This document shows positions 1 to 64,000 of a DNA stretch of 64,000 nucleotides, one piece after another (positions within the stretch are counted from its first letter, which is position 1; every line of letters starts with the position of its first letter). The notes under the pieces are model-generated. The model made no database searches, was not told where the DNA came from, and saw nothing but the letters and a program-made list of their open reading frames with translations. The DNA is from Paracoccaceae bacterium (GTDB lineage: Bacteria; Pseudomonadota; Alphaproteobacteria; Rhodobacterales; Rhodobacteraceae), in assembly GCA_029244725.1 (NCBI GenBank), contig JAQWQJ010000089.1, positions 62,001-126,000 of the forward strand, read 5' to 3'. Made by a program: the position numbers and the translations under genes.

Positions 1-68
1 GACGGTGATCTACCAATGACGTCCCACAGGACCGATCCGATACAGAGAATATTTGGGGATGTTTGCAT
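1..68 (-). CDS. PfkB-family carbohydrate/nucleoside kinase, N-terminus only
   Basis: Only the first 22 residues lie in the window; the gene runs off the left edge. The start ATG is at 68-66, nine bases after the stop of the DUF4198 gene, so the two are probably co-transcribed leftward. The visible peptide contains CIGSVLWDVIGRSP, which matches the N-terminal beta-strand and substrate-binding turn of PfkB-type kinases (ribokinase/pseudouridine kinase group). The exact substrate cannot be told from this fragment; pseudouridine kinase is one possibility by similarity to roseobacter homologues. Confidence 0.65.
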   Translation of the reverse strand, partial: MQTSPNILCIGSVLWDVIGRSP

Positions 69-77
69 CGTTCTCAC

Positions 78-926
78 TCAGTTATTCGGTATGGCAAATG
101 TGATATTAGCCCAAAGCGTTTCCCAATCGACTTCCATTCGATCTAACAATTTGGCCGAGGGCGCGCGAAATACAACCGTATCCAACATATAAGCGTGACC
201 CGGTTTCACGGGAATGGTCACGATACCTTCATCGTTAGTCGTAGCGTTGAATTTTGAGATCGAGCCCATGCCATCTCTCTCGAACACCTCAACCAAAGCG
301 TTAGAGCGTGGTTCAGTTTGATAGTTTAGCGTCAGAGAAATCTCAGTTAAATCGTTTGAATACGGATTATCCAAAGCGACAAATTCTGCTTCAAAGTCAA
401 AGGTTTGATCAGAACCTAAGGCAGACCCAACTCCGACTAGGGATTTCGAAAACCGAGTGTAACCTTCGTCAAACTCCTGAGGGTCAATACCCATGGCGGT
501 ATGAGTGGAAAGCGCATTTTCCAAACCCTTTTTCTCGGCAAATGCCGCAAATTTGTCCCACGTTTTATAGTTCAGACGCGCAGCTTTCGAGACATATCCA
601 AGAATCAGCAAACCATCCCTCACATCGTTCAATTGGATTGCCGGACGACTTCCCAGCAAACCTTCAATGTCATGAAAGGTTCCGCCGGATAAATACTCGA
701 GCCGCTCAATACTGCGCGTCGCATAGGCAAGTGAACGCCCTTCAAAATCCTGACCATTCACAAGAGCAGCGTTTACAGCGCCACCACTTTGCGCTTCAAA
801 GGCTTCGGGCTCGATCCAAAGTTCATGCGCCAGAACAGGCGTTGTGCAGGCGAAAACAAAAATGAAGGGCAGAGACTTGAGTATCAAATTAGGATTCCAT
901 GGAATTTCACATGTGGTCAGGGTCAT
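78..926 (-). CDS. DUF4198 family periplasmic protein, possible metal-uptake component
   Basis: This 282-residue protein begins with a hydrophobic signal peptide (about residues 14-33) ending at VLAHELW, the usual start of mature DUF4198 proteins. The family is often annotated as a periplasmic part of nickel/cobalt uptake. It is divergent from a HupE/UreJ-like gene, a family that includes nickel permeases, which supports a shared metal role as inference only. The ATG at 926 overlaps the 5' end of that neighbour. An alternative TTG at 887 would still give a complete signal peptide (MILKSLPFIF). The start is therefore uncertain; the frame and family are not. Confidence 0.75.
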   Translation of the reverse strand: MTLTTCEIPWNPNLILKSLPFIFVFACTTPVLAHELWIEPEAFEAQSGGAVNAALVNGQDFEGRSLAYATRSIERLEYLSGGTFHDIEGLLGSRPAIQLNDVRDGLLILGYVSKAARLNYKTWDKFAAFAEKKGLENALSTHTAMGIDPQEFDEGYTRFSKSLVGVGSALGSDQTFDFEAEFVALDNPYSNDLTEISLTLNYQTEPRSNALVEVFERDGMGSISKFNATTNDEGIVTIPVKPGHAYMLDTVVFRAPSAKLLDRMEVDWETLWANITFAIPNN

Positions 927-2034
927 CAGCTTTGCCCTGCTGTCAATGCTATATGTCTTTTCGGGTCACGTTAACGCCCACGAAATTGAGCCGGCAATTG
1001 TATCAGTCTCGATAGAAGGTGACGTTTTAAACATCGAAGTTGAGCTTAGCCTTGAAGCGGTGCTTGCGGGTTTGGATTTGAGCGCCACGACTAATTCAGG
1101 TGGATCACAAAATGAGGCGGAATACACACGTTTAAGGGCGTTAAGCCCAGACGCACTTTCCGTTTTGAGCACAAGTGAATGGTCAAAGATAAATGAAAAA
1201 TTATCGTTACATTTCAACGATAAAGACGCAGACATTAATCTGCATTCAATCAACGTAGAAGCGCTGAATGACTTGGAAGTCGCACGTTTATCCACACTCC
1301 GCGTGCAGGCGACCATACCGCCGACCGCCAGCAATTTCCAATTTGGTTGGACAAAGGATTTGGGCCTGATGGTTTTGCGCCGTGTCGATCTTGAGAACGG
1401 CTTTGCTGGGTATGTAGAGCCGGGTGAATTGTCACCTAGGATGGCAATTTACGACATAAAACCAGCTTCAAACTGGCAAACATTCGTGGATTTCATTCCG
1501 GTCGGCTTTGATCATATTATCCCAAAAGGCCTGGACCACATACTGTTTGTTGTGGGGCTGTTCTTGTTTGCCGCTCAGTTTAGACCACTGCTTTTACAAA
1601 TCTCAGCATTTACCGTGGCACACACGATAACTTTGGCGTTGGCATCACTTAATCTGGTCGTCGTGCCAGCCAGCATCGTCGAGCCTTTGATCGCAATATC
1701 AATAGCTTATGTGGCAATCGAAAATATATTTGTTAGCAAGATCAGTTTACATCGGCCGTTGATAATTTTCGCATTTGGTTTGCTTCATGGTTTGGGGTTT
1801 GCATCCGTTCTATCGGATTTTGGATTACCTGGGGCAGGGTTCGTCGCTGCGCTCGTCGGATTCAACGTAGGCGTTGAGCTTGGTCAGCTCGCCGTGATCG
1901 CCGTATGTTTTTTGGGTTTTGCTTATTGGTTCAAAGATCGATCGTGGTATCGAACGCGGATAGTTGTGCCATCATCAGCTGTTATTGCACTGATTGGTAT
2001 ATGGTGGGCATTCGAGCGAATTTTCTTGGGGTAG
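862..2034 (+). CDS. HupE/UreJ family membrane protein
   Basis: The C-terminal half (from about residue 210) is a multi-pass membrane domain with GLDHILFVVGLFLF and AFTVAHTITLALASL, the signature of the HupE/UreJ_2 family. The N-terminal half is a periplasmic domain after a signal sequence ending near VNAHE. HupE/UreJ proteins include nickel/cobalt permeases linked to hydrogenase or urease; neither enzyme is in this window, so the substrate is open. Starts are possible at GTG 844, ATG 862 or GTG 913; the last would remove the overlap with the divergent DUF4198 gene but leave almost no room for promoters. No terminator is evident downstream. Confidence 0.75.
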   Translation: MKGRDLSIKLGFHGISHVVRVISFALLSMLYVFSGHVNAHEIEPAIVSVSIEGDVLNIEVELSLEAVLAGLDLSATTNSGGSQNEAEYTRLRALSPDALSVLSTSEWSKINEKLSLHFNDKDADINLHSINVEALNDLEVARLSTLRVQATIPPTASNFQFGWTKDLGLMVLRRVDLENGFAGYVEPGELSPRMAIYDIKPASNWQTFVDFIPVGFDHIIPKGLDHILFVVGLFLFAAQFRPLLLQISAFTVAHTITLALASLNLVVVPASIVEPLIAISIAYVAIENIFVSKISLHRPLIIFAFGLLHGLGFASVLSDFGLPGAGFVAALVGFNVGVELGQLAVIAVCFLGFAYWFKDRSWYRTRIVVPSSAVIALIGIWWAFERIFLG

Positions 2035-2220
2035 AGTAAAAAGTAGATTGCAGCACGGTACCCATATTTCATACATGTTAAGCGCATAATCAATATTATG
2101 TTAAATTAGAGTAACTATATCGCACTGCATTTGTTGCTAATCTGCGTCACATCCTCTGGTTACGACACGATCAATACGTAAGTGATTGTAAAATAACTCA
2201 TCTATAGGCTTATCAAATGT

Positions 2221-2996
2221 ATGATTTTAAATAGCCTACGAGAAATTTCTAAAGCCCGTGCCATTGAAGACGTCTGGTCGATCTACACAAAAGTGATGAA
2301 GACCTACGGTTTTGACCAATTATTTACGGTCGCACCTTGTATCGAAGCGGAACCAATTTGGGCGATCCATCTCAGTTCTTGGTTCTGTCCAATCACGACC
2401 CGTCTTATATTGAAGCATTTGTTAATCAAGAACGGTACATGGATTCCCCAATGTTCCACTGGTCCTTCGACAATGAAGGCTCAGCAAGCTGGTCGATGGT
2501 CAGAGAGATGGCCACAAATGGCGAGTTAACGGCAAAAGAACTAGAAGTCGTTGCGATGAACCATGAGTACGATGTGACTGCCGGTTATACTTTCAGCTTT
2601 CCCGTAATTTCGCATCGGGCAAAATCCTCTGCATCATTAACTGCGAAAAGTGGACTAAGCCAAGAGCAAGCAGATGAGATTTGGGAGAAGCATTTTGATG
2701 AACTTGAGATTTTAAATTATCTTGTCGATTTGAAGATTTCGACCCTGCCCCATTTTTCACAAAACAAGTCTCTGACCAAGCGTCAAAGAGAGGTTCTTGA
2801 GTGGATTGGCGACGGTAAAACCAAGCAAGATACGGCCATAATACTTGGTTTAACACCTGCAACCGTTGAAAAGCATTTGCGGCTGGCACGGGAGAATTTG
2901 AACGTCGATACAACCGCTCAGGCAGTACTTAAAGCGTCGTTCTTGAACCAAATGTTTCTGATTGAAAATTTATCAAATCGGAAAAAGGCTAAGTAG
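2221..2996 (+). pseudogene. LuxR-family autoinducer-binding regulator, frameshifted
   Basis: Two frames together encode one LuxR-type regulator of about 258 residues. The first (ATG 2221) gives the N-terminus up to KTYGFDQ. The second continues from about 2319 with IIYGRTLYRSGTNLGD and runs to the stop at 2994-2996. The join is a -1 frameshift; restoring one A in the run at about 2317-2319 gives FDQIIYGRT, which fits the autoinducer-binding domain. The C-terminus carries a typical LuxR helix-turn-helix (SLTKRQREVLEWIGDGKT to about VEKHLRLAREN). No luxI lies nearby, so it would be a solo LuxR. It may be a true pseudogene, a phase-variable allele or a sequencing error; a shorter protein starting at TTG 2337 would lack part of the ligand domain. 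Confidence 0.8.
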
Positions 2997-3027
2997 GGAA
3001 TACCTTACTTTAACAATCTGACGTTAA

Positions 3028-3249
3028 CCTGCATCATCTAGGAGTTCCGTGAGTGGTGGCTTTGGCCTGGGAACTTCGGTGAAGGATGCCTGATATTGCA
3101 GGATCTGAACTTGCCGGTGGTCATTCATGACCTGTCGGCCTTAGGTTTATAGTCAGCCTTGGGTCGACACAATTTACAGCCTCGCCTCATCCCCAATGTA
3201 AAGAGGCTGCGAAATTAGCGGTGTTGAGCCTAACGGTTCAGCACCGTTA
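3028..3249. other. Stem-loop-rich intergenic region, possible structured RNA
   Basis: The gap between the luxR-type gene and tsf contains several inverted repeats: 3041-3048 with 3070-3077 (8 bp, one G-U) enclosed by 3028-3033 with 3097-3102 (6 bp); GGTCA-TTCA-TGACC at 3119-3132 extended by GCCG/CGGC; CAGCCTC/GAGGCTG at 3177-3209; and an 11-bp stem at about 3217-3247. The overlap of several stems suggests a folded RNA or a series of read-through hairpins. I could not match it to a known family such as tmRNA or SRP RNA, and the strand is not clear. Confidence 0.35.
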
Positions 3250-3263
3250 TTCTTTGGTCCAAT

Positions 3264-3290
3264 AAAAAAGGCGACCCATGGGCCGCCCTT
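3264..3290 (-). terminator. Rho-independent terminator of rpsB-tsf
   Basis: On the minus strand a GGCGGCCC/GGGTCGCC stem (3270-3287, one G-U pair) is followed directly by six T residues (A run at 3264-3269 on the plus strand). It lies 23 bp after the tsf stop and is the natural end of that operon. Confidence 0.85.
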
Positions 3291-3312
3291 TGAAATCTTA
3301 AGAATTTGAGAA

Positions 3313-4188
3313 TTAACCCTGAGCAGCTTTTGCAACTTCAGCAGCAAAATCTTCTTCTTTTTTCTCAATGCCTTCGCCGACTTCCAAGCGAACATAACCG
3401 TTGATTGCAACGCCGGCTTCTTTTGCAGCAGCAGCAACAGTTAGATCTGGATTGATTACAAATGCTTGTCCAGACAGAGTGACCTCAGCGAGGAATTTCT
3501 TCATGCGGCCAACAATCATCTTTTCGATGACCTGCTCTGGCTTGCCTGATTCACGCGCTATATCGATCTGAACCTGACGCTCTTTTTCGACGATTGCTGG
3601 ATCCAGAGAGTCTTCGTTCAGCGCTTGTGGGTTAGCTGCAGCGATGTGCATAGCAACCTGCTTGCCGAACTCTTCATTGTCGCCGTCCAGCGCAACAAGA
3701 ACACCGATTTTGCCCATTCCGTCAGTCACTGCGTTGTGAACATAGGACACAACTGTTTGACCTTCGACAGATGCCATACGACGAACCGACATATTCTCAC
3801 CGATGGTCGCAACTTTGTCAGTCACAACTTCAGAAACCGGCTTACCGCCTAGGTCAGCTGCATTCAGTGCAACAACATCAGAAACGCCAACAGCAACGCC
3901 CGCAATGCCAGCGACCATTTCTTGGAATTCTGAGTTTTTACCAACGAAGTCAGTTTCAGAGTTCACTTCAACAGCAACACCCTTGCCGCCTTCAACTTTA
4001 ACCGCAACGAGACCTTCAGCCGCTGTACGGCCGGATTTCTTAGCAGCTTTAGCGAGACCTTTAGTGCGCAGCCAATCAACCGCTGCTTCCATGTCGCCGA
4101 CTGTTTCTGTCAACGCTTTTTTAGCGTCCATCATGCCTGCGCCAGTGCTATCGCGCAGTTCTTTTACCATTTTTGCTGTGATCGCCAT
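3313..4188 (-). CDS. tsf: Translation elongation factor Ts
   Basis: EF-Ts is the guanine-nucleotide exchange factor for EF-Tu. The 291-residue protein starts [20 protein letters not shown], the N-terminal UBA-like domain seen in all EF-Ts, and contains [11 protein letters not shown], the conserved TDFV region that inserts between Tu domains. The length is normal. It lies 76 bp downstream of rpsB in the usual order, with an intercistronic hairpin between them and a strong terminator after it. A Shine-Dalgarno site (GGAG) precedes the ATG. Confidence 0.97.
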
Positions 4189-4218
4189 CTCGGGATCTCC
4201 TTGGTCTTAAGAATAACT

Positions 4219-4245
4219 TTGGCCGCAGCTTAAAGCTGCAGCCAA
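4219..4245 (-). promoter_or_regulatory. Intercistronic hairpin between rpsB and tsf
   Basis: An 11-bp stem with one G-U pair and a 5-nt loop lies between the rpsB stop and the tsf start. No T run follows on the minus strand, so it is more likely an attenuator-like or mRNA-stabilising element than a full terminator. A partial terminator between these two genes is known in other bacteria. Confidence 0.55.
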
Positions 4246-4264
4246 TCTAAATTGTTAAATGCGA

Positions 4265-5032
4265 TTAAGCTTCCGCAGCTTCCGCAACAACTTCTTCAAC
4301 CGGTGCATCGATCATAGCGCCGAGATCAACGCCTGCAGCGCCCATCTGTGCTGTCATACCATCAAGCGCAGCGCGGCTTACAAGGTCGCAATACAGTGCG
4401 ATTGCACGTGCTGCGTCGTCGTTGCCTGGGATGATGTAGTCGATGCCGTCAGGTGAGCAGTTTGTGTCAACAACAGCAACAACTGGAATACCCAGCTTGT
4501 TTGCTTCTGCGATAGCCAATGCTTCTTTGCGAACGTCGATTACGAAAAGAAGGTCAGGAACGCCGCCCATTTCGCGAATTCCGCCGAGTGACGCTTGCAG
4601 TTTACCTTGCTCACGCTCCATGCCCAGACGCTCTTTTTTGGTCAGGCCTTCGGATCCGGTGTCAGTTTTCTCGTCGATGTTTTTCAAACGCTGGATCGAC
4701 TGGGAAACGGTTTTCCAGTTTGTAAGCGTTCCACCAAGCCAACGGTGGTTCATGTAATACTGTGCGCATTTTTCTGCAGCATCAGCAACAGGCGCAGCAG
4801 CCTGACGCTTAGTACCAACGAACAGAACGCGCCCGCCTTTAGCAACAGTATCACGAACAGCATTCAGAGCTTGATCCAGCATTGGAACAGTCTGAGTAAG
4901 GTCCATGATGTGAATGCCGTTACGCTGACCATAGATAAACGGACCCATGCGTGGGTTCCAACGTTGTGTCTGGTGGCCAAAGTGTACGCCAGCTTCCAAT
5001 AGCTGACGAAGAGTGAACTCAGGAAGAGCCAT
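4265..5032 (-). CDS. rpsB: Small ribosomal subunit protein S2
   Basis: S2 is a late-assembling protein of the 30S subunit. The 255-residue product has the typical start ([20 protein letters not shown]), the signature RWNPRM and IHIMDLTQT, and the conserved [11 protein letters not shown] segment. It is first of the rpsB-tsf pair. Unlike many bacteria, pyrH and frr are not next to it but about 35 kb away in this window. A purine-rich Shine-Dalgarno site (AGGAA) sits next to a leader hairpin that could regulate initiation. Confidence 0.97.
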
Positions 5033-5035
5033 ATC

Positions 5036-5117
5036 GTAGTTCCTTTCCGGTTTAGCCTCAGCGGGGTATCAGAGCAGATGCTCCAACCGGAGGACATTTG
5101 AGGATTTCTCCCTCAAA
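5036..5117 (-). promoter_or_regulatory. Structured rpsB mRNA leader
   Basis: Just upstream of rpsB the transcript can form CCGGTT (5085-5090) paired with AACCGG (5047-5052), enclosing GAGCA/TGCTC (5072-5083). The closing stem abuts the Shine-Dalgarno site at about 5041-5048. A second hairpin, TTTGAGG/CCTCAAA, lies at 5097-5117. Ribosomal protein S2 autoregulates through its leader in other bacteria, so this is a candidate control element; the mechanism here is inference. Confidence 0.5.
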
Positions 5118-5526
5118 GGCCCAAAACCCGCCTGCGGTATGAATAGCGCGCGTTTAGAGCGCTTTTGGTCCATTGGCAAGCGATATATCGGCGATTCAGC
5201 GGAAATGAAATAATGGAGTCGATGATCGCTGGGCAAGACGGCCTCACTCACAGCAATTACGTGTTAAATGTCTTACAATCTTGGTGCAATTAACCATTCA
5301 TTCATTTTCACTCGCATAACTAAGTTCATTGGCTAAATGTTAATACAATCTGCACTTTAGGACTTAGGATTTTGTTGTAATGCGAGTATATAAATCAGTG
5401 AGAGTAAAGAGTTACCCAATAATGTGATGTCGCCAGTTATGAACTTCAGTTCGTTAAGTATCCGTCGACAAATGATTAACACTCGTTCAGTCGCCCTTCA
5501 CTAAAAGCAAAGGCCCACCTTGCAAA
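5118..5526. other. Intergenic region, presumed divergent promoters
   Basis: This AT-rich stretch separates rpsB from the rightward gene at 5527. It must hold the rpsB promoter. I see no convincing small gene: the leftward frame at 5069-5251 has no ribosome-binding site or recognisable sequence and overlaps the leader hairpins. No clear operator stands out. Confidence 0.5.
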
Positions 5527-5898
5527 ATGACATGCTCTACAAACTCTTCTTCCAAACGCCAAACAGTCATATTATTGGCATCCGAGCTTGATAAAGAATG
5601 CCAAAAATCGTGCGAAACGCTTGTTACTTTCACAAGTTTCGAAGACCTAACGATATCTGAATATCAGCGAGTGAAGCCTGACATCATATTCAGCCCGCTT
5701 TTCACGCTACGGTTTGATGCCATCGATATCGGCAAGCAGGTCGCAGCCCATTCGCCAAACACCTTGCTTTTGTTGAAGAGCCCGGCCCTGCCCCGACCGC
5801 GCATGGTATTGAACGAAATACGAAAACATTGCCCAGGTCTTCGCGTCGACATTTTTGATTATGCGCGTTGGACGGATCGATGTTTGCTAAGTGCCTAG
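5527..5898 (+). CDS. Hypothetical protein, receiver-like fold possible
   Basis: The 123-residue protein is not assigned to a known family. Its layout (TVILLASELD, then VKPDIIFSPLFTLRFDAIDIGKQV, then NTLLLLKSPALPRP) looks like alternating strands and helices of a small Rossmann or pseudo-receiver domain, but an obvious phospho-acceptor Asp cannot be assigned. It has no signal peptide or membrane segment. It ends convergently with the gamma-carbonic-anhydrase gene with a 4-bp overlap. No strong Shine-Dalgarno site precedes the ATG, so the start is tentative. Confidence 0.6.
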   Translation: MTCSTNSSSKRQTVILLASELDKECQKSCETLVTFTSFEDLTISEYQRVKPDIIFSPLFTLRFDAIDIGKQVAAHSPNTLLLLKSPALPRPRMVLNEIRKHCPGLRVDIFDYARWTDRCLLSA

Positions 5899-6422
5899 AT
5901 AGGCTTAAGATCGTTGCGCAATTTCCGCATATTATCCTGATAATGCAACGCTGATTGGCGCAAGCTTTCGATACCTGCCTCGTCCAATTGGCGAACGACT
6001 TTGCCCGGCGACCCCATCACAAGGCTACCATCGGGAATAGTTTTATTCTCTGTAATCAGGGCATTCGCTCCGATCAGGCAGTTATTGCCGATTTTCGCAC
6101 CGTTCAAAATTGTAGTGCCCATTCCAATCAATGTATTGTCACCAATTGTGCACCCATGCAGCAAAGATTTGTGGCCAATTGTGCAGCCTTTTCCAATAGT
6201 TAAGGGATATCCCTTATCTGTATGCATCACGGTGTTTTCTTGGACATTTGTGCCTTGTCCGATGAGTATTAGCTCGTTGTCGCCGCGCAGTGTACAACCG
6301 AACCAAACGGACGACGCACTTTCCATAATCACTTGACCGATAATATTCGCGTCCTGTGCGATCCAAAAATCACCGTCCGAAGGCAATTTTGGGGACAGTC
6401 CACCGAGTGTGTAAAGCGTCAT
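5895..6422 (-). CDS. Gamma-carbonic anhydrase family protein
   Basis: The 175-residue protein is a left-handed beta-helix of hexapeptide repeats (about residues 28-135). The zinc-binding histidines of the gamma-carbonic anhydrase family are present at H67, H84 and H89 ([14 protein letters not shown]). Family members are trimeric metalloenzymes with carbonic anhydrase or acyltransferase-like roles; the physiological substrate here is not shown. The ATG overlaps the gmk stop by 4 bp (ATGA), so it is translationally coupled as the last gene of yicC-gmk. Confidence 0.85.
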
Positions 6423-7063
6423 TTGCGATCCTCAAACTCAGAATTCAAACCTCGAACGTGCGCCACCAATTGGGGCTGTCTTTGACGTTTCATGCGCTCA
6501 GCACTCAAAATCGACCGCAAATCTGCCCAAGTGTTTTCCAGATCATCATTGACCAAAACGTAGTCATATTCTGCGTAATGGCTGATTTCATCCCTAGACT
6601 TTGACATCCGATCACTGATGACTTCTTCGCTATCTTGGCCACGGTTATTCAATCGCCGTTCAAGCTCTGAGATTGATGGTGGGAGAATAAAGATACTGAC
6701 GACAGAGTCTTTCAGCGCCGATCCAGCAATCTGTTGTCCGCCCTGCCAGTCGATGTCAAACAACACGTCGCGACCGGCTTCTACTGCCTCTTGCACGGGC
6801 GCCAGTGGACTTCCGTAAAAATTTCCAAATACCTCTGCGTGCTCCAGCATGCCACCGGTTTCAATAAGATCAGTAAACTCTTCTTTTGTATGGAAAAAGT
6901 ACTCAACCCCATCGGTTTCACCCTGTCGAGGTTTGCGTGTCGTAGCCGAGACTGAGAACCGCAGTTCTGGGTCCCAATTCATCAATCGCTTGGCCAATGT
7001 TGATTTGCCGGCGCCCGAGGGCGAAGACAAAATGACCAATAAACCGCGCCTGTTGCTCGACAT
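6419..7063 (-). CDS. gmk: Guanylate kinase
   Basis: This enzyme phosphorylates GMP to GDP with ATP. The 214-residue protein has the P-loop [11 protein letters not shown] near the N-terminus, the GMP-binding segment [19 protein letters not shown], and [10 protein letters not shown]. The length is normal. It follows yicC by 3 bp and overlaps the next gene by 4 bp. The yicC-gmk pairing is common in proteobacteria. Confidence 0.96.
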
Positions 7064-7066
7064 GTT

Positions 7067-7957
7067 TTACTCCACGTTTTGAACTTGTTCGCGCATCTGA
7101 TCTATCACGGCTTTAAGTTCAAGCCCGATCGCTGTCAGTTCTTTGTGCTGCGACTTTGAGCACAGAGTATTTGCCTCGCGATTGAATTCTTGGCTGAGGA
7201 AATCAAACATTCGTCCTATTTTCACGCCTTCTTTCAGCAGCTTACGCGCCGCACCGATATGAGCGACTAACCGATCAATCTCTTCCATCACATCAGTTTT
7301 GACAGCAGCCAAGGCAATCTCTTGCTCAATCCGCTGTTTATCCAGCCCGTCTGTATTTTCAACTATGCGCTGCAAGGTATTTTTATAAGATGCATTTAGA
7401 TCCGCGCGTCGCTGATCCAAAACTGAGGAAGCCTGCGTCACAAGGTTTTCGATAGTGTCAATTTGTTCACTCAAGATACCGTCCAAGGCTTTACCCTCTT
7501 GGTCGCGCATCCGCACAAAATCAGCCAAAATCGGTTGGAAATCCTTAAGGAGCATCTTTTTCAGATCCCCAGTGTCTTTGTCATCGCTCGACTGATCTAA
7601 AACACCACGAACGTTCAATATATCTGCCGCTGTAGCTGGTGTTAGGGATAGACCCTTGTCCATCGCTGCCGCTTCAACAACAGAAATGGCGGCCAAGGTT
7701 GCATCAAGAACCGACGGATTCACAGCAATTGCTGATGTTAGCTGACCTCGCGAAACGCGCAGGGACAATGAAACTGACCCACGATTAATTGCCTTGGTGA
7801 TCATTGGCTTTAAGTCGGCTTCAAGCCCAGAAACCCAATCAGGCACGCGCATCCGTACGTCGAGGCCCTTGGAATTTACGCTTCTGATGTCCCAAATCCA
7901 CTGAAACGCACCGTCTGCACCCTGCCCGGACGCAAAACCTGTCATCGATTGAACCAT
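7067..7957 (-). CDS. YicC family endoribonuclease
   Basis: The 296-residue protein has the YicC N-terminal start MVQSMTGFASG and the C-terminal DUF1732 segment (RMFDFLSQEFNREANTLCSKS), the most conserved part of the family. E. coli YicC is an endoribonuclease that affects small-RNA stability; catalytic behaviour here is assumed from the family. It is first in the yicC-gmk-carbonic anhydrase operon, with its promoter in the gap before 8156, which also contains two CtrA-like boxes. Confidence 0.93.
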   Translation of the reverse strand: MVQSMTGFASGQGADGAFQWIWDIRSVNSKGLDVRMRVPDWVSGLEADLKPMITKAINRGSVSLSLRVSRGQLTSAIAVNPSVLDATLAAISVVEAAAMDKGLSLTPATAADILNVRGVLDQSSDDKDTGDLKKMLLKDFQPILADFVRMRDQEGKALDGILSEQIDTIENLVTQASSVLDQRRADLNASYKNTLQRIVENTDGLDKQRIEQEIALAAVKTDVMEEIDRLVAHIGAARKLLKEGVKIGRMFDFLSQEFNREANTLCSKSQHKELTAIGLELKAVIDQMREQVQNVE

Positions 7958-8041
7958 AATGTGCCTTTCAATTGAGTTGCTGCACGTAAGCCAATTTACG
8001 ACCAGGCTTCAAGTCTCACGATTAAATTCACCCGTGATGGG

Positions 8042-8056
8042 TTAACCATGACTTAC
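8042..8056 (+). promoter_or_regulatory. CtrA-like box (distal) upstream of PAS gene
   Basis: The sequence TTAACCATGACTTAC fits TTAA-N7-TTAC, one base from the CtrA consensus TTAA-N7-TTAA. It lies about 100 bp upstream of the PAS-domain gene and about 85 bp upstream of yicC on the other strand. The same one-base variant is found upstream of ctrA. Confidence 0.5.
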
Positions 8057-8090
8057 GGAACTTGTGTCAATTTACATTAGATTGGGGAAA

Positions 8091-8105
8091 TTAAGAACCT
8101 GTTAG
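8091..8105 (+). promoter_or_regulatory. CtrA-like box (proximal) upstream of PAS gene
   Basis: The sequence TTAAGAACCTGTTAG fits TTAA-N7-TTAG, one base from consensus. Its TTAAG-N5-GTTA form is shared with the boxes before ctrA and xerD. It lies about 50 bp before the PAS gene start, a position compatible with activation from a -35-region site. Confidence 0.5.
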
Positions 8106-8155
8106 GAAGTCTAAAGATATTATGAACGAAAACACGGTTCGAGCAGGACGGTAAT

Positions 8156-8818
8156 ATGAGTTTGATGGTTATAGAAGGCAGGCGTCACATGAAGACACCA
8201 CGCATGTTGAGACAAGTTGAGGCGTATTGGGAAGGCCTACGGCCCTTTGGTGACCTGCCAAGCAGAGATCAAATCAATCCACGCGGGCTAGAGAATGCGC
8301 TCGATTATGCATTTATACTCGACAAACCCGCCTCGGGAGAGTGTGTTTTTCGGCTTGGTGGCGAACGTCTCGGCGACATTTTGGGCATTGCCATTGACCG
8401 TGTTCCGATGGTCGCAATGTTTTTGCATACAACCCAACCAGCGTTAAGAGAGGCCCTTAACGCTGTATTTTCAGACCCGGCAATTATGCGTGCAGAGCTT
8501 TCTTCGGAAGACAGTGTGATGCGACCAACATTTGATGCGAACCTTTTGCTTTTGCCAGTAAAAAATGCTGCAAATGAAGTCACTCAAGCATTGGGTGTCT
8601 TGCATTTTGACGGTCCGCTTGGCCGATCCCCGCGTCAGTTCACCCGCTTTTCGCACAACCTGACTCGTTTAATATTAACCGACAAGACGCCCGTATTTGC
8701 AAAAGAGCCAGAACCCATTGGGATGGCCGAAGCGCCTGCAGAGTTCGCATACGAAAGCGGGCGCCCTGTAAGTTCAGGACGCCCGCAATTGAAGATTATA
8801 AAGGGTGGATTAAAGTGA
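8156..8818 (+). CDS. PAS-domain (PAS_5) protein
   Basis: The 220-residue cytoplasmic protein has a single PAS_5-type domain at about residues 15-165. Visible features are VEAYWEGLRPFGDLPSRDQI, the usual family start, and AFILDKPASGECVFRLGG. The tail is low in conservation and ends KIIKGGLK. PAS_5 proteins are abundant in alphaproteobacteria and mostly uncharacterised; there is no output domain, so it probably acts through a partner. Two CtrA-like boxes upstream suggest cell-cycle or motility-linked control. ATG 8189 (MKTPRMLRQ) is an alternative start. It ends 1 bp before the convergent DAHP synthase gene. Confidence 0.8.
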   Translation: MSLMVIEGRRHMKTPRMLRQVEAYWEGLRPFGDLPSRDQINPRGLENALDYAFILDKPASGECVFRLGGERLGDILGIAIDRVPMVAMFLHTTQPALREALNAVFSDPAIMRAELSSEDSVMRPTFDANLLLLPVKNAANEVTQALGVLHFDGPLGRSPRQFTRFSHNLTRLILTDKTPVFAKEPEPIGMAEAPAEFAYESGRPVSSGRPQLKIIKGGLK

Positions 8819-8819
8819 C

Positions 8820-10193
8820 TTAGCCAGCCTTGGCTGTTGCTGCAGCTGGGTTGCGGCGCTCAGAAAGCTCTTCGGCAACAAGGAATGCCAATTCTAGGGC
8901 TTGTGATGCGTTCAGACGTGGGTCACATGCTGTATGGTAACGGTCTGAAAGATCTTCATCCGTAACCGCATAAACACCACCAGTGCATTCTGTCACATCT
9001 TTACCGGTCATTTCGAAATGCACACCACCCGGGACAGTGCCCTCGGATTTGTGGATCTGGAAGAACTCGCGAACTTCGCGAAGTACGCTGTCAAACGGAC
9101 GTGTTTTGTAGCCAGTAGACGATTTGATGGTGTTGCCATGCATTGCATCACAAGACCAAACAACGTTTGCGCCTTCTTCTTCGACGGCTTTGATCAGACG
9201 TGGAAGGTGATCGCCTACCTTCCCTGCCCCAAAGCGTGCGATCAGTGTTAGACGACCAGCCTCGTTTTCTGGGTTCAGCTTGGACATCAAAACCTTGAGG
9301 TCGTCGGCAGTCGTGGTCGGACCACACTTCAAGCCAATCGGATTCTGGACGCCGCTACAGAATTCAACATGCGCTCCGTCTGGCTGACGGGTACGGTCGC
9401 CGATCCAAATCATGTGGCCGGAACCAGCCAACCATTGACCGGTCGTAGAATCCAAACGGCACAGCGCCTCTTCGTATTCAAGAAGCAAGGCTTCGTGGCT
9501 TGTATAAAAATCCACCGTCTGAAGCGCATGCGCACGCGCGCTGTCAACACCGGCGGCCGCCATGAAATCAAGCGTGTCGCCAATGCGATTGGCAACGTCG
9601 CGATAACGCTCGGCTTTTTCGTTCTCGGTAAATCCGAGAGTCCACGAGTGGACCTTATGAACGTCTGCGTAACCACCCGTTGAAAACGCGCGCAGTAAGT
9701 TCAATGTTGCTGCGGCCTGAGTGTAGGCCTCAAGCATCTTTTTAGGATTTGGAATGCGAGATTCTGGGGTAAAATCAAGCTCGTTGATGATGTCACCACG
9801 ATAGCTTGGAAGTTCGACGCCATCTTTCACTTCAGTCGGGGCCGAACGAGGCTTGGCAAACTGGCCAGCCATGCGGCCAACTTTGACAACTGGAACCTTT
9901 GCGCCGTAGGTCAAAACCATTGCCATTTGCAGCATAACTTTGAACGTGTCACGAATGCCATCAGCTGAAAATTCAGCGAAGCTTTCTGCGCAATCTCCGC
10001 CCTGAAGCAAGAACGCTTCGCCGCGTGATGCCTTAGCCAACTCATCTTTAAGACGGCGCGCTTCTCCGGCAAAAACCAGCGGAGGATACTTCGACAACTG
10101 AGCTTCAGCGGCATTTAAGGCTGCCTGATCAGTATAGTCCGGCATTTGGATCCGGGGCTTGTTGCGCCAATCAGATTTTTGCCATTCGCTCAT
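8820..10193 (-). CDS. aroF: 3-deoxy-7-phosphoheptulonate synthase, class II
   Basis: DAHP synthase joins phosphoenolpyruvate and erythrose-4-phosphate in the first step of the shikimate pathway. The 457-residue length and the motifs [25 protein letters not shown] and [11 protein letters not shown] mark the class II (plant/mycobacterial-like) type rather than the short E. coli type. The gene symbol is a pathway-level label. The gene stands alone, convergent with the PAS gene. An inverted repeat AGCGAT-ATC-ATCGCT (10211-10225) lies 18 bp upstream of the start in the leader and may act as operator or hairpin. aroB and aroK are elsewhere in the window (about 50-51.6 kb). Confidence 0.95.
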
Positions 10194-10377
10194 GTGTAGT
10201 CTCCGATGTTAGCGATATCATCGCTCGTATAATCAATCCGGCCCGTATCGGCCAATGTTCTTTTGCGACATTCTCGTCTTGACGACAATGTCTGATGCAG
10301 GTCAACGTCCTAGAAAGCGCGCAAAACTCGCATCAATGATGCAGAGAAATACCTAATTTGAGGCTATTTTTGGCAAA

Positions 10378-11379
10378 ATGACAACTACACGCGAAATTAT
10401 CGAAGTCGAATCATCAGGTGGAAAACCCCGCCGGTTTGTCTTTGTACTGCTCAATGAGTTCACATTATTGAGTTTTGCATCTGCTTTAGAGTGCTTGCGC
10501 ATTGCAAATCGTGCTTCCGGAAAAGAGCTCTATAAGTGGATGCTTGTGGGCGAAGGCGGTGACCTGATTGAGTGTTCCGCAGGCACCACGTTCAAGGTAG
10601 ATTCGGACTATCCAGAGCTTTCCCGAGACGACGTAATCGTTATCTGTGGCGGCATTAATATCCAGAATGCCACGACTACGAAACTGCTGAATTGGCTACG
10701 ACGTGAATCTCGCAAGGGTCTTCAAATAGCTGGTCTGTGTACAGCGGCTTATACACTGGCAAAGGCCGGTTTATTGGATGGCAAAAGCGCCACGATCCAC
10801 TGGGAAAACCAGGATAGTTTTGGCGAAGAATTCGACGAAATCGAGCTTACTAAATCGGTATTTGTTATCGACAAAAACCGGATGACCACCGCGGGTGGGA
10901 CATCGTCAATAGACTTGTTTCTTCAACTGATCGCCAATGATTTTGGAGAAGAATTGGCCAGCGCCGTTGCCGATCAACAGATCTATTCGTCCATTCGGAC
11001 AGATCAAGACACACAGCGTTTGTCCATTCCTACACGTATCGGCGTGCGGCATCCAAAACTTAGCCGCGTGATCTATATGATGGAGAACAACATAGAAGAG
11101 CCGATAAGTCCTTCGTTGCTGGCAAAAGAAGTCGGCATGTCTACTCGTCAGCTTGAGCGCTTATTCCGACGGTATTTGAACCGCTCGCCCAAGCGATACT
11201 ATATGGAAATCCGTCTGCAAAAAGCACGCAATCTGCTGATGCAAACGGACATGAGTGTTATCAACGTGGCATTGGCGTGTGGTTTCGCGTCGCCTTCGCA
11301 TTTTTCCAAGTGCTACAGGGCGCACTACGATACCACGCCTTATCGTGAGCGCGGTGCGCACGCGCGCAAAACTACCTAA
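10378..11379 (+). CDS. GlxA family AraC-type transcriptional regulator
   Basis: The 333-residue protein has an N-terminal DJ-1/PfpI-like domain (about residues 18-185, with ICGGINIQ and GLCTAAYTLAKAGLLDG) and a C-terminal AraC double helix-turn-helix (about 230-325, with LAKEVGMSTRQLERLFRRY and ALACGFASPSHFSKCYRAHY). GlxA-type regulators often control choline, carnitine or amino-acid catabolism. The ABC importer 126 bp downstream on the same strand is the closest candidate target, by inference. No Shine-Dalgarno site is strong, so the start rests on the reading frame and homology. Confidence 0.92.
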   Translation: MTTTREIIEVESSGGKPRRFVFVLLNEFTLLSFASALECLRIANRASGKELYKWMLVGEGGDLIECSAGTTFKVDSDYPELSRDDVIVICGGINIQNATTTKLLNWLRRESRKGLQIAGLCTAAYTLAKAGLLDGKSATIHWENQDSFGEEFDEIELTKSVFVIDKNRMTTAGGTSSIDLFLQLIANDFGEELASAVADQQIYSSIRTDQDTQRLSIPTRIGVRHPKLSRVIYMMENNIEEPISPSLLAKEVGMSTRQLERLFRRYLNRSPKRYYMEIRLQKARNLLMQTDMSVINVALACGFASPSHFSKCYRAHYDTTPYRERGAHARKTT

Positions 11380-11505
11380 TACTACGTAGGCACGCGCAAG
11401 TTACCGCAGGGTAAACCTTCAATTAGGGACCGATAAGACCCTTTTCTTTTGAGATGTTCCGACTTACCGTTTGCGGCAGAATAATATATTCTAAGGGAGA
11501 AAAAA

Positions 11506-12693
11506 ATGAAAAAACTATTAACCGCGACCGCGGCGACCGCTCTTATGGCTGGAGCTGCGTCTGCCGAAGACATCAAAATTGGTGTTTTCCTAGGCTTCAC
11601 TGGCCCGATTGAATCACTTGTTGCTGAGATGGCACCTGCTGCTGAATTCGCTATTGCAGAAGTTGACGCGTCAGGCGCACTTCTAGGCGGATCGTCAGTA
11701 ACGGCTATCCGTGGCGACACAACCTGTGTCGACTCAGCTGCAGCTCAGTCCGCTGCAGAGCGTCTGATCACATCTGACGGCGTATCTGGCATCGTTGGCG
11801 GCGACTGTTCAGGCGTAACTGGCGCAGCATTGACAAACGTTGCTCTGCCAAACGGCATGGTCATGGTGTCACCATCAGCAACTTCGCCAGGTCTTTCGCA
11901 CCAGAACAACGAAGACAACGGCTTGTTCTTCCGTACCGCACCTTCTGACGCACGTCAGGGTGTTGTAATGACCGAAGTTCTGATGGATCAGGGCATTTCG
12001 GAAGTTGCTGTAACGTACACAAACAATGACTACGGCAAGGGTTTGGCTGATGCATTCCAGGCTGCTTACGAAGCTGCTGGCGGTACGGTCACAATCAACT
12101 CACCACACGAAGATGGCAAAGCTGACTATTCTGCTGAAGTTGGCGCATTGGCTGCTGCTGGCGGCGATCGTCTTGTTGTTGCAGGCTATGTCGACCAAGG
12201 TGGTTCTGGCATCGTTCAGGCTGCTCTCGACACTGGCGCGTTCGACACGTTCCACTTCCCTGACGGCATGATCGGTGAAGCACTTGAGAACAACTTCGGT
12301 AGCGACATCGACGGTTCAACTGGTCAGCACCCAAGCCCATCAGTTGAATTAGCAGATGCATTCACTGCACTTGCAGATGGTGCGTTCAACGCAACTTCAC
12401 CATTCGCTCCTGAAAGCTATGACGCTGCGGCGCTCATCATGCTGGCTATGCAGTCTGCAGGTTCGTCAGATCCAGCTGACTATAAAGGCCACATCATGAA
12501 CGTTGCTAACGCTCCAGGTGAACAGATCAACGCAGGCGACTTGGCCCGCGGTCTTGAGATCCTCGCGGGTGGCGGCGAAATCGACTACGTCGGCGCATCA
12601 GGCGTTGAGTTGGTTGGCCCAGGTGAAGCAGCAGGAAACTATCGTGAAATCGTCGTCGAAGGCGGCAAAATCACAACTGCTTCGTTCCGTTAA
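11506..12693 (+). CDS. Branched-chain amino acid-type ABC transporter, substrate-binding protein
   Basis: The 395-residue protein has a Sec signal peptide (MKKLLTATAATALMAGAASA) and the Peripla_BP_6 fold (IKIGVFLGFTGPIESLVAEM). It is the periplasmic receptor of the five-gene importer that follows. A strong Shine-Dalgarno site (AAGGGAG) precedes the ATG. A hairpin terminator lies after it, so the receptor is likely made in excess over the membrane parts. The family binds amino acids, amides, urea or aromatic acids; the ligand cannot be read from sequence. The gene is rich in GCT/GCA codons typical of highly expressed genes. Confidence 0.9.
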   Translation: MKKLLTATAATALMAGAASAEDIKIGVFLGFTGPIESLVAEMAPAAEFAIAEVDASGALLGGSSVTAIRGDTTCVDSAAAQSAAERLITSDGVSGIVGGDCSGVTGAALTNVALPNGMVMVSPSATSPGLSHQNNEDNGLFFRTAPSDARQGVVMTEVLMDQGISEVAVTYTNNDYGKGLADAFQAAYEAAGGTVTINSPHEDGKADYSAEVGALAAAGGDRLVVAGYVDQGGSGIVQAALDTGAFDTFHFPDGMIGEALENNFGSDIDGSTGQHPSPSVELADAFTALADGAFNATSPFAPESYDAAALIMLAMQSAGSSDPADYKGHIMNVANAPGEQINAGDLARGLEILAGGGEIDYVGASGVELVGPGEAAGNYREIVVEGGKITTASFR

Positions 12694-12713
12694 TCGCGAA
12701 ACATTGAAATTTG

Positions 12714-12742
12714 AAACAGCCCGGCATTTGTCGGGCTGTTTT
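12714..12742 (+). terminator. Intra-operon terminator/attenuator
   Basis: AACAGCCCG pairs with CGGGCTGTT (9 bp, 8-nt loop), followed by TTTTG. It lies between the binding-protein gene and the first ATPase gene and probably sets the expression ratio. Confidence 0.8.
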
Positions 12743-12786
12743 GCCAATTAAGGGCCGCCGCTAGAGCTGTCCAAGGGGGATATAAC

Positions 12787-13569
12787 TTGATCAGGGTCGA
12801 AAACCTGCACAAGCAATTCGGAGGCTTTCGCGCTGTTGATGGTGCAACGCTGGAAATTGCTTCGGGCTCAATAACCGGTCTCATTGGACCAAACGGCGCG
12901 GGAAAAACTACACTTTTCAATGTGATAGCTGGCGTACATAGCCCGTCAGGCGGCAAAGTTACGCTTGATGGTGAAGACATAACAGGTCTTCCGCCGCATG
13001 AATTATTTCATAAAGGCGTTCTTCGCACCTTCCAGATTGCACACGAATACGGCTCAATGTCCTGCCGTGAGAACCTAATGATGGTGCCTGCGGATCAAAG
13101 TGGCGAAACGCTTTGGAACACGTGGTTCGGTCGCAAACGCATTGCGGATGAAGAACGCGCATTACGCGCCAAAGCTGATGAAGTTCTTGAGTTTCTAACA
13201 ATTGAACACCTTGCCGATCACAAAGCTGGTCAGGTTTCCGGCGGCCAGAAAAAACTGCTTGAGCTTGGACGCACCATGATGGTCGACGCCAAGATCGTTT
13301 TTCTTGATGAGGTCGGCGCAGGCGTGAATCGCACCCTGCTAAACACAATCGGCGACGCGATTATCCGTCTAAACAAAGAGCGTGGTTACACGTTCGTCGT
13401 CATTGAGCACGACATGGATTTCATCGGACGTCTCTGTGATCCTGTGATCTGTATGGCCGAGGGCAAAGTCCTCGCCGAAGGCACACTCAGCGAAATCAAA
13501 GCCAACGAACAAGTGATCGAAGCCTATCTCGGCACCGGTCTGAAAAACAAACAGAAGGAAGAGGCATAA
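12787..13569 (+). CDS. ABC transporter ATP-binding protein, LivG type
   Basis: The 260-residue ATPase has Walker A GPNGAGKTT, signature VSGGQKKLLELGR and Walker B IVFLDEVGAGVN. The C-terminal extension is the LivG/BCA type. It energises the importer with the LivF-type partner. The start is TTG, chosen because AAGGGGG lies a suitable distance upstream and the sequence MIRVENLHKQFGGF is complete. The stop and the next start overlap (TAATG). Confidence 0.9.
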   Translation: MIRVENLHKQFGGFRAVDGATLEIASGSITGLIGPNGAGKTTLFNVIAGVHSPSGGKVTLDGEDITGLPPHELFHKGVLRTFQIAHEYGSMSCRENLMMVPADQSGETLWNTWFGRKRIADEERALRAKADEVLEFLTIEHLADHKAGQVSGGQKKLLELGRTMMVDAKIVFLDEVGAGVNRTLLNTIGDAIIRLNKERGYTFVVIEHDMDFIGRLCDPVICMAEGKVLAEGTLSEIKANEQVIEAYLGTGLKNKQKEEA

Positions 13570-14282
13570 TGGCAGAACCCTTCCTCATCGGGGACACCAT
13601 GACCGGCGGTTATGGTAAGGGCCCTGATATTCTTCATGAATGCACCATTGCCGTCGATAAAGGCGAAATCGCAGTGATTGTCGGACCCAACGGCGCGGGC
13701 AAATCCACTGCAATGAAAGCCGTCTTCGGGATGCTCGACGTCCGTGGTGGCCAAGTTCGTCTGGATGGCAACGACATAACCAAGCTAAGCCCACAAGATC
13801 GTGTTTTGAAGGGAATGGGCTTTGTACCCCAGAACCACAACATCTTCACGACGATGACGGTGGAAGAAAACCTTGAGATGGGCGCATATATTCGCCGCGA
13901 CGATTATGCAGAGACGATGGATCAAGTTTATGATCTGTTCCCCATTCTGAAAGAAAAACGCAACCAACACGCCGGCGAGCTTTCAGGTGGTCAGCGCCAG
14001 CAAGTTGCCGTTGGCCGCGCCTTGATGACCCAACCCAGCGTTCTAATGCTTGATGAGCCCACAGCTGGCGTATCACCGATTGTCATGGACGAATTGTTTG
14101 ACCGTATTATTGAGGTCGCCCGTACCGGCATCTCAATCCTCATGGTTGAGCAGAACGCCCGCCAAGCCCTTGAAATAGCGGACAAAGGATATGTCCTCGT
14201 TCAAGGCCGCAATGCATACACTGGAACCGGGCAAGAGCTTTTAGCCGACCCCGAAGTCCGCAAATCATTCTTGGGGGGCTAA
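13569..14282 (+). CDS. ABC transporter ATP-binding protein, LivF type
   Basis: The 237-residue second ATPase has Walker A GPNGAGKST, signature LSGGQRQQ and Walker B LMLDEPTAGVSP, with the length of LivF proteins. It is translationally coupled to its neighbours (one-base overlaps at both ends) and forms the ATPase heterodimer with the LivG-type protein. Confidence 0.9.
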   Translation: MAEPFLIGDTMTGGYGKGPDILHECTIAVDKGEIAVIVGPNGAGKSTAMKAVFGMLDVRGGQVRLDGNDITKLSPQDRVLKGMGFVPQNHNIFTTMTVEENLEMGAYIRRDDYAETMDQVYDLFPILKEKRNQHAGELSGGQRQQVAVGRALMTQPSVLMLDEPTAGVSPIVMDELFDRIIEVARTGISILMVEQNARQALEIADKGYVLVQGRNAYTGTGQELLADPEVRKSFLGG

Positions 14283-15298
14283 TGATGATTGATTTTCTCA
14301 ACGCGATCGTCGCGCTATCCAACTTCGTCCTGATCCCCGCCATCGCCTACGGCAGTCAACTTGCGCTTGGCGCTTTGGGTGTAACTTTGGTTTACGGCGT
14401 TCTCAGGTTCTCAAACTTCGCCCATGGCGACACTATGGCCTTTGGCACCATGACCGTGATCCTGTTCACATGGTGGTTCCAATCCATGGGTATCAGTATC
14501 CACCCACTTCCAACCGCCCTGCTCGCCCTGCCCTTTGGAATCGCGGTTACGGCACTTTTGTTGCTAGGCACTGACCGCGTCGTTTATCGCTTCTACCGCA
14601 AGCAAAAGGCGCAACCAGTGATCTATTTGATCGTCTCACTTGGTGTGATGTTCATCCTAAACGGCCTTGTTCGCTTCATTATCGGCCCCGGCGATCAACG
14701 CTTTGCTGACGGTGAACGCTTCATCATGAAGGCGCGTGATTTCAAAGCAATGACCGGTCTGAAAGAAGGCCTCGCCATCAAGACATCGCAAAGCATCACG
14801 CTTGTTACTGCAATCATTGTCGTGATCGCGTTATTTTGGTTCCTAAATCGCACCCGAACAGGCAAATCCATGCGGGCGTTTTCAGACAACGAAGATTTGG
14901 CGCTTTTGTCTGGCATCAACCCTGAGCGCGTCGTGATCTACACATGGCTTATAGTGGCAGCGCTGGCGACCATCGCCGGCACACTTTACGGTCTCGATAA
15001 AAGCTTCAAACCGTTCACCTATTTCCAACTATTGCTACCGATTTTTGCAGCAGCAATCGTTGGCGGTTTAGGGTCCCCTCTCGGGGCCATCGCGGGTGGA
15101 TTTGTCATCGCGTTTTCTGAGGTCATGATCACCTATGCTTGGAAAAAGGTTTTGACCTATCTAATGCCAGATAGTCTCGATCCCAGTGGGCTTGTCCAGT
15201 TGATCGCGACCGAATACAAATTTGCCATCAGCTTCGTGATCCTAGTTATTGTCCTGCTCTTCCGACCGACGGGCCTGTTTAGGGGGAAAGCACTATGA
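14282..15298 (+). CDS. Branched-chain amino acid-type ABC transporter permease, LivH type
   Basis: The 338-residue integral membrane protein carries LivH-type features: GVTLVYGVLRFSNFAHGD near the N-terminus and AAAIVGGLGSPLGAIAGG in the coupling region. It has about eight membrane segments. The ATG may be at 14282 or 14285; both follow the LivF stop. The stop overlaps the next start (ATGA). Confidence 0.9.
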   Translation: MMIDFLNAIVALSNFVLIPAIAYGSQLALGALGVTLVYGVLRFSNFAHGDTMAFGTMTVILFTWWFQSMGISIHPLPTALLALPFGIAVTALLLLGTDRVVYRFYRKQKAQPVIYLIVSLGVMFILNGLVRFIIGPGDQRFADGERFIMKARDFKAMTGLKEGLAIKTSQSITLVTAIIVVIALFWFLNRTRTGKSMRAFSDNEDLALLSGINPERVVIYTWLIVAALATIAGTLYGLDKSFKPFTYFQLLLPIFAAAIVGGLGSPLGAIAGGFVIAFSEVMITYAWKKVLTYLMPDSLDPSGLVQLIATEYKFAISFVILVIVLLFRPTGLFRGKAL

Positions 15299-16599
15299 AC
15301 GATCTATCCAAAAACCTCTCGTATTTCGCACTTGTCGCTGTTCTCATCATTGGAACCGGCTTTTACCAAAGCTGGAACTCAGCCCTTTTCATTCTAAACA
15401 TGGGGTTGGTAAGTGCCATTCTGTCGCTCGGCGTTAATCTGCAATGGGGTATCGCAGGATTGCTCAACGTCGGCGTGATGGGCTTTGTCGCCCTTGGCGG
15501 GGCGTCGACTATCTTTATCTCGATGGCGCCAATTCCAGCGGCTTGGCAAGCTGGCGGTCCACGTATTCTACTGGGCCTTGCACTTGGCGCTGCGACTATC
15601 GCGGCGTTGGTTATCGGCTATAGTCGGCTGCCAAAGGGACGTGTTCGTACGATCGCTTTGCTTGCAGTCGCGGTCATTGGATTTCTAGCCTATCGAAGTG
15701 TCATTTCGCCAGCAATAAAATCAGTTGAGGCCGTAAACCCCGCACTTGAAGGTTATCTCGGAGGTCTTGGTCTACCAGTACTTCTCGCTTGGCCTGTCGG
15801 AGGGCTATTGGCCGCTGGCGCCGCGTGGATTATCGGCAAAACCGCACTTGGTTTACGCTCAGACTACCTCGCGATTGCCACGCTGGGTATTTCTGAAATC
15901 ATTGTAGCCGTCCTCAAGAACGAAGACTGGCTGACGCGCGGTGTGAAGAACGTCAATGGAATTCCACGTCCTGTACCCTATGAAATAGACCTACAGAACG
16001 ATCCATTGTTCGTTGAACGTGCAGCGACGTTGGGTCTCGATCCAACAATTGCGTCCACGTTGTTCGTCAAAATCCTTTACGCCCTGCTATTTGCATCCGT
16101 TCTTATCATATTGCTTTGGCTATCTCAAAGAGCCCTCAACAGCCCTTGGGGTCGTATGATGCGCGCAATTCGAGATAACGAAACGGCTGCTCGTGCCATG
16201 GGCAAAAACGTAACCGCACGCCATCTACAGGTCTTCATACTCGGCTCCGCAGTGTGCGGGATTGCGGGCGCTATGATGACAACGCTTGATAGCCAGTTCA
16301 CGCCTTCTGCCTACCAGCCTTTGCGATTTACATTTCTAGTATGGGTGATGGTCATCGTTGGCGGGTCCGGTAACAATTTCGGCGCTGTGCTTGGTGGCTT
16401 CATTGTTTGGTTCCTCTGGGTACAAGTTGAACCAATGGGCCTCTGGTTGATGCAAGTTATCACATCCCCACTCGCCGAAGACAGTGCTCTTCGCCTGCAT
16501 CTCATCAACAGCGCTGCACACATGAGGCTGCTGACAATGGGCATCTTCTTGTTACTCATGCTCAGGTTCAGTCCACGTGGACTACTGCCAGAGAAATAA
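15295..16599 (+). CDS. Branched-chain amino acid-type ABC transporter permease, LivM type
   Basis: The 434-residue membrane protein is the LivM partner, with LSLGVNLQWGIAGLLNVGVMGF and the coupling region MMRAIRDNETAARAMGKNV. It is the last gene of the importer operon and is followed by a strong terminator. A stretch of about 100 residues between early membrane segments makes it somewhat longer than compact LivM proteins. Confidence 0.9.
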   Translation: MNDLSKNLSYFALVAVLIIGTGFYQSWNSALFILNMGLVSAILSLGVNLQWGIAGLLNVGVMGFVALGGASTIFISMAPIPAAWQAGGPRILLGLALGAATIAALVIGYSRLPKGRVRTIALLAVAVIGFLAYRSVISPAIKSVEAVNPALEGYLGGLGLPVLLAWPVGGLLAAGAAWIIGKTALGLRSDYLAIATLGISEIIVAVLKNEDWLTRGVKNVNGIPRPVPYEIDLQNDPLFVERAATLGLDPTIASTLFVKILYALLFASVLIILLWLSQRALNSPWGRMMRAIRDNETAARAMGKNVTARHLQVFILGSAVCGIAGAMMTTLDSQFTPSAYQPLRFTFLVWVMVIVGGSGNNFGAVLGGFIVWFLWVQVEPMGLWLMQVITSPLAEDSALRLHLINSAAHMRLLTMGIFLLLMLRFSPRGLLPEK

Positions 16600-16601
16600 A
16601 G

Positions 16602-16632
16602 AAAGGGCGCCCAGTGTGGCGCCCTTATTTCT
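16602..16632 (+). terminator. Rho-independent terminator after the liv-type operon
   Basis: AAGGGCGC (16603-16610) pairs with GCGCCCTT (16619-16626), then TATTTCTTT. It lies directly after the LivM-type stop codon. Confidence 0.85.
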
Positions 16633-16650
16633 TTATCTTGCCTAAAATAC

Positions 16651-16692
16651 CTCGGGGTGAATGGCCGAAGGCCAGAGGGGCAGCGCCCCTCT
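16651..16692. repeat. REP-like palindromic intergenic element
   Basis: The segment contains GGCCGAAGGCC (short hairpin) followed by AGAGGGGC-AGC-GCCCCTCT (16674-16692, 8-bp stem). The motif resembles G+C-rich palindromic units often seen between Rhodobacteraceae genes. It sits between the convergent ends of the transporter operon and the thioesterase gene, where it could stop transcription from the right. No second full copy was seen in this window. Confidence 0.45.
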
Positions 16693-16707
16693 CCATTCCG
16701 ATGTTTT

Positions 16708-17127
16708 TTATTTTGGCGGAATAGAATAGGTCAGACTCGCCCGCGCAACTGGCTTTGGCTCACCTTCCGAATAAATCAGCACATCGCTTACGGATAGCAC
16801 TCTTCCAAGCTTCAACAACCGACAGTCCGCAATGATGTCCACGCCGGCGGCAGGTTTTCGCATGAAATCAATCGAACAGTTCGTCGTCACAGCCAAGGCT
16901 TCGGGACCAATACGACTTAGCGTCGCGAGATAGGCCGCGACATCTGCGGCGGAAAACATTGTTGGTCCTGAGATCGTCCCTCCTGGTCGAATGTTCGACG
17001 CATCGACTTTCCAACGAATAATGCAGCCCTGATCCGTAATTTCTTCCACGTGCAGTTGATCACTCACCTGCGGGAACACTTCCTGCGCAAAAATGTTTAA
17101 TTCCGCCACGTTCATTTTAATGTCCAT
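16708..17127 (-). CDS. PaaI-type hotdog thioesterase
   Basis: The protein of about 139 residues has the hotdog fold of PaaI/YdiI-like acyl-CoA thioesterases: RPGGTISGPTMFSAADVAAY for the central helix and TTNCSIDFMRKPAAGVDI for the following strand. The ATG at 17127 is chosen because GGAGGG lies seven bases upstream; a longer frame to 17148 has none. It is divergent from an enoyl-CoA hydratase-like gene, consistent with acyl-CoA metabolism. The substrate is unknown. Confidence 0.85.
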   Translation of the reverse strand: MDIKMNVAELNIFAQEVFPQVSDQLHVEEITDQGCIIRWKVDASNIRPGGTISGPTMFSAADVAAYLATLSRIGPEALAVTTNCSIDFMRKPAAGVDIIADCRLLKLGRVLSVSDVLIYSEGEPKPVARASLTYSIPPK

Positions 17128-17184
17128 TCTTGCCCTCCGCATCTGCACGGCCCATGGTTGGCCTGATCTATGACGGAGAACAAG

Positions 17185-17970
17185 ATGGCAATTCTGGAAC
17201 GTTGCGACACAAACGCAGTGTCGACCCTTACCCTGAACACACCTGAAAAGCTGAACGCTCTGTCAGACGAAATGCTAGCAGCGCTTCAAAGTGAATTGAC
17301 TGCAATTTCAATTTCGAAAGAAATTCGCGCGGTTATCATCAAAGGCGCTGGAAAAGCTTTGTGTGCGGGCCACGACCTCAAACAAATGACAGCAGGTCGC
17401 CAGGCCGAGGACGGTGGCAAAGCTTACTTTGCCGACCTTTTCCAACGCTGTGCCACAATGATGCAAACGATCCAATCTATGCCTCAGCCCGTTATTGCCC
17501 AAGCTCACGGTATAGCAACGGCAGCAGGATGTCAGTTAGTCGCTACCTGCGACATGGCCGTAGCAGCCGAAGGTACTCGGTTTGGCGTAAACGGCGTGAA
17601 CATCGGTTTGTTCTGCTCAACGCCCATGGTTGCCCTCTCGCGCAACGTTCCACGTAAGCAAGCGTTTGAAATGTTGACGACTGGCGCATTCATCCAAGCA
17701 GAAAAAGCGGAAGCGATTGGATTGATCAACAAAGTCGTTCCTCTCGATGAGCTTGATAGCGCAACAATGGAATTGGCAGAAACAGTCGCGCAAAAGCTTG
17801 GGGCTGTTGTTAAAATCGGGAAACAGGCTTTTTACGAGCAACTCACAATGAATGTCTCAGAAGCTTATGATTACGCCGGTGACATCATGGTGCAGAACAT
17901 GCTCTTTCGTGACACCCAAGAGGGTATCGCGGCGTTTTTGGAAAAACGCCCACCGCAGTGGCAGCAGTAG
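17185..17970 (+). CDS. Enoyl-CoA hydratase/isomerase (crotonase) family protein, ECHDC3-like
   Basis: The protein of about 261 residues has the crotonase fold, with LCAGHDLKQM for the first oxyanion-hole region and GIATAAGCQLVATCDMAVA for the second. The two catalytic glutamates of classic enoyl-CoA hydratase appear to be missing: the CEL position reads CQL, and the second region reads VNIGLFCSTP. Classical hydration is therefore doubtful; ECHDC3-like proteins are of unclear function. The start at 17185 is preferred to 17170 because GGAGA lies seven bases upstream. Confidence 0.85.
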   Translation: MAILERCDTNAVSTLTLNTPEKLNALSDEMLAALQSELTAISISKEIRAVIIKGAGKALCAGHDLKQMTAGRQAEDGGKAYFADLFQRCATMMQTIQSMPQPVIAQAHGIATAAGCQLVATCDMAVAAEGTRFGVNGVNIGLFCSTPMVALSRNVPRKQAFEMLTTGAFIQAEKAEAIGLINKVVPLDELDSATMELAETVAQKLGAVVKIGKQAFYEQLTMNVSEAYDYAGDIMVQNMLFRDTQEGIAAFLEKRPPQWQQ

Positions 17971-18009
17971 CACTTTCCTTATCGCCTAACTTGGCCTAGA
18001 CGGGCCGGC

Positions 18010-19350
18010 ATGGATAAAAAACTACAAATCGTCGGCGGCGGCATGGCAGGCTCTGAAGCAGCTTGGCAAGCAGCTAATATGGGGGTGCAGGTCGTCATTC
18101 ACGAAATGCGCCCAACCACTGAAACTTTTGCGCATCAGACAGGCAAACTGGCCGAAATGGTGTGTTCAAATTCCTTCAGATCCGACGATGATGAACAAAA
18201 CGCCGTTGGCCTACTGCATTGGGAAATGCGCGAAGCCAATGGTTTGATCATGCAAACCGCCGATCAGCATCGTCTACCAGCGGGCGGCGCTTTGGCTGTT
18301 GATCGCGAGGCGTTTTCTCAATCCGTGACTGAAACTCTGTTGGCGCACCCAAATATTTCGATCGAGGTCGGACAGGTGAATGAGTTGCCCAACGACGGGA
18401 TCTGGATTTTCGCAACCGGCCCGCTAACATCCGAAGGATTGGGCAAATCCATAGCATCTGAAACCGGAGCAGACAGCCTCGCCTTTTTTGATGCGATTGC
18501 ACCGATCATCTATGCCGACAGCATCGACATGTCCAAGGCATGGATGCAATCGCGCTACGACAAGGGCGAAACCGAAGAAGAACGCACTGCCTACCTCAAT
18601 TGTCCGATGGACGAAGCCCAATACGAGGCTTTCATCGACGCATTGCTAGCTGCCGATAAGACCGAATTTCATGAAGGGGAAACCGCGGGTTATTTTGATG
18701 GTTGCCTGCCGATTGAGGTGATGGCAGAGCGCGGTCGTGAAACTCCTCGATTTGGACCGATGAAGCCAGTGGGTTTGACCAATCCTCATCAGCCAGAACA
18801 ACGAGCACACGCGGTGGTTCAACTGCGCCGAGATAACGCTTTAGGTACTTTGTTCAACATTGTCGGTTTTCAAACCAAAATGAAGTATGGCGCACAGACT
18901 GAAGTGTTTAAAATGATCCCTGGCCTTGAGAATGCGAGTTTTGCGCGGCTCGGTGGCATTCATCGTAACACCTTTATCAACTCCCCTACTCTTCTAGACG
19001 AACAAATGCGGCTTAAGTCCAAACCAAACATTCGTTTCGCAGGTCAAATCACTGGCGTCGAAGGCTACGTTGAAAGCGCTGCAATGGGTCTACTGGCAGG
19101 CCGTTTGGCCGCCGCCGAAATCTTAGGCAAAACAATCGACAGCCCGCCACAGGACACTGCCATGGGCGCTTTGATCCATCACATTACCGGCGGTGCCGAA
19201 ACAAAAACGTTTCAACCAATGAACGTAAATTTCGGATTGTTCCGTCCCGTTGAGGGACTAAAGGGTGGTCGGCGCGGCAGAAAAGATCGCTACAAGGCCT
19301 ATACAGATCGGGCGAAGGAAGCGTGGACAGGTTGGTTGGCTGAAATCTAG
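18010..19350 (+). CDS. trmFO: Methylenetetrahydrofolate-tRNA-(uracil-5-)-methyltransferase TrmFO
   Basis: TrmFO makes 5-methyluridine at position 54 of tRNA using methylenetetrahydrofolate and FAD. The 446-residue protein has the FAD-binding start [16 protein letters not shown], the family block [17 protein letters not shown], and [12 protein letters not shown] near the C-terminus. The length is typical. A short hairpin with a run of eight T residues follows the stop. Confidence 0.96.
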
Positions 19351-19353
19351 CTG

Positions 19354-19372
19354 GACGCATCGTCTTTTTTTT
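19354..19372 (+). terminator. Possible weak terminator after trmFO
   Basis: GACG-CAT-CGTC followed by eight T residues. The stem is only 4 bp, so termination may be partial; the next gene begins 15 bp later. Confidence 0.4.
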
Positions 19373-19386
19373 GGTTGTCTGAAGTT

Positions 19387-20004
19387 ATGACAGATAAAGC
19401 AATTATGACCCCCAAGCTTTGGACAGACAGAGCACCGGAAGAAACCATTCAAGTTTATAAAGAATGGGCTGACGAATACGATTCAGACTTAGCAAAACGG
19501 GGTTACTATTCTCCGTTGCGGATTGCGGACGCATTAAAACCCTATCAAAACATGATTTCCGGACCCATTCTGGATTTTGGATGCGGAACAGGTATTTCTG
19601 GCGAGGCACTGCAGCAAATTGGCTTTGATGACATTCATGGCACAGACATAACCGATGAAATGCTAAAGAAAGCCGAAGACAAAGGTATTTATTCTAAACT
19701 TTGGTTGTCCCAGCCGGGTGATGCCCCGGCCAAACCCGGGACCTATGATCTAATAGTGGCGGCTGGGGTAATTAGTCTTGGCGCGGCACCTGCAGAAATT
19801 CTGTCTGACGTTCTGGACGCACTCGAAATCGGTGGACATCTCGCACTTTCGTTTAACGACCCTACGCTGGAATGTTTGAATTATGACAAAGTGTTAGATC
19901 ACGAAATCAAAGCTGGACGCGCTAAAGTTTTGTTCCGAGAGCACGGCCCTCATCTTGGCGACTTGAACATGGGCTCAGATGTGATTGTCATCCAAAAGAC
20001 ATGA
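19387..20004 (+). CDS. Class I SAM-dependent methyltransferase
   Basis: The protein of about 205 residues has the SAM-binding motif I ILDFGCGTGISGEALQQIG and the post-I acidic position in HGTDITDEML. It belongs to the methyltransf_11/25 type; the substrate is unknown. The ATG at 19387 is preferred over the TTG at 19375. It overlaps gluQ by 4 bp (ATGA), so both are co-translated, which hints at but does not prove a link to tRNA. Confidence 0.82.
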   Translation: MTDKAIMTPKLWTDRAPEETIQVYKEWADEYDSDLAKRGYYSPLRIADALKPYQNMISGPILDFGCGTGISGEALQQIGFDDIHGTDITDEMLKKAEDKGIYSKLWLSQPGDAPAKPGTYDLIVAAGVISLGAAPAEILSDVLDALEIGGHLALSFNDPTLECLNYDKVLDHEIKAGRAKVLFREHGPHLGDLNMGSDVIVIQKT

Positions 20005-20843
20005 AAACTCGGTTTGCGCCGTCTCCGACTGGACCATTACACCTAGGCCATGCCTATTCCGCGCTCTATGCGTCTGATTTGGCAGAAAAAAATCAAGGTG
20101 AGTTCCTACTACGCATTGAAGACATCGATCAAGCGCGCGCTCAACCAAAGTGGGAGCAACAAATTTATGAGGACTTGTCCTGGCTAGGGATACGCTGGGT
20201 AAAACCTGTTTTACGTCAAAGTAGCAGATTGGATCAGTATAGATCCGCGCTGCAACATCTTGATAAAATGGGCCTTATCTACAACTGCACGTGTAGTCGA
20301 CGCGACATTCAAGAAGCAGCGAATGCCCCTCAGGAAGGCTCATCCCTCAACCTTGGACCTGATGGTATAGTTTACTCGGGCAAGTGCAGACAGGAAAATG
20401 CAGGAATTTCAGTAGATTACACCAAGCCAATAAGGTTGAATGCACAGGCCGCATTTAACACCCTGAAATCACCACTAAATTGGGTAGATAATGGTGCAAA
20501 ATCAATGGCTAAGGATAAGTTTTTAACCCAAATAGGAGACATCGTTTTATCTAGAAAAAACATGGGCACCAGCTATCACTTGTCCGTGGTCGTGGACGAT
20601 GCGTATCAAGGTATTACCGACGTCGTCCGTGGAAAAGACTTAGCCGAGGCAACGGCCATACATGTTCTTCTTCAACGCCTTCTTGAGGTCCCTACACCTA
20701 GCTATCATCATCACGGATTGATCAGAGACGAGAATGGAACGCGATTGGCCAAGCGGGATGATGCCAAAGCAATAGCGCTTTTCCGACAAAACGGCACCAC
20801 GCCCGACGAAATTAGGCGTTTTGTTGGCCTTCCACAGGCTTAG
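20001..20843 (+). CDS. gluQ: Glutamyl-Q tRNA(Asp) synthetase
   Basis: The 280-residue protein is a truncated glutamyl-tRNA synthetase lacking the anticodon-binding domain. It has the HIGH-type motif PSPTGPLHLGHAYSA and the family's CTCSR zinc-binding start. GluQ-RS attaches glutamate to queuosine in tRNA-Asp. Its 3' end overlaps the convergent hisI gene by 32 bp. Confidence 0.94.
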   Translation: MKTRFAPSPTGPLHLGHAYSALYASDLAEKNQGEFLLRIEDIDQARAQPKWEQQIYEDLSWLGIRWVKPVLRQSSRLDQYRSALQHLDKMGLIYNCTCSRRDIQEAANAPQEGSSLNLGPDGIVYSGKCRQENAGISVDYTKPIRLNAQAAFNTLKSPLNWVDNGAKSMAKDKFLTQIGDIVLSRKNMGTSYHLSVVVDDAYQGITDVVRGKDLAEATAIHVLLQRLLEVPTPSYHHHGLIRDENGTRLAKRDDAKAIALFRQNGTTPDEIRRFVGLPQA

Positions 20844-21186
20844 TTAGTTCAACAACTTCGCCATCTTGAACAGCTCGATAAAAACAACTGCGCCGGTTTG
20901 TGTGACAAGCCGGTCCCGTTTGATCAACAAGAACCAATAAACAATCTGAATCACAGTCGAACCGGAATTCTACTAAGTTTTGCGTATGCCCAGACGACTC
21001 GCCTTTGATCCAAAACTTCTGACGTGAACGCGACCAGTAGGTGACCTTTCCGCTTTTCAACGTTTTTTCAACGGCCTCTTTGTTCATCCAAGCCATCATC
21101 AGTACCGTTCCATCGCCTGCGTCCTGCGCAATTGCTGGAATAAGACCTTTTTCGTCAAATCGGAGGGTTGAAGGATCGAATGTCAT
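20812..21186 (-). CDS. hisI: Phosphoribosyl-AMP cyclohydrolase
   Basis: This enzyme opens the ring of phosphoribosyl-AMP in histidine synthesis. The 124-residue protein is the stand-alone HisI form, with MMAWMNKEAVEKTL, the metal-binding FDCDSDCLLVLVDQ, and TGPACHTNRRSCFYR. No HisE domain is fused. It is the only histidine gene in the window. The 3' end overlaps gluQ. Confidence 0.95.
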   Translation of the reverse strand: MTFDPSTLRFDEKGLIPAIAQDAGDGTVLMMAWMNKEAVEKTLKSGKVTYWSRSRQKFWIKGESSGHTQNLVEFRFDCDSDCLLVLVDQTGPACHTNRRSCFYRAVQDGEVVELTKPVEGQQNA

Positions 21187-21251
21187 AGTACAAACCTTTT
21201 CCTAGATTGGGCGCTACCTATCTATGTCGAAGCCCATGTAAAGGAAAGTCG

Positions 21252-21695
21252 ATGTCTGACAGTGATCTATTAAAACTGTATTCAAGCAGAATTCTGGCGT
21301 TGGCTGCTGAAATGCCGAAAACGGACCGACTTGATGCTCCTATGGCGACTGTTAAGAAGCGCGCTCCGTTGTGTGGTTCAACCGTAACTGTAGATCTGTC
21401 TATTAAAGATGGAATTATCACTGCATACGGGCAGGATGTTAAAGCCTGTGCCCTTGGTCAGGCTGCCGCATCTGTGGTTGGAAGCGCAATTGTTGGCTGC
21501 AGCACAGATCAGGTTATTTCAGCCCGTGACGGTTTGAAGGCAATGTTGAAGGCGAATGCAGCTCCTCCTCAGGCTCCGTTTGATGGCTTGGAAGTTTTAA
21601 TTCCCGCGCGGGAATTTAAAAATAGGCACGATTCAATCATGCTTTCGCTGAACGCCAGTGTTGAAGCGATCAAAGAAATTCAAACCCAGACATAA
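21252..21695 (+). CDS. Iron-sulfur cluster assembly scaffold-like protein (NifU_N/IscU family)
   Basis: The 147-residue protein has the NifU_N fold with two of the three usual cluster cysteines, C41 (APLCGST) and C66 (VKACALGQ). The third position, normally RHDC, reads NRHDS, so the last ligand is Ser. It may be a variant scaffold or a carrier. The start at ATG 21252 is chosen because AAGGAAAG lies just upstream. It is divergent from hisI and no other suf/isc gene is in the window. Confidence 0.82.
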   Translation: MSDSDLLKLYSSRILALAAEMPKTDRLDAPMATVKKRAPLCGSTVTVDLSIKDGIITAYGQDVKACALGQAAASVVGSAIVGCSTDQVISARDGLKAMLKANAAPPQAPFDGLEVLIPAREFKNRHDSIMLSLNASVEAIKEIQTQT

Positions 21696-21730
21696 AAAAA
21701 CGCCGCTGACTTCGAAATGAAGCAGCGGCG
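21694..21730 (-). terminator. Strong leftward terminator
   Basis: CGCCGCTG/CAGCGGCG with an inner CTTC/GAAG stem is followed on the minus strand by seven T residues. It is oriented for leftward transcripts, that is for the small gene at 21876-21995. On the plus strand the hairpin lies just after the scaffold-protein stop but has no T run. Confidence 0.8.
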
Positions 21731-21875
21731 CGAAAGTATGCAATCCAGTCGAGGAAGACGATTTGACGTTAGGCTGTGAGGCATCCTAACGCCTGGGGAC
21801 ATGTGGCTCTCAAAACTAAGGGACAGGCGTTCATCAGAGCATCGTCAATATTGGGGATCGCAGGCAGTAAAACCT

Positions 21876-21995
21876 TTAGAATGCGCTGGGCAGCGTCAAT
21901 CCAACAAACAACATGGCTATCAACGCAGCGACACCAACCATATCTTCAACCAACGTCATTGATGAGCGGCGGAGAGCGGATCTAATTTGTGTCAT
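21876..21995 (-). CDS. 39-aa membrane protein behind a LexA-type box
   Basis: The peptide starts MTQIRSALRRSSMTLVEDM with a basic N-terminus and ends in one hydrophobic segment (about residues 20-38) rich in V, A, L. The ATG at 21995 is fixed by GAGGTGA spaced six bases upstream. Its leader holds GAAC-N7-GAAC (22056-22070), the alphaproteobacterial LexA box, and it has its own terminator at 21694-21730. No family was recognised. LexA-controlled short membrane peptides that block cell division are known in Caulobacter (SidA); a similar role is a hypothesis only. A longer frame to 22082 is unlikely because it would start in the operator region. Confidence 0.75.
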   Translation of the reverse strand: MTQIRSALRRSSMTLVEDMVGVAALIAMLFVGLTLPSAF

Positions 21996-22009
21996 TTTGT
22001 TCACCTCAT

Positions 22010-22080
22010 GTTCTCTTGTTGCTATTTTGTTCTCATATATGAGGATCGTTAGCAAGAACTTTATGAGAACATTTGAGAAC
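22010..22080 (-). promoter_or_regulatory. LexA-type SOS box and GTTCTC repeat cluster
   Basis: GAAC-TTTATGA-GAAC at 22056-22070 exactly fits the alphaproteobacterial LexA consensus GTTC-N7-GTTC read on the other strand. Three more GTTCTC/GAGAAC copies lie at 22010, 22029 and 22075, and a perfect CTCATATATGAG palindrome at 22032-22043. The site is 61-75 bp upstream of the small gene's ATG, where a promoter is expected. The exact box could occur by chance about once or twice in this window, so position is the main support. Confidence 0.6.
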
Positions 22081-22087
22081 AAAATTG

Positions 22088-26301
<4,214 letters not shown>

Positions 26302-26375
26302 TCACGTTTGTCTAACTAAGTGATAAAAGCCGACAGGCCGTTGGTCCAGTGATGACTGGTAGGATTGATAGAATA

Positions 26376-27092
26376 CTACGCGTTAACTGCCATCGGCTCG
26401 GACGTTTTTGGGCTCGGTTGCGGGTCACGCAGGACGTATCCACGCCCCCAAACGGTATCGATGTAATTGTCGCCACCAGTGGCATTATCGAGCTTTTTAC
26501 GTAGCTTACAAATAAACACGTCGATGATTTTCAACTCGGGCTCATCCATGCCGCCATAGAGATGGTTTAGAAACATCTCTTTAGTCAAAGTAGTGCCTTT
26601 GCGCAGACTTAAAAGCTCTAGCATCTGATATTCTTTGCCTGTCAGGTGAACCGTTGTTCCACCAACTTCAACCGTTTTGGCGTCGAGATTAACTTCAATC
26701 ATTCCGGTTTGGATGATCGATTGTGCATGCCCCTTCGACCGCCGAACAATGGCATGAATGCGCGCGACCAATTCTGCACGATGAAATGGTTTTGTCAGAT
26801 AATCGTCAGCACCAAACCCAAAGCTTTTTAATTTGCTTTCAGTGTTATCGTCACCAGAAAGGATTAAAATCGGTGTTTCAACGCGCGAACGACGAAGTTG
26901 CCGAAGAACTTCGTAACCGAGCATATCCGGTAAGTTTAAGTCGAGAAGAATTAAATCGTAGTCGTACAGCTTTGCAAGATCGAGGCCTTCTTCGCCAAGA
27001 TCTGTTGCATAAACATTTAGATTTTCGTGAGTGAGCATCATTTCAATGCTTTTGGACGTTGTCGGATCGTCCTCAACCAATAGTACGCGCAT
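26376..27092 (-). CDS. ctrA: Cell-cycle response regulator CtrA
   Basis: CtrA is the OmpR-type master regulator that in Rhodobacterales controls motility and gene-transfer functions. The 238-residue protein starts [20 protein letters not shown], has phospho-acceptor D51 ([10 protein letters not shown]), and a C-terminal winged helix with [20 protein letters not shown] and [11 protein letters not shown]. The ATG at 27092 is chosen because GGAGGACG lies just upstream; a longer frame to 27107 would lack it. A CtrA-like box lies upstream (27147-27161), and sciP follows in the leftward-upstream position. Confidence 0.96.
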
Positions 27093-27146
27093 AAAAACGT
27101 CCTCCAAAAATTAACCAAGTGATTTTCGATGTTTGGCCGGAAATGG

Positions 27147-27161
27147 TTAAGACCCGGTTAC
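27147..27161 (-). promoter_or_regulatory. CtrA-like box upstream of ctrA
   Basis: TTAAGACCCGGTTAC fits TTAA-N7-TTAC, one base off consensus, about 55 bp upstream of the ctrA start. Autoregulation by CtrA is known in Caulobacter; this site makes it plausible here. Confidence 0.55.
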
Positions 27162-27220
27162 TTGGGTTCATTTTGCATACTCAACCTATGGCTGTCTAGC
27201 GGATTGTGGCCTCGTAACTT

Positions 27221-27463
27221 TTAAACCGTCTTACCCCGCAAAATAAGACCCATTTCCCACTCGCCAAGCTCTTCTTCCGTAAGAGAATAAAGGCTCAACG
27301 CATCAGCTCTGGCAATGAGACCGTGCAAGATTGCACGCACAACAATCTCTTTGCGCGATGCCACCCAGCGTTGAGTCGCAGAATGTGGAAGATCTGAAAC
27401 ACTCAAAACACGCCCATCTGGTAGTTTCGCGGTTCTCGGTCTATCTACTTTTTTAAGATACAT
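27221..27463 (-). CDS. sciP: SciP-like CtrA inhibitory protein (DUF1153)
   Basis: The 80-residue protein begins MYLKKVDRPRTAKLPDG and contains RWVASRKEIVVRAILHGLI, the helix-turn-helix of the DUF1153/SciP family. SciP in Caulobacter binds DNA and CtrA and blocks CtrA-dependent transcription. It lies upstream of and in the same direction as ctrA, 128 bp away, an arrangement that fits a control pair. The start at 27463 follows family alignment; the frame extends to 27496. Confidence 0.85.
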   Translation of the reverse strand: MYLKKVDRPRTAKLPDGRVLSVSDLPHSATQRWVASRKEIVVRAILHGLIARADALSLYSLTEEELGEWEMGLILRGKTV

Positions 27464-27586
27464 GCCAAAGCCTTTGAATGTGATTGAGCTCAACAAAACC
27501 TCAATCCATTAAACAGCCATGAAGGTAGGGGTTGAGAGTGTTTAAGATTTTCCTATATTCCAGCAGATCATTGGCAGGAGCGTAAA

Positions 27587-28723
27587 ATGCCCAAACTCAA
27601 TTCACTTGGTTTTGACAAACCGCCCAGCGAAACACGTGTTGTTGTCGCCATGTCCGGCGGTGTTGATAGCTCGGTTGTGGCAGCGTTGCTTGCAGATGAG
27701 GGTTATGACGTCGTGGGCGTCACGCTTCAGCTTTATGATCACGGGGCTGCCCTTGCAAAAAAGGGCGCATGTTGCGCTGGTATCGATATTCATGATGCCC
27801 GTCTCGTGGCCGAGGAAAAAGGTTTCCCGCATTACGTTCTGGATTATGAAAACATTTTTCAGGATGCCGTGATTGACGAATTTGCAGACAGTTATCTTGC
27901 TGGTGCGACTCCAGTACCGTGCATTCGATGCAACGAAAGGGTAAAGTTTAAAGATCTTCTAGAGACCGCAAAGGATTTAGAGGCCGATTGCATGGCGACC
28001 GGACACTACATTCAGCGCAAACTGGGGGATTCGGGCGCCGAGCTTCACAGTGCTGCGGACGCGAACAGAGATCAAAGTTATTTTCTGTTCTCAACAAAAC
28101 CAGATCAATTGGATTATTTGCGGTTCCCTCTGGGACATTTGCAGTCAAAAGACGAGACACGCGCCTTAGCAGCACAATACGGTCTGTCGGTTGCTGACAA
28201 ACCAGACAGTCAGGATATTTGCTTTGTACCGAATGGCAATTACGCGTCGGTTATCGAAAAGTTGCGCCCGGGCGCCTCTGAACCTGGGGAAATCGTTGAC
28301 GTGGACGGCGGTGTTCTTGGACAGCACAACGGAGTTCTTCACTATACAATAGGCCAAAGGCGTGGTCTTGGGATTGGCGGTCTTAGCGATCCTCTTTATG
28401 TGGTGCGCCTTGATGTCGAGTCCAAACAGGTGATCGTTGGCCCCAAAGAACTGCTTTCAACGCGGATAATACCTGTTCGTGAAATCAACTGGTTGGGCGA
28501 TCAACCCTTCGAAAGCCGCGATGCATGGAACGTTTCTGTTAAAGTTCGCTCTACTCGTCCCCCACGTGAGGCAATCATTCGACCACTATCCGCAACATCG
28601 GCAGAGGTTGAACTTCTTTCACCGGAAGAAGGTGTATCACCGGGTCAAGCTTGTGTGTTCTATGACACCGATAGTTCGCGAATTTTTGGCGGCGGATGGA
28701 TTTGGAAAGGCGATCAAACTTAA
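27587..28723 (+). CDS. mnmA: tRNA-specific 2-thiouridylase MnmA
   Basis: MnmA makes 2-thiouridine at the wobble position of tRNA-Glu, -Gln and -Lys. The 378-residue protein has the PP-loop [14 protein letters not shown], the cysteines in [14 protein letters not shown], and [12 protein letters not shown]. The length is normal. It ends convergently with lpxB with a 4-bp overlap. AGGAG lies upstream of the ATG. Confidence 0.96.
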
Positions 28724-29883
28724 GGTTTGATTCCATCCAAAATCGCTTTGGCAGCACGCAGACCGGGATCTTCGCCGCCTGCGCCTAGCTTTTCCATCGT
28801 CACGCGCATCGCTTCAAGCTGATCCATCGGATTGTTCAACACATCAAGGATTGCGGGTGCAATGAACTGAGGCTGGCAATCTTTGCCCAAAAACTCTGGG
28901 ATTACGCGAGTATTGGATACAAGGCTAACAAGCGTCGCCGTGTCTACCCGCAACATTCGAGAAATCAAAAACCGTGAGATTGCATTCATATCGTAGGCGA
29001 TCACCATTGGGGTGCCTGCCGCGGCCAGTTCAAGCGAGACTGTACCTGACGCTGCCAGAGCTAAGTCTGACGCCTTGAACGCGGCAAGCTTGCGTGACGC
29101 GGCCTCGTCGGCGTCAAAGTCCCTAGGATCGAGGATTAATACATCTGAAGGCAAATCCCATTCAGACACCATCGCTTCGACTAAACCGGCGACTGGCTTT
29201 GCGGCTGGAAGGACCAATCGAATATCGTCTTGAGCTTTTAGGACCTCTTGCAAGACCTCGCCGAAAATTGGTCCAAGACGACTAACTTCGCTTTTGCGTG
29301 ACCCAGGCAACACCAACAACATCGGCGCGTCTCCAATGCCGTGCCGCAGTCGAAATTCGGACGCATCGGATTCGCTGGCTTGCATTTCAGACACGACTGG
29401 GTGCCCTACAAAATCGCACTGCATGCCTTCGTCGCGCATGAACGGCGGTTCAAACGGCAGCAATGCAAGAACGTGATCTATATACGCAGCCATTTTTTGA
29501 GCGCGCTTTGGACGCCAAGCCCAAACTGAAGGCGCCACATAATGAACGGTTCGAATTGTCGAACGCTGTTTGACCGCTTTGGCGACGCGTAAACAAAATT
29601 CCGGACTGTCGATCGTAATCAACACGTCTGGCTGTGCTTCAACGACCGCCTTGGCAGTTTCGCGTATACGCTTTTTAAAATGGGCGTATTTCGGTAGAAT
29701 TTCAACCAAACCCATCACTGAGAGTTCACGCATATCGAACTGAGAGTGCAGACCTTGGCTTTGCATAAGCTCACCGCCGACACCCTCAAACGTGACATCA
29801 GGCACTAATTGGCGCAATCCGGCCATCAACGCATACCCGAGCTTATCACCGGATACCTCGCCTGCGATGATAAATACCTTCAA
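28720..29883 (-). CDS. lpxB: Lipid-A-disaccharide synthase
   Basis: LpxB joins UDP-2,3-diacylglucosamine and lipid X. The 387-residue protein has the N-terminal [22 protein letters not shown], and [16 protein letters not shown], typical of the family. It is the last gene of the long envelope block and overlaps lpxI by 4 bp. Confidence 0.96.
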
Positions 29884-30680
29884 GCGTGCCTCCGCGCCAA
29901 AAGAAGAATTTCGGCTTCTTCAGCGGCTGCTATCAGCGCCTCACGATCCAGTAAAAGAACAGAGCCGGGCGAGATTACGATCACAGAAAGACCAGCGTGT
30001 TTGGCATTCTTGATTGTTTCAGGTCCAATAGTTGGCATGTCGACACGCAAATCCTGTCCTACCTTGGGGCGCTTAACCAATACGCCGGATCCCCTTCGAA
30101 GATGCTTTGCAGTCGTCGCAACAAACCCGAGCAAAGCGTCCGTGCCCTGAATCGTTTCAATACCAAGGCAAACGCCGCCTTCAACAACAACGGCCTGACC
30201 AACGTCTACCGGCGACATAGAGCCCAAAATTGAGTCCGCACGCTTAATGTCAGCTTGAGCTGCCTCAGTTAGATCGCCACTTGTTAACTGGCCCTCATCG
30301 GCCGTTAAATCAGGCAACAAACTATGAGCGCCGGCAACTTTGAAACCCTGCTCTTCGAAAATTTGAATTATCTCACGCAGCAACCCATCGTCCCCACCAG
30401 CCATTGAGGCCAGCAGACGCGGTGCGATAGTCGCCATTCCTTCGTCAAAAAGAGCAGGATCAAGCGATGGTCGCGACATCGCCCCCGCCATAACCAACCG
30501 TTCGATTCCATTGGCATGCAAGGATTCGAAGAGTGTACCCAAATGTTCAAATTTAAATACGTCGTCTGGATCAATGTCCGTCGGTATCCCTTCGAATGCA
30601 ATTTTCATAGCATCCGGAAATGCATTGACCAAAGAAACTGGTAACTGGCCCGAACCAGCTAGGATCGCTAAACGTGTCAT
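29880..30680 (-). CDS. lpxI: UDP-2,3-diacylglucosamine diphosphatase LpxI
   Basis: LpxI hydrolyses UDP-2,3-diacylglucosamine to lipid X; alphaproteobacteria use it in place of LpxH. The 266-residue protein has LAILAGSGQLPVSLV at the N-terminus and DMPTIGPETIKNAKHAGLSV near the C-terminus. It sits between lpxA (3-bp gap) and lpxB (4-bp overlap). Confidence 0.93.
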   Translation of the reverse strand: MTRLAILAGSGQLPVSLVNAFPDAMKIAFEGIPTDIDPDDVFKFEHLGTLFESLHANGIERLVMAGAMSRPSLDPALFDEGMATIAPRLLASMAGGDDGLLREIIQIFEEQGFKVAGAHSLLPDLTADEGQLTSGDLTEAAQADIKRADSILGSMSPVDVGQAVVVEGGVCLGIETIQGTDALLGFVATTAKHLRRGSGVLVKRPKVGQDLRVDMPTIGPETIKNAKHAGLSVIVISPGSVLLLDREALIAAAEEAEILLLARRHA

Positions 30681-30683
30681 CGC

Positions 30684-31484
30684 TTAACCTGGCGTTAGGA
30701 ACGAACGATCGCTCGAACCCATGATGAACTCGACGATCTCTTGTACAGGCTGACTATCAGTTTCCTCGCCAAGGCGTTTTGCACGATCCTGAAAAGCCCC
30801 CTCGCCTTGGGCAAGCATCTGAAACGCCGCACGCAATGCCGTGATATCAGAACGGCTAATCCCACGACGCTTGAGGCCAACAAGGTTAAGCCCGTCCAAT
30901 TCACCCCGTGGCGCCTGAACGAGGCCGTAAGGAATGACGTCGTTGGTCACCATAGTAACGGCACCGATGATCGCACCACGACCGATGCGAACAAATTGAT
31001 GAACGCCACTAAGACCTCCAACAATAACATCGTCCTCTATGATGCAATGACCAGCTATAGCAGCTTGATTAACAACAATAACGTTATCCCCAATGACGCA
31101 ATCATGTGCGATATGACAGCCGGCCATGAACAGCCCATCATTGCCGATTTTAGTCAAACCACCACCACCGCCGGTGCCGGTATTCATCGTGACATGTTCT
31201 CGAATACGGTTGCGAGCCCCTATTTCAAGCTTTGTCGCCTCACCTTTGAATTTCAAGTCTTGGGGAATTTCACCGATAGACGCGAACGAAAAGATCGTGG
31301 TGTCTTCACCAACAGTTGTTTCACCCGTAACGACGACATGCGAACGAAGTGTAACACGCTGTGCAAGTTTAACATTGGGTCCGATATGACAAAACGGGCC
31401 GACAATGCAACCATCGCCAATCACTGCCCCGTCTTCGATGACAGCACTAGGGTGAATTTTTGCTGTGGCGTTAATGCTCATCAA
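30684..31484 (-). CDS. lpxA: Acyl-ACP-UDP-N-acetylglucosamine O-acyltransferase
   Basis: LpxA starts lipid A synthesis. The 266-residue protein is a left-handed beta-helix ([20 protein letters not shown] onward) with the catalytic-His region [15 protein letters not shown] and a C-terminal helical tail. It overlaps fabZ by 4 bp. Confidence 0.96.
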
Positions 31485-31948
31485 GCAGTTTCCGCGGGTA
31501 GATCCATCATCGCGGTAAATTCAGCTTCGGCCGCCATTTCACCATCAACAGTTGCGACGCCTTTGAATTTCCAAACTTTTCCACCTGGTTTGCCACGTGT
31601 CGTTTCTACCTTCATTTCAAGTACATCGCCCGGTCCAACCTTACGGCGGAACTTACATTTATCGATGGCCATAAAATAGATTAGCATGTCTTTGTCGGCC
31701 AAATCCAAGGCAACTCCGACCATCACACCCGTTGTTTGGGCCATAGCTTCAACTATTGTCACGCCTGGCATGATCGGCGTACCCGGGAAATGACCCTGAA
31801 AATGGGGTTCATTCATCGTGACATTCTTGATGCCTTTAGCCGTCTGGTACCCGTCAATTTCAACAACTTTGTCGACAAGAAGAAACGGATAGCGATGCGG
31901 CAAGATACGCCGAATAAGTTGGATGTCAGCGGATTTCAATTCGGACAT
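31481..31948 (-). CDS. fabZ: 3-hydroxyacyl-ACP dehydratase FabZ
   Basis: FabZ dehydrates 3-hydroxyacyl-ACP in fatty acid elongation and competes with LpxA for substrate. The 155-residue hotdog protein has [15 protein letters not shown], the catalytic H53 in [11 protein letters not shown], and E67 in IVEAMAQ. A Shine-Dalgarno site (AAAGG) precedes the ATG. The usual fabZ-lpxA pairing is kept. Confidence 0.96.
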
Positions 31949-32020
31949 AGGTCGTGCCTTTCAAAATGAGTTACCACTGATTAGCAAGCGGGCTTGGGTG
32001 CGGCAAGCATAGGCTGTCGG

Positions 32021-32602
32021 TTAATTGCTACCGTCGCCTAACAGAGCGTCTATTCGAGATATTGCTTCGACGGTAATATTGATTGAATCCGCCGGAATTA
32101 GAACGGCGTCCTGCGATAAAACGGCCAAAGCGCGACGCTCGCGCATAATTTCAATCAGAACGTCTTGTGCAATGCTAAGGAATTGCTGACGGGCCTGCCC
32201 CGGGCGGGCCTGCAACTCAGAGCCTTTGGCCGTTTGTTCAGCGCGAATTTTCTGTGCTTTCGTGTCAAACTCTTCCGCCAAAACCGAAAACTCTTCTCGA
32301 CCAAGCGTAGAACGACGTTCGGTCAGGTCTTTTTCCTCGGACGTTAACTCAGCAAATTTGGCGCTGTTTTCCGCCAAAAGCTCGGCTCTTGCCTCTTGGA
32401 ATTCGGCTTGAATACGCCGACCGAACAACGAATTGGCAAAGAATTGATCAAGGTCGATGACCAAAATCGCGCTTTGCAACACGACGATCGTTTGCGGCGT
32501 TTCAGGCGTTTCTGCGGATTCTTGTGCAAAGATCGGAGTGCCAAAAGAGAAAGCCAGCATCACGCCGGCTTTCAATATGGTATCCAGAGTTTTCACGATC
32601 AT
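32021..32602 (-). CDS. OmpH/Skp family periplasmic chaperone
   Basis: The 193-residue protein has a signal peptide (to about residue 26, IFAQE) and a helical coiled-coil body rich in Glu and Arg (about residues 60-135), the Skp/OmpH architecture. Skp holds unfolded outer-membrane proteins for BamA. The start overlaps the bamA stop (TAATG). The 72-bp gap after it has no lpxD, which lies between skp and fabZ in many genomes. Confidence 0.9.
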   Translation of the reverse strand: MIVKTLDTILKAGVMLAFSFGTPIFAQESAETPETPQTIVVLQSAILVIDLDQFFANSLFGRRIQAEFQEARAELLAENSAKFAELTSEEKDLTERRSTLGREEFSVLAEEFDTKAQKIRAEQTAKGSELQARPGQARQQFLSIAQDVLIEIMRERRALAVLSQDAVLIPADSINITVEAISRIDALLGDGSN

Positions 32603-34959
32603 TAAAACTCAGCAGAAACTGTAAGCTCAAAGCCTTGTTCAATGTCGCCAGTTTGCTTTGACAATGCCTCGGTCCAGTTAAAACGTAATGGGCCAATTGG
32701 CGTGTCCCAGAAAATTGACGCGCCGATGACCTGACGGACTGTGAAATCGTTATAATTCACAGTTTCCCCGAAAGTTTCACCAACTTCCCAGAGGGAACCA
32801 GCGTCGTAGAAGAGACCACCTGAAATGCCGTATTCTTCTGGCAAGCCAATTGGGAATTGCGCTTCAAGCCGAGCGACAGCAAAGCGGTCTCCACCCAACG
32901 CGTCTCCGGTTGTGTCATCACGTGGACCAATACCATTGGGTGCAAAACCGCGCATCACTTGCGATCCCATGAAGAAGCGATCGGTGACCCGACTGTTGCC
33001 GCTGGCATAATTTAGTACGCCACCTTCCAGAGTCGCTTTGAGCGTTATGCGATCATCCAAAACCGTTGTCTGAGCTGTGGCGTGGGCTGTCGTCTTCAAG
33101 TAGTTATTGTCTCCACCAACGCCAGCGTATTCCTGATCCAAGCGTAGCAAAAATCCGGCGTCGGGATTAAGCCCCGAGCGTCGGTTGTCGTAAGTCAGAG
33201 CATACCCAATTGCAGACGTCGTCAACTGACCAGCAGCGGCCTCACTTATTACAACTGCACTAGCAGCTGCATCGACGTCTGTAAGATCTTCTGCGGACAA
33301 ATGATATCGAAGGTTTAGATTGGCATCGTCTGCAACTGCGAAACCAAGTGACGGCGTGAAACTAGACACGGTTGTATCGTAGAGCGCGTTTTCGTTGTCA
33401 GTTTGGAACCTGCCCATGCTCAGACCAAATCTGGCGTTTTGACCCATTAACGCAGGCTCGACAAAATCAAAGCTATAACGCGTATTGCTTTCACCTTTTT
33501 GGAAGCTGAAGTCCAAAGCCTGTCCACGCCCAAGGAAGTTTGTTTCTTTGTACGTGGCTACTGCGCTGATACCGCTGGCAGTATTGTAGTTGCCGCCGAA
33601 ACTGACGTTACCAGTCGGGCGTTCCTGCAAAGTGACATCAATAATCATCTTATCTGCAGCCGAGCCAGTGCGTGCCGATACATCATCATAGGCGAAGAAA
33701 CGCAAAGCCCGAATTCGGTTCGCAGCTTCACGTATTTCACGAGGATTGAATGGGTCACCTTCCACTGCATCAAACTGGCGGCGAATGACCTTGTCTAAGG
33801 TCGCAGTGTTTCCCTCGATATCAATTCGTTCAATAAAGACACGCGTGCCGCGCTTTAGAACAAACTCAACATCAAGTGTAAGATCTTTTGGATTACGGGT
33901 AATAACGGGCTCAACGCGTAAGAAATCGAGTTCCTTGTCGGTCGCCTGAATTTCCAATCGAGCTATGTCGCTATCGATGTCAGTAGGAGAATAAAGATCC
34001 CCGCTTCGGATGCGCAAAGTCTTTGCAAATTCATCGGCATCAACGTTTGGATATTCACTGCGTACAGTGACATTACCAAAATCAAACTGCTGCCCCTCTT
34101 CGACGATAAACGTCAAAAAGTAGGATCCACGGTCGCGTGTAAGTTCAGTCTCGACATCAAGTACACGGAAATCAACATAGCCTTTTGACTGATAAAAATC
34201 GGTCAACACTCGTCGATCAAAAGCGATACGATCAGAAACAAAAGTATCCCGTTGAACCAAGAAGCGGAAAAGCCCTGCCTGTTTGGTTTCAAGAATTCGG
34301 CGCAAACGCGTATCAGAAAAATCCGAGTTCCCTACAAATGACAATCGCTCAATTTCAACCCGACCGCCTTCGACGATCTCAAAAACCAAATCAACGCGAT
34401 TGTCGGACCGCTTGATGATTTTCGGAGTGATTGACGCCGCGATACGGCCCTTTTCACTATAAGCAGACGTGATCGCCGAAGCGTCACTTTCAACCGTCAA
34501 TGGATTAAATACGCGTCCTTGCTCAGATGCCAATAACTCACTCAGGACATTGGTCTTGATCTTTGAGTTACCTTCGAAAGTGATACGATTGATCGTAGGG
34601 CGTTCGACCACAACAATTGTCAATCGCGAACCACTCGGTGAAATCTCTACACTTTCAAAAAAACCAGATGCGATCAAAGCTTGATACGCATCGTTCAGTT
34701 CAGCAGCTGAAAGTGATTGATTCACGGACAATCCAGCTTGCGCGAGAATCGTTCCATGTTCGATACGATTATTGCCTTGGATATTAATGCTATTGAAGCG
34801 GAAGCCTTGAGCAACCGCCGAGCTGGCCAAGACAGCCATAATCACGAAGAAAAACGTCGATAAAACCCATGCCCGCATTGAAAAACGGTCACGGCTATCG
34901 ACAAGGGCCGTAGCCCGCGCGGCAGCAGATTTGCGCATAAAGACAACCTTGTAAGACAT
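32602..34959 (-). CDS. bamA: Outer membrane protein assembly factor BamA
   Basis: BamA is the central subunit that inserts beta-barrel proteins in the outer membrane. The 785-residue protein has a long N-terminus with a signal peptide ending near SSAVAQG (about residue 51), POTRA repeats (from FNSINIQGNNRIEHGTI to about 440), and the Omp85 barrel. It ends in an aromatic residue (SAEF) as expected for the barrel signal. MRKSAAARA (residue 8) is an alternative start that would shorten the N-terminus. Confidence 0.95.
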   Translation of the reverse strand: MSYKVVFMRKSAAARATALVDSRDRFSMRAWVLSTFFFVIMAVLASSAVAQGFRFNSINIQGNNRIEHGTILAQAGLSVNQSLSAAELNDAYQALIASGFFESVEISPSGSRLTIVVVERPTINRITFEGNSKIKTNVLSELLASEQGRVFNPLTVESDASAITSAYSEKGRIAASITPKIIKRSDNRVDLVFEIVEGGRVEIERLSFVGNSDFSDTRLRRILETKQAGLFRFLVQRDTFVSDRIAFDRRVLTDFYQSKGYVDFRVLDVETELTRDRGSYFLTFIVEEGQQFDFGNVTVRSEYPNVDADEFAKTLRIRSGDLYSPTDIDSDIARLEIQATDKELDFLRVEPVITRNPKDLTLDVEFVLKRGTRVFIERIDIEGNTATLDKVIRRQFDAVEGDPFNPREIREAANRIRALRFFAYDDVSARTGSAADKMIIDVTLQERPTGNVSFGGNYNTASGISAVATYKETNFLGRGQALDFSFQKGESNTRYSFDFVEPALMGQNARFGLSMGRFQTDNENALYDTTVSSFTPSLGFAVADDANLNLRYHLSAEDLTDVDAAASAVVISEAAAGQLTTSAIGYALTYDNRRSGLNPDAGFLLRLDQEYAGVGGDNNYLKTTAHATAQTTVLDDRITLKATLEGGVLNYASGNSRVTDRFFMGSQVMRGFAPNGIGPRDDTTGDALGGDRFAVARLEAQFPIGLPEEYGISGGLFYDAGSLWEVGETFGETVNYNDFTVRQVIGASIFWDTPIGPLRFNWTEALSKQTGDIEQGFELTVSAEF

Positions 34960-35045
34960 CCCAGTCTCAAGTTTGGTAAAGGGATTACCCGGTCATGTCA
35001 AAACGATCGCACCCAATCGGCGAGAAAATGTCGTCTTATTTATAA

Positions 35046-35195
35046 TTAGATGAAAGTTGGCGACACTGTTTGAAACGATATCACTGACGCGGCCGCGAAA
35101 AGGGCCGCAATGACCGCGCCTACAAAAAGGATGCGATCCCAATTCAATCCGAAAAGTACGGATACTGCGTGTGTTCCTGAAATGACGGCTGACAT
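35046..35195 (-). CDS. 49-aa single-membrane-span protein between rseP and bamA
   Basis: The peptide starts MSAVISGTHAVSVLFGLNWD and has one hydrophobic segment (about residues 21-40, RILFVGAVIAALFAAA). The ATG at 35195 follows AAAGAGGTG at good spacing, the main support that it is a real gene. It is leftward like its neighbours. An inverted repeat ACCTA-ACGC-TAGGT (35222-35235) lies about 27 bp upstream. No family is recognised. A link to envelope assembly is inference from position only. Confidence 0.65.
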   Translation of the reverse strand: MSAVISGTHAVSVLFGLNWDRILFVGAVIAALFAAASVISFQTVSPTFI

Positions 35196-35285
35196 AGCGC
35201 ACCTCTTTGGTTGGTTGATAACCTAACGCTAGGTGGCAATTCTGTCATAAAAGTGTCGAGGGTCAGACCCTTTAGAGGTCAATAA

Positions 35286-36632
35286 TTACAGCGAACACGC
35301 GACATCATTGCCCAACGCAAACACCATAAATGCAAGGATGAATACCAGGCCAATCGACATAAGAACCCGGAAAACCTTGTCATTCGGGGGCCGCCCAACC
35401 GTCGCTTCATATATGTGAAAGATCAAATGACCGCCGTCCAGAACGGGAATAGGTAGGAGATTCATCAATCCAATGGCCGTCGAAAGGAACGCGATGAAAT
35501 ACACAAAGTCATCCAATCCTTGGCTGGCCATTGCGCCCGATGTTTCTGCAATACCAACCGGGCCGGTCAGATAACACGTTGAGATTGAGCCGGTAATGAC
35601 GTGATAGAGACCAGACAGAGTGTCTGTGATTATTCCGGAAACCTGTGACGCTCCGTATTTGGTGGCCTTCCAAACGCCTACAAATGTTCGCTCAGGCTCA
35701 AACATGAAATCCAACGCGACGCCGATACGCCAATGTTTATCAAATCCACCGTCTTCGTTTGGTTCATCCGAACGGCGGGGCGTAAGGGTAATTTCCTCGA
35801 TATCGCCACTGCGCCAAACGGTGAGCGCCAGGTCCCTGCCCTCGGATGTTTCAACAGCATGCTTCAATTGTGAAAATGCTATAATATCTGAACCGTCGAT
35901 CGCTGTAATAACGTCGCCAACTTCAAGCCCAGCTTGATATGCGGCGCCACGCGGGACTAGAAAGTTGACCATCGGAGGGTAAGTATAAGGCCCCTCAACC
36001 TCAATTTCTTGGCCGTCACGGATCACAATATACGGCAACGTTTTTGCTACCGGCAGACGATCATCCAGCCCCCTCATAGCGGAAAGGTCCGAGATTTGAT
36101 TGCCAGCAATTTCAAGTATTTGATCGCCAACTTGCAGCTCGTACGTTCCACTTGGCAGAGGAATGAATTCACCCACTGTCAGTGGTTCTTTAACGTCACC
36201 GGAATAGATCGTGAGGCCAATGAATACTGCTATTGCAAGAATAAAATTGAAAATCGGACCCGCGGCCACTGTCGATGCACGTGCCCATAAGGGTGCGCCA
36301 TGCATTGTTTCGCGCAATTGCGCCTCAGTCAGTTCTTCAAATGCGTCTTCGTCCTTGGCGCTCGCTGCGTTGGAATCGCCTCTGAATTTCACATAGCCGC
36401 CAAAAGGAATCGCAGCCAATTGCCATTTGGTGCCGTGTTGGTCATGACGCGACCAAAGAACTGGCCCAAACCCTAGGCTAAACACATCAGCCTTAATCCC
36501 CGACCAACGGCCAATGATGTAATGTCCAAACTCATGCACAAAGATGATGGTCAATAGCGCCACGACAAACGCCGCAATCGTAAAGGCAATGTTGCCAAAT
36601 TGCGGGATCAGCTCCAAAAGCTCCATACTCAC
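35286..36632 (-). CDS. rseP: Site-2 zinc metalloprotease RseP
   Basis: RseP cleaves membrane-embedded substrates such as anti-sigma factors. The 448-residue protein has the zinc motif at H33-E34-x-x-H37 (FVHEFGHYI), a periplasmic PDZ domain (about residues 215-290, AAYQAGLEVGDVITAIDG), and the second catalytic block NLLPIPVLDGGHLIF. It has four predicted membrane spans. It follows dxr by 6 bp in the envelope block. Confidence 0.96.
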   Translation of the reverse strand: MSMELLELIPQFGNIAFTIAAFVVALLTIIFVHEFGHYIIGRWSGIKADVFSLGFGPVLWSRHDQHGTKWQLAAIPFGGYVKFRGDSNAASAKDEDAFEELTEAQLRETMHGAPLWARASTVAAGPIFNFILAIAVFIGLTIYSGDVKEPLTVGEFIPLPSGTYELQVGDQILEIAGNQISDLSAMRGLDDRLPVAKTLPYIVIRDGQEIEVEGPYTYPPMVNFLVPRGAAYQAGLEVGDVITAIDGSDIIAFSQLKHAVETSEGRDLALTVWRSGDIEEITLTPRRSDEPNEDGGFDKHWRIGVALDFMFEPERTFVGVWKATKYGASQVSGIITDTLSGLYHVITGSISTCYLTGPVGIAETSGAMASQGLDDFVYFIAFLSTAIGLMNLLPIPVLDGGHLIFHIYEATVGRPPNDKVFRVLMSIGLVFILAFMVFALGNDVACSL

Positions 36633-36638
36633 CTCTGT

Positions 36639-37823
36639 CTAGTTCGAACCGTAACGCCCTTGGGCGATCAATTCTTGTCCGTATTTTCGCGCCATTTGAT
36701 CGGCATTCGCGACCGTATCAAGGGTCATCGCGTCTTTATTAAGGCCATCCTTTGACACGAGCTGGTTCAGAACGTCTTCAACCAGACTCGTCATATCCAA
36801 AAACCCAATTTTGCGCTCAATGAATGCATCCAGCGCCTTTTCTTTAGCTGCGTTAAAGACTGAACCGGCCAAGCCGCCTCGCTCCATCACGAATTGTGCG
36901 AGTTTGAGCGCCGGGTATCGAGAATCTTCAGGCGCTTTAAAATCAAGCTGTCCGATGGCCGCCAAGTCCAACCGATCGACGGGAAGTTTACGCCGATCAG
37001 GCCAGTGCAGCGCGAACCCAATCGCATGCCGCATATCGGGCGGACCCACGTGCGCCATCAACGCACCATCGTTAAAACCAACAAGCGCATGAACTAGAGA
37101 CTGAGGGTGAACCAAGACTTCAATTTGTGACGGATGAACGCCGAAAAACTCTTTAGTTTCTATTACTTCCAACGCCTTATTAAACATTGAGGCGCTGTCG
37201 ATCGTTATGCGTTGTCCCATGTCCCAATTCGGATGAGTAGCGGCTTGTTCTGGTGTGGCTGTTGCAATTCGATGCAATGGCCAATCGCGGAACGCTCCAC
37301 CTGAAGCGGTAATAATGATGCGCTCGACGGTCGCTATATCTTCGCCGATCAATGCTTGAAAAATTGCCGAATGCTCGCTGTCTACTGGCAGTATTTTCGC
37401 GCCACATTTCTTGGCTTCCCCAAGCAATAAATCGCCTGCAGTCACAAGAGATTCTTTGTTGGCCAATGCAAGCGTCGTGCCATGTCTAAGTGCACGAAGC
37501 CCCGGCTCGAGCCCAGCAGCACCGAAAATTGCAGACATGGACCAATCCACAGGCCGATCGGCGGCTTCTAGTATTGCATTACGTCCTGCTGAAACTTCAA
37601 CGCCTGACCCAGCGAGTGCCGCGAGAAGTGCACCCAATAGGTTTTCTTCAGAGGTAACTGCGACGTCAGCGTTTAGATCGATCGCATCTTTCGCCAATTG
37701 TTCAATATTTCGCCCGCCGGTCAACGCAACGACATTATAGCTTTTCTGGTCACGCTTGATCAGGTCAATCGTACTTTGACCGATCGAACCGGTCGCGCCG
37801 AAAATCGAAATGCTGCGTGTCAT
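36639..37823 (-). CDS. dxr: 1-deoxy-D-xylulose 5-phosphate reductoisomerase
   Basis: DXR makes 2-C-methylerythritol 4-phosphate, the committed step of the MEP isoprenoid pathway. The 394-residue protein has the NADPH-binding start FGATGSIGQSTIDLI, ANKESLVTAG, the metal-binding ILPVDSEHSAIFQ, and the active-site loop ASGGAFRDW. It overlaps cdsA by 4 bp. Confidence 0.97.
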   Translation of the reverse strand: MTRSISIFGATGSIGQSTIDLIKRDQKSYNVVALTGGRNIEQLAKDAIDLNADVAVTSEENLLGALLAALAGSGVEVSAGRNAILEAADRPVDWSMSAIFGAAGLEPGLRALRHGTTLALANKESLVTAGDLLLGEAKKCGAKILPVDSEHSAIFQALIGEDIATVERIIITASGGAFRDWPLHRIATATPEQAATHPNWDMGQRITIDSASMFNKALEVIETKEFFGVHPSQIEVLVHPQSLVHALVGFNDGALMAHVGPPDMRHAIGFALHWPDRRKLPVDRLDLAAIGQLDFKAPEDSRYPALKLAQFVMERGGLAGSVFNAAKEKALDAFIERKIGFLDMTSLVEDVLNQLVSKDGLNKDAMTLDTVANADQMARKYGQELIAQGRYGSN

Positions 37824-38614
37824 TCTTCGCCAAGTCTAAAAATCATCAAACCGTCGGGTAGAACAAGACTTACAACCCCTATTACCAAGGCGGCTGCGAT
37901 CATTCCATCAAAGCGATCCAAAAAACCGCCGTGACCTGGGATCAAATTCGAACTGTCTTTCACTTCAAAGCGCCGTTTTAATGCGCTTTCCGCAATGTCG
38001 CCCATTTGCGACGCTACCGAAACCGCAATGCTAAACAATATGAACGGACCAGCAAATGCCGCGCCAAACAAAAAACCCACGAAACCCGAGGCAATCCAGC
38101 CAGCAACCGTTCCGGACCATGTCTTCTTAGGGCTAAGCGAAGGCCAAAACTTTGGGCCGCCAATTAAACGCCCTGCGAAATATCCGGCTATATCCGTAGC
38201 GACGACAACCAACACAAGCCACAACAGCCACGCAAGACCAAGTTCAATCCTTAGTAGTTGAAGAACCAAGCCGGTCGTGCCGATCATGGCCGCAAACGCG
38301 AAAACACGCCAATGCTGCTTAGTCGCGACGACGGCTGTGATAGCGGGCAAAATTCCTATTAATAGGATGTAAAACAGCCATCCTTTGCCAAATCCAAAGA
38401 ATATCCCGAACATCGCCAGTGCTGCGAGGGGATAGGCAAGGATACCATAGCGACTGCTCAGTTGCCCAAGTTCCCAGATCATCAGGCCGCAACAAACGGC
38501 GACAAACAACGAGAAAACCATCCCGCCAAACATGACAGACACAAGGCCAACACCGGCCAATACTAAGCCTGAGATAATCCTAGGCCCCAAGTCTGACCAG
38601 TTTGATGCGCTCAT
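37820..38614 (-). CDS. cdsA: Phosphatidate cytidylyltransferase
   Basis: CdsA makes CDP-diacylglycerol. The 264-residue integral membrane protein has about seven spans and the family motif KRRFEVKDSSNLIPGHGGFLD followed by DRFDGMIAA. It overlaps uppS and dxr by 4 bp at either end, so the three are tightly coupled. Confidence 0.95.
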   Translation of the reverse strand: MSASNWSDLGPRIISGLVLAGVGLVSVMFGGMVFSLFVAVCCGLMIWELGQLSSRYGILAYPLAALAMFGIFFGFGKGWLFYILLIGILPAITAVVATKQHWRVFAFAAMIGTTGLVLQLLRIELGLAWLLWLVLVVVATDIAGYFAGRLIGGPKFWPSLSPKKTWSGTVAGWIASGFVGFLFGAAFAGPFILFSIAVSVASQMGDIAESALKRRFEVKDSSNLIPGHGGFLDRFDGMIAAALVIGVVSLVLPDGLMIFRLGEE

Positions 38615-39336
38615 GCTTTGACGCCTCCGTAGCGGCGTTCACGCTTGCCGTAGCGACTGACCACTTTGTGGAACTCTTCGGCTGAAAAATCAGGCCAAAG
38701 CGTGTCGAGGAAATCATATTCTGCATAGGCTGATTGCCACAGAAGAAAATTTGAAATCCGCGCCTCGCCGCTGGTTCGGATTACAAGGTCCGGATCAGGT
38801 AATACATGTGTATCCAAGTACTTAGGTAGTGTTTCTTCGTCAACATTGGCGGGTTTTAACTTGCCATCAGCCACATCCTGCGCTAATCGTTTTGTGGCTC
38901 TGGCCACTTCGTCCCGACCACCATAGTTGATCGCAACGGTTAAATGGACACGATCATTATCCGACGTCATTAGCTCAAGATCGTCCATCAGATCTACAAG
39001 CTTAGTGGCCAATCTCATCCGATCGCCGATAAACCTTACCCGAATGCCGTTTTCTTTCAATGCCTTAGCTTCGCCAGTTATATAGCGTTGAAACAAGCTC
39101 ATCAGGCCGGAAACTTCACTTTGTGTGCGCTTCCAGTTTTCGGTTGAGAATGCAAAAATCGTAAGGAATTTCACACCGGCGTCGGGGCAAGCTTCGACGA
39201 TTTCGCGCACTCTTTTAGCGCCAGCGTGGTGACCAAAAAGCCTCGGTCTGCCGCGCATTTGCGCCCATCGACCGTTGCCGTCCATGATGATTGCAACGTG
39301 CCGTGGGCCTGACTGCTCAGTACTTGCCTTGGCCAT
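38611..39336 (-). CDS. uppS: Undecaprenyl diphosphate synthase
   Basis: UppS builds the C55 lipid carrier for cell-wall and surface polysaccharide synthesis. The 241-residue protein has VAIIMDGNGRWAQMRG, FAFSTENWKR and the C-terminal VIRTSGEARISNFLLWQSAY. The length is typical. It follows frr by 21 bp. Confidence 0.96.
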   Translation of the reverse strand: MAKASTEQSGPRHVAIIMDGNGRWAQMRGRPRLFGHHAGAKRVREIVEACPDAGVKFLTIFAFSTENWKRTQSEVSGLMSLFQRYITGEAKALKENGIRVRFIGDRMRLATKLVDLMDDLELMTSDNDRVHLTVAINYGGRDEVARATKRLAQDVADGKLKPANVDEETLPKYLDTHVLPDPDLVIRTSGEARISNFLLWQSAYAEYDFLDTLWPDFSAEEFHKVVSRYGKRERRYGGVKA

Positions 39337-39357
39337 TCCGGCCCCCTATTTTCTTAA

Positions 39358-39924
39358 TCAGACCTGCATGATTTCCGCTTGCTTGTTTTCAAGCGCGCTA
39401 TCAACTGATTTAATGAAATCGTCCGTCAGTTCCTGCACTTCGGACTCCCAAAGCTTTTGGTCATCTTCAGACATTCCTGCCGCTTTGGCCTTTTTAACCT
39501 GATCCATACCGTCGCGACGAACGTTACGAACAGCTACGCGGGCGTTTTCAGCATATTGTGCAGCAACGCGCGTCAACTCGCGGCGACGTTCTTCGTTAAG
39601 TTCAGGAATCGGCAGCATAATGATCGTGCCGTTTAGCTGAGGATTAATGCCTAAGCCACTCTCACGAATAGCTTTTTCAACTGCACCCACCATAGACTTA
39701 TCCCACACGTTGATCGTAACCATGCGCGGTTCTGGCACATTAACCGTTCCCACTTGGTTAATGGGGGTGCGCTGTCCGTAGGCTTCAACGTTGATCGGCT
39801 CAAGCATCGAGGCCGAGGCGCGACCGGTGCGCAGTGAGGCAAATTCAGTTCTAAGGGATGACATTGCGCCATCCATACGGCGGCTCAGATCGTCAGTGTC
39901 GATTTCAAGGTCTTCTTCGGACAT
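39358..39924 (-). CDS. frr: Ribosome recycling factor
   Basis: RRF releases ribosomes from mRNA after termination with EF-G. The 188-residue protein has [14 protein letters not shown] and [20 protein letters not shown], both family blocks. It follows pyrH by about 50 bp. Length and motifs are normal. Confidence 0.96.
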
Positions 39925-39976
39925 TTTTAGCTCTCATATATGTGGCGGCACGGGGCCGTATTTAATCAGTCTACAG

Positions 39977-40711
39977 TCAGCCGACGACTTTTGTATAGGT
40001 GCCTTCACCTGCAAGGATTCCTTTGAAACCACCAGGCTCGTCTAATGAAAACACGATGATCGGCAGGTTGTTGTCTCGCGCAAGGGCAATTGCACTTGCG
40101 TCCATAACCCCAAGGCGTTGGGCTAAAACCTGGTCGTAGCTGACAGTGTCGAACCGTTTCGCATCATCAAATTTTACTGGATCTTTGTCGTACACACCGT
40201 CGACTTTGGTTCCCTTGAAAATAGCCTCACAAGACATTTCGTTTGCGCGCAATGTAGCGGCCGTGTCGGTTGTGAAATAAGGGTTGCCAGTTCCGGCTGC
40301 AAAAATACAAACCCGTTTCTTTTCTAGGTGACGCACTGCGCGACGGCGAATGTAAGGCTCGCAAACTTGGTCCATAGGAATGGCGCTAACAACCCGAGTA
40401 AATACCCCAAGTCCTTCAAGTGCTGACTGCATAGCCAACGCATTCATGACCGTGGCAAGCATTCCCATGTAGTCGGCGGTCGTTCGTTCCATTCCTTGGG
40501 CAGAACCCTGCAGACCGCGGAAAATATTGCCCCCGCCGATCACCATGCAGATTTCAACGCCAAGATCGTGAACAGACTTCACTTCCTGAGCGATTCTTTC
40601 AACCGTTGGCGGATGAAGACCAAACCCTTGATCCCCCATCAAGGCCTCGCCTGAAATTTTAAGCATTACACGTTTAAAAGTGTGGGGTTCCTGAGGCGCG
40701 GCAGATGTCAT
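39977..40711 (-). CDS. pyrH: UMP kinase
   Basis: PyrH converts UMP to UDP. The 244-residue protein has [23 protein letters not shown], and the C-terminal [14 protein letters not shown]. The ATG at 40711 (MTSAAPQ) is chosen because CGGAG lies eight bases upstream; the open frame extends 34 residues further but that part has no family match. It is the first gene of the leftward envelope block and divergent from miaA. Confidence 0.95.
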
Positions 40712-40870
40712 GGGGAAGGCTCCGGAAATACAAAGATGAACTGAAATAGTGTTGCGCGCAAAATGTCGCAAAACGCGGCAAGTTTCAATGCGTGTTAGGC
40801 GCTGTTGGGGCATTGACTCGAAGATAATCGGAGGGTTGAAAGAGAAACCACGCTAAAAGTCGGAGAGATC

Positions 40871-41752
40871 GTGAGTTTTCAAATGCCAGACATTGGGGAC
40901 GGGCCCGTTTTGATCGCAGGTCCAACCGCCAGCGGAAAATCCTCATTGGCAATGGAGATTGCGTCACAGTTTGGTGGGCAGATCGTTAACGCTGACGCGA
41001 TTCAAGTGTTTGACGAGTGGCGCGTGCTTACTGCGCGCCCAAGTAAAGATGACGAGGCTGCTTTTCCACACAAGTTATATGGCCATGTTCCCCTCGACGG
41101 CGAATATTCTGTTGGCCATTGGCTCCGCGATGTGGAGCCGTTGCTTAAAACCGGTCCGAGACCCATTATCGTAGGTGGAACAGGTTTATACTTCACGGCA
41201 CTAACCCAGGGATTAGCTCAAATACCTGAGATTCCCCAATGGGTTCGCGACGAAGGCAATACTATTCGGGATCGACAAGGTCACGAAGCGATGCTTGTTG
41301 ACTTGGACACGGTGACAGTATCCCGTATCGACATCCAAAACCCGATGCGCGTCCAACGCGCTTGGGAGGTTTGGAAGGCGACGGGCAAGCAAATATCTGT
41401 TTGGCAGGATGAAACCCCGCCTGCCCTTTTGGATCTTGATACTGCCAACGCCTTTGTCATGGATGCACCGAAAGATTGGCTAAACGAGCGGATAGCACAG
41501 CGCTTTGACCACATGCTGGAAACCGGAGCGCTTGAGGAAGCCGAAGAAATTCTGCCGCGTTGGAATCCGGCGAACCTATCTTCGAAAGCGATCGGTGCGC
41601 CTGAACTTATCGCCTTTTTGCGTGGTGAGACTTCGCTAGATCAAGCAAAAGAACGCGCTACGATCGCCACGCGGCAATACGCAAAGCGCCAGCGAACGTG
41701 GTTTAAATCGCGTATGTCGGAATGGCGCCACATCAACCCCAGTTCAACGTAG
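40871..41752 (+). CDS. miaA: tRNA dimethylallyltransferase
   Basis: MiaA adds a dimethylallyl group to A37 of tRNAs reading codons that start with U. The 293-residue protein has the P-loop LIAGPTASGKSSLAMEIA, IVNADAIQVFDEWRVLTARP, IIVGGTGLYFTAL, and QYAKRQRTWF. The GTG at 40871 is preferred because GGAGAG lies five bases upstream; ATG 40883 is the alternative. Confidence 0.96.
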   Translation: MSFQMPDIGDGPVLIAGPTASGKSSLAMEIASQFGGQIVNADAIQVFDEWRVLTARPSKDDEAAFPHKLYGHVPLDGEYSVGHWLRDVEPLLKTGPRPIIVGGTGLYFTALTQGLAQIPEIPQWVRDEGNTIRDRQGHEAMLVDLDTVTVSRIDIQNPMRVQRAWEVWKATGKQISVWQDETPPALLDLDTANAFVMDAPKDWLNERIAQRFDHMLETGALEEAEEILPRWNPANLSSKAIGAPELIAFLRGETSLDQAKERATIATRQYAKRQRTWFKSRMSEWRHINPSST

Positions 41753-42043
41753 CTACATTCCTTCAATTAGATGATTCAAAACGGGCATCACCCACGAACA
41801 CACTACAAATAAACAATTCTTTACTTGCAAAAAATGCTCGTGTCGTTTTTGTTTAAGGTCGATGTCGCAAATTGACCGCAAAGTGGCGAAAGCGGCGATT
41901 GACGGTTCTAAGATTAATGTGCCGTAATAAGACTTTGGGGAGTTTCGTTCGTCTGCATGAAAAGAATACACAAAAAATGTGTGCGTCGACGTGAAATAAA
42001 TACCCCACGAAAAAGAATTTAACTGTGTAACAAGGAGTAAACG
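41753..42043. other. Intergenic region, promoter of the oligopeptide-type importer
   Basis: This AT-rich gap holds the promoter of the importer operon. A small inverted repeat (ACACA/TGTGT at 41968-41982) lies about 65 bp before the start; its meaning is unknown. I see no convincing gene: the leftward frame at 41753-42118 runs into the binding-protein gene and has no ribosome-binding site or family match. Confidence 0.45.
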
Positions 42044-43693
42044 ATGACGCACAATGCACCCAAAAATAACATTCACCCAGCTGCAGAAATGTACGCAACG
42101 GAATTCAAGTCCGGCCAACTTAGCCGCCGCGAATTTCTGACCCGTGCAACTGCATTGGGCGTTGCGACACCTGCAGCTTACGCGCTAATCGGCGCGGCAC
42201 CTGCAGTTGCAGCTGGTCACGCAAAGCAAGGCGGCACCATCCGTATGGAGATGGAAGTTCGCGCACTTAAGGACCCACGCACCTACGACTGGACGCAAAT
42301 CGCTACCTTTACAGCTGGTTGGCTTGAGTATCTGGTAGAGTACAACTCTGATGGTTCGTTTGAGCCGATGCTTCTGACATCTTGGGGTGCAAACGCAGAC
42401 GCAACTCAGTACACGTTGAAAGTTCGTGAAGGCGTTAAGTGGAACAATGGTGACGACTTCACCGCTGAAGATGTTGCACGCAACATCGCTGGCTGGTGTG
42501 AAAAGGACGTTGAGGGTAACTCAATGGCTGGCCGTATGGCTTCTCTCATTGACCCAGACACCAACAAAGCCGCTGACGGCGCGATCGTTGTTGTCGACAG
42601 CCACACAGTTCAACTGAACTGTAACGCTTCTGACATTACAATCATTCCTGGCATGGCTGACTATCCTGCCGCGATCGTTCACAGCTCGCACTCACCAGAC
42701 ACCATGGTTTCAAACCCTGTCGGTACTGGCTACATGATACCTGAAAATCTTGAAGTTGGTGTTGCCGCAACAGTCGTACGCAACGAAGGCCACGACTGGT
42801 GGGGTTATGCTGCTGGCAAGGGCGGATACGTCGACCGTATCGAGTTTGTTGACTACGGTACTGATCCAGCTGCGGTTGTTGCTGCATATGACGCTGGCGA
42901 AATCGATATGAACTGGGAATCTGCCGGTGAATTCGTCGACATCTTCTCAAGCCTTGGTCTGTCACACTCGACTGTTGCCTCAGGCGCGACCATCGTCATT
43001 CGTACCAACCAAAACCATGACCCTTATAAGGACGTTCGCGTTCGTAAGGCGATTGCTATGGCAGTCGACAATGCGATCTGTCTTGAACTTGGTCAGTCGG
43101 GTAACGGCGCAGTTGCAGACAACTGCCACGTTGGTCCAATGCACCCAGAGCACGATCCGGCAGTAACACGTCTTCCGCATGACCCAGCAATGGCGAAAGC
43201 ACTCATGGAAGAAGCCGGAATGATTGATTATGAGCACGAGCTTATTTCAATCGACGATGACTGGCGCAAGAACACAACCGACTCGGTTGCTGCTCAGATG
43301 CGTGATGCTGGAATCCCAGTTCGCCGGACCATTATGCCTGGTTCGACATTCTGGAACGATTGGGCAAACTATCCGTTCTCATCGACAAACTGGAACCACC
43401 GCCCACTGGGTACTCAGGTTCTTGGTCTTGCATATCGTTCGGGTGAAGCTTGGAACGAGTTCGCATGGTCAAACGCCGAATTTGATGCACTTCTTGCAGA
43501 AGCAAACGGTATTGCGGATGCTGATGCGCGTCGTGTTGTTATGGCTAAGATCCAAAAAATCGTCATCGACGAAGGCGTTACAATCCAGCCATATTGGCGC
43601 AACGTTGGTCGTCACCATGCTGACGGTCTTGTTGGCGTCGATATGCACATTGCGTATCTTCCTCAGATCTACAAATGGGGTTGGGCTGCCTAA
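42044..43693 (+). CDS. Peptide/opine-type ABC transporter, substrate-binding protein
   Basis: The 549-residue protein is a family-5 extracellular solute-binding protein. Its N-terminus has the twin-arginine motif [13 protein letters not shown] and a hydrophobic stretch to AAPAVAAG, so it is likely exported folded by Tat. [16 protein letters not shown] is the family block. A strong AAGGAG lies upstream. The ligand may be peptides, opines, nickel or sugars; the sequence does not say. A terminator follows, favouring excess receptor. Confidence 0.9.
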
Positions 43694-43720
43694 GCCAGCC
43701 TAAGCTGACAAATTAGAATT

Positions 43721-43749
43721 GGCCGCCGATCCGTCGGTGGCCCTTTTTT
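43721..43749 (+). terminator. Intra-operon terminator after the binding-protein gene
   Basis: GGCCGCCGA pairs with TCGGTGGCC (9 bp with one G-U) followed by CTTTTTT. It lies between the receptor gene and the first permease gene. Confidence 0.85.
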
Positions 43750-43803
43750 CTTAAGCCCTCAGACACAACTGGGGGAAAACAAATCAGACCAACAGGGGTC
43801 GAT

Positions 43804-44850
43804 ATGGGACTATTCATTCTCCGTAGGTTGGGAGTGATGATACTGACGGCTTTATGCCTGACGTTCGTCGTTTTCTTCCTAACGAACCTTTATCCCAATC
43901 TAGAAAAGCTCGCAAAAACTCAAGGTAACTTCCGGATGTCCGATGAACAGGTTGAAACCTGGCTCGGCAATCGTGGGTATCTTGAACCGACATTAGTGAA
44001 ATACGGCGAATGGCTTGGCGTTGTACCAGGATACGACATCGTCGGAGCCGATGGTGAACGACGCGGACGCTGCTACAATTCAACAATGAATCCAGACGAT
44101 GCGGCAACTTTCTGTGGCGTTTTGCAAGGTGATTGGGGAGATTCGACTGTCTTCAAGGAGCCAGCTTCAAAAATCATCGCAACGCGGCTTGGTCTTACAG
44201 GTAAGTTGATGATGTGGGTTTTAATCGTGATGGTCCCATCTGCCCTGATCGTTGGCGTTATGGCCGGGATGCGCGAGGGGTCGAAACTAGATAGATCGTT
44301 GTCTACGTTTTCGATCGCGACGACGGCGACACCGGAATACGTATCTGGCGTTATCTTCATTGCGATATTTGCATCATCCGCCGTTGGTTTAAAATGGTTT
44401 AAAGGCTCTGCGACGTCCGCAATGGAAACCGCAACGCTTCAGAATTTTACCTTACCCGTCCTGACAATCGCCCTCTACGGCATGGGATACATTGCCCGAA
44501 TGACACGCGCCTCGATGGCCGAAGTCATGACAGCGCAGTATATCCGAACAGCGCGACTAAAAGGCGTCAGCTTCAAAAATATCGTTGTTAAACACGCACT
44601 CAGAAACGCTCTGATTGCTCCGTTTACGGTGATTATGTTGCAGGTGCCTTGGCTGTTAAACGGGGTCGTGATCGTCGAGACGTTGTTTAACTACAAAGGT
44701 TTCGGTTGGGTTCTTGTCCAAGCCGCAGGCAACAACGACGTTGAATTGTTGTTGGGCGTATCTGTTGTTTCGGTCGTAGTGGTTTTGTTGACGCAGCTGA
44801 TCTCAGACATCGGTTACGTTTACCTAAACCCACGCATCAAAGTAAGCTAA
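43804..44850 (+). CDS. ABC transporter permease, DppB type
   Basis: The 348-residue membrane protein is the first inner-membrane subunit of the importer, with RRLGVMILTALCLTFVVFFL at the N-terminus and YIRTARLKGVSFKNIVVKHA, the coupling motif of DppB/OppB permeases. A large periplasmic segment (about residues 35-125) follows the first span. A 12-bp gap separates it from the next permease. Confidence 0.92.
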   Translation: MGLFILRRLGVMILTALCLTFVVFFLTNLYPNLEKLAKTQGNFRMSDEQVETWLGNRGYLEPTLVKYGEWLGVVPGYDIVGADGERRGRCYNSTMNPDDAATFCGVLQGDWGDSTVFKEPASKIIATRLGLTGKLMMWVLIVMVPSALIVGVMAGMREGSKLDRSLSTFSIATTATPEYVSGVIFIAIFASSAVGLKWFKGSATSAMETATLQNFTLPVLTIALYGMGYIARMTRASMAEVMTAQYIRTARLKGVSFKNIVVKHALRNALIAPFTVIMLQVPWLLNGVVIVETLFNYKGFGWVLVQAAGNNDVELLLGVSVVSVVVVLLTQLISDIGYVYLNPRIKVS

Positions 44851-44862
44851 GGAGGGGATGAG

Positions 44863-46032
44863 ATGGAACCGCTAAACTGGGGCGAAATCATTATCCGTAT
44901 TCTGGGTGATATGATGCCAACATGGATCGCGCTCATTGTGATGTTCGCAGTGTCGATCTACTACAAACGAAACCTTGGCCTGTACGGCAAACTATTCGAC
45001 AGCACGATCGGCATGATCGGATTGGCGATGGTAATGTTCTGGGTCTTTACGGGAATATTCTCGGCACTGGACTTAGTTGGAACACACGATCCGCTGGGCC
45101 AGATTTCCGGAATGAAGAATAAAGTTCCGGGTACTCCGGTTCGGGGAAGCCCAGAAGGCGTATATGAATACTACCTACTGGGTGGCGATAACCTTGCACG
45201 CGATGTCTATACACGCATGGTCAACGGCTCTTGGGAAGTTATTAAGATTGCGCCGTTTGCCACGATCTTTGCCTTTATGGTGGGTATCACGCTTGGTTTG
45301 CCCGCAGGTTATTACGGTGGCCGCTTGGACACTGTGCTGTCCTTCCTTGCAAACTTGATCCTCGCCTTTCCTGTGATCCTGTTGTTCTACCTACTGGTGA
45401 CGCCAGAGATCATTGCCACGGGCATACCGGTGTATATGGCTGGGGTGTTGTTTATTTTCCCGATTATCTTCTTCGTGATCTTGTTCAACTCTCGTTTCTT
45501 CACACAACCAAACAAGCGCAACATCTACCTTGCGGTGACAATCCTTCTAGGTGGTTGGTTGTATTTGGGCATTGCTTGGGATGCAGATCCGCTTGGGATC
45601 GTTTTATTCCCATCCAACGTGCTTGTGGTGTTCGTATCTGTGGTCTTCGTGAACTCTCCTACGGTCTTCCGTATTGTTCGCGGTTTGACCTTGGACATCA
45701 AAACACGCGATTACGTGGCAGCTGCCCAAACGCGGGGCGAAGGTCCTTGGTACATTATGCTTTGGGAAATCTTGCCCAACGCGCGTGGCCCGCTGATCGT
45801 GGATTTCTGTTTACGGATTGGTTATGTGACCATTCTTTTGGGAACTTTGGGTTTCTTTGGCCTCGGCCTTAGCCCTGAAAGCCCAGATTGGGGATCGACC
45901 ATTAACGATGGACGTAAACTTCTTTCGGTTTATCTGCACCCTGCCCTAGCACCAGCGCTTTCATTACTTTCGCTCGTGCTTGGACTGAACCTGCTTGCAG
46001 ATGGTCTTCGTGAAGAAAGTCTTCGGGACTAA
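44863..46032 (+). CDS. ABC transporter permease, DppC type
   Basis: The 389-residue membrane protein is the second permease, with DYVAAAQTRGEGPWYIMLWE (coupling motif) and GFFGLGLSPESPDWGS. At 389 residues it is longer than DppC of E. coli (about 300), with extra spans near the N-terminus and after the middle. AAGGAGGGG lies directly before the ATG. A terminator follows. Confidence 0.92.
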   Translation: MEPLNWGEIIIRILGDMMPTWIALIVMFAVSIYYKRNLGLYGKLFDSTIGMIGLAMVMFWVFTGIFSALDLVGTHDPLGQISGMKNKVPGTPVRGSPEGVYEYYLLGGDNLARDVYTRMVNGSWEVIKIAPFATIFAFMVGITLGLPAGYYGGRLDTVLSFLANLILAFPVILLFYLLVTPEIIATGIPVYMAGVLFIFPIIFFVILFNSRFFTQPNKRNIYLAVTILLGGWLYLGIAWDADPLGIVLFPSNVLVVFVSVVFVNSPTVFRIVRGLTLDIKTRDYVAAAQTRGEGPWYIMLWEILPNARGPLIVDFCLRIGYVTILLGTLGFFGLGLSPESPDWGSTINDGRKLLSVYLHPALAPALSLLSLVLGLNLLADGLREESLRD

Positions 46033-46045
46033 AGTGATCGACGGC

Positions 46046-46079
46046 GGTCCGGGGCCCTGCCTCGGACCCCGAGATTTTT
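46046..46079 (+). terminator. Hairpin terminator/attenuator before the ATPase gene
   Basis: GGTCCGGG pairs with CTCGGACC (8 bp, one G-U) followed by CCCGAGATTTTTA. It lies between the second permease and the ATPase gene. The G+C-rich palindrome is of a type often repeated between Rhodobacteraceae genes. Confidence 0.6.
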
Positions 46080-46130
46080 AGACAAAAGATGATCAGATGA
46101 AACTGGTCACGCTCCAACAAGGAGAAAGAC

Positions 46131-48218
46131 ATGTCAAAAATGGCTGAATATGAAGGCCCAATACTTGAGATCGACAACCTTTCGATTTCATTTTTCACCC
46201 GTCTTCGAGAGATCCCCGCGGTTATGGATTTTTCGTGCACCGTTCAACCAGGCGAGGCAATGGGCCTTGTCGGGGAATCAGGTTGCGGTAAATCGACTGT
46301 TGCACTTGGGGTCATGCAAGACCTTGGCGTTAACGGCAAAACTGTTGGCGGTTCGATCAAGTTTAAAGGCCGCGATCTAAACAAGATGAGCCCCGAGGAA
46401 CTGCGTGACATTCGTGGCAACGAGATTGCGATGATCTATCAAGAGCCTATGGCCTCGCTGAACCCAGCGATGAAAATTGGCAAGCAGTTGATGGAAGTGC
46501 CAATGATCCACGAAGGTGTGTCAGAGGCCGAAGCTTATGATCGAGCATTGGAAGTTGTCACGGATGTGAAGCTTCCAGACCCTGATCGTATCCTGAAATC
46601 ATTCCCACATCAGCTTTCTGGTGGTCAGCAACAACGTATCGTAATCGCGATGGCGTTGATGTCAAAACCATCGCTTCTGATTCTAGATGAACCAACGACG
46701 GCGCTTGATGTGACAGTTGAAGCCGCAGTTGTGGAATTGGTTAAGGATCTTGGCAAGAAATACGGCACCTCTATGCTGTTTATTTCACACAACCTTGGCC
46801 TAATCCTTGAGACCTGCGATCGTATTTGTGTGATGTATTCAGGTGAAGCGGTTGAAGCCGGCTCGATTGATGACGTGTTCGACCACATGCAACACCCTTA
46901 TACCCAAGCGCTGTTCCGCTCGATCCCTCTTCCTGGTGCCGACAAGAATGCGCATCCGTTGGTTGCAATTCCAGGTAACTTCCCGCTTCCGCATGAGCGG
47001 CCGAACGGCTGTAACTTTGGGCCACGTTGTAACTATTTTGAGGAAGGTCGCTGTGACGGCGGCGATATCAAAATGGCGCCTGTTCAAGGATTTGAACGTC
47101 ATGATTCACGTTGCCTCAAGTTCGAGGAAATCGATTGGGACGCGCCAGTTGAAGCCGGAGACAAATCTGAAAAGACTAAGCCTGGCAAAGTCGTTCTGAA
47201 AATGGATAACCTCAAGAAGTATTATGAGGTTGCGGCAAATGCGATGTTTGGTGGTGGCGACAAAAAGGTCGTAAAAGCCAACGAAACTTTAAGTTTTGAG
47301 GCGCGTGAATCTGAAACACTGGCAATTGTGGGTGAATCAGGCTGCGGAAAATCGACATTTGCAAAAGTTTTGATGGGCCTTGAAACGGCAACCGACGGGG
47401 AAATTCTACTCGATGGCAAGAACATCGAAGGTACAGCTATCCAAGACCGTGACACGAAAACCGTTGCGGATATTCAGATGGTTTTCCAAAACCCGTTCGA
47501 CACTCTGAACCCCTCGATGACAATTGGGCGCCAAATCATACGTGCACTTGAAGTCTTTGGAGTTGGGGATTCCGAGGAAGCGCGTCGCGACCGAATGTTG
47601 CAATTGCTTGATCTTGTGAAGCTACCACGCGCTTTTGCGGATCGCATGCCACGTCAGTTATCAGGTGGCCAAAAGCAGCGTGTGGGCATTGCCCGCGCCT
47701 TTGCCGGAGATGCGCGGATCGTCGTTGCAGACGAACCAGTGTCGGCGCTTGATGTTTCAGTGCAGGCGGCCGTGACCGATCTTTTGATGGAAATTCAGCG
47801 CGAGCACAAAACCACGCTGCTATTCATCAGCCACGATCTATCGATTGTGCGTTACCTCTCGGATCGTGTCATGGTGATGTACCTTGGCCATGTTGTCGAA
47901 CTCGGATCAACGGATCAGGTTTTTGCGCCGCCATACCACCCCTATACAGAAGCGCTTCTGTCGGCAGTTCCAATTGCGGACACTTCGATTGAGAAAAAGC
48001 ACATTGTGTTAGAGGGCGATATACCATCTGCAATGGATCCTCCTTCAGGCTGTCCTTTCCAAACACGCTGTCGCTGGAAAGACAAAGTTGCCGGTGGGCT
48101 TTGCGAACAAGAGGTTCCAGAGCAGAAGACGCTTGCTGACGGTCACGAAATCAAGTGCCACCTTTCGCAGGAAGAACTTGATGGGATGGAACCTGTAATC
48201 AAAGTTGCTGCTGAGTAA
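46131..48218 (+). CDS. ABC transporter ATP-binding protein, DppD-DppF fusion
   Basis: The 695-residue protein has two complete ATPase halves. The first has Walker A GLVGESGCGKSTV (about residues 46-58), LSGGQQQR and LLILDEPTTALDVTV; the second has IVGESGCGKSTFA (about 400), LSGGQKQR and IVVADEPVSALDVSV. Each half ends in an oligopeptide-ABC C-terminal segment with conserved Cys (GCNFGPRCNY; CPFQTRCRW). The fusion replaces the two separate DppD and DppF proteins found in E. coli. AAGGAG precedes the ATG and a terminator follows. Confidence 0.94.
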   Translation: MSKMAEYEGPILEIDNLSISFFTRLREIPAVMDFSCTVQPGEAMGLVGESGCGKSTVALGVMQDLGVNGKTVGGSIKFKGRDLNKMSPEELRDIRGNEIAMIYQEPMASLNPAMKIGKQLMEVPMIHEGVSEAEAYDRALEVVTDVKLPDPDRILKSFPHQLSGGQQQRIVIAMALMSKPSLLILDEPTTALDVTVEAAVVELVKDLGKKYGTSMLFISHNLGLILETCDRICVMYSGEAVEAGSIDDVFDHMQHPYTQALFRSIPLPGADKNAHPLVAIPGNFPLPHERPNGCNFGPRCNYFEEGRCDGGDIKMAPVQGFERHDSRCLKFEEIDWDAPVEAGDKSEKTKPGKVVLKMDNLKKYYEVAANAMFGGGDKKVVKANETLSFEARESETLAIVGESGCGKSTFAKVLMGLETATDGEILLDGKNIEGTAIQDRDTKTVADIQMVFQNPFDTLNPSMTIGRQIIRALEVFGVGDSEEARRDRMLQLLDLVKLPRAFADRMPRQLSGGQKQRVGIARAFAGDARIVVADEPVSALDVSVQAAVTDLLMEIQREHKTTLLFISHDLSIVRYLSDRVMVMYLGHVVELGSTDQVFAPPYHPYTEALLSAVPIADTSIEKKHIVLEGDIPSAMDPPSGCPFQTRCRWKDKVAGGLCEQEVPEQKTLADGHEIKCHLSQEELDGMEPVIKVAAE

Positions 48219-48241
48219 GCAGGAATTGACAAGCATTCAGA

Positions 48242-48270
48242 AACGCCGCCTTACTTGGGCGGCGTTTTAC
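48242..48270 (+). terminator. Rho-independent terminator after the oligopeptide-type operon
   Basis: AACGCCGCC pairs with GGCGGCGTT (9 bp, 7-nt loop), followed by TTACTTT. Confidence 0.88.
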
Positions 48271-48283
48271 TTTGGAGTTTCTG

Positions 48284-48619
48284 ATGTCGCGTTTTTCCCC
48301 CATGCCTTCCCCACCGTATTATGCTGTGATTTTTTCGAACCAAATGGGCGAGGATTCATCAGGATACGGAGCTATGTCTGATTTGATGGCGTCAATATCG
48401 GCCGATCAAGAAGGTTATATCGGAGTTGAGTCGACCAGAGACACCGAGGGTTTCGGCATCACCGTCAGTTATTGGGAAAGCGAAGAAGCAATAACGCAGT
48501 GGCGAGAGAACGCGAAACACCTTGCTGCACAGATGAAGGGCAAAATGACGTGGTATGATCACTACCAATTGCGCGTGGCAAAGATTGAACGCCAATATCA
48601 AGGGCCAGATGGGCGCTAA
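48284..48619 (+). CDS. Antibiotic biosynthesis monooxygenase (ABM) domain protein
   Basis: The protein of about 111 residues has the ferredoxin-like ABM fold: YYAVIFSNQM, QEGYIGVESTRDTEGFGITV and SYWESEEAITQWREN. Such proteins are often heme-degrading or quinone monooxygenases or simply stress-linked; the role here is unknown. The ATG at 48284 (MSRFSPMP) is chosen because TGGAG lies eight bases upstream. It lies between a terminator and ssb, so it is probably transcribed alone. Confidence 0.8.
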   Translation: MSRFSPMPSPPYYAVIFSNQMGEDSSGYGAMSDLMASISADQEGYIGVESTRDTEGFGITVSYWESEEAITQWRENAKHLAAQMKGKMTWYDHYQLRVAKIERQYQGPDGR

Positions 48620-48702
48620 CGAGTTGGTTTTGACTTCCATTAACTCTTATTGAATGGTCTAAGGGCTAAATACAAAAACAAGATTCTACAGGAGTTTTCG
48701 TC

Positions 48703-49224
48703 ATGGCTGGTTCCGTGAATAAGGTTATCCTCATCGGCAATCTCGGCCGTGACCCCGAGGTTCGCAGCTTCCAAAATGGAGGCAAAGTTTGCAACTTGCG
48801 CATCGCAACTTCGGAAACTTGGAAAGACCGTAACTCTGGTGAACGTCGCGAAAAGACTGAGTGGCACTCGGTCGCCGTCTTTTCGGAGGGTTTGGTACGT
48901 GTCTGCGAACAATACCTTCGCAAGGGCTCGAAAATCTACATCGAGGGCAAACTTCAAACGCGCAAGTGGAAAGACCAAAGCGGACAGGATCGCTACTCGA
49001 CTGAGGTCGTGTTGCAAGGATTTGACGCAACGCTAGTCATGCTCGACGGTCGCAATGAAAGCGGTGGCGGTGGCTATGGCGGTGGTGAGCAAGGCAGTTA
49101 TGGCGGTGGCGGATACGATCAAGGCGGTGGATACGCTGGCGGAGGCCAAGGCGGCGGTGGTCAAGGCGGCGGCGGAGGCGGCTCAGCCCCATCCAGAGAT
49201 TTGGATGACGAAATACCATTTTAA
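48703..49224 (+). CDS. ssb: Single-stranded DNA-binding protein
   Basis: SSB coats single-stranded DNA in replication and repair. The 173-residue protein has an OB-fold (about residues 4-112, [17 protein letters not shown]), a Gly- and Gln-rich linker, and the acidic tip DLDDEIPF that recruits partner enzymes. AGGAG lies before the ATG. No LexA-type box was seen upstream. Confidence 0.97.
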
Positions 49225-49228
49225 ACAA

Positions 49229-49258
49229 TAGGCGCCCAAGTGGCGCCTAAAGTTTTTT
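49229..49258. terminator. Terminator after ssb, shared with convergent gene
   Basis: TAGGCGCC pairs with GGCGCCTA (8 bp, 5-nt loop), followed by AAGTTTTTT. The right arm overlaps the stop codon of the convergent DUF924 gene, so both genes may end here. Confidence 0.8.
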
Positions 49259-49888
49259 GGCATCGCGAAGATGTGGAAAATCACCTTCGGCAATATAAGC
49301 TGCCTCGTCGGGTGTCGAAACGCGGCCATAAATTGGATTGCGATGAGGATGCCGACCGAAGCGGCGAATATTTCCAAGCACGCGTTCGTTCTGCGCAATG
49401 AAACCATCGACCATTTGCTGGGCGGGTCCAGCCATACGTGCCGCTATACGATGTACGACCGTCATAGCATTTTCAAACCGTTCAAGATGCTCGGGGCCTT
49501 CGCAATGGGAAATTGCTATTATAAAAAAAGCTTGTTCCCAAGGCTCTAGCTCATCAAAGTCCTCGCGAAAAATCGTGTCCATAGCCATGCGCGTTGCTTT
49601 ATTATCTTGGGCAAAAGCTGCAGGAGTGTCCCGCCAAAGCGAGCGTGGAAATTGATCCAAGGCGATCAACAACGCCAAACGACCCCGTAACGTCTCGGCC
49701 CAATGATCCAAAAGACCTGCCGCAGCGGCCTCAGTCAGGTCAGCGTATTGGGTGCAAATTCGTTCATCCATACCGCCTTGCATGCGTTCGTCCCAAAACG
49801 CGCCGTGCGTGTCCATCGAATTCTGGTGTCCCGTGTCCGGAAACCAAAGATCGAGAACTTGATCGGGCGTAAACGTATTGGCATTCAT
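49247..49888 (-). CDS. DUF924 family protein
   Basis: The 213-residue cytoplasmic protein has the start VLDLWFPDTGHQ and the block GRLALLIALDQFPRSLWRD, both typical of DUF924. The family is widespread, with a helical repeat-like fold and no established function. It has no signal peptide. It ends 22 bp from ssb, convergent, and lies 45 bp from the aroB stop. Confidence 0.88.
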   Translation of the reverse strand: MNANTFTPDQVLDLWFPDTGHQNSMDTHGAFWDERMQGGMDERICTQYADLTEAAAAGLLDHWAETLRGRLALLIALDQFPRSLWRDTPAAFAQDNKATRMAMDTIFREDFDELEPWEQAFFIIAISHCEGPEHLERFENAMTVVHRIAARMAGPAQQMVDGFIAQNERVLGNIRRFGRHPHRNPIYGRVSTPDEAAYIAEGDFPHLRDAKKL

Positions 49889-49933
49889 GTCGCGGCTCCT
49901 GTTTGATGTCTGAGCCTAGCATGAAGTTGCCGT

Positions 49934-51043
49934 TTAAAGAAGGAATCCGTTCTTAAGAACAGTCAACACATCGTCGGGATCAACATCAGATGTTACAAAC
50001 GAAGATCCAATTCCGTTGGCGAGAATGAACCGAAGCTGTCCGTTTATCACCTTTTTGTCCTGAGACATAAGCTCAAGCAGATATGACGCCGGTGGAAGTT
50101 CATCTTCGATGTCATTTAAGTTTGTTTTCATTCCCATGGCCTGGAACAAGGCTCGAACTCGGCTAGGAGTTTCCTGAGACACCAGACCCATTTGTGCCGA
50201 AAGATCGAAGGCAAGCGCGCAACCAATAGAAACACCCTCACCATGCAGCAACCTGTCAGAGTAGCCCGTGGCCGCTTCAAGTGCGTGGCAGAATGTGTGG
50301 CCAAGGTTTAACAATGCACGATCGCCCTGTTCAGTCTCGTCCCGAACGACGATATCTGCTTTCATCTGGCAAGACCGCTTAACCGCATATATCCGCGCAT
50401 CCATATCTCCGCTCGACATGGCATCGCCGTTTTTCTCAAGCCACTCGAAAAAACCCAAGTCACCGAGAAGGCCGTATTTGACGATTTCGCCGCAGCCCGC
50501 CAGAAAATCGCGTGATGTGAGTGTTTCCAAAACACCAACGTCTGCAAGAACCAAAGTTGGTTGATGAAACGCCCCGATCAGATTTTTACCCTGAGGTGCA
50601 TTGATCCCTGTTTTACCGCCGACGGAACTATCGACCTGCGCCAACAGAGACGTCGGTATCTGAATAAACCTGACGCCGCGGCGCAAAACGGCGGCAGCAA
50701 ACCCAACCAAGTCACCAATGACACCACCGCCAAGAGCGATAACCACGTCATTGCGCTCAACTTTATTTTCCAGCAGCCATTCAACGGTGCGTGTAAGCTG
50801 AGGCCAACCTTTCGTCGCCTCACCAGCAGGAAGGGTCAGTGAGACTACATCGATGCCGGCGTTGCCTAGGGATGTTTTCAGCGTATCAAGGTGAAGCGCT
50901 GCAACATTTTCATCAGTCACAACGGCTACCCGTTGGCGCTTCAAAAATGGGCCAACAAATTCGGCTGCTCTGGTAAGAAGTCCGGGACCAATGTGAATAT
51001 CGTACGCACGGTCACCCAAAGCTACATGAACAGTTTCAGTCAT
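49934..51043 (-). CDS. aroB: 3-dehydroquinate synthase
   Basis: AroB cyclises DAHP to 3-dehydroquinate, the second shikimate-pathway step. The 369-residue protein has ALGGGVIGDLVGFAAAVLRR, the active-site block DSSVGGKTGIN, and LLNLGHTFCHALE (zinc ligands). It follows aroK by 6 bp as an operon. Confidence 0.97.
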   Translation of the reverse strand: MTETVHVALGDRAYDIHIGPGLLTRAAEFVGPFLKRQRVAVVTDENVAALHLDTLKTSLGNAGIDVVSLTLPAGEATKGWPQLTRTVEWLLENKVERNDVVIALGGGVIGDLVGFAAAVLRRGVRFIQIPTSLLAQVDSSVGGKTGINAPQGKNLIGAFHQPTLVLADVGVLETLTSRDFLAGCGEIVKYGLLGDLGFFEWLEKNGDAMSSGDMDARIYAVKRSCQMKADIVVRDETEQGDRALLNLGHTFCHALEAATGYSDRLLHGEGVSIGCALAFDLSAQMGLVSQETPSRVRALFQAMGMKTNLNDIEDELPPASYLLELMSQDKKVINGQLRFILANGIGSSFVTSDVDPDDVLTVLKNGFLL

Positions 51044-51049
51044 CTGCCG

Positions 51050-51598
51050 TCACTCCAGAACATCAGGTCTTGTTTTCAAGGCTTCAATCACGGCGGTTGC
51101 CATGTCCGAAATCGCGTATTCAGGTTTTGCCTTCACGACGAGATCCGCCTTACTGTAAAGCGGAACCCGTTCGTTGAAGATTTCTGCCAAAGTTGCCTTT
51201 GGATCAGGCGTTCGAAGCAAAGGACGCGTGTCTTTGTGTTTTACACGGCTCCAAAGCAACTCAAGATCGGCGTCCAGCCATACAGAAACTCCGAACTTGG
51301 AAATTATATCCCTGTTCCGCGAGGACATGAATGCCCCCCCGCCCGTCGAAAGTACGCCGACACGCGATTCAAGCAATCTGCGAATAACTTCAGTTTCACG
51401 ATCGCGAAAGAAACCTTCGCCGTCACGTTCAAAAATCTCAGCAATACTCATGGTTGCTGCTTCGACGATCTCTTGATCCGAATCGAGTAGGTCTATTCCG
51501 AGTTTTGCAGCGACCGCACGACCGACGGCTGTCTTGCCACAACCCATCATGCCCACAAGCACGACCGTTTTCTTCAATTTCATAGGGTTATCGGCCAT
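51050..51598 (-). CDS. aroK: Shikimate kinase
   Basis: AroK phosphorylates shikimate. The 182-residue protein has the P-loop VGMMGCGKTAVGRAVA, DLLDSDQEI (shikimate-binding Asp) and LSTGGGAFMS. It is first of the aroK-aroB operon and divergent from a small membrane protein gene at 51706. Confidence 0.96.
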   Translation of the reverse strand: MADNPMKLKKTVVLVGMMGCGKTAVGRAVAAKLGIDLLDSDQEIVEAATMSIAEIFERDGEGFFRDRETEVIRRLLESRVGVLSTGGGAFMSSRNRDIISKFGVSVWLDADLELLWSRVKHKDTRPLLRTPDPKATLAEIFNERVPLYSKADLVVKAKPEYAISDMATAVIEALKTRPDVLE

Positions 51599-51705
51599 GA
51601 GTTCGGCATTTGCCCGCTAATAAGTTGTTAATTTCCTGAATGACGTGAACTTTTCGAAAAGGCCATATATAAATACCAAAAATACAACGAAAGGCAGCAG
51701 GCACA

Positions 51706-51855
51706 ATGGGGCGATTGATAAAGTGGATCGTGTATTTGTTAATAGTGCTCACGATCCTGTTGGTGCTTTACGCCTATGTCGGGCCATTTCTTGGCGTGGA
51801 TTTTGCGGCCAGACCGGAAGACCAATTGGAAATGATATCATTGCAGCCGGAATAG
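51706..51855 (+). CDS. 49-aa single-span membrane protein
   Basis: The peptide starts MGRLIKWIVYLLIVLTIL with a basic N-terminus and a hydrophobic segment (about residues 7-28), then a short acidic tail ending LQPE. It lies 4 bp before the exported hypothetical at 51860, in the same direction. A weak AAAGG lies upstream. A similar small gene is often seen between aroK and xerD in roseobacters, to my recollection; function unknown. Confidence 0.7.
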   Translation: MGRLIKWIVYLLIVLTILLVLYAYVGPFLGVDFAARPEDQLEMISLQPE

Positions 51856-51859
51856 CGCT

Positions 51860-53398
51860 GTGAACTTACGCCGTTATTCCCAAGTTCTATTTGTTTCAGC
51901 AGCGGTTTTGGCATCCGGCCAAAATGCATCTGCACAAGAAACTTTACGGCCGCTGTCGGCCATTGATTGGTTCAATCAAAACTTAACGGAAAATACCAAA
52001 ACTCCGCCAACGCCTGAACCAGAGCTACATGTCGAGACAACTTCAATAGACGTCTCGATATTGGCGCCCGCAACACCCGACAGCGTAGGATTAATTAGCA
52101 ATGCGGTCTCTGGATTCGCACCGGTCATTTGGTCCGAATCAAATTCCTCTGATCTAGATACAATCTTGATGGATATGACGATCCCGCGCGTACCGGCGTT
52201 AAGCATCTTGTTGACCCGACTCATGCTAACCGAGGCAGAGGGACCCCAAGGTCCGGCCGGATCTTTTTTGCACTCTCGTGTTTCGACACTCACACGCTTA
52301 GGCGACGTCGAGCCTGCGTTGGCCCTACTAGAGCGTGCGGATCCCGAAGAGAATGTCGCCCTATTTCAACAATGGGCTGACCTGAAAATATTACATGGTG
52401 AAGATCGTGAGCTTTGTGATCTGCTGGCTGAAAAACCAAATTTGACGCCGGGGTATGACTACCAAGTGTACTGTTTATCTCGGTCGGGTGATTGGCCCAC
52501 GGCGGCGACGACACTGTTAGCGGCAGAAGTACTTGGTGAGTTGCGACCTGAGTTGGTTCTTTTGCTAACCCGTTATCTGGACCCAGAAATTTTCGAAGGC
52601 ATGCCAGTTGATTTTGAACCCGAAGATCAACTTTCCCCGTTAGAATTTCGATTGATGGAAGGTGTCGGCGCATCTTGGCCAACGGATGCTCTGCCGCTTG
52701 CATTTGCCCATTCCGACCTGCGTGGGCTTGTTGGGTGGCGTGCCCAAATAACCGCTGCTGAGCGCCTTGCGCGGACTGGCGCGGTTAGTGAAAACCGTTT
52801 GTTGGGAATTTACACAGCAAACGAACCTTCAGCCTCAGGTGGAGTTTGGGATCGTGTTGCAGACATTCAGGCACTTGAGGATACTCTATCGACATCCGAC
52901 GCAGTTGCCATAGGCAGCGCACTTACATCTGCTTGGTCTTCGTTCGACGACGTGGGATTGAGATTTGTTTTGGCCAATCTTTATGGCGATCGGCTTGGTC
53001 AAATCGATTGGAATTCGCCAGAATTAGCAACATTGGCGCATGAAGTTGCGTTACTTTCGCGTACGTACCAAGGGGCCGCTAATAGTCATTGGCCGACCAA
53101 TCATCGTCAGGCGTTTTTGGATGCGGTGGCCATCGGGTCAGTTAAGGCTACGACCTATGAAGGCGTCATCCCCGATGCTATCCGAAACGGGTTCTCAAAT
53201 CCTCCATCGCTAAAATATACGAATCTGCTGTCCCGAAATGCGGACGGTGAGGCGCTTTTGATGGCGATCTCATCAGTCGCCGCAGGGCGGGATTCGTTCC
53301 CGTCGGATATTTCGGACGCAATTGCAGTCTTTCGGGTCCTTGGTCTATCAGAAACGGCGCGCCAATTTTCGCTTCAATTAATGTTAAGTCAAAGTTAA
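51860..53398 (+). CDS. Exported hypothetical protein
   Basis: The 512-residue protein has a signal peptide (about residues 1-25, ending NASAQE) and a mature part rich in Leu, Ala, Asp and Glu with helical character (for example LLERADPEENVALFQQWADL). No catalytic motif was seen. It may be a helical-repeat periplasmic protein. GTG 51860 is the start. It lies 4 bp after the small membrane gene and 4 bp before xerD, so it is probably co-transcribed with both. The stop overlaps a CtrA-like box. Confidence 0.75.
   Translation: MNLRRYSQVLFVSAAVLASGQNASAQETLRPLSAIDWFNQNLTENTKTPPTPEPELHVETTSIDVSILAPATPDSVGLISNAVSGFAPVIWSESNSSDLDTILMDMTIPRVPALSILLTRLMLTEAEGPQGPAGSFLHSRVSTLTRLGDVEPALALLERADPEENVALFQQWADLKILHGEDRELCDLLAEKPNLTPGYDYQVYCLSRSGDWPTAATTLLAAEVLGELRPELVLLLTRYLDPEIFEGMPVDFEPEDQLSPLEFRLMEGVGASWPTDALPLAFAHSDLRGLVGWRAQITAAERLARTGAVSENRLLGIYTANEPSASGGVWDRVADIQALEDTLSTSDAVAIGSALTSAWSSFDDVGLRFVLANLYGDRLGQIDWNSPELATLAHEVALLSRTYQGAANSHWPTNHRQAFLDAVAIGSVKATTYEGVIPDAIRNGFSNPPSLKYTNLLSRNADGEALLMAISSVAAGRDSFPSDISDAIAVFRVLGLSETARQFSLQLMLSQS
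53384..53398 (+). promoter_or_regulatory. CtrA-type box at the xerD start
   Basis: TTAAGTCAAAGTTAA exactly fits TTAA-N7-TTAA and is followed by C. It overlaps the stop of the preceding gene and ends 4 bp before the xerD ATG. Position over a gene junction rather than a promoter makes an active role uncertain. Confidence 0.4.
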
Positions 53399-53402
53399 CG
53401 GG

Positions 53403-54326
53403 ATGGATGATCTTTCCCACATTTCAACGTTTCTTGAGGCGCAATCCGCTGAACTCGGTGCCTCGCAGAACACGCTTTTGGCTTATGGTCGTGATTTGAA
53501 AGATCTAGCTGGCTGGCTCAACAATCAAAATGCTAATTTTGCGACCGCATCACGGGATCACATTGAACAGTACTTGATAGCTTGTGATGCGGACGGGCTT
53601 TCCAATGCAACTCGCTCACGCCGATTATCTGCCGCTAAGCAATTATTTCGGTTTTTGTTTGAAGAAGGACTACGAAATTCAAACCCAGCAATCGAGATAA
53701 AGGGTCCCAATAAAAGTAAAAAGCTGCCCGGCACTTTGTCCTCAAACGAGGTTGAAAGCCTCATCGCGTCAGCAGCCAATGTCGGAAAAACATCCAATGA
53801 TCGACTGCGAAACTTGTGTTTAATGGAGCTATTGTACGCCACAGGGATGCGTGTCAGCGAGTTGGTGAGCCTGCCAATCGCGGCGACTCGTGGAAATCCT
53901 GATATGCTGTTGGTGTTGGGCAAAGGTGGGAAAGAACGCATGGTCCCGCTTTCCAGTCAGGCGAAAGATGCTCTGACGGAATGGTCGAATGTCCGCGAAG
54001 AAATCGACGAACAAAACCGAAAGAAAAGGCAACCGATCTCAAAGTTCCTTTTCCCATCAAGGGGTAAGCTCGGCCATCTCACCCGACACGCATTCTATTT
54101 GATCATCAAGGACATAGCTGTTGAAGCAGGCATCATGCCAAGCAAAGTTACACCACACGTTCTTAGACACGCCTTTGCGACCCACTTACTTGAAAATGGC
54201 GCTGATCTAAGAGTAATTCAAACGCTATTAGGCCACGCAGATGTATCGACGACTGAAATTTACACCCATGTACTTGAAGAGCGGTTAAAATCCTTGGTTC
54301 TAAAGCACCATCCTTTGGCTAAATGA
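53403..54326 (+). CDS. xerD: Site-specific tyrosine recombinase XerD
   Basis: XerD with XerC resolves chromosome dimers at dif. The 307-residue protein has an N-terminal SAM-like domain and the catalytic set R150 (TGMRVSEL), K174, H252 and R255 (HVLRHAFATHLL), H278 (LLGHADVS) and Y287. The length fits XerD. Nothing around it suggests an integrative element, so it is the housekeeping enzyme. Confidence 0.95.
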   Translation: MDDLSHISTFLEAQSAELGASQNTLLAYGRDLKDLAGWLNNQNANFATASRDHIEQYLIACDADGLSNATRSRRLSAAKQLFRFLFEEGLRNSNPAIEIKGPNKSKKLPGTLSSNEVESLIASAANVGKTSNDRLRNLCLMELLYATGMRVSELVSLPIAATRGNPDMLLVLGKGGKERMVPLSSQAKDALTEWSNVREEIDEQNRKKRQPISKFLFPSRGKLGHLTRHAFYLIIKDIAVEAGIMPSKVTPHVLRHAFATHLLENGADLRVIQTLLGHADVSTTEIYTHVLEERLKSLVLKHHPLAK

Positions 54327-54386
54327 TGGCTGCCACTTGAATGGAGCTTACCCAATCGCCATAAAACAGGCGAGAGGATCTCGAAC

Positions 54387-55700
54387 TTGGATATTACTAA
54401 CTTCGCATCATACTTGGACGCGGCTTTTTGGATTACGACAGGCGGAGTGCTCGCCTTATTGTTCCTATCCGCCATATTTTCCGGTTCTGAAACCGCGCTA
54501 ACAGCTGCCTCGCGAGGCAAGTTGGCAAGACGTGCTGACCGAGGATCTAAAGGCGCCGAAAAAGCACTCAAAATCACCGAGGACAACGAACGTCTCATCG
54601 GATCGGTTTTGCTTGGCAATAACTTGGTGAACATTTTCGCCACGTCGCTGGCAACCGCGATGTTTACCAAATTGTTCGGCGACTCTGGCATCGCGATAGC
54701 GACGCTAATTATGACCCTGCTTGTTCTGATATTTGCAGAAGTCCTGCCCAAAACCTACGCAATAACCAATCCCGAGAATGCAGCCTCGCGTGTTGCGCCA
54801 CTGATCGCGGTTGTGATCGCTTTATTTGCGCCGGTCGTTTCTGCTGTGCGCTTATTTGTTCGTCTGATCTTACGGATTTTTGGCGTCAAAACAGACCCCG
54901 ATACACATATACTTGCTGTGAGAGAAGAAATCGCCGGTGCGCTTCAGCTCGGCCACTCAGAAGGTATCGTTGAGAAAGAGGATCGCGATCGAATTCTCGG
55001 CGCGCTGGATTTGGGCGATAGAATCGTAGAAGAAATCATGCTTCATCGTTCGGATATCGAAATGATCGACATGAAATCGTCGCCCGAGGACACACTCGCA
55101 CAGTGCCTAAGAAGCTCACACACTCGCCTACCTGTTTATGATGAAGAACCGGAAAATATCATCGGTGTTGTTCATGCCAAAGACATGTTGCGCGCGATGC
55201 ATTCGTTGATGTTTGGCGATGACGCTACCCCAAATGGCCTTAAGGATTTTAGTATCCACGACGTGGCTATGGAGCCTTACTTTGTGCCCGAGACCACGAC
55301 GTTGGATGATCAGATGCGCGAATTCTTGCGCCGCCATACGCATTTTGCGCTCGTGGTTGATGAATATGGCAGTCTTCAAGGCTTGATAACACTTGAGGAT
55401 ATTTTGGAAGAAATTGTAGGTGAAATTACCGACGAATTCGACGTCACTGAGACACAGCAGATTCAAAAATCAGAAGACAATAACTTCCTCATCGAAGGGT
55501 CTATGACGATACGTGATTTGAACCGCGCGACTGATTGGAGTCTTCCTGATGAGGAAGCAAACACAATTGCCGGACTTGTTATTCATGAATCGCAAATCAT
55601 CCCCGACATTGGGCAGGTGTTTTCGTTTCACGGGTTTAGGTTCGAAATCGTTGAGCGCGAAGCCAATCGGCTTACGTTGCTTAAAATTCGACCACTTTAG
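54387..55700 (+). CDS. CNNM/CorC-family (hemolysin-related) transporter-associated protein
   Basis: The 437-residue protein has an N-terminal DUF21/CNNM membrane domain (three to four spans, IFSGSETALTAASRGKLARR), a CBS pair (about residues 205-330, HRSDIEMIDMKSS and VDEYGSLQGLITLEDILEE), and a C-terminal CorC_HlyC domain (about 345-430). Members are linked to magnesium and cobalt efflux. The start is TTG 54387, preceded by GAGAGGATC at longer spacing; a different start would lose the conserved N-terminus. Confidence 0.88.
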   Translation: MDITNFASYLDAAFWITTGGVLALLFLSAIFSGSETALTAASRGKLARRADRGSKGAEKALKITEDNERLIGSVLLGNNLVNIFATSLATAMFTKLFGDSGIAIATLIMTLLVLIFAEVLPKTYAITNPENAASRVAPLIAVVIALFAPVVSAVRLFVRLILRIFGVKTDPDTHILAVREEIAGALQLGHSEGIVEKEDRDRILGALDLGDRIVEEIMLHRSDIEMIDMKSSPEDTLAQCLRSSHTRLPVYDEEPENIIGVVHAKDMLRAMHSLMFGDDATPNGLKDFSIHDVAMEPYFVPETTTLDDQMREFLRRHTHFALVVDEYGSLQGLITLEDILEEIVGEITDEFDVTETQQIQKSEDNNFLIEGSMTIRDLNRATDWSLPDEEANTIAGLVIHESQIIPDIGQVFSFHGFRFEIVEREANRLTLLKIRPL

Positions 55701-55779
55701 TCAAGATAGACATATCCTTTGGGCTAGATATCCGTTGCCTTCCGACTTTGGTGGCAAATTTAAGCGATCATGTTCAAAA

Positions 55780-55812
55780 CCAAAAGGGCTTAGCAATAAA
55801 TGCTAAGCCCTT
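55780..55812 (-). terminator. Terminator of the tRNA-Asn transcript
   Basis: AAGGGCTTAGCA and TGCTAAGCCCTT form a perfect 12-bp stem with a 5-nt loop at 55784-55812, followed on the minus strand by TTTTGGTTTTG. It lies 9 bp after the tRNA 3' end. Confidence 0.85.
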
Positions 55813-55820
55813 GAAATCTT

Positions 55821-55895
55821 TGGCTCCGGCGGTAGGGATCGAACCTACGACAAATTGATTAACAGTCAACTGCTCTACCGCTGAGCTACGCCGGA
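55821..55895 (-). tRNA. tRNA-Asn (GTT)
   Basis: The minus strand gives a full cloverleaf: acceptor TCCGGCG/CGCCGGA, D-arm GCTCAGCGGTAGAGC, anticodon stem-loop TTGACTGTTAATCAA with anticodon GTT, and T-arm GTAGGTTCGATCCTAC. The discriminator is G, as expected for asparagine, and the CCA end is encoded. A terminator follows. It stands alone. Confidence 0.97.
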
Positions 55896-55967
55896 ATGTG
55901 AGGTGCGATATAGCAATAGCGATTTACAACGTCCAGAGGGTTTTAGCACAAATCGTTAGAAATTTTT

Positions 55968-56870
55968 CTAAATCAATCCATAGGTTTCAGTGACTCGGAT
56001 CGGACCTGAACAGTATGCAACCTTTCGCTCGACCAGATCGATCAAATGCGCAAAAACATTTCGCTCTGCGGCGGCGTAAAGAGCTACCGGAATATCAGTG
56101 TAAATTACCCTTACGATCTCAGTCGGGCTTTTTGGCCCCGACTTTAGCACATCCACGATTTGCCGTTCTCTTTGTCGTCTATGATCAATCAACCAACGCG
56201 TTCGTTCCTGAGGATTGGTAACCGGCTCACCGTGTCCGGGGTAAAAAATGCGATCGTTTCTTGCTATTAGTTTTTCACAGCTTTCCAAAAATGCACCCAC
56301 GTCACCATCCGGCGGCGAAACGATTGAGGTGGACCAATCCATGACGTGGTCTCCGGAAAAGACTGCGTCACCAAAGGCCAGACAAATATGGTTACTGATG
56401 TGTCCAGGCGTCCAAATCGCTTCAAGTGTCCAACCGTCACCGCCTATTGTTTCGCAATCTTCCAATTGAACGTTGGGATAAAAGTCTGCGTCGATCCCTT
56501 CACCGCCGCTACTAAGACCATCTGCAACCAAACGGGTCATTAAGTTTGATTGACCGCGATGCGCAGGACCATATGCGTAAATCGGTGCTCCGGTCATCTT
56601 GGCAAGTGTACGAGCACCCAGTGAATGATCTACATGCGCATGAGTGACAAAGATGTGCGTTATTCGATCCTGCCCGCCCGCGGCTTCAATAATTGTCTCA
56701 AAATGGGACATATCGTTTGGCCCGGGATCAATGACTGCACACGAATTCTGACCGACCAAATAAGTGTTCGTTCCCCAATAAGTCATGGGAGAAGCGTTCG
56801 GGGCAATGATCCTTTGAATGCCACGTTCTAACTTTGTTACTTTTTCCGAATTTGCCACTAGTGCCATCAC
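55968..56870 (-). CDS. Metallo-beta-lactamase-fold hydrolase (LACTB2-like)
   Basis: The 300-residue protein has the metal motif THAHVDHSLGA (H77, H79, D81, H82), GDHVMDW and the later FYPGHGEPV. A C-terminal winged-helix part (from about residue 225, QRERQIVDVLKSGP) is typical of LACTB2-like members, some of which are nucleases or thioesterases. The substrate is unknown. It is divergent from the histidine kinase gene with a 37-bp gap. Confidence 0.88.
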   Translation of the reverse strand: MMALVANSEKVTKLERGIQRIIAPNASPMTYWGTNTYLVGQNSCAVIDPGPNDMSHFETIIEAAGGQDRITHIFVTHAHVDHSLGARTLAKMTGAPIYAYGPAHRGQSNLMTRLVADGLSSGGEGIDADFYPNVQLEDCETIGGDGWTLEAIWTPGHISNHICLAFGDAVFSGDHVMDWSTSIVSPPDGDVGAFLESCEKLIARNDRIFYPGHGEPVTNPQERTRWLIDHRRQRERQIVDVLKSGPKSPTEIVRVIYTDIPVALYAAAERNVFAHLIDLVERKVAYCSGPIRVTETYGLI

Positions 56871-56907
56871 TCTTTTAACCCTGTTCCCACTCTAGTACGG
56901 TTTAGGC

Positions 56908-58236
56908 ATGTTTTTTCAATGGCTCAAACAATACATGCCTCGATCTTTATATGGGCGTGCAGCTCTTATATTGATTGTACCCGTCGTGACGCTTCAACTT
57001 GGCGTTTCTCTGGTATTCATTCAGCGGCATTTTGAGGACGTAACAGTCCAGTTAACTAATGGCCTCATACTTGAGTTCCAACTTTTGCAGGAAACCGCTG
57101 ACGGGGCTAATAATCAAGGCGAAGCACTAATAGTTGTTGATAAGATTGCCACGCCTCTCAGGCTGAACGCGTCATATTCGGATTCAGAAACCATACCATC
57201 GCAAAACTTTCGTCGTTTCATAGATATCACCGGTGGGACCGTTATTCGGTCATTGACCGATGGTATTCCAAATATTGGGCCCATTTTATTGCCAAATGAC
57301 CACGAAGTTACGGTCTTCTTGCCCACCAAATGGGGTGATTTGAACGTGTCATTTGCCCGCAACCGAGTTTCGGCAAACAACCCGCACCAACTACTTGTTT
57401 GGACGATTGGTCTGGGGTTGTTCATGGTCATCATCGCGTTCATCTTCCTTCGAAATCAGCTACGTCCGATCAAACGTCTTTCACATGCAGCCGAAGCCTT
57501 TGGTAAGGGGCATCACCTACCTTATCGACCCTCTGGCGCCTATGAGGTACGCTCGGCCGGAAATGCATTTTTGGAAATGCGCGCGCGGATTGAGCGACAT
57601 ATCGAACAACGCACATTGATGTTGTCTGGCGTTAGCCATGATCTAAGGTCGCCGCTTACCCGTCTTAAGCTTGCACTATCGATGTCGGACGATCCAAGCG
57701 CCAACGGCATGCGAAAAGACGTCGAGGACATGCAAAGATTACTTGATGAATTCCTGACGTTTGCAAGACGTGATGCCGATTCTGCAAGCGATGTAGAGTC
57801 TGTTAATTCAAGCGAATTGATCGGCAATATCGTCGATGGGTATGCGACGCGTGGCGAGCCAGTCCTGCTACATGAGACCATTGGCGAAGGTACGCTGCAG
57901 CTGCGCCCGACTGCGATACGCAGGGCTATTGAGAACTTAATCGACAATGCTTTGAACTATGGTAGCTGCGCTGAAATCAGCGTGGTTCATCGCAAGAAAA
58001 GCGTCACCATATCTATCGAAGACAGCGGAGCGGGAATTCCCGAGAGCCAAAGAATTGAGGCGCTAAAGCCATTTGCACGACTGGACCCCGCGCGAAATCA
58101 AAACATCGCAACTGGCGTAGGTTTGGGGCTTAGCATTGCCGCAGACGTTGCACGTGCTCACGGAGGTCAGCTTAGGCTGGACACGAGCGAACGTCTCGGT
58201 GGTCTAAAAGCAGATTTGATTCTTCCGATCGGCTAG
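56908..58236 (+). CDS. Sensor histidine kinase, EnvZ-like
   Basis: The 442-residue protein has membrane segments at about 18-38 and 163-182 with a sensor domain between, a HAMP domain (about 184-236, [20 protein letters not shown]), the phospho-acceptor H244 ([13 protein letters not shown]), and ATPase boxes [18 protein letters not shown] and [18 protein letters not shown]. The layout is that of EnvZ-type kinases. No response regulator lies nearby. It overlaps the convergent pgi gene by 4 bp. Confidence 0.92.
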
Positions 58237-59837
58237 CTGCGGTTTTTCAGAACGTATTCAACAAGTTGTTGGGTTGAGCCATCTTTGTCAGTCGCAGTTT
58301 TTGCACCTGAAACGACGGGTGCCAAAGCTGTTGCCAGTTCTTTGCCTAATTCGACGCCCCATTGGTCGTACGAGTTAATTCCCAAAATAACCCCTTCAAC
58401 AAAAACCCTGTGTTCGTAAAGCGCAATGATTTGTCCTAGAACCTCAGGTGTTAGCTTTGGGTAAATCAAAGTTGTTGATGGTCTATTCCCAGGAAACACA
58501 CGGTGGCGCGCTTGTCGTTCAAGCTCAACTCCAGTGAATTTATCTGAATTTTTCGAACGGGCTTCTGCTAAGTCACGTCCCACAAGCAATGCTTCGGACT
58601 GCGCAAGGCAATTTGCGACAAGCAGTTCATGTTGATGCGCAAGCTCTTCCTCATGGCCCTCTGCAGCAAGCAAAAATTCGCACGGTACCACTCGGCTGCC
58701 TTGGTGAATTAGCTGATAAAACGCGTGCTGACCGTTTGTCCCGGGCTCTCCCCAAACGATGGGACCCGTGTGACCATCAATGTCATCTCCGTTCATCCTA
58801 ACGGACTTACCGTTAGATTCCATTTCCAACTGTTGAAAATACGCAGCAAGGCGCGAAAGACGTTGATCGTAAGGCAAGACAGCGCGAGTGGCATGCCCGC
58901 AAACTTGATTGTGCCAGACGCCGACAACAGCCAGCAAAACGGGAAGATTTTCATGCAAGGGCGCATTGCAAAAATGCGTGTCCATTGACTGAGCACCGCG
59001 AAGAAACGCTTTGAACGCCTGAGGTCCTATTGCCAACATCAAGCTGAGACCTATGGGTCCCCAAATTGAATAACGGCCGCCGACCCAATCTTCAAAACCG
59101 AAAACGCGCTCATCTGGTATGCCAAATGTGGATGTTTTATCGGCAGCTGTCGAAAGGGCAACAAACTGCGCAGAAGGATCTGAAACTTTCTCGCCCAACC
59201 AGGCTTTGGCTGTTCGAGCGTTGGTCATCGTTTCAATAGTGGTAAAGGTTTTCGAAGCGACGATGACAAGCGTCGTCTCTGGATTTAAGTCACGTAACGT
59301 GTCTGCGACATGCGCACCATCAACATTCGAGACAAAATGAATTTTCGGTCCATCATGATAAGGTGCCAATGCAAGTGTCGCCATGGCTGGGCCGAGATCA
59401 GAACCGCCAATTCCAATATTAACGACGTCCGTTATCTGACCACCCTGCCCTTTAAAGGTACCATCCCGAATATCGTTTGCAAAAATTCCCATCCTATCAA
59501 GGGTTTCAAGCACACCAGGCATGACATCAACACCGTCAACAAATACGGATCCGCCATCTAGATTACGAAGTGCTGTATGAAGAACGGCACGACCCTCAGT
59601 CTCGTTGATCGTCGCGCCAGCAAACATCGCATCGCGCTTTTCAGCAACACCACTCGTTTCCACCAAATGAAGCAACTCGGTTCGCGTTTCATCGTCGATG
59701 TTAGTTTTAGAATAGTCGAACAACATGTCGCTAAAACGAGCAGAGAACTGCAAAGCACGGTTGGAATCACTACTAAACAATTCCAAGATTTTGCGATTTT
59801 TGGTTTTGGCGTAAAGATCACGAAGTTCAGAATTCAT
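58233..59837 (-). CDS. pgi: Glucose-6-phosphate isomerase
   Basis: PGI interconverts glucose-6-phosphate and fructose-6-phosphate. The 534-residue protein has [27 protein letters not shown], and [19 protein letters not shown] with the catalytic Glu. The ATG at 59837 overlaps the pgl stop (TAATG). It is last of zwf-pgl-pgi, which feeds the Entner-Doudoroff and oxidative pentose phosphate routes. Confidence 0.97.
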
Positions 59838-60508
59838 TATTTGGCCCAATGTATGGTTGCACCACTGAGTACCGCACGAATGGGTGCTTCAGCCGGCGAA
59901 AGTTGAAGTGCTTTTTCAAGCGCTACGCGCTTATCATCACCAGTAATGACGATGTGTTTAGAAAGTGCTTCATTCAAAACATGCGCGCTAAGGGTCACAC
60001 GAGGTTCAGGGGCGCCCGGAGCGCGCATTGGCACCAAAATCGGAGCATTTTTATCCAGCGCCAAATCCAAATTGTCCGCACCCGGGAAAATTGAGGCCGT
60101 GTGCATGTCGGCACCCATTCCCAGTAGTAAAACTGAAATCGGCAGGCATGGACGAATGACGCATTCTAATTCGGCTATTACGTTCTCGGGCTGCTCAGAC
60201 TTTGCGTACAAGGGCACGAAACAAGCTGCTTGTGCCTTGTCCACCAACAAACGCTCGTGGATCAGTTTGGTGTTGGATCGATCACTATCCTCGGGAACCC
60301 AACGTTCGTCTGAAAGCATAACATTCACACGATCCCAACCAAGATCAACGGCACAAAGGTCGTCAAAAATCGGACCCGGGGTCGTACCGCCAGGCACCAC
60401 AAGAGTGGCGCGATCGTTGTTATGCAATGCAGTTTCAAGGTCAGTCGCGATCTTGCCTGCAAGGTCAATCATCATCATTTCGCGATCAGGGTATGACTGG
60501 ATGTTCAT
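59837..60508 (-). CDS. pgl: 6-phosphogluconolactonase
   Basis: Pgl hydrolyses 6-phosphogluconolactone. The 223-residue protein is the DevB type, with [29 protein letters not shown] and [17 protein letters not shown]. The ATG at 60508 is chosen: it overlaps the zwf stop (ATGA) and follows GGAGGG. A frame extending to 60526 would start inside zwf without that site. Confidence 0.95.
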
Positions 60509-61953
60509 GATTGGATATCCCTCCAACGACGTCCATCCCGATGCATCAACATAAGGCTATCATCTGGTCCTGAGCTGCCAGCATCGTAAGGTTTGGGTAC
60601 GTCGTGGCGCGCATTCCAACCTTCGATGATTGGATCGGTCCAAGCCCAAGCTGCCTCAACCTCATCTCCACGCATAAAGAGTGTTTGGTTTCCGCGGATC
60701 ACGTCCATAATCAAGCGCTCGTATGCATCTGGAACGACACTCCCTCCGAGGGCTTCCGCAAAGCTCATGTCCAATGGCACGTCCAAAAGGCGCATACCGC
60801 CTGGGCCCGGCTCTTTGATAGTAACATCCAGAGTCATTCCCTCGTTTGGTTGCAGGCGGATCACCAACACGTTGCGATGATTACCAGCTTCGGGTCCAAA
60901 AATTGAGTGCGGAGTATCTTTAAATACAACGGCAATTTCGCTCGCTTGCGCGCGGAGCTTCTTGCCTGTTCGTAGATAGAACGGTGTCCCAGCCCATCGC
61001 CAATTGCTTAACGCTACCTTAAGTGCGACGAAACTTTCCGTTTTAGAGGACGGGTTTCCAACCGCTTCGCGATATCCGCGAGCGCCAGCGTGCTCAACAT
61101 ATTGACCCCTAACGATATGATGCCAATCGACTGGATCCAACGCTCTGATAACTTTAAGTTTCTCGTCACGAACCGCATCCGGCTCAAACTTCGCCGGAGG
61201 TTCCATCGCAATCAAGCAGAGCAATTGCATCAGGTGATTCTGCACCATGTCGCGCATTGCACCGGATTTATCGTAATAATTCCCGCGGCCTTCGACGCCG
61301 ACGGTTTCAGCCACTGTAATTTGGATATGGTCGACGTATTGAGCGTTCCAAAGGGGCTCGAATAGCATGTTGCCAAATCGAACTGCCATCAAGTTCTGGA
61401 CAGTTTCCTTACCCAGATAATGGTCAATTCGATAAACCTGAGATTCGTCAAAATACTTTGCCAAGACGGCGTTCAAATCTTGGGCAGTTTTAAGATCGTG
61501 ACCGAAAGGTTTCTCAACGACAATCCGAGAAGTCTTGTCTGCCAATCCAAACCTTTTCAGTCGCGAAGCAAGCTCGCCAAACAACGAAGGCGCAACAGAA
61601 AAGTAAAACGCCCGGATGGTATTTTCGCGCGATTTGTCGGCAAGATCTTCCCAGCCATCTTCGCCCATCGCGTCGATTCTGACAAAGTCTAGAATTTTCA
61701 GAAATTCGTTCTTGCTAGAGTCATCCTCATTAGACGTTCCACTGAACTCATCAATCGCTTGCGATACAAATGCGCGATAGTCGTCCGCAGACATCTCGCC
61801 GCGTGCCGCACCAATAACGCGAGAATCAGAAGTAATCTGTCCATCGCAAAACCGACGGTACAAGCCCGGTAGGATTTTGCGACGTGCTAGGTCACCAGTT
61901 CCACCAAAAACAACTAGATCAAACGGATCTACCGGAATTACTCGAGTTACCAT
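60505..61953 (-). CDS. zwf: Glucose-6-phosphate 1-dehydrogenase
   Basis: Zwf oxidises glucose-6-phosphate to 6-phosphogluconolactone. The 482-residue protein has the nucleotide-binding start VVFGGTGDLARRKILPGLYR and the active-site RIDHYLGKETVQN. It is the first gene of zwf-pgl-pgi. A perfect GTTAGCGCTAAC palindrome lies 15 bp before the ATG, a likely operator. No edd or eda gene is in the window. Confidence 0.97.
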   Translation of the reverse strand: MVTRVIPVDPFDLVVFGGTGDLARRKILPGLYRRFCDGQITSDSRVIGAARGEMSADDYRAFVSQAIDEFSGTSNEDDSSKNEFLKILDFVRIDAMGEDGWEDLADKSRENTIRAFYFSVAPSLFGELASRLKRFGLADKTSRIVVEKPFGHDLKTAQDLNAVLAKYFDESQVYRIDHYLGKETVQNLMAVRFGNMLFEPLWNAQYVDHIQITVAETVGVEGRGNYYDKSGAMRDMVQNHLMQLLCLIAMEPPAKFEPDAVRDEKLKVIRALDPVDWHHIVRGQYVEHAGARGYREAVGNPSSKTESFVALKVALSNWRWAGTPFYLRTGKKLRAQASEIAVVFKDTPHSIFGPEAGNHRNVLVIRLQPNEGMTLDVTIKEPGPGGMRLLDVPLDMSFAEALGGSVVPDAYERLIMDVIRGNQTLFMRGDEVEAAWAWTDPIIEGWNARHDVPKPYDAGSSGPDDSLMLMHRDGRRWRDIQS

Positions 61954-61967
61954 ATTAAAACCCTATT

Positions 61968-61979
61968 GTTAGCGCTAAC
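61968..61979 (-). promoter_or_regulatory. LacI-type operator upstream of zwf
   Basis: GTTAGCGCTAAC is a perfect 12-bp palindrome with a central CG, the form bound by many LacI-family sugar regulators. It lies between the presumed promoter and the zwf ribosome-binding site, fitting repression. No LacI-family gene is in the window. Confidence 0.55.
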
Positions 61980-62113
61980 GGTTTTCGTTTATCTGCAAGA
62001 AAACACCATGTCTAGGTTCAACACGAGATATCACAAATTCGTATCAATATTTATTCCGCCTTTCACCACGTGTACCACACAATTAAAGTAGTTCGAAAGA
62101 AGCAGGAAACTGA

Positions 62114-63061
62114 ATGAAAGATCATTTTACGCCAACTTTCGGTAAGTTTGAAAACCCCATCCTTACGGCAGATGGGCAAACTCGGGCGACTGTTGAGTTG
62201 TCAAAACCTGAGACGCTTTGGTTCAACACGGGTACTCTATGCAATATTGAGTGCGCTAACTGTTATATTGAAAGTTCCCCAACAAACGATGCTTTGATCT
62301 ATTTGACGGCGAGCGAGGTCAGATCCTATCTCAAGCAGCTATCTGAGCGGAGTTGGCCTGTAACGGAAATCGCCTTTACGGGGGGCGAACCATTCATGAA
62401 TCCAGACATTCTTGTGATGCTTGAAGATTGTCTAAAACGCGGTTTCAAAGTTCTTGTGCTGACCAACGCAATGCGCCCAATGCAGCGAGATCGAATCAAA
62501 AAACAGCTGGTAAAGCTAAACGAAACTCACCCAAACCAACTAACACTCAGAGTTTCTTTGGATCACCACGAAGCAACTATTCACGACAAAGAGCGCGGTA
62601 AAGGTAGTTTTGAAGTCACCCGTGAAGGGCTGCTCTGGTTACGCGACAATCAGATATCTACAGCAGTTGCAGGACGTGTTTCATTCTTTGAAACCGAGAG
62701 TGAAGCAAGAAAGGGTTTCGCAAAACTGTTTGAAACCAATAACTTATCAGTAGACGCTTATGATGCCGCGCAAACAGTCTTGTTCCCAGAAATGGATATC
62801 AACGTTGATGTTCCAGAAATCACCACCGCGTGTTGGGGCATCTTGGATAAATCCCCTCAGGATGTGATGTGTTCTTCCTCTCGAATGGTCGTGAAGCGCA
62901 AAGGAGCAGCTCGTCCAGTCGTGCTGGCCTGCACGCTAATTGCCTTCGAGAAGGAATTTGAAATGGGCGAGACACTGGAAGACGCCGAAAGACCTGTTTC
63001 GCTCAATCACCCACATTGCGCCAAGTTTTGTGTCCTCGGTGGCGCATCCTGCACCGGTTGA
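62114..63061 (+). CDS. Radical SAM protein with C-terminal cysteine cluster
   Basis: The 315-residue protein has the radical SAM CX3CX2C motif at C43, C47, C50 (LCNIECANCY) and the SAM-binding GGEP at about residues 90-93. The C-terminal part adds six cysteines (C240, C253, C273, C302, C306, C313), the kind of set that binds auxiliary Fe-S clusters in SPASM or twitch domains. The reaction is unknown; no peptide substrate gene was seen nearby. It is divergent from zwf and 86 bp before an SDR gene. AGGAAA precedes the ATG. Confidence 0.88.
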   Translation: MKDHFTPTFGKFENPILTADGQTRATVELSKPETLWFNTGTLCNIECANCYIESSPTNDALIYLTASEVRSYLKQLSERSWPVTEIAFTGGEPFMNPDILVMLEDCLKRGFKVLVLTNAMRPMQRDRIKKQLVKLNETHPNQLTLRVSLDHHEATIHDKERGKGSFEVTREGLLWLRDNQISTAVAGRVSFFETESEARKGFAKLFETNNLSVDAYDAAQTVLFPEMDINVDVPEITTACWGILDKSPQDVMCSSSRMVVKRKGAARPVVLACTLIAFEKEFEMGETLEDAERPVSLNHPHCAKFCVLGGASCTG

Positions 63062-63113
63062 TACACGTTTTGCCGTAACGGAAATTTTGACAGCCATGCT
63101 TTTTGTTTACTAG

Positions 63114-63129
63114 TTGAACGCATGTTCAA
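63114..63129 (+). promoter_or_regulatory. Inverted-repeat operator upstream of the SDR gene
   Basis: TTGAAC-GCAT-GTTCAA is a perfect 6-4-6 inverted repeat 19 bp before the SDR start, in the position of a TetR-type operator. No TetR gene is visible in the window. Confidence 0.5.
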
Positions 63130-63147
63130 TTAACCAAAGGCGGGCAA

Positions 63148-63900
63148 ATGCGCATCGAAACCACAAAGGCTGTCGTATCAGGGGCTGCAAGCGGCTTAGG
63201 ACTGGCCACAGCTACCATGCTTCGCCACAACGGCGCACAAGTAACCATTCTGGACCGCGACCCGAATGGTAGTGTCGTAGCAGCCTCCATCGGTGCCCAT
63301 TTTGTTCAAACAGACGTGACCGACGAATCCTCGACAGCTGCTGCGATCGGCGCCGCGGTCGGAAAAATGGGCGGCTTAACTGTTGCAGTCAATTGTGCCG
63401 GTATAGCAACAGGGGCAAAGACCGTTGGGCGCGAAGGGCCACATTCTTTGCAAGAATTTCAGCGGACAATCGACATCAACTTAATCGGAACATTCAACGT
63501 CTCGCGGTTGGCCGCTGCAGAGATGGCCAAGAATGACCCAGATGAAGGCGGCGAGCGTGGCGTGATCATCAACACGGCTTCTATTGCTGCTTTTGACGGG
63601 CAAAAGGGCCAAGCGGCCTATGCTGCGTCAAAGGCTGGCATTGCTGGAATGACGCTGCCAATGGCACGTGACCTGGCCAATTTGAATGTCCGCGTTATGG
63701 CGATCGCGCCAGGTATTTTCATGACACCTATGTTAGAGAGTTTGGGTGAAGAAATTCAATCAGGATTGGCAGCTTCCGTCACTTGCCCAAAACGGCTTGG
63801 TGATCCGGCTGAATATGCCGATCTGGCGAAGTTCATCATTCAATGTGGATATCTAAACGGTGAAACAATCCGCATAGATGGCGCGCTGAGAATGCAATAA
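63148..63900 (+). CDS. SDR-family dehydrogenase, 3-hydroxyacyl-CoA dehydrogenase type 2-like
   Basis: The 250-residue protein has the NAD-binding start [16 protein letters not shown], the catalytic YAASK motif ([15 protein letters not shown]), and NCAGIATG. The block [20 protein letters not shown] resembles the type-2 (HSD10-like) 3-hydroxyacyl-CoA dehydrogenases of fatty acid or branched-chain amino acid breakdown. It is preceded by AAAGGCGGG and an inverted-repeat operator. It ends 3 bp before the convergent ABC-F gene. Confidence 0.9.
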
Positions 63901-63903
63901 GGC

Positions 63904-64000
63904 CTAGCCTTCTGCCTTTTCTTCTAGCTCCAACCACTCCAATTCGGCGGCGGACAACTTGTCTTGGCGATGCGTCAACGCTTCGGTCGCCTTTTGAAAT
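63904..64000 (-). CDS. ABC-F family ATPase (Uup-like), C-terminus only
   Basis: The last 31 residues of a leftward gene are visible, ending KAEG before TAG at 63904-63906. The visible stretch includes SAAELEWLELEEK, the coiled-coil tail of Uup/ABC-F proteins, which act on ribosomes or DNA. The gene continues past the right edge. Confidence 0.65.
   Translation of the reverse strand, partial: FQKATEALTHRQDKLSAAELEWLELEEKAEG

Follow-up and report, generated by a model that had tools for sequence, protein, structure and literature searches.

It has been reported that SidA of Caulobacter crescentus, a LexA-controlled single-pass inner-membrane peptide of 29 residues, binds FtsW, and that DidA of Caulobacter, which has 71 residues and is induced by DriD without LexA, binds FtsN (PMC4211646). 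In Bacillus subtilis, the SOS-induced single-helix protein YneA is described as binding TM7 of FtsW through its helix, and its LysM domain as required for inhibition (PMC13396833), while TisB of Escherichia coli is a further small LexA-controlled membrane peptide (PMC8145889). Transcripts that join a small protein with an RNA have been described in Rhodobacter sphaeroides: UdsC is an RpoHII-dependent sRNA from the 3′-UTR of RSP_7527, a small-protein mRNA (PMC9779115, PMC8625941), with a published 5′ end at 1,289,874 of chromosome 1 (PMC6238624), and Pos19 is an RpoE-dependent small coding RNA of oxidative stress (PMC5036791).

The window considered here is the whole stretch of 64,000 nucleotides that was analysed, and the unit in it probably encodes a membrane peptide of the SOS response, to which a conserved 3′ RNA is added. 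The host family, the Rhodobacteraceae, is large and ecologically important, and neither the peptide gene nor a coupling of DNA damage to division through it was found described in the open-licence literature; the accessible text of a study of LexA sites in D. shibae makes no mention of recG.

The peptide gene and its setting

The gene and its surroundings comprise the following features.

21876 to 21995, minus strand: 39-codon gene of a single-helix membrane peptide (profile search, codon-position entropy, predicted helix)
22001 to 22007, minus strand: ribosome-binding site GAGGTGA (sequence)
22088 to 24178, minus strand: recG, upstream neighbour on the same strand (tblastn)
21207 to 21695, plus strand: NifU-like gene, converging downstream neighbour (tblastn)

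The frame, read from 21995 to 21876 on the minus strand as MTQIRSALRRSSMTLVEDMVGVAALIAMLFVGLTLPSAF, and its GAGGTGA site are present where an earlier sequence-only reading of the window had placed them. When the window's peptide was used as the tblastn query, 214 of 295 family genomes were matched at E ≤ 0.1, and a 30-row peptide profile matched 251 of 295 Rhodobacteraceae genomes (E ≤ 1e-3) at one place each, including 223 of the 260 genomes of good quality. In 289 genomes drawn from across the class, strong matches were confined to the window's genome and three others, all of them Rhodobacteraceae, and 21 further matches were weak (best E 0.001), most of them inside long frames. The entropy at the three codon positions is 1.12, 0.67 and 1.60 bits (n = 90 homologues), the pattern of a frame under selection at the protein level. 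A chance frame or a chance box is ruled out by conservation across the homologues; by comparative sequence evidence the frame is a real gene, found in most of the sampled genera of the family. To this extent the earlier reading is supported: a conserved membrane-peptide gene adjoins recG and has a conserved LexA-type box beside it, which is the conservation that this reading had asked for.

That reading had recognised no family for the peptide, and the searches agree with it: three family members had no match in Pfam, the PDB gave none, and the one NCBIfam match was far below its cut-off. In PHROG, three families were each matched by one of the 30 members (E 0.009–0.041). Family members are 39–40 residues long, with a D and a G invariant in all 90 homologues, followed by L (89), P (88), T (87), L (86), L (85) and R (80), and these residues are spaced at steps of three to four. 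The conservation moment at 100 degrees has a permutation p of 0.0007 (90 homologues), and AlphaFold2 predicts one helix over residues 2–38 with a mean pLDDT of 84.9, so that in the model the conserved residues share one face of a single predicted helix. With this one predicted helix and a hydrophobic core, the product has the form of the short single-pass membrane peptides among SidA-type inhibitors, and its basic N-terminus ahead of the hydrophobic stretch suggests an N-in topology. Because one helix face is conserved, a specific membrane partner is favoured over a pore, and action through binding such a partner is the reading to which the analysis moderately leans.

The name recG for the upstream neighbour is the one that the earlier reading gave and that we presume from its sequence, and the downstream gene is one which we take to be NifU-like. 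Matches to recG by tblastn occur at 88 of the 90 homologue loci and at 77 of the 78 loci obtained from the listed promoter-pattern matches (see below); those to the NifU-like gene occur at 67 of 90 and 63 of 78, some flanks being short. The setting also includes hisI, and no membrane-complex gene is a neighbour. This bears on the idea that the peptide belongs to a membrane complex as a minor subunit or helps to assemble one (cf. CydX of cytochrome bd), and that its regulation has nothing to do with damage. The conserved helix face and the near-core occurrence among the genomes of the family would fit such a role, but with these neighbours, none of them from a membrane complex, and with a LexA-type promoter that is hard to account for, this explanation is given little probability.

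The gene has one copy per matched genome and is fixed beside recG. Plasmid and phage collections gave no match to the unit and viral contigs gave 0 matches to its full promoter pattern; a mobile origin is ruled out by the lack of plasmid and phage matches. Vertical inheritance within the Rhodobacteraceae, with the unit fixed beside recG, is the best explanation.

TisB is a type I toxin that depolarises the membrane, and to our knowledge neither helix-face conservation nor a fixed 3′ RNA is known for it. If the peptide were a toxin of this kind, it would need no protein partner to depolarise the membrane, and the role of the RNA would be confined to controlling translation of the peptide. A small hydrophobic peptide with a LexA-type promoter and a structured RNA is in keeping with this, TisB being LexA-controlled (PMC8145889), but polar and Gly/Pro positions are conserved on one face of the helix, and the patchy, mobile or multi-copy distribution that is typical of type I toxin–antitoxin systems, without strictly defining them, is not what is seen for a gene with one copy at a fixed place and no plasmid or phage match. 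A toxin is therefore held to be improbable, and a peptide acting on a specific partner is preferred.

The promoter and its LexA-type boxes

Upstream of the gene, the following elements can be distinguished.

22056 to 22070, minus strand: LexA-type box 1, GTTC-N7-GTTC, reading GTTCTCATAAAGTTC (sequence, conserved in homologues)
22067 to 22080, minus strand: outer GTTC-N6-GTTC, which adds a third half-site 10 bp ahead of box 1 (sequence)
22029 to 22055, minus strand: probable core promoter between the boxes (consensus of 89 promoters)
22018 to 22032, minus strand: box 2, GAAC-N7-CAAC, in the orientation opposite to box 1 (sequence; missed by the earlier reading)
21999 to 22013, minus strand: box 3, GAAC-N7-GAAC, over the ribosome site (sequence; also missed)

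Box 1, 61–75 bp before the ATG, is the exact box from which SOS control had first been proposed; the CTCATATATGAG palindrome and the further GTTCTC copies pointed out with it are in the sequence too. A single box is weak evidence: the window holds 5 copies of GTTC-N7-GTTC where 2.45 are expected, 10 of 100 shuffles also having at least 5, and the window's whole genome (G000) has 122 of them against 205 for the reversed control pattern, a rarity that possibly reflects avoidance of stray operator sites. It is from conservation that box 1 is taken as genuine: an exact box lies within 150 bp upstream at 89 of the 90 homologue loci, and a single box was counted in the remaining 181,615 bp of these loci. 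Of 89 aligned promoters, 78 have the outer GTTC. As for the second box, GAAC-N7-nAAC begins 38 bp past box 1 in 81 of the 89 promoters and is present at 88 of 90 loci, as well as at 77 of the 78 loci from the listed pattern matches; exact GAAC-N7-GAAC in this place occurs at 8 of 90 loci only. Box 3 is shared with G295 (locus L300), the sole other genome of the window's genus searched. In that second genome box 2 has decayed, box 3 being present in both, which looks like operator turnover.

Between the boxes, the family consensus of the putative core promoter is TTTACA-N13-ATGAGAAC; the window has TTGCTA at 22050–22055 and ATGAGAAC at 22029–22036. A sigma-70 scan found no consensus promoter at the unit, and these two blocks would be the −35 and −10 elements. 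The wider promoter consensus runs TTTGTTC-n-CaaATGTTCT-n-AaAAAGTTCTTTACa, then ...aTGAGAACAAAg-n-ggCAACA; GTTCTTTAC is exact in 77 of 90 promoters, the window carrying GTTCTTGCT, and the spacer (yAAAAA) and TTTAC are nearly as fixed as the GTTC letters. When the promoter alone was searched as GTTC-N6-GTTC-N7-GTTCTTTAC, with one genome per species, at least 117 stretches were found, and among the 80 listed the peptide follows just downstream in 78, the other two being from Bacteroidota; among these 80 the triple GTTC pattern marks no other Rhodobacteraceae gene. An exact LexA-type box was also seen at every one of the 17 lexA loci examined and at 12 of the 13 recA loci from the family, and recA bears a degenerate GTTC-N7-GATC box as well, which points the other way. 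Since two opposed boxes flank the likely core promoter and boxes of the same kind occur at lexA and recA, the architecture is, as a sequence pattern, LexA-like.

The presence of lexA itself was called by profile (E ≤ 1e-25) in the 295 family genomes. It was not found in 16 of them, and 10 of these 16 retain the peptide. In genomes of good quality, the peptide occurs in 220 of 253 with lexA against 3 of 7 without (Fisher p 0.009), an association that favours a link with LexA but may reflect only genome reduction. The genomes without a lexA match gave 10 peptide loci, two of which (L302 and L308) were unparsed, and in the eight parsed promoters the boxes are intact in every case, which counts against LexA, though most of the assemblies concerned are incomplete.

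One genome, G150, deserves separate description, its assembly having three contigs and a completeness of 100. No LexA orthologue was found in it by profile, nor by tblastn over 2.39 of the 2.58 Mb of its main contig, with a query that recovers 11 of 11 control loci at 64–82% identity. The only stretch that this search brought up is S24-like (LexA C-terminal-like), with 24% identity to LexA at L347 17643–18059, has GTTC-N7-GTTC nearby, and is perhaps a phage repressor. The recA promoter of G150 has lost both boxes, reading GCTTGATATCTC and GAACAAAAAGGGAATTC where relatives carry them. Its peptide promoter retains GTTCTTACTAAGTTCTTTACAC...GTGAGAACAATGGGGCAAC, with box 1, TTTAC, GAAC and box 2, lacking only the outermost GTTC. 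In 1.2 Mb of G150, GTTC-N7-GTTC is somewhat commoner than its reversed control, with 44 copies to 24, and the full promoter motif occurs at the peptide locus only, both in that 1.2-Mb stretch and in 2.39 Mb. From these sequences G150 (with L313 3160–3260) would be a natural LexA-less case, and it offers a natural experiment on whether LexA truly regulates the unit.

The same unit might therefore have a main regulator other than LexA, with GTTC direct repeats at steps of 10–11 bp serving a dimeric regulator (e.g., an OmpR-type response regulator), or with the motif being partly core promoter. The element intact in G150 despite an undetected lexA and eroded recA boxes speaks for this, as do a yAAAAA spacer and TTTAC fixed beyond the needs of a LexA operator, and a triple GTTC pattern that is found, among the 80 listed loci, at no other Rhodobacteraceae gene. 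On the other hand, the spacing within each of the two flanking boxes is exactly that of a LexA box and recurs at lexA and recA in the same genomes, loss of the peptide tracks loss of lexA in good genomes (p 0.009), the loss of LexA in G150 could be recent for the peptide promoter, and no candidate regulator emerged from the analysis. Such a regulator is possible, with the balance against it. Repression by LexA is somewhat favoured on the promoter sequences, and is held no higher because G150 keeps the peptide promoter without a detected lexA.

The structured RNA at the 3′ end

Past the stop codon, the following features were recorded.

21740 to 21867, minus strand: structured 3′ RNA (fold of the region, family covariation)
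21859 to 21867, minus strand: RNA loop motif CTGCCTGCG
21820 to 21826, minus strand: RNA loop motif CTGTCCC
21795 to 21801, minus strand: RNA loop motif TGTCCCC
21778 to 21783, minus strand: RNA loop motif TGCCTC
21694 to 21731, minus strand: intrinsic terminator, hairpin and T7 run, transcript end (sequence, predicted fold)

The poly-T terminator of the earlier reading exists and is oriented for the gene, but it lies at 21694–21731, outside the interval to which that reading assigned it; the hairpin is in the predicted fold, though a simple terminator scan did not list it. What had been overlooked is a structured 3′ RNA of about 180 nt from the stop codon to the terminator, and the transcript is therefore more than a peptide gene. 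The fold of 21694–21875 in the window has a z of −5.41, with 0 of 200 shuffles equally stable. In relatives, the common layout is a 5′ CUGCCUGCG, an outer stem, hairpins and a GC-rich terminator, and the hairpin loops are in most cases CUGUCCC(C)AA, CUGCCUGUC and UGCCUC.

By rule, the terminator was found at 79 of 90 loci and the frame at 76 of the 80 listed pattern loci; RNAs of 140–205 nt with duplicates removed gave 126 sequences (70 + 56 from two sets). The minimum-energy shape [[][][]][] was obtained for 67 of the 126 against 62 of 1260 shuffles, and the mean fold z is −4.7 (126 sequences), or −2.8 without the terminator (108 sequences). When flanks were swapped between species, the cost for three true hairpins was 5.4, 2.1 and 6.9 kcal/mol, against −0.4 to 1.3 kcal/mol in six mismatched controls. 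As to loop motifs, the 126 sequences contain the 5′ CTGCC[TC]G in 91, CTGTCCC in 89, a second CTGCCTG-type motif in 79, TGCCT[CG] in 79 and a GGxTCCC-type motif in 38.

RNAalifold on a plain MAFFT alignment gave almost no structure, and the model R1 had no base pairs; the covariance model was given a structure string from base-pair probabilities, on which it leans because the string was needed, and the shape and flank-swap tests are independent of that string. Built from 23 sequences, the model was run on 71 other loci and matched 59 at E ≤ 1, of which 47 at E < 0.01; every match is on the correct strand, and 56 of the 59 lie no more than 60 nt from the stop codon. In an alignment of 61 RNA matches (two in the window), which is biased towards the model, the share of cells that pair is 79.1%, compared with 58.7% for shuffles and 34–50% for slid controls, and double-sided changes occur in 36 of 38 pairs. 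In 80 whole genomes, 65 of them with the peptide, strict filters left 22 RNA matches, one per genome and each just 3′ of the peptide. The window's own copy has a model E of 0.42 against 0.15 for an unrelated place, and 7.46 genome-wide, and is not separable from chance by this model; the window's genus, L300 included, has a variant of the structure with two hairpins.

Rfam gave no match over the unit at gathering thresholds, with five sub-threshold matches of chance level around it. Judged from the compared sequences, the 3′ RNA is a conserved structured RNA family, and the unit adds it as one that has no gathering-score Rfam match. Elsewhere in the window, at 44431–44605 on the minus strand, RF02647 (Ruegeria cis52 sRNA) was matched at 87.5 bits, above its Rfam gathering score. 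Pairing of the 5′ leader with the 3′ RNA within the transcript was rejected, with no native preference and the sign opposite (+1.96), a result which also counts against the type I toxin. Another reading would make the RNA the product that functions and the frame incidental. The 3′ RNA is indeed conserved and structured, but the codon-position pattern, the invariant residues and the ribosome site, the presence of the peptide in 251 of 295 genomes, and G150, which keeps the peptide frame with only a short 3′ region, make this highly improbable; a transcript in which peptide and RNA both matter is the reading retained.

Identity with UdsC, the strongest prior description, is ruled out by position. 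In G051, position 1,289,874 falls on a different small frame, and a terminator follows after about 300 nt, in agreement with the published description of UdsC; the peptide gene is at 1,264,765 of the same contig, 25 kb away. G051 is taken, in part from this coordinate match, to be R. sphaeroides strain 2.4.1, which presumably has the peptide gene too. The short frame and terminator at the RSP_7527/UdsC position are found at L299 608–779 and 849–873 (G051:C4 about 1,289,874–1,290,172), and the protein there has what we take to be a DUF1127-like appearance.

Proposed mechanism and comparison with known systems

In the mechanism proposed, the promoter between two LexA-type boxes would normally be held off by LexA and released by DNA damage, and a short transcript would then yield a peptide of 39–40 residues that inserts N-in as one helix. 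Through its conserved R-T-D-G-L-L-L-P face, the peptide would bind a specific inner-membrane partner, of which the likeliest would be the septal cell-wall synthase (FtsW/FtsI/FtsN), making it a division brake like SidA and YneA. The 3′ end of the transcript would adopt a multibranched fold with exposed C-rich loops, acting in trans as a 3′UTR sRNA or sponge; from the repetition of these loops, they may pair with G-rich sites or titrate an RNA-binding protein. Leaving the division target aside, a LexA-controlled unit in which peptide and 3′ RNA are both functional is put at an even balance, and a trans role of the RNA is judged equally balanced for and against. Division as the target of the peptide is placed first by analogy and is tentative. 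Unlikely as a whole is the fullest version, a dual-function damage transcript in which a membrane peptide specific for its partner and a multibranched sRNA of a new class, with repeated YUGYCY loops binding a protein or G-rich mRNA sites, would brake division and gene expression together, the promoter element possibly being that of a damage regulator which outlived LexA. Since the unit is found in most sampled genera and presumably in R. sphaeroides 2.4.1, these proposals are directly testable.

Among known systems, UdsC resembles the unit in being a small-protein mRNA with an RNA at its 3′ end in the same bacterial family, and Pos19, compared by description only, in being a short transcript with a small frame and an RNA role. 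DidA is likewise a damage-induced single-helix division inhibitor, larger and LexA-independent, and is relevant because it shows a LexA-free damage route. YneA carries a LysM domain, and the peptide here is without such a domain. SidA, set beside the unit by description only, shares with it the form of a very short alphaproteobacterial peptide, predicted single-pass in the present case, with LexA control, which is likely for the present unit; unlike SidA with its 29 residues, the present peptide has 39–40 residues and its transcript carries a structured 3′ RNA.
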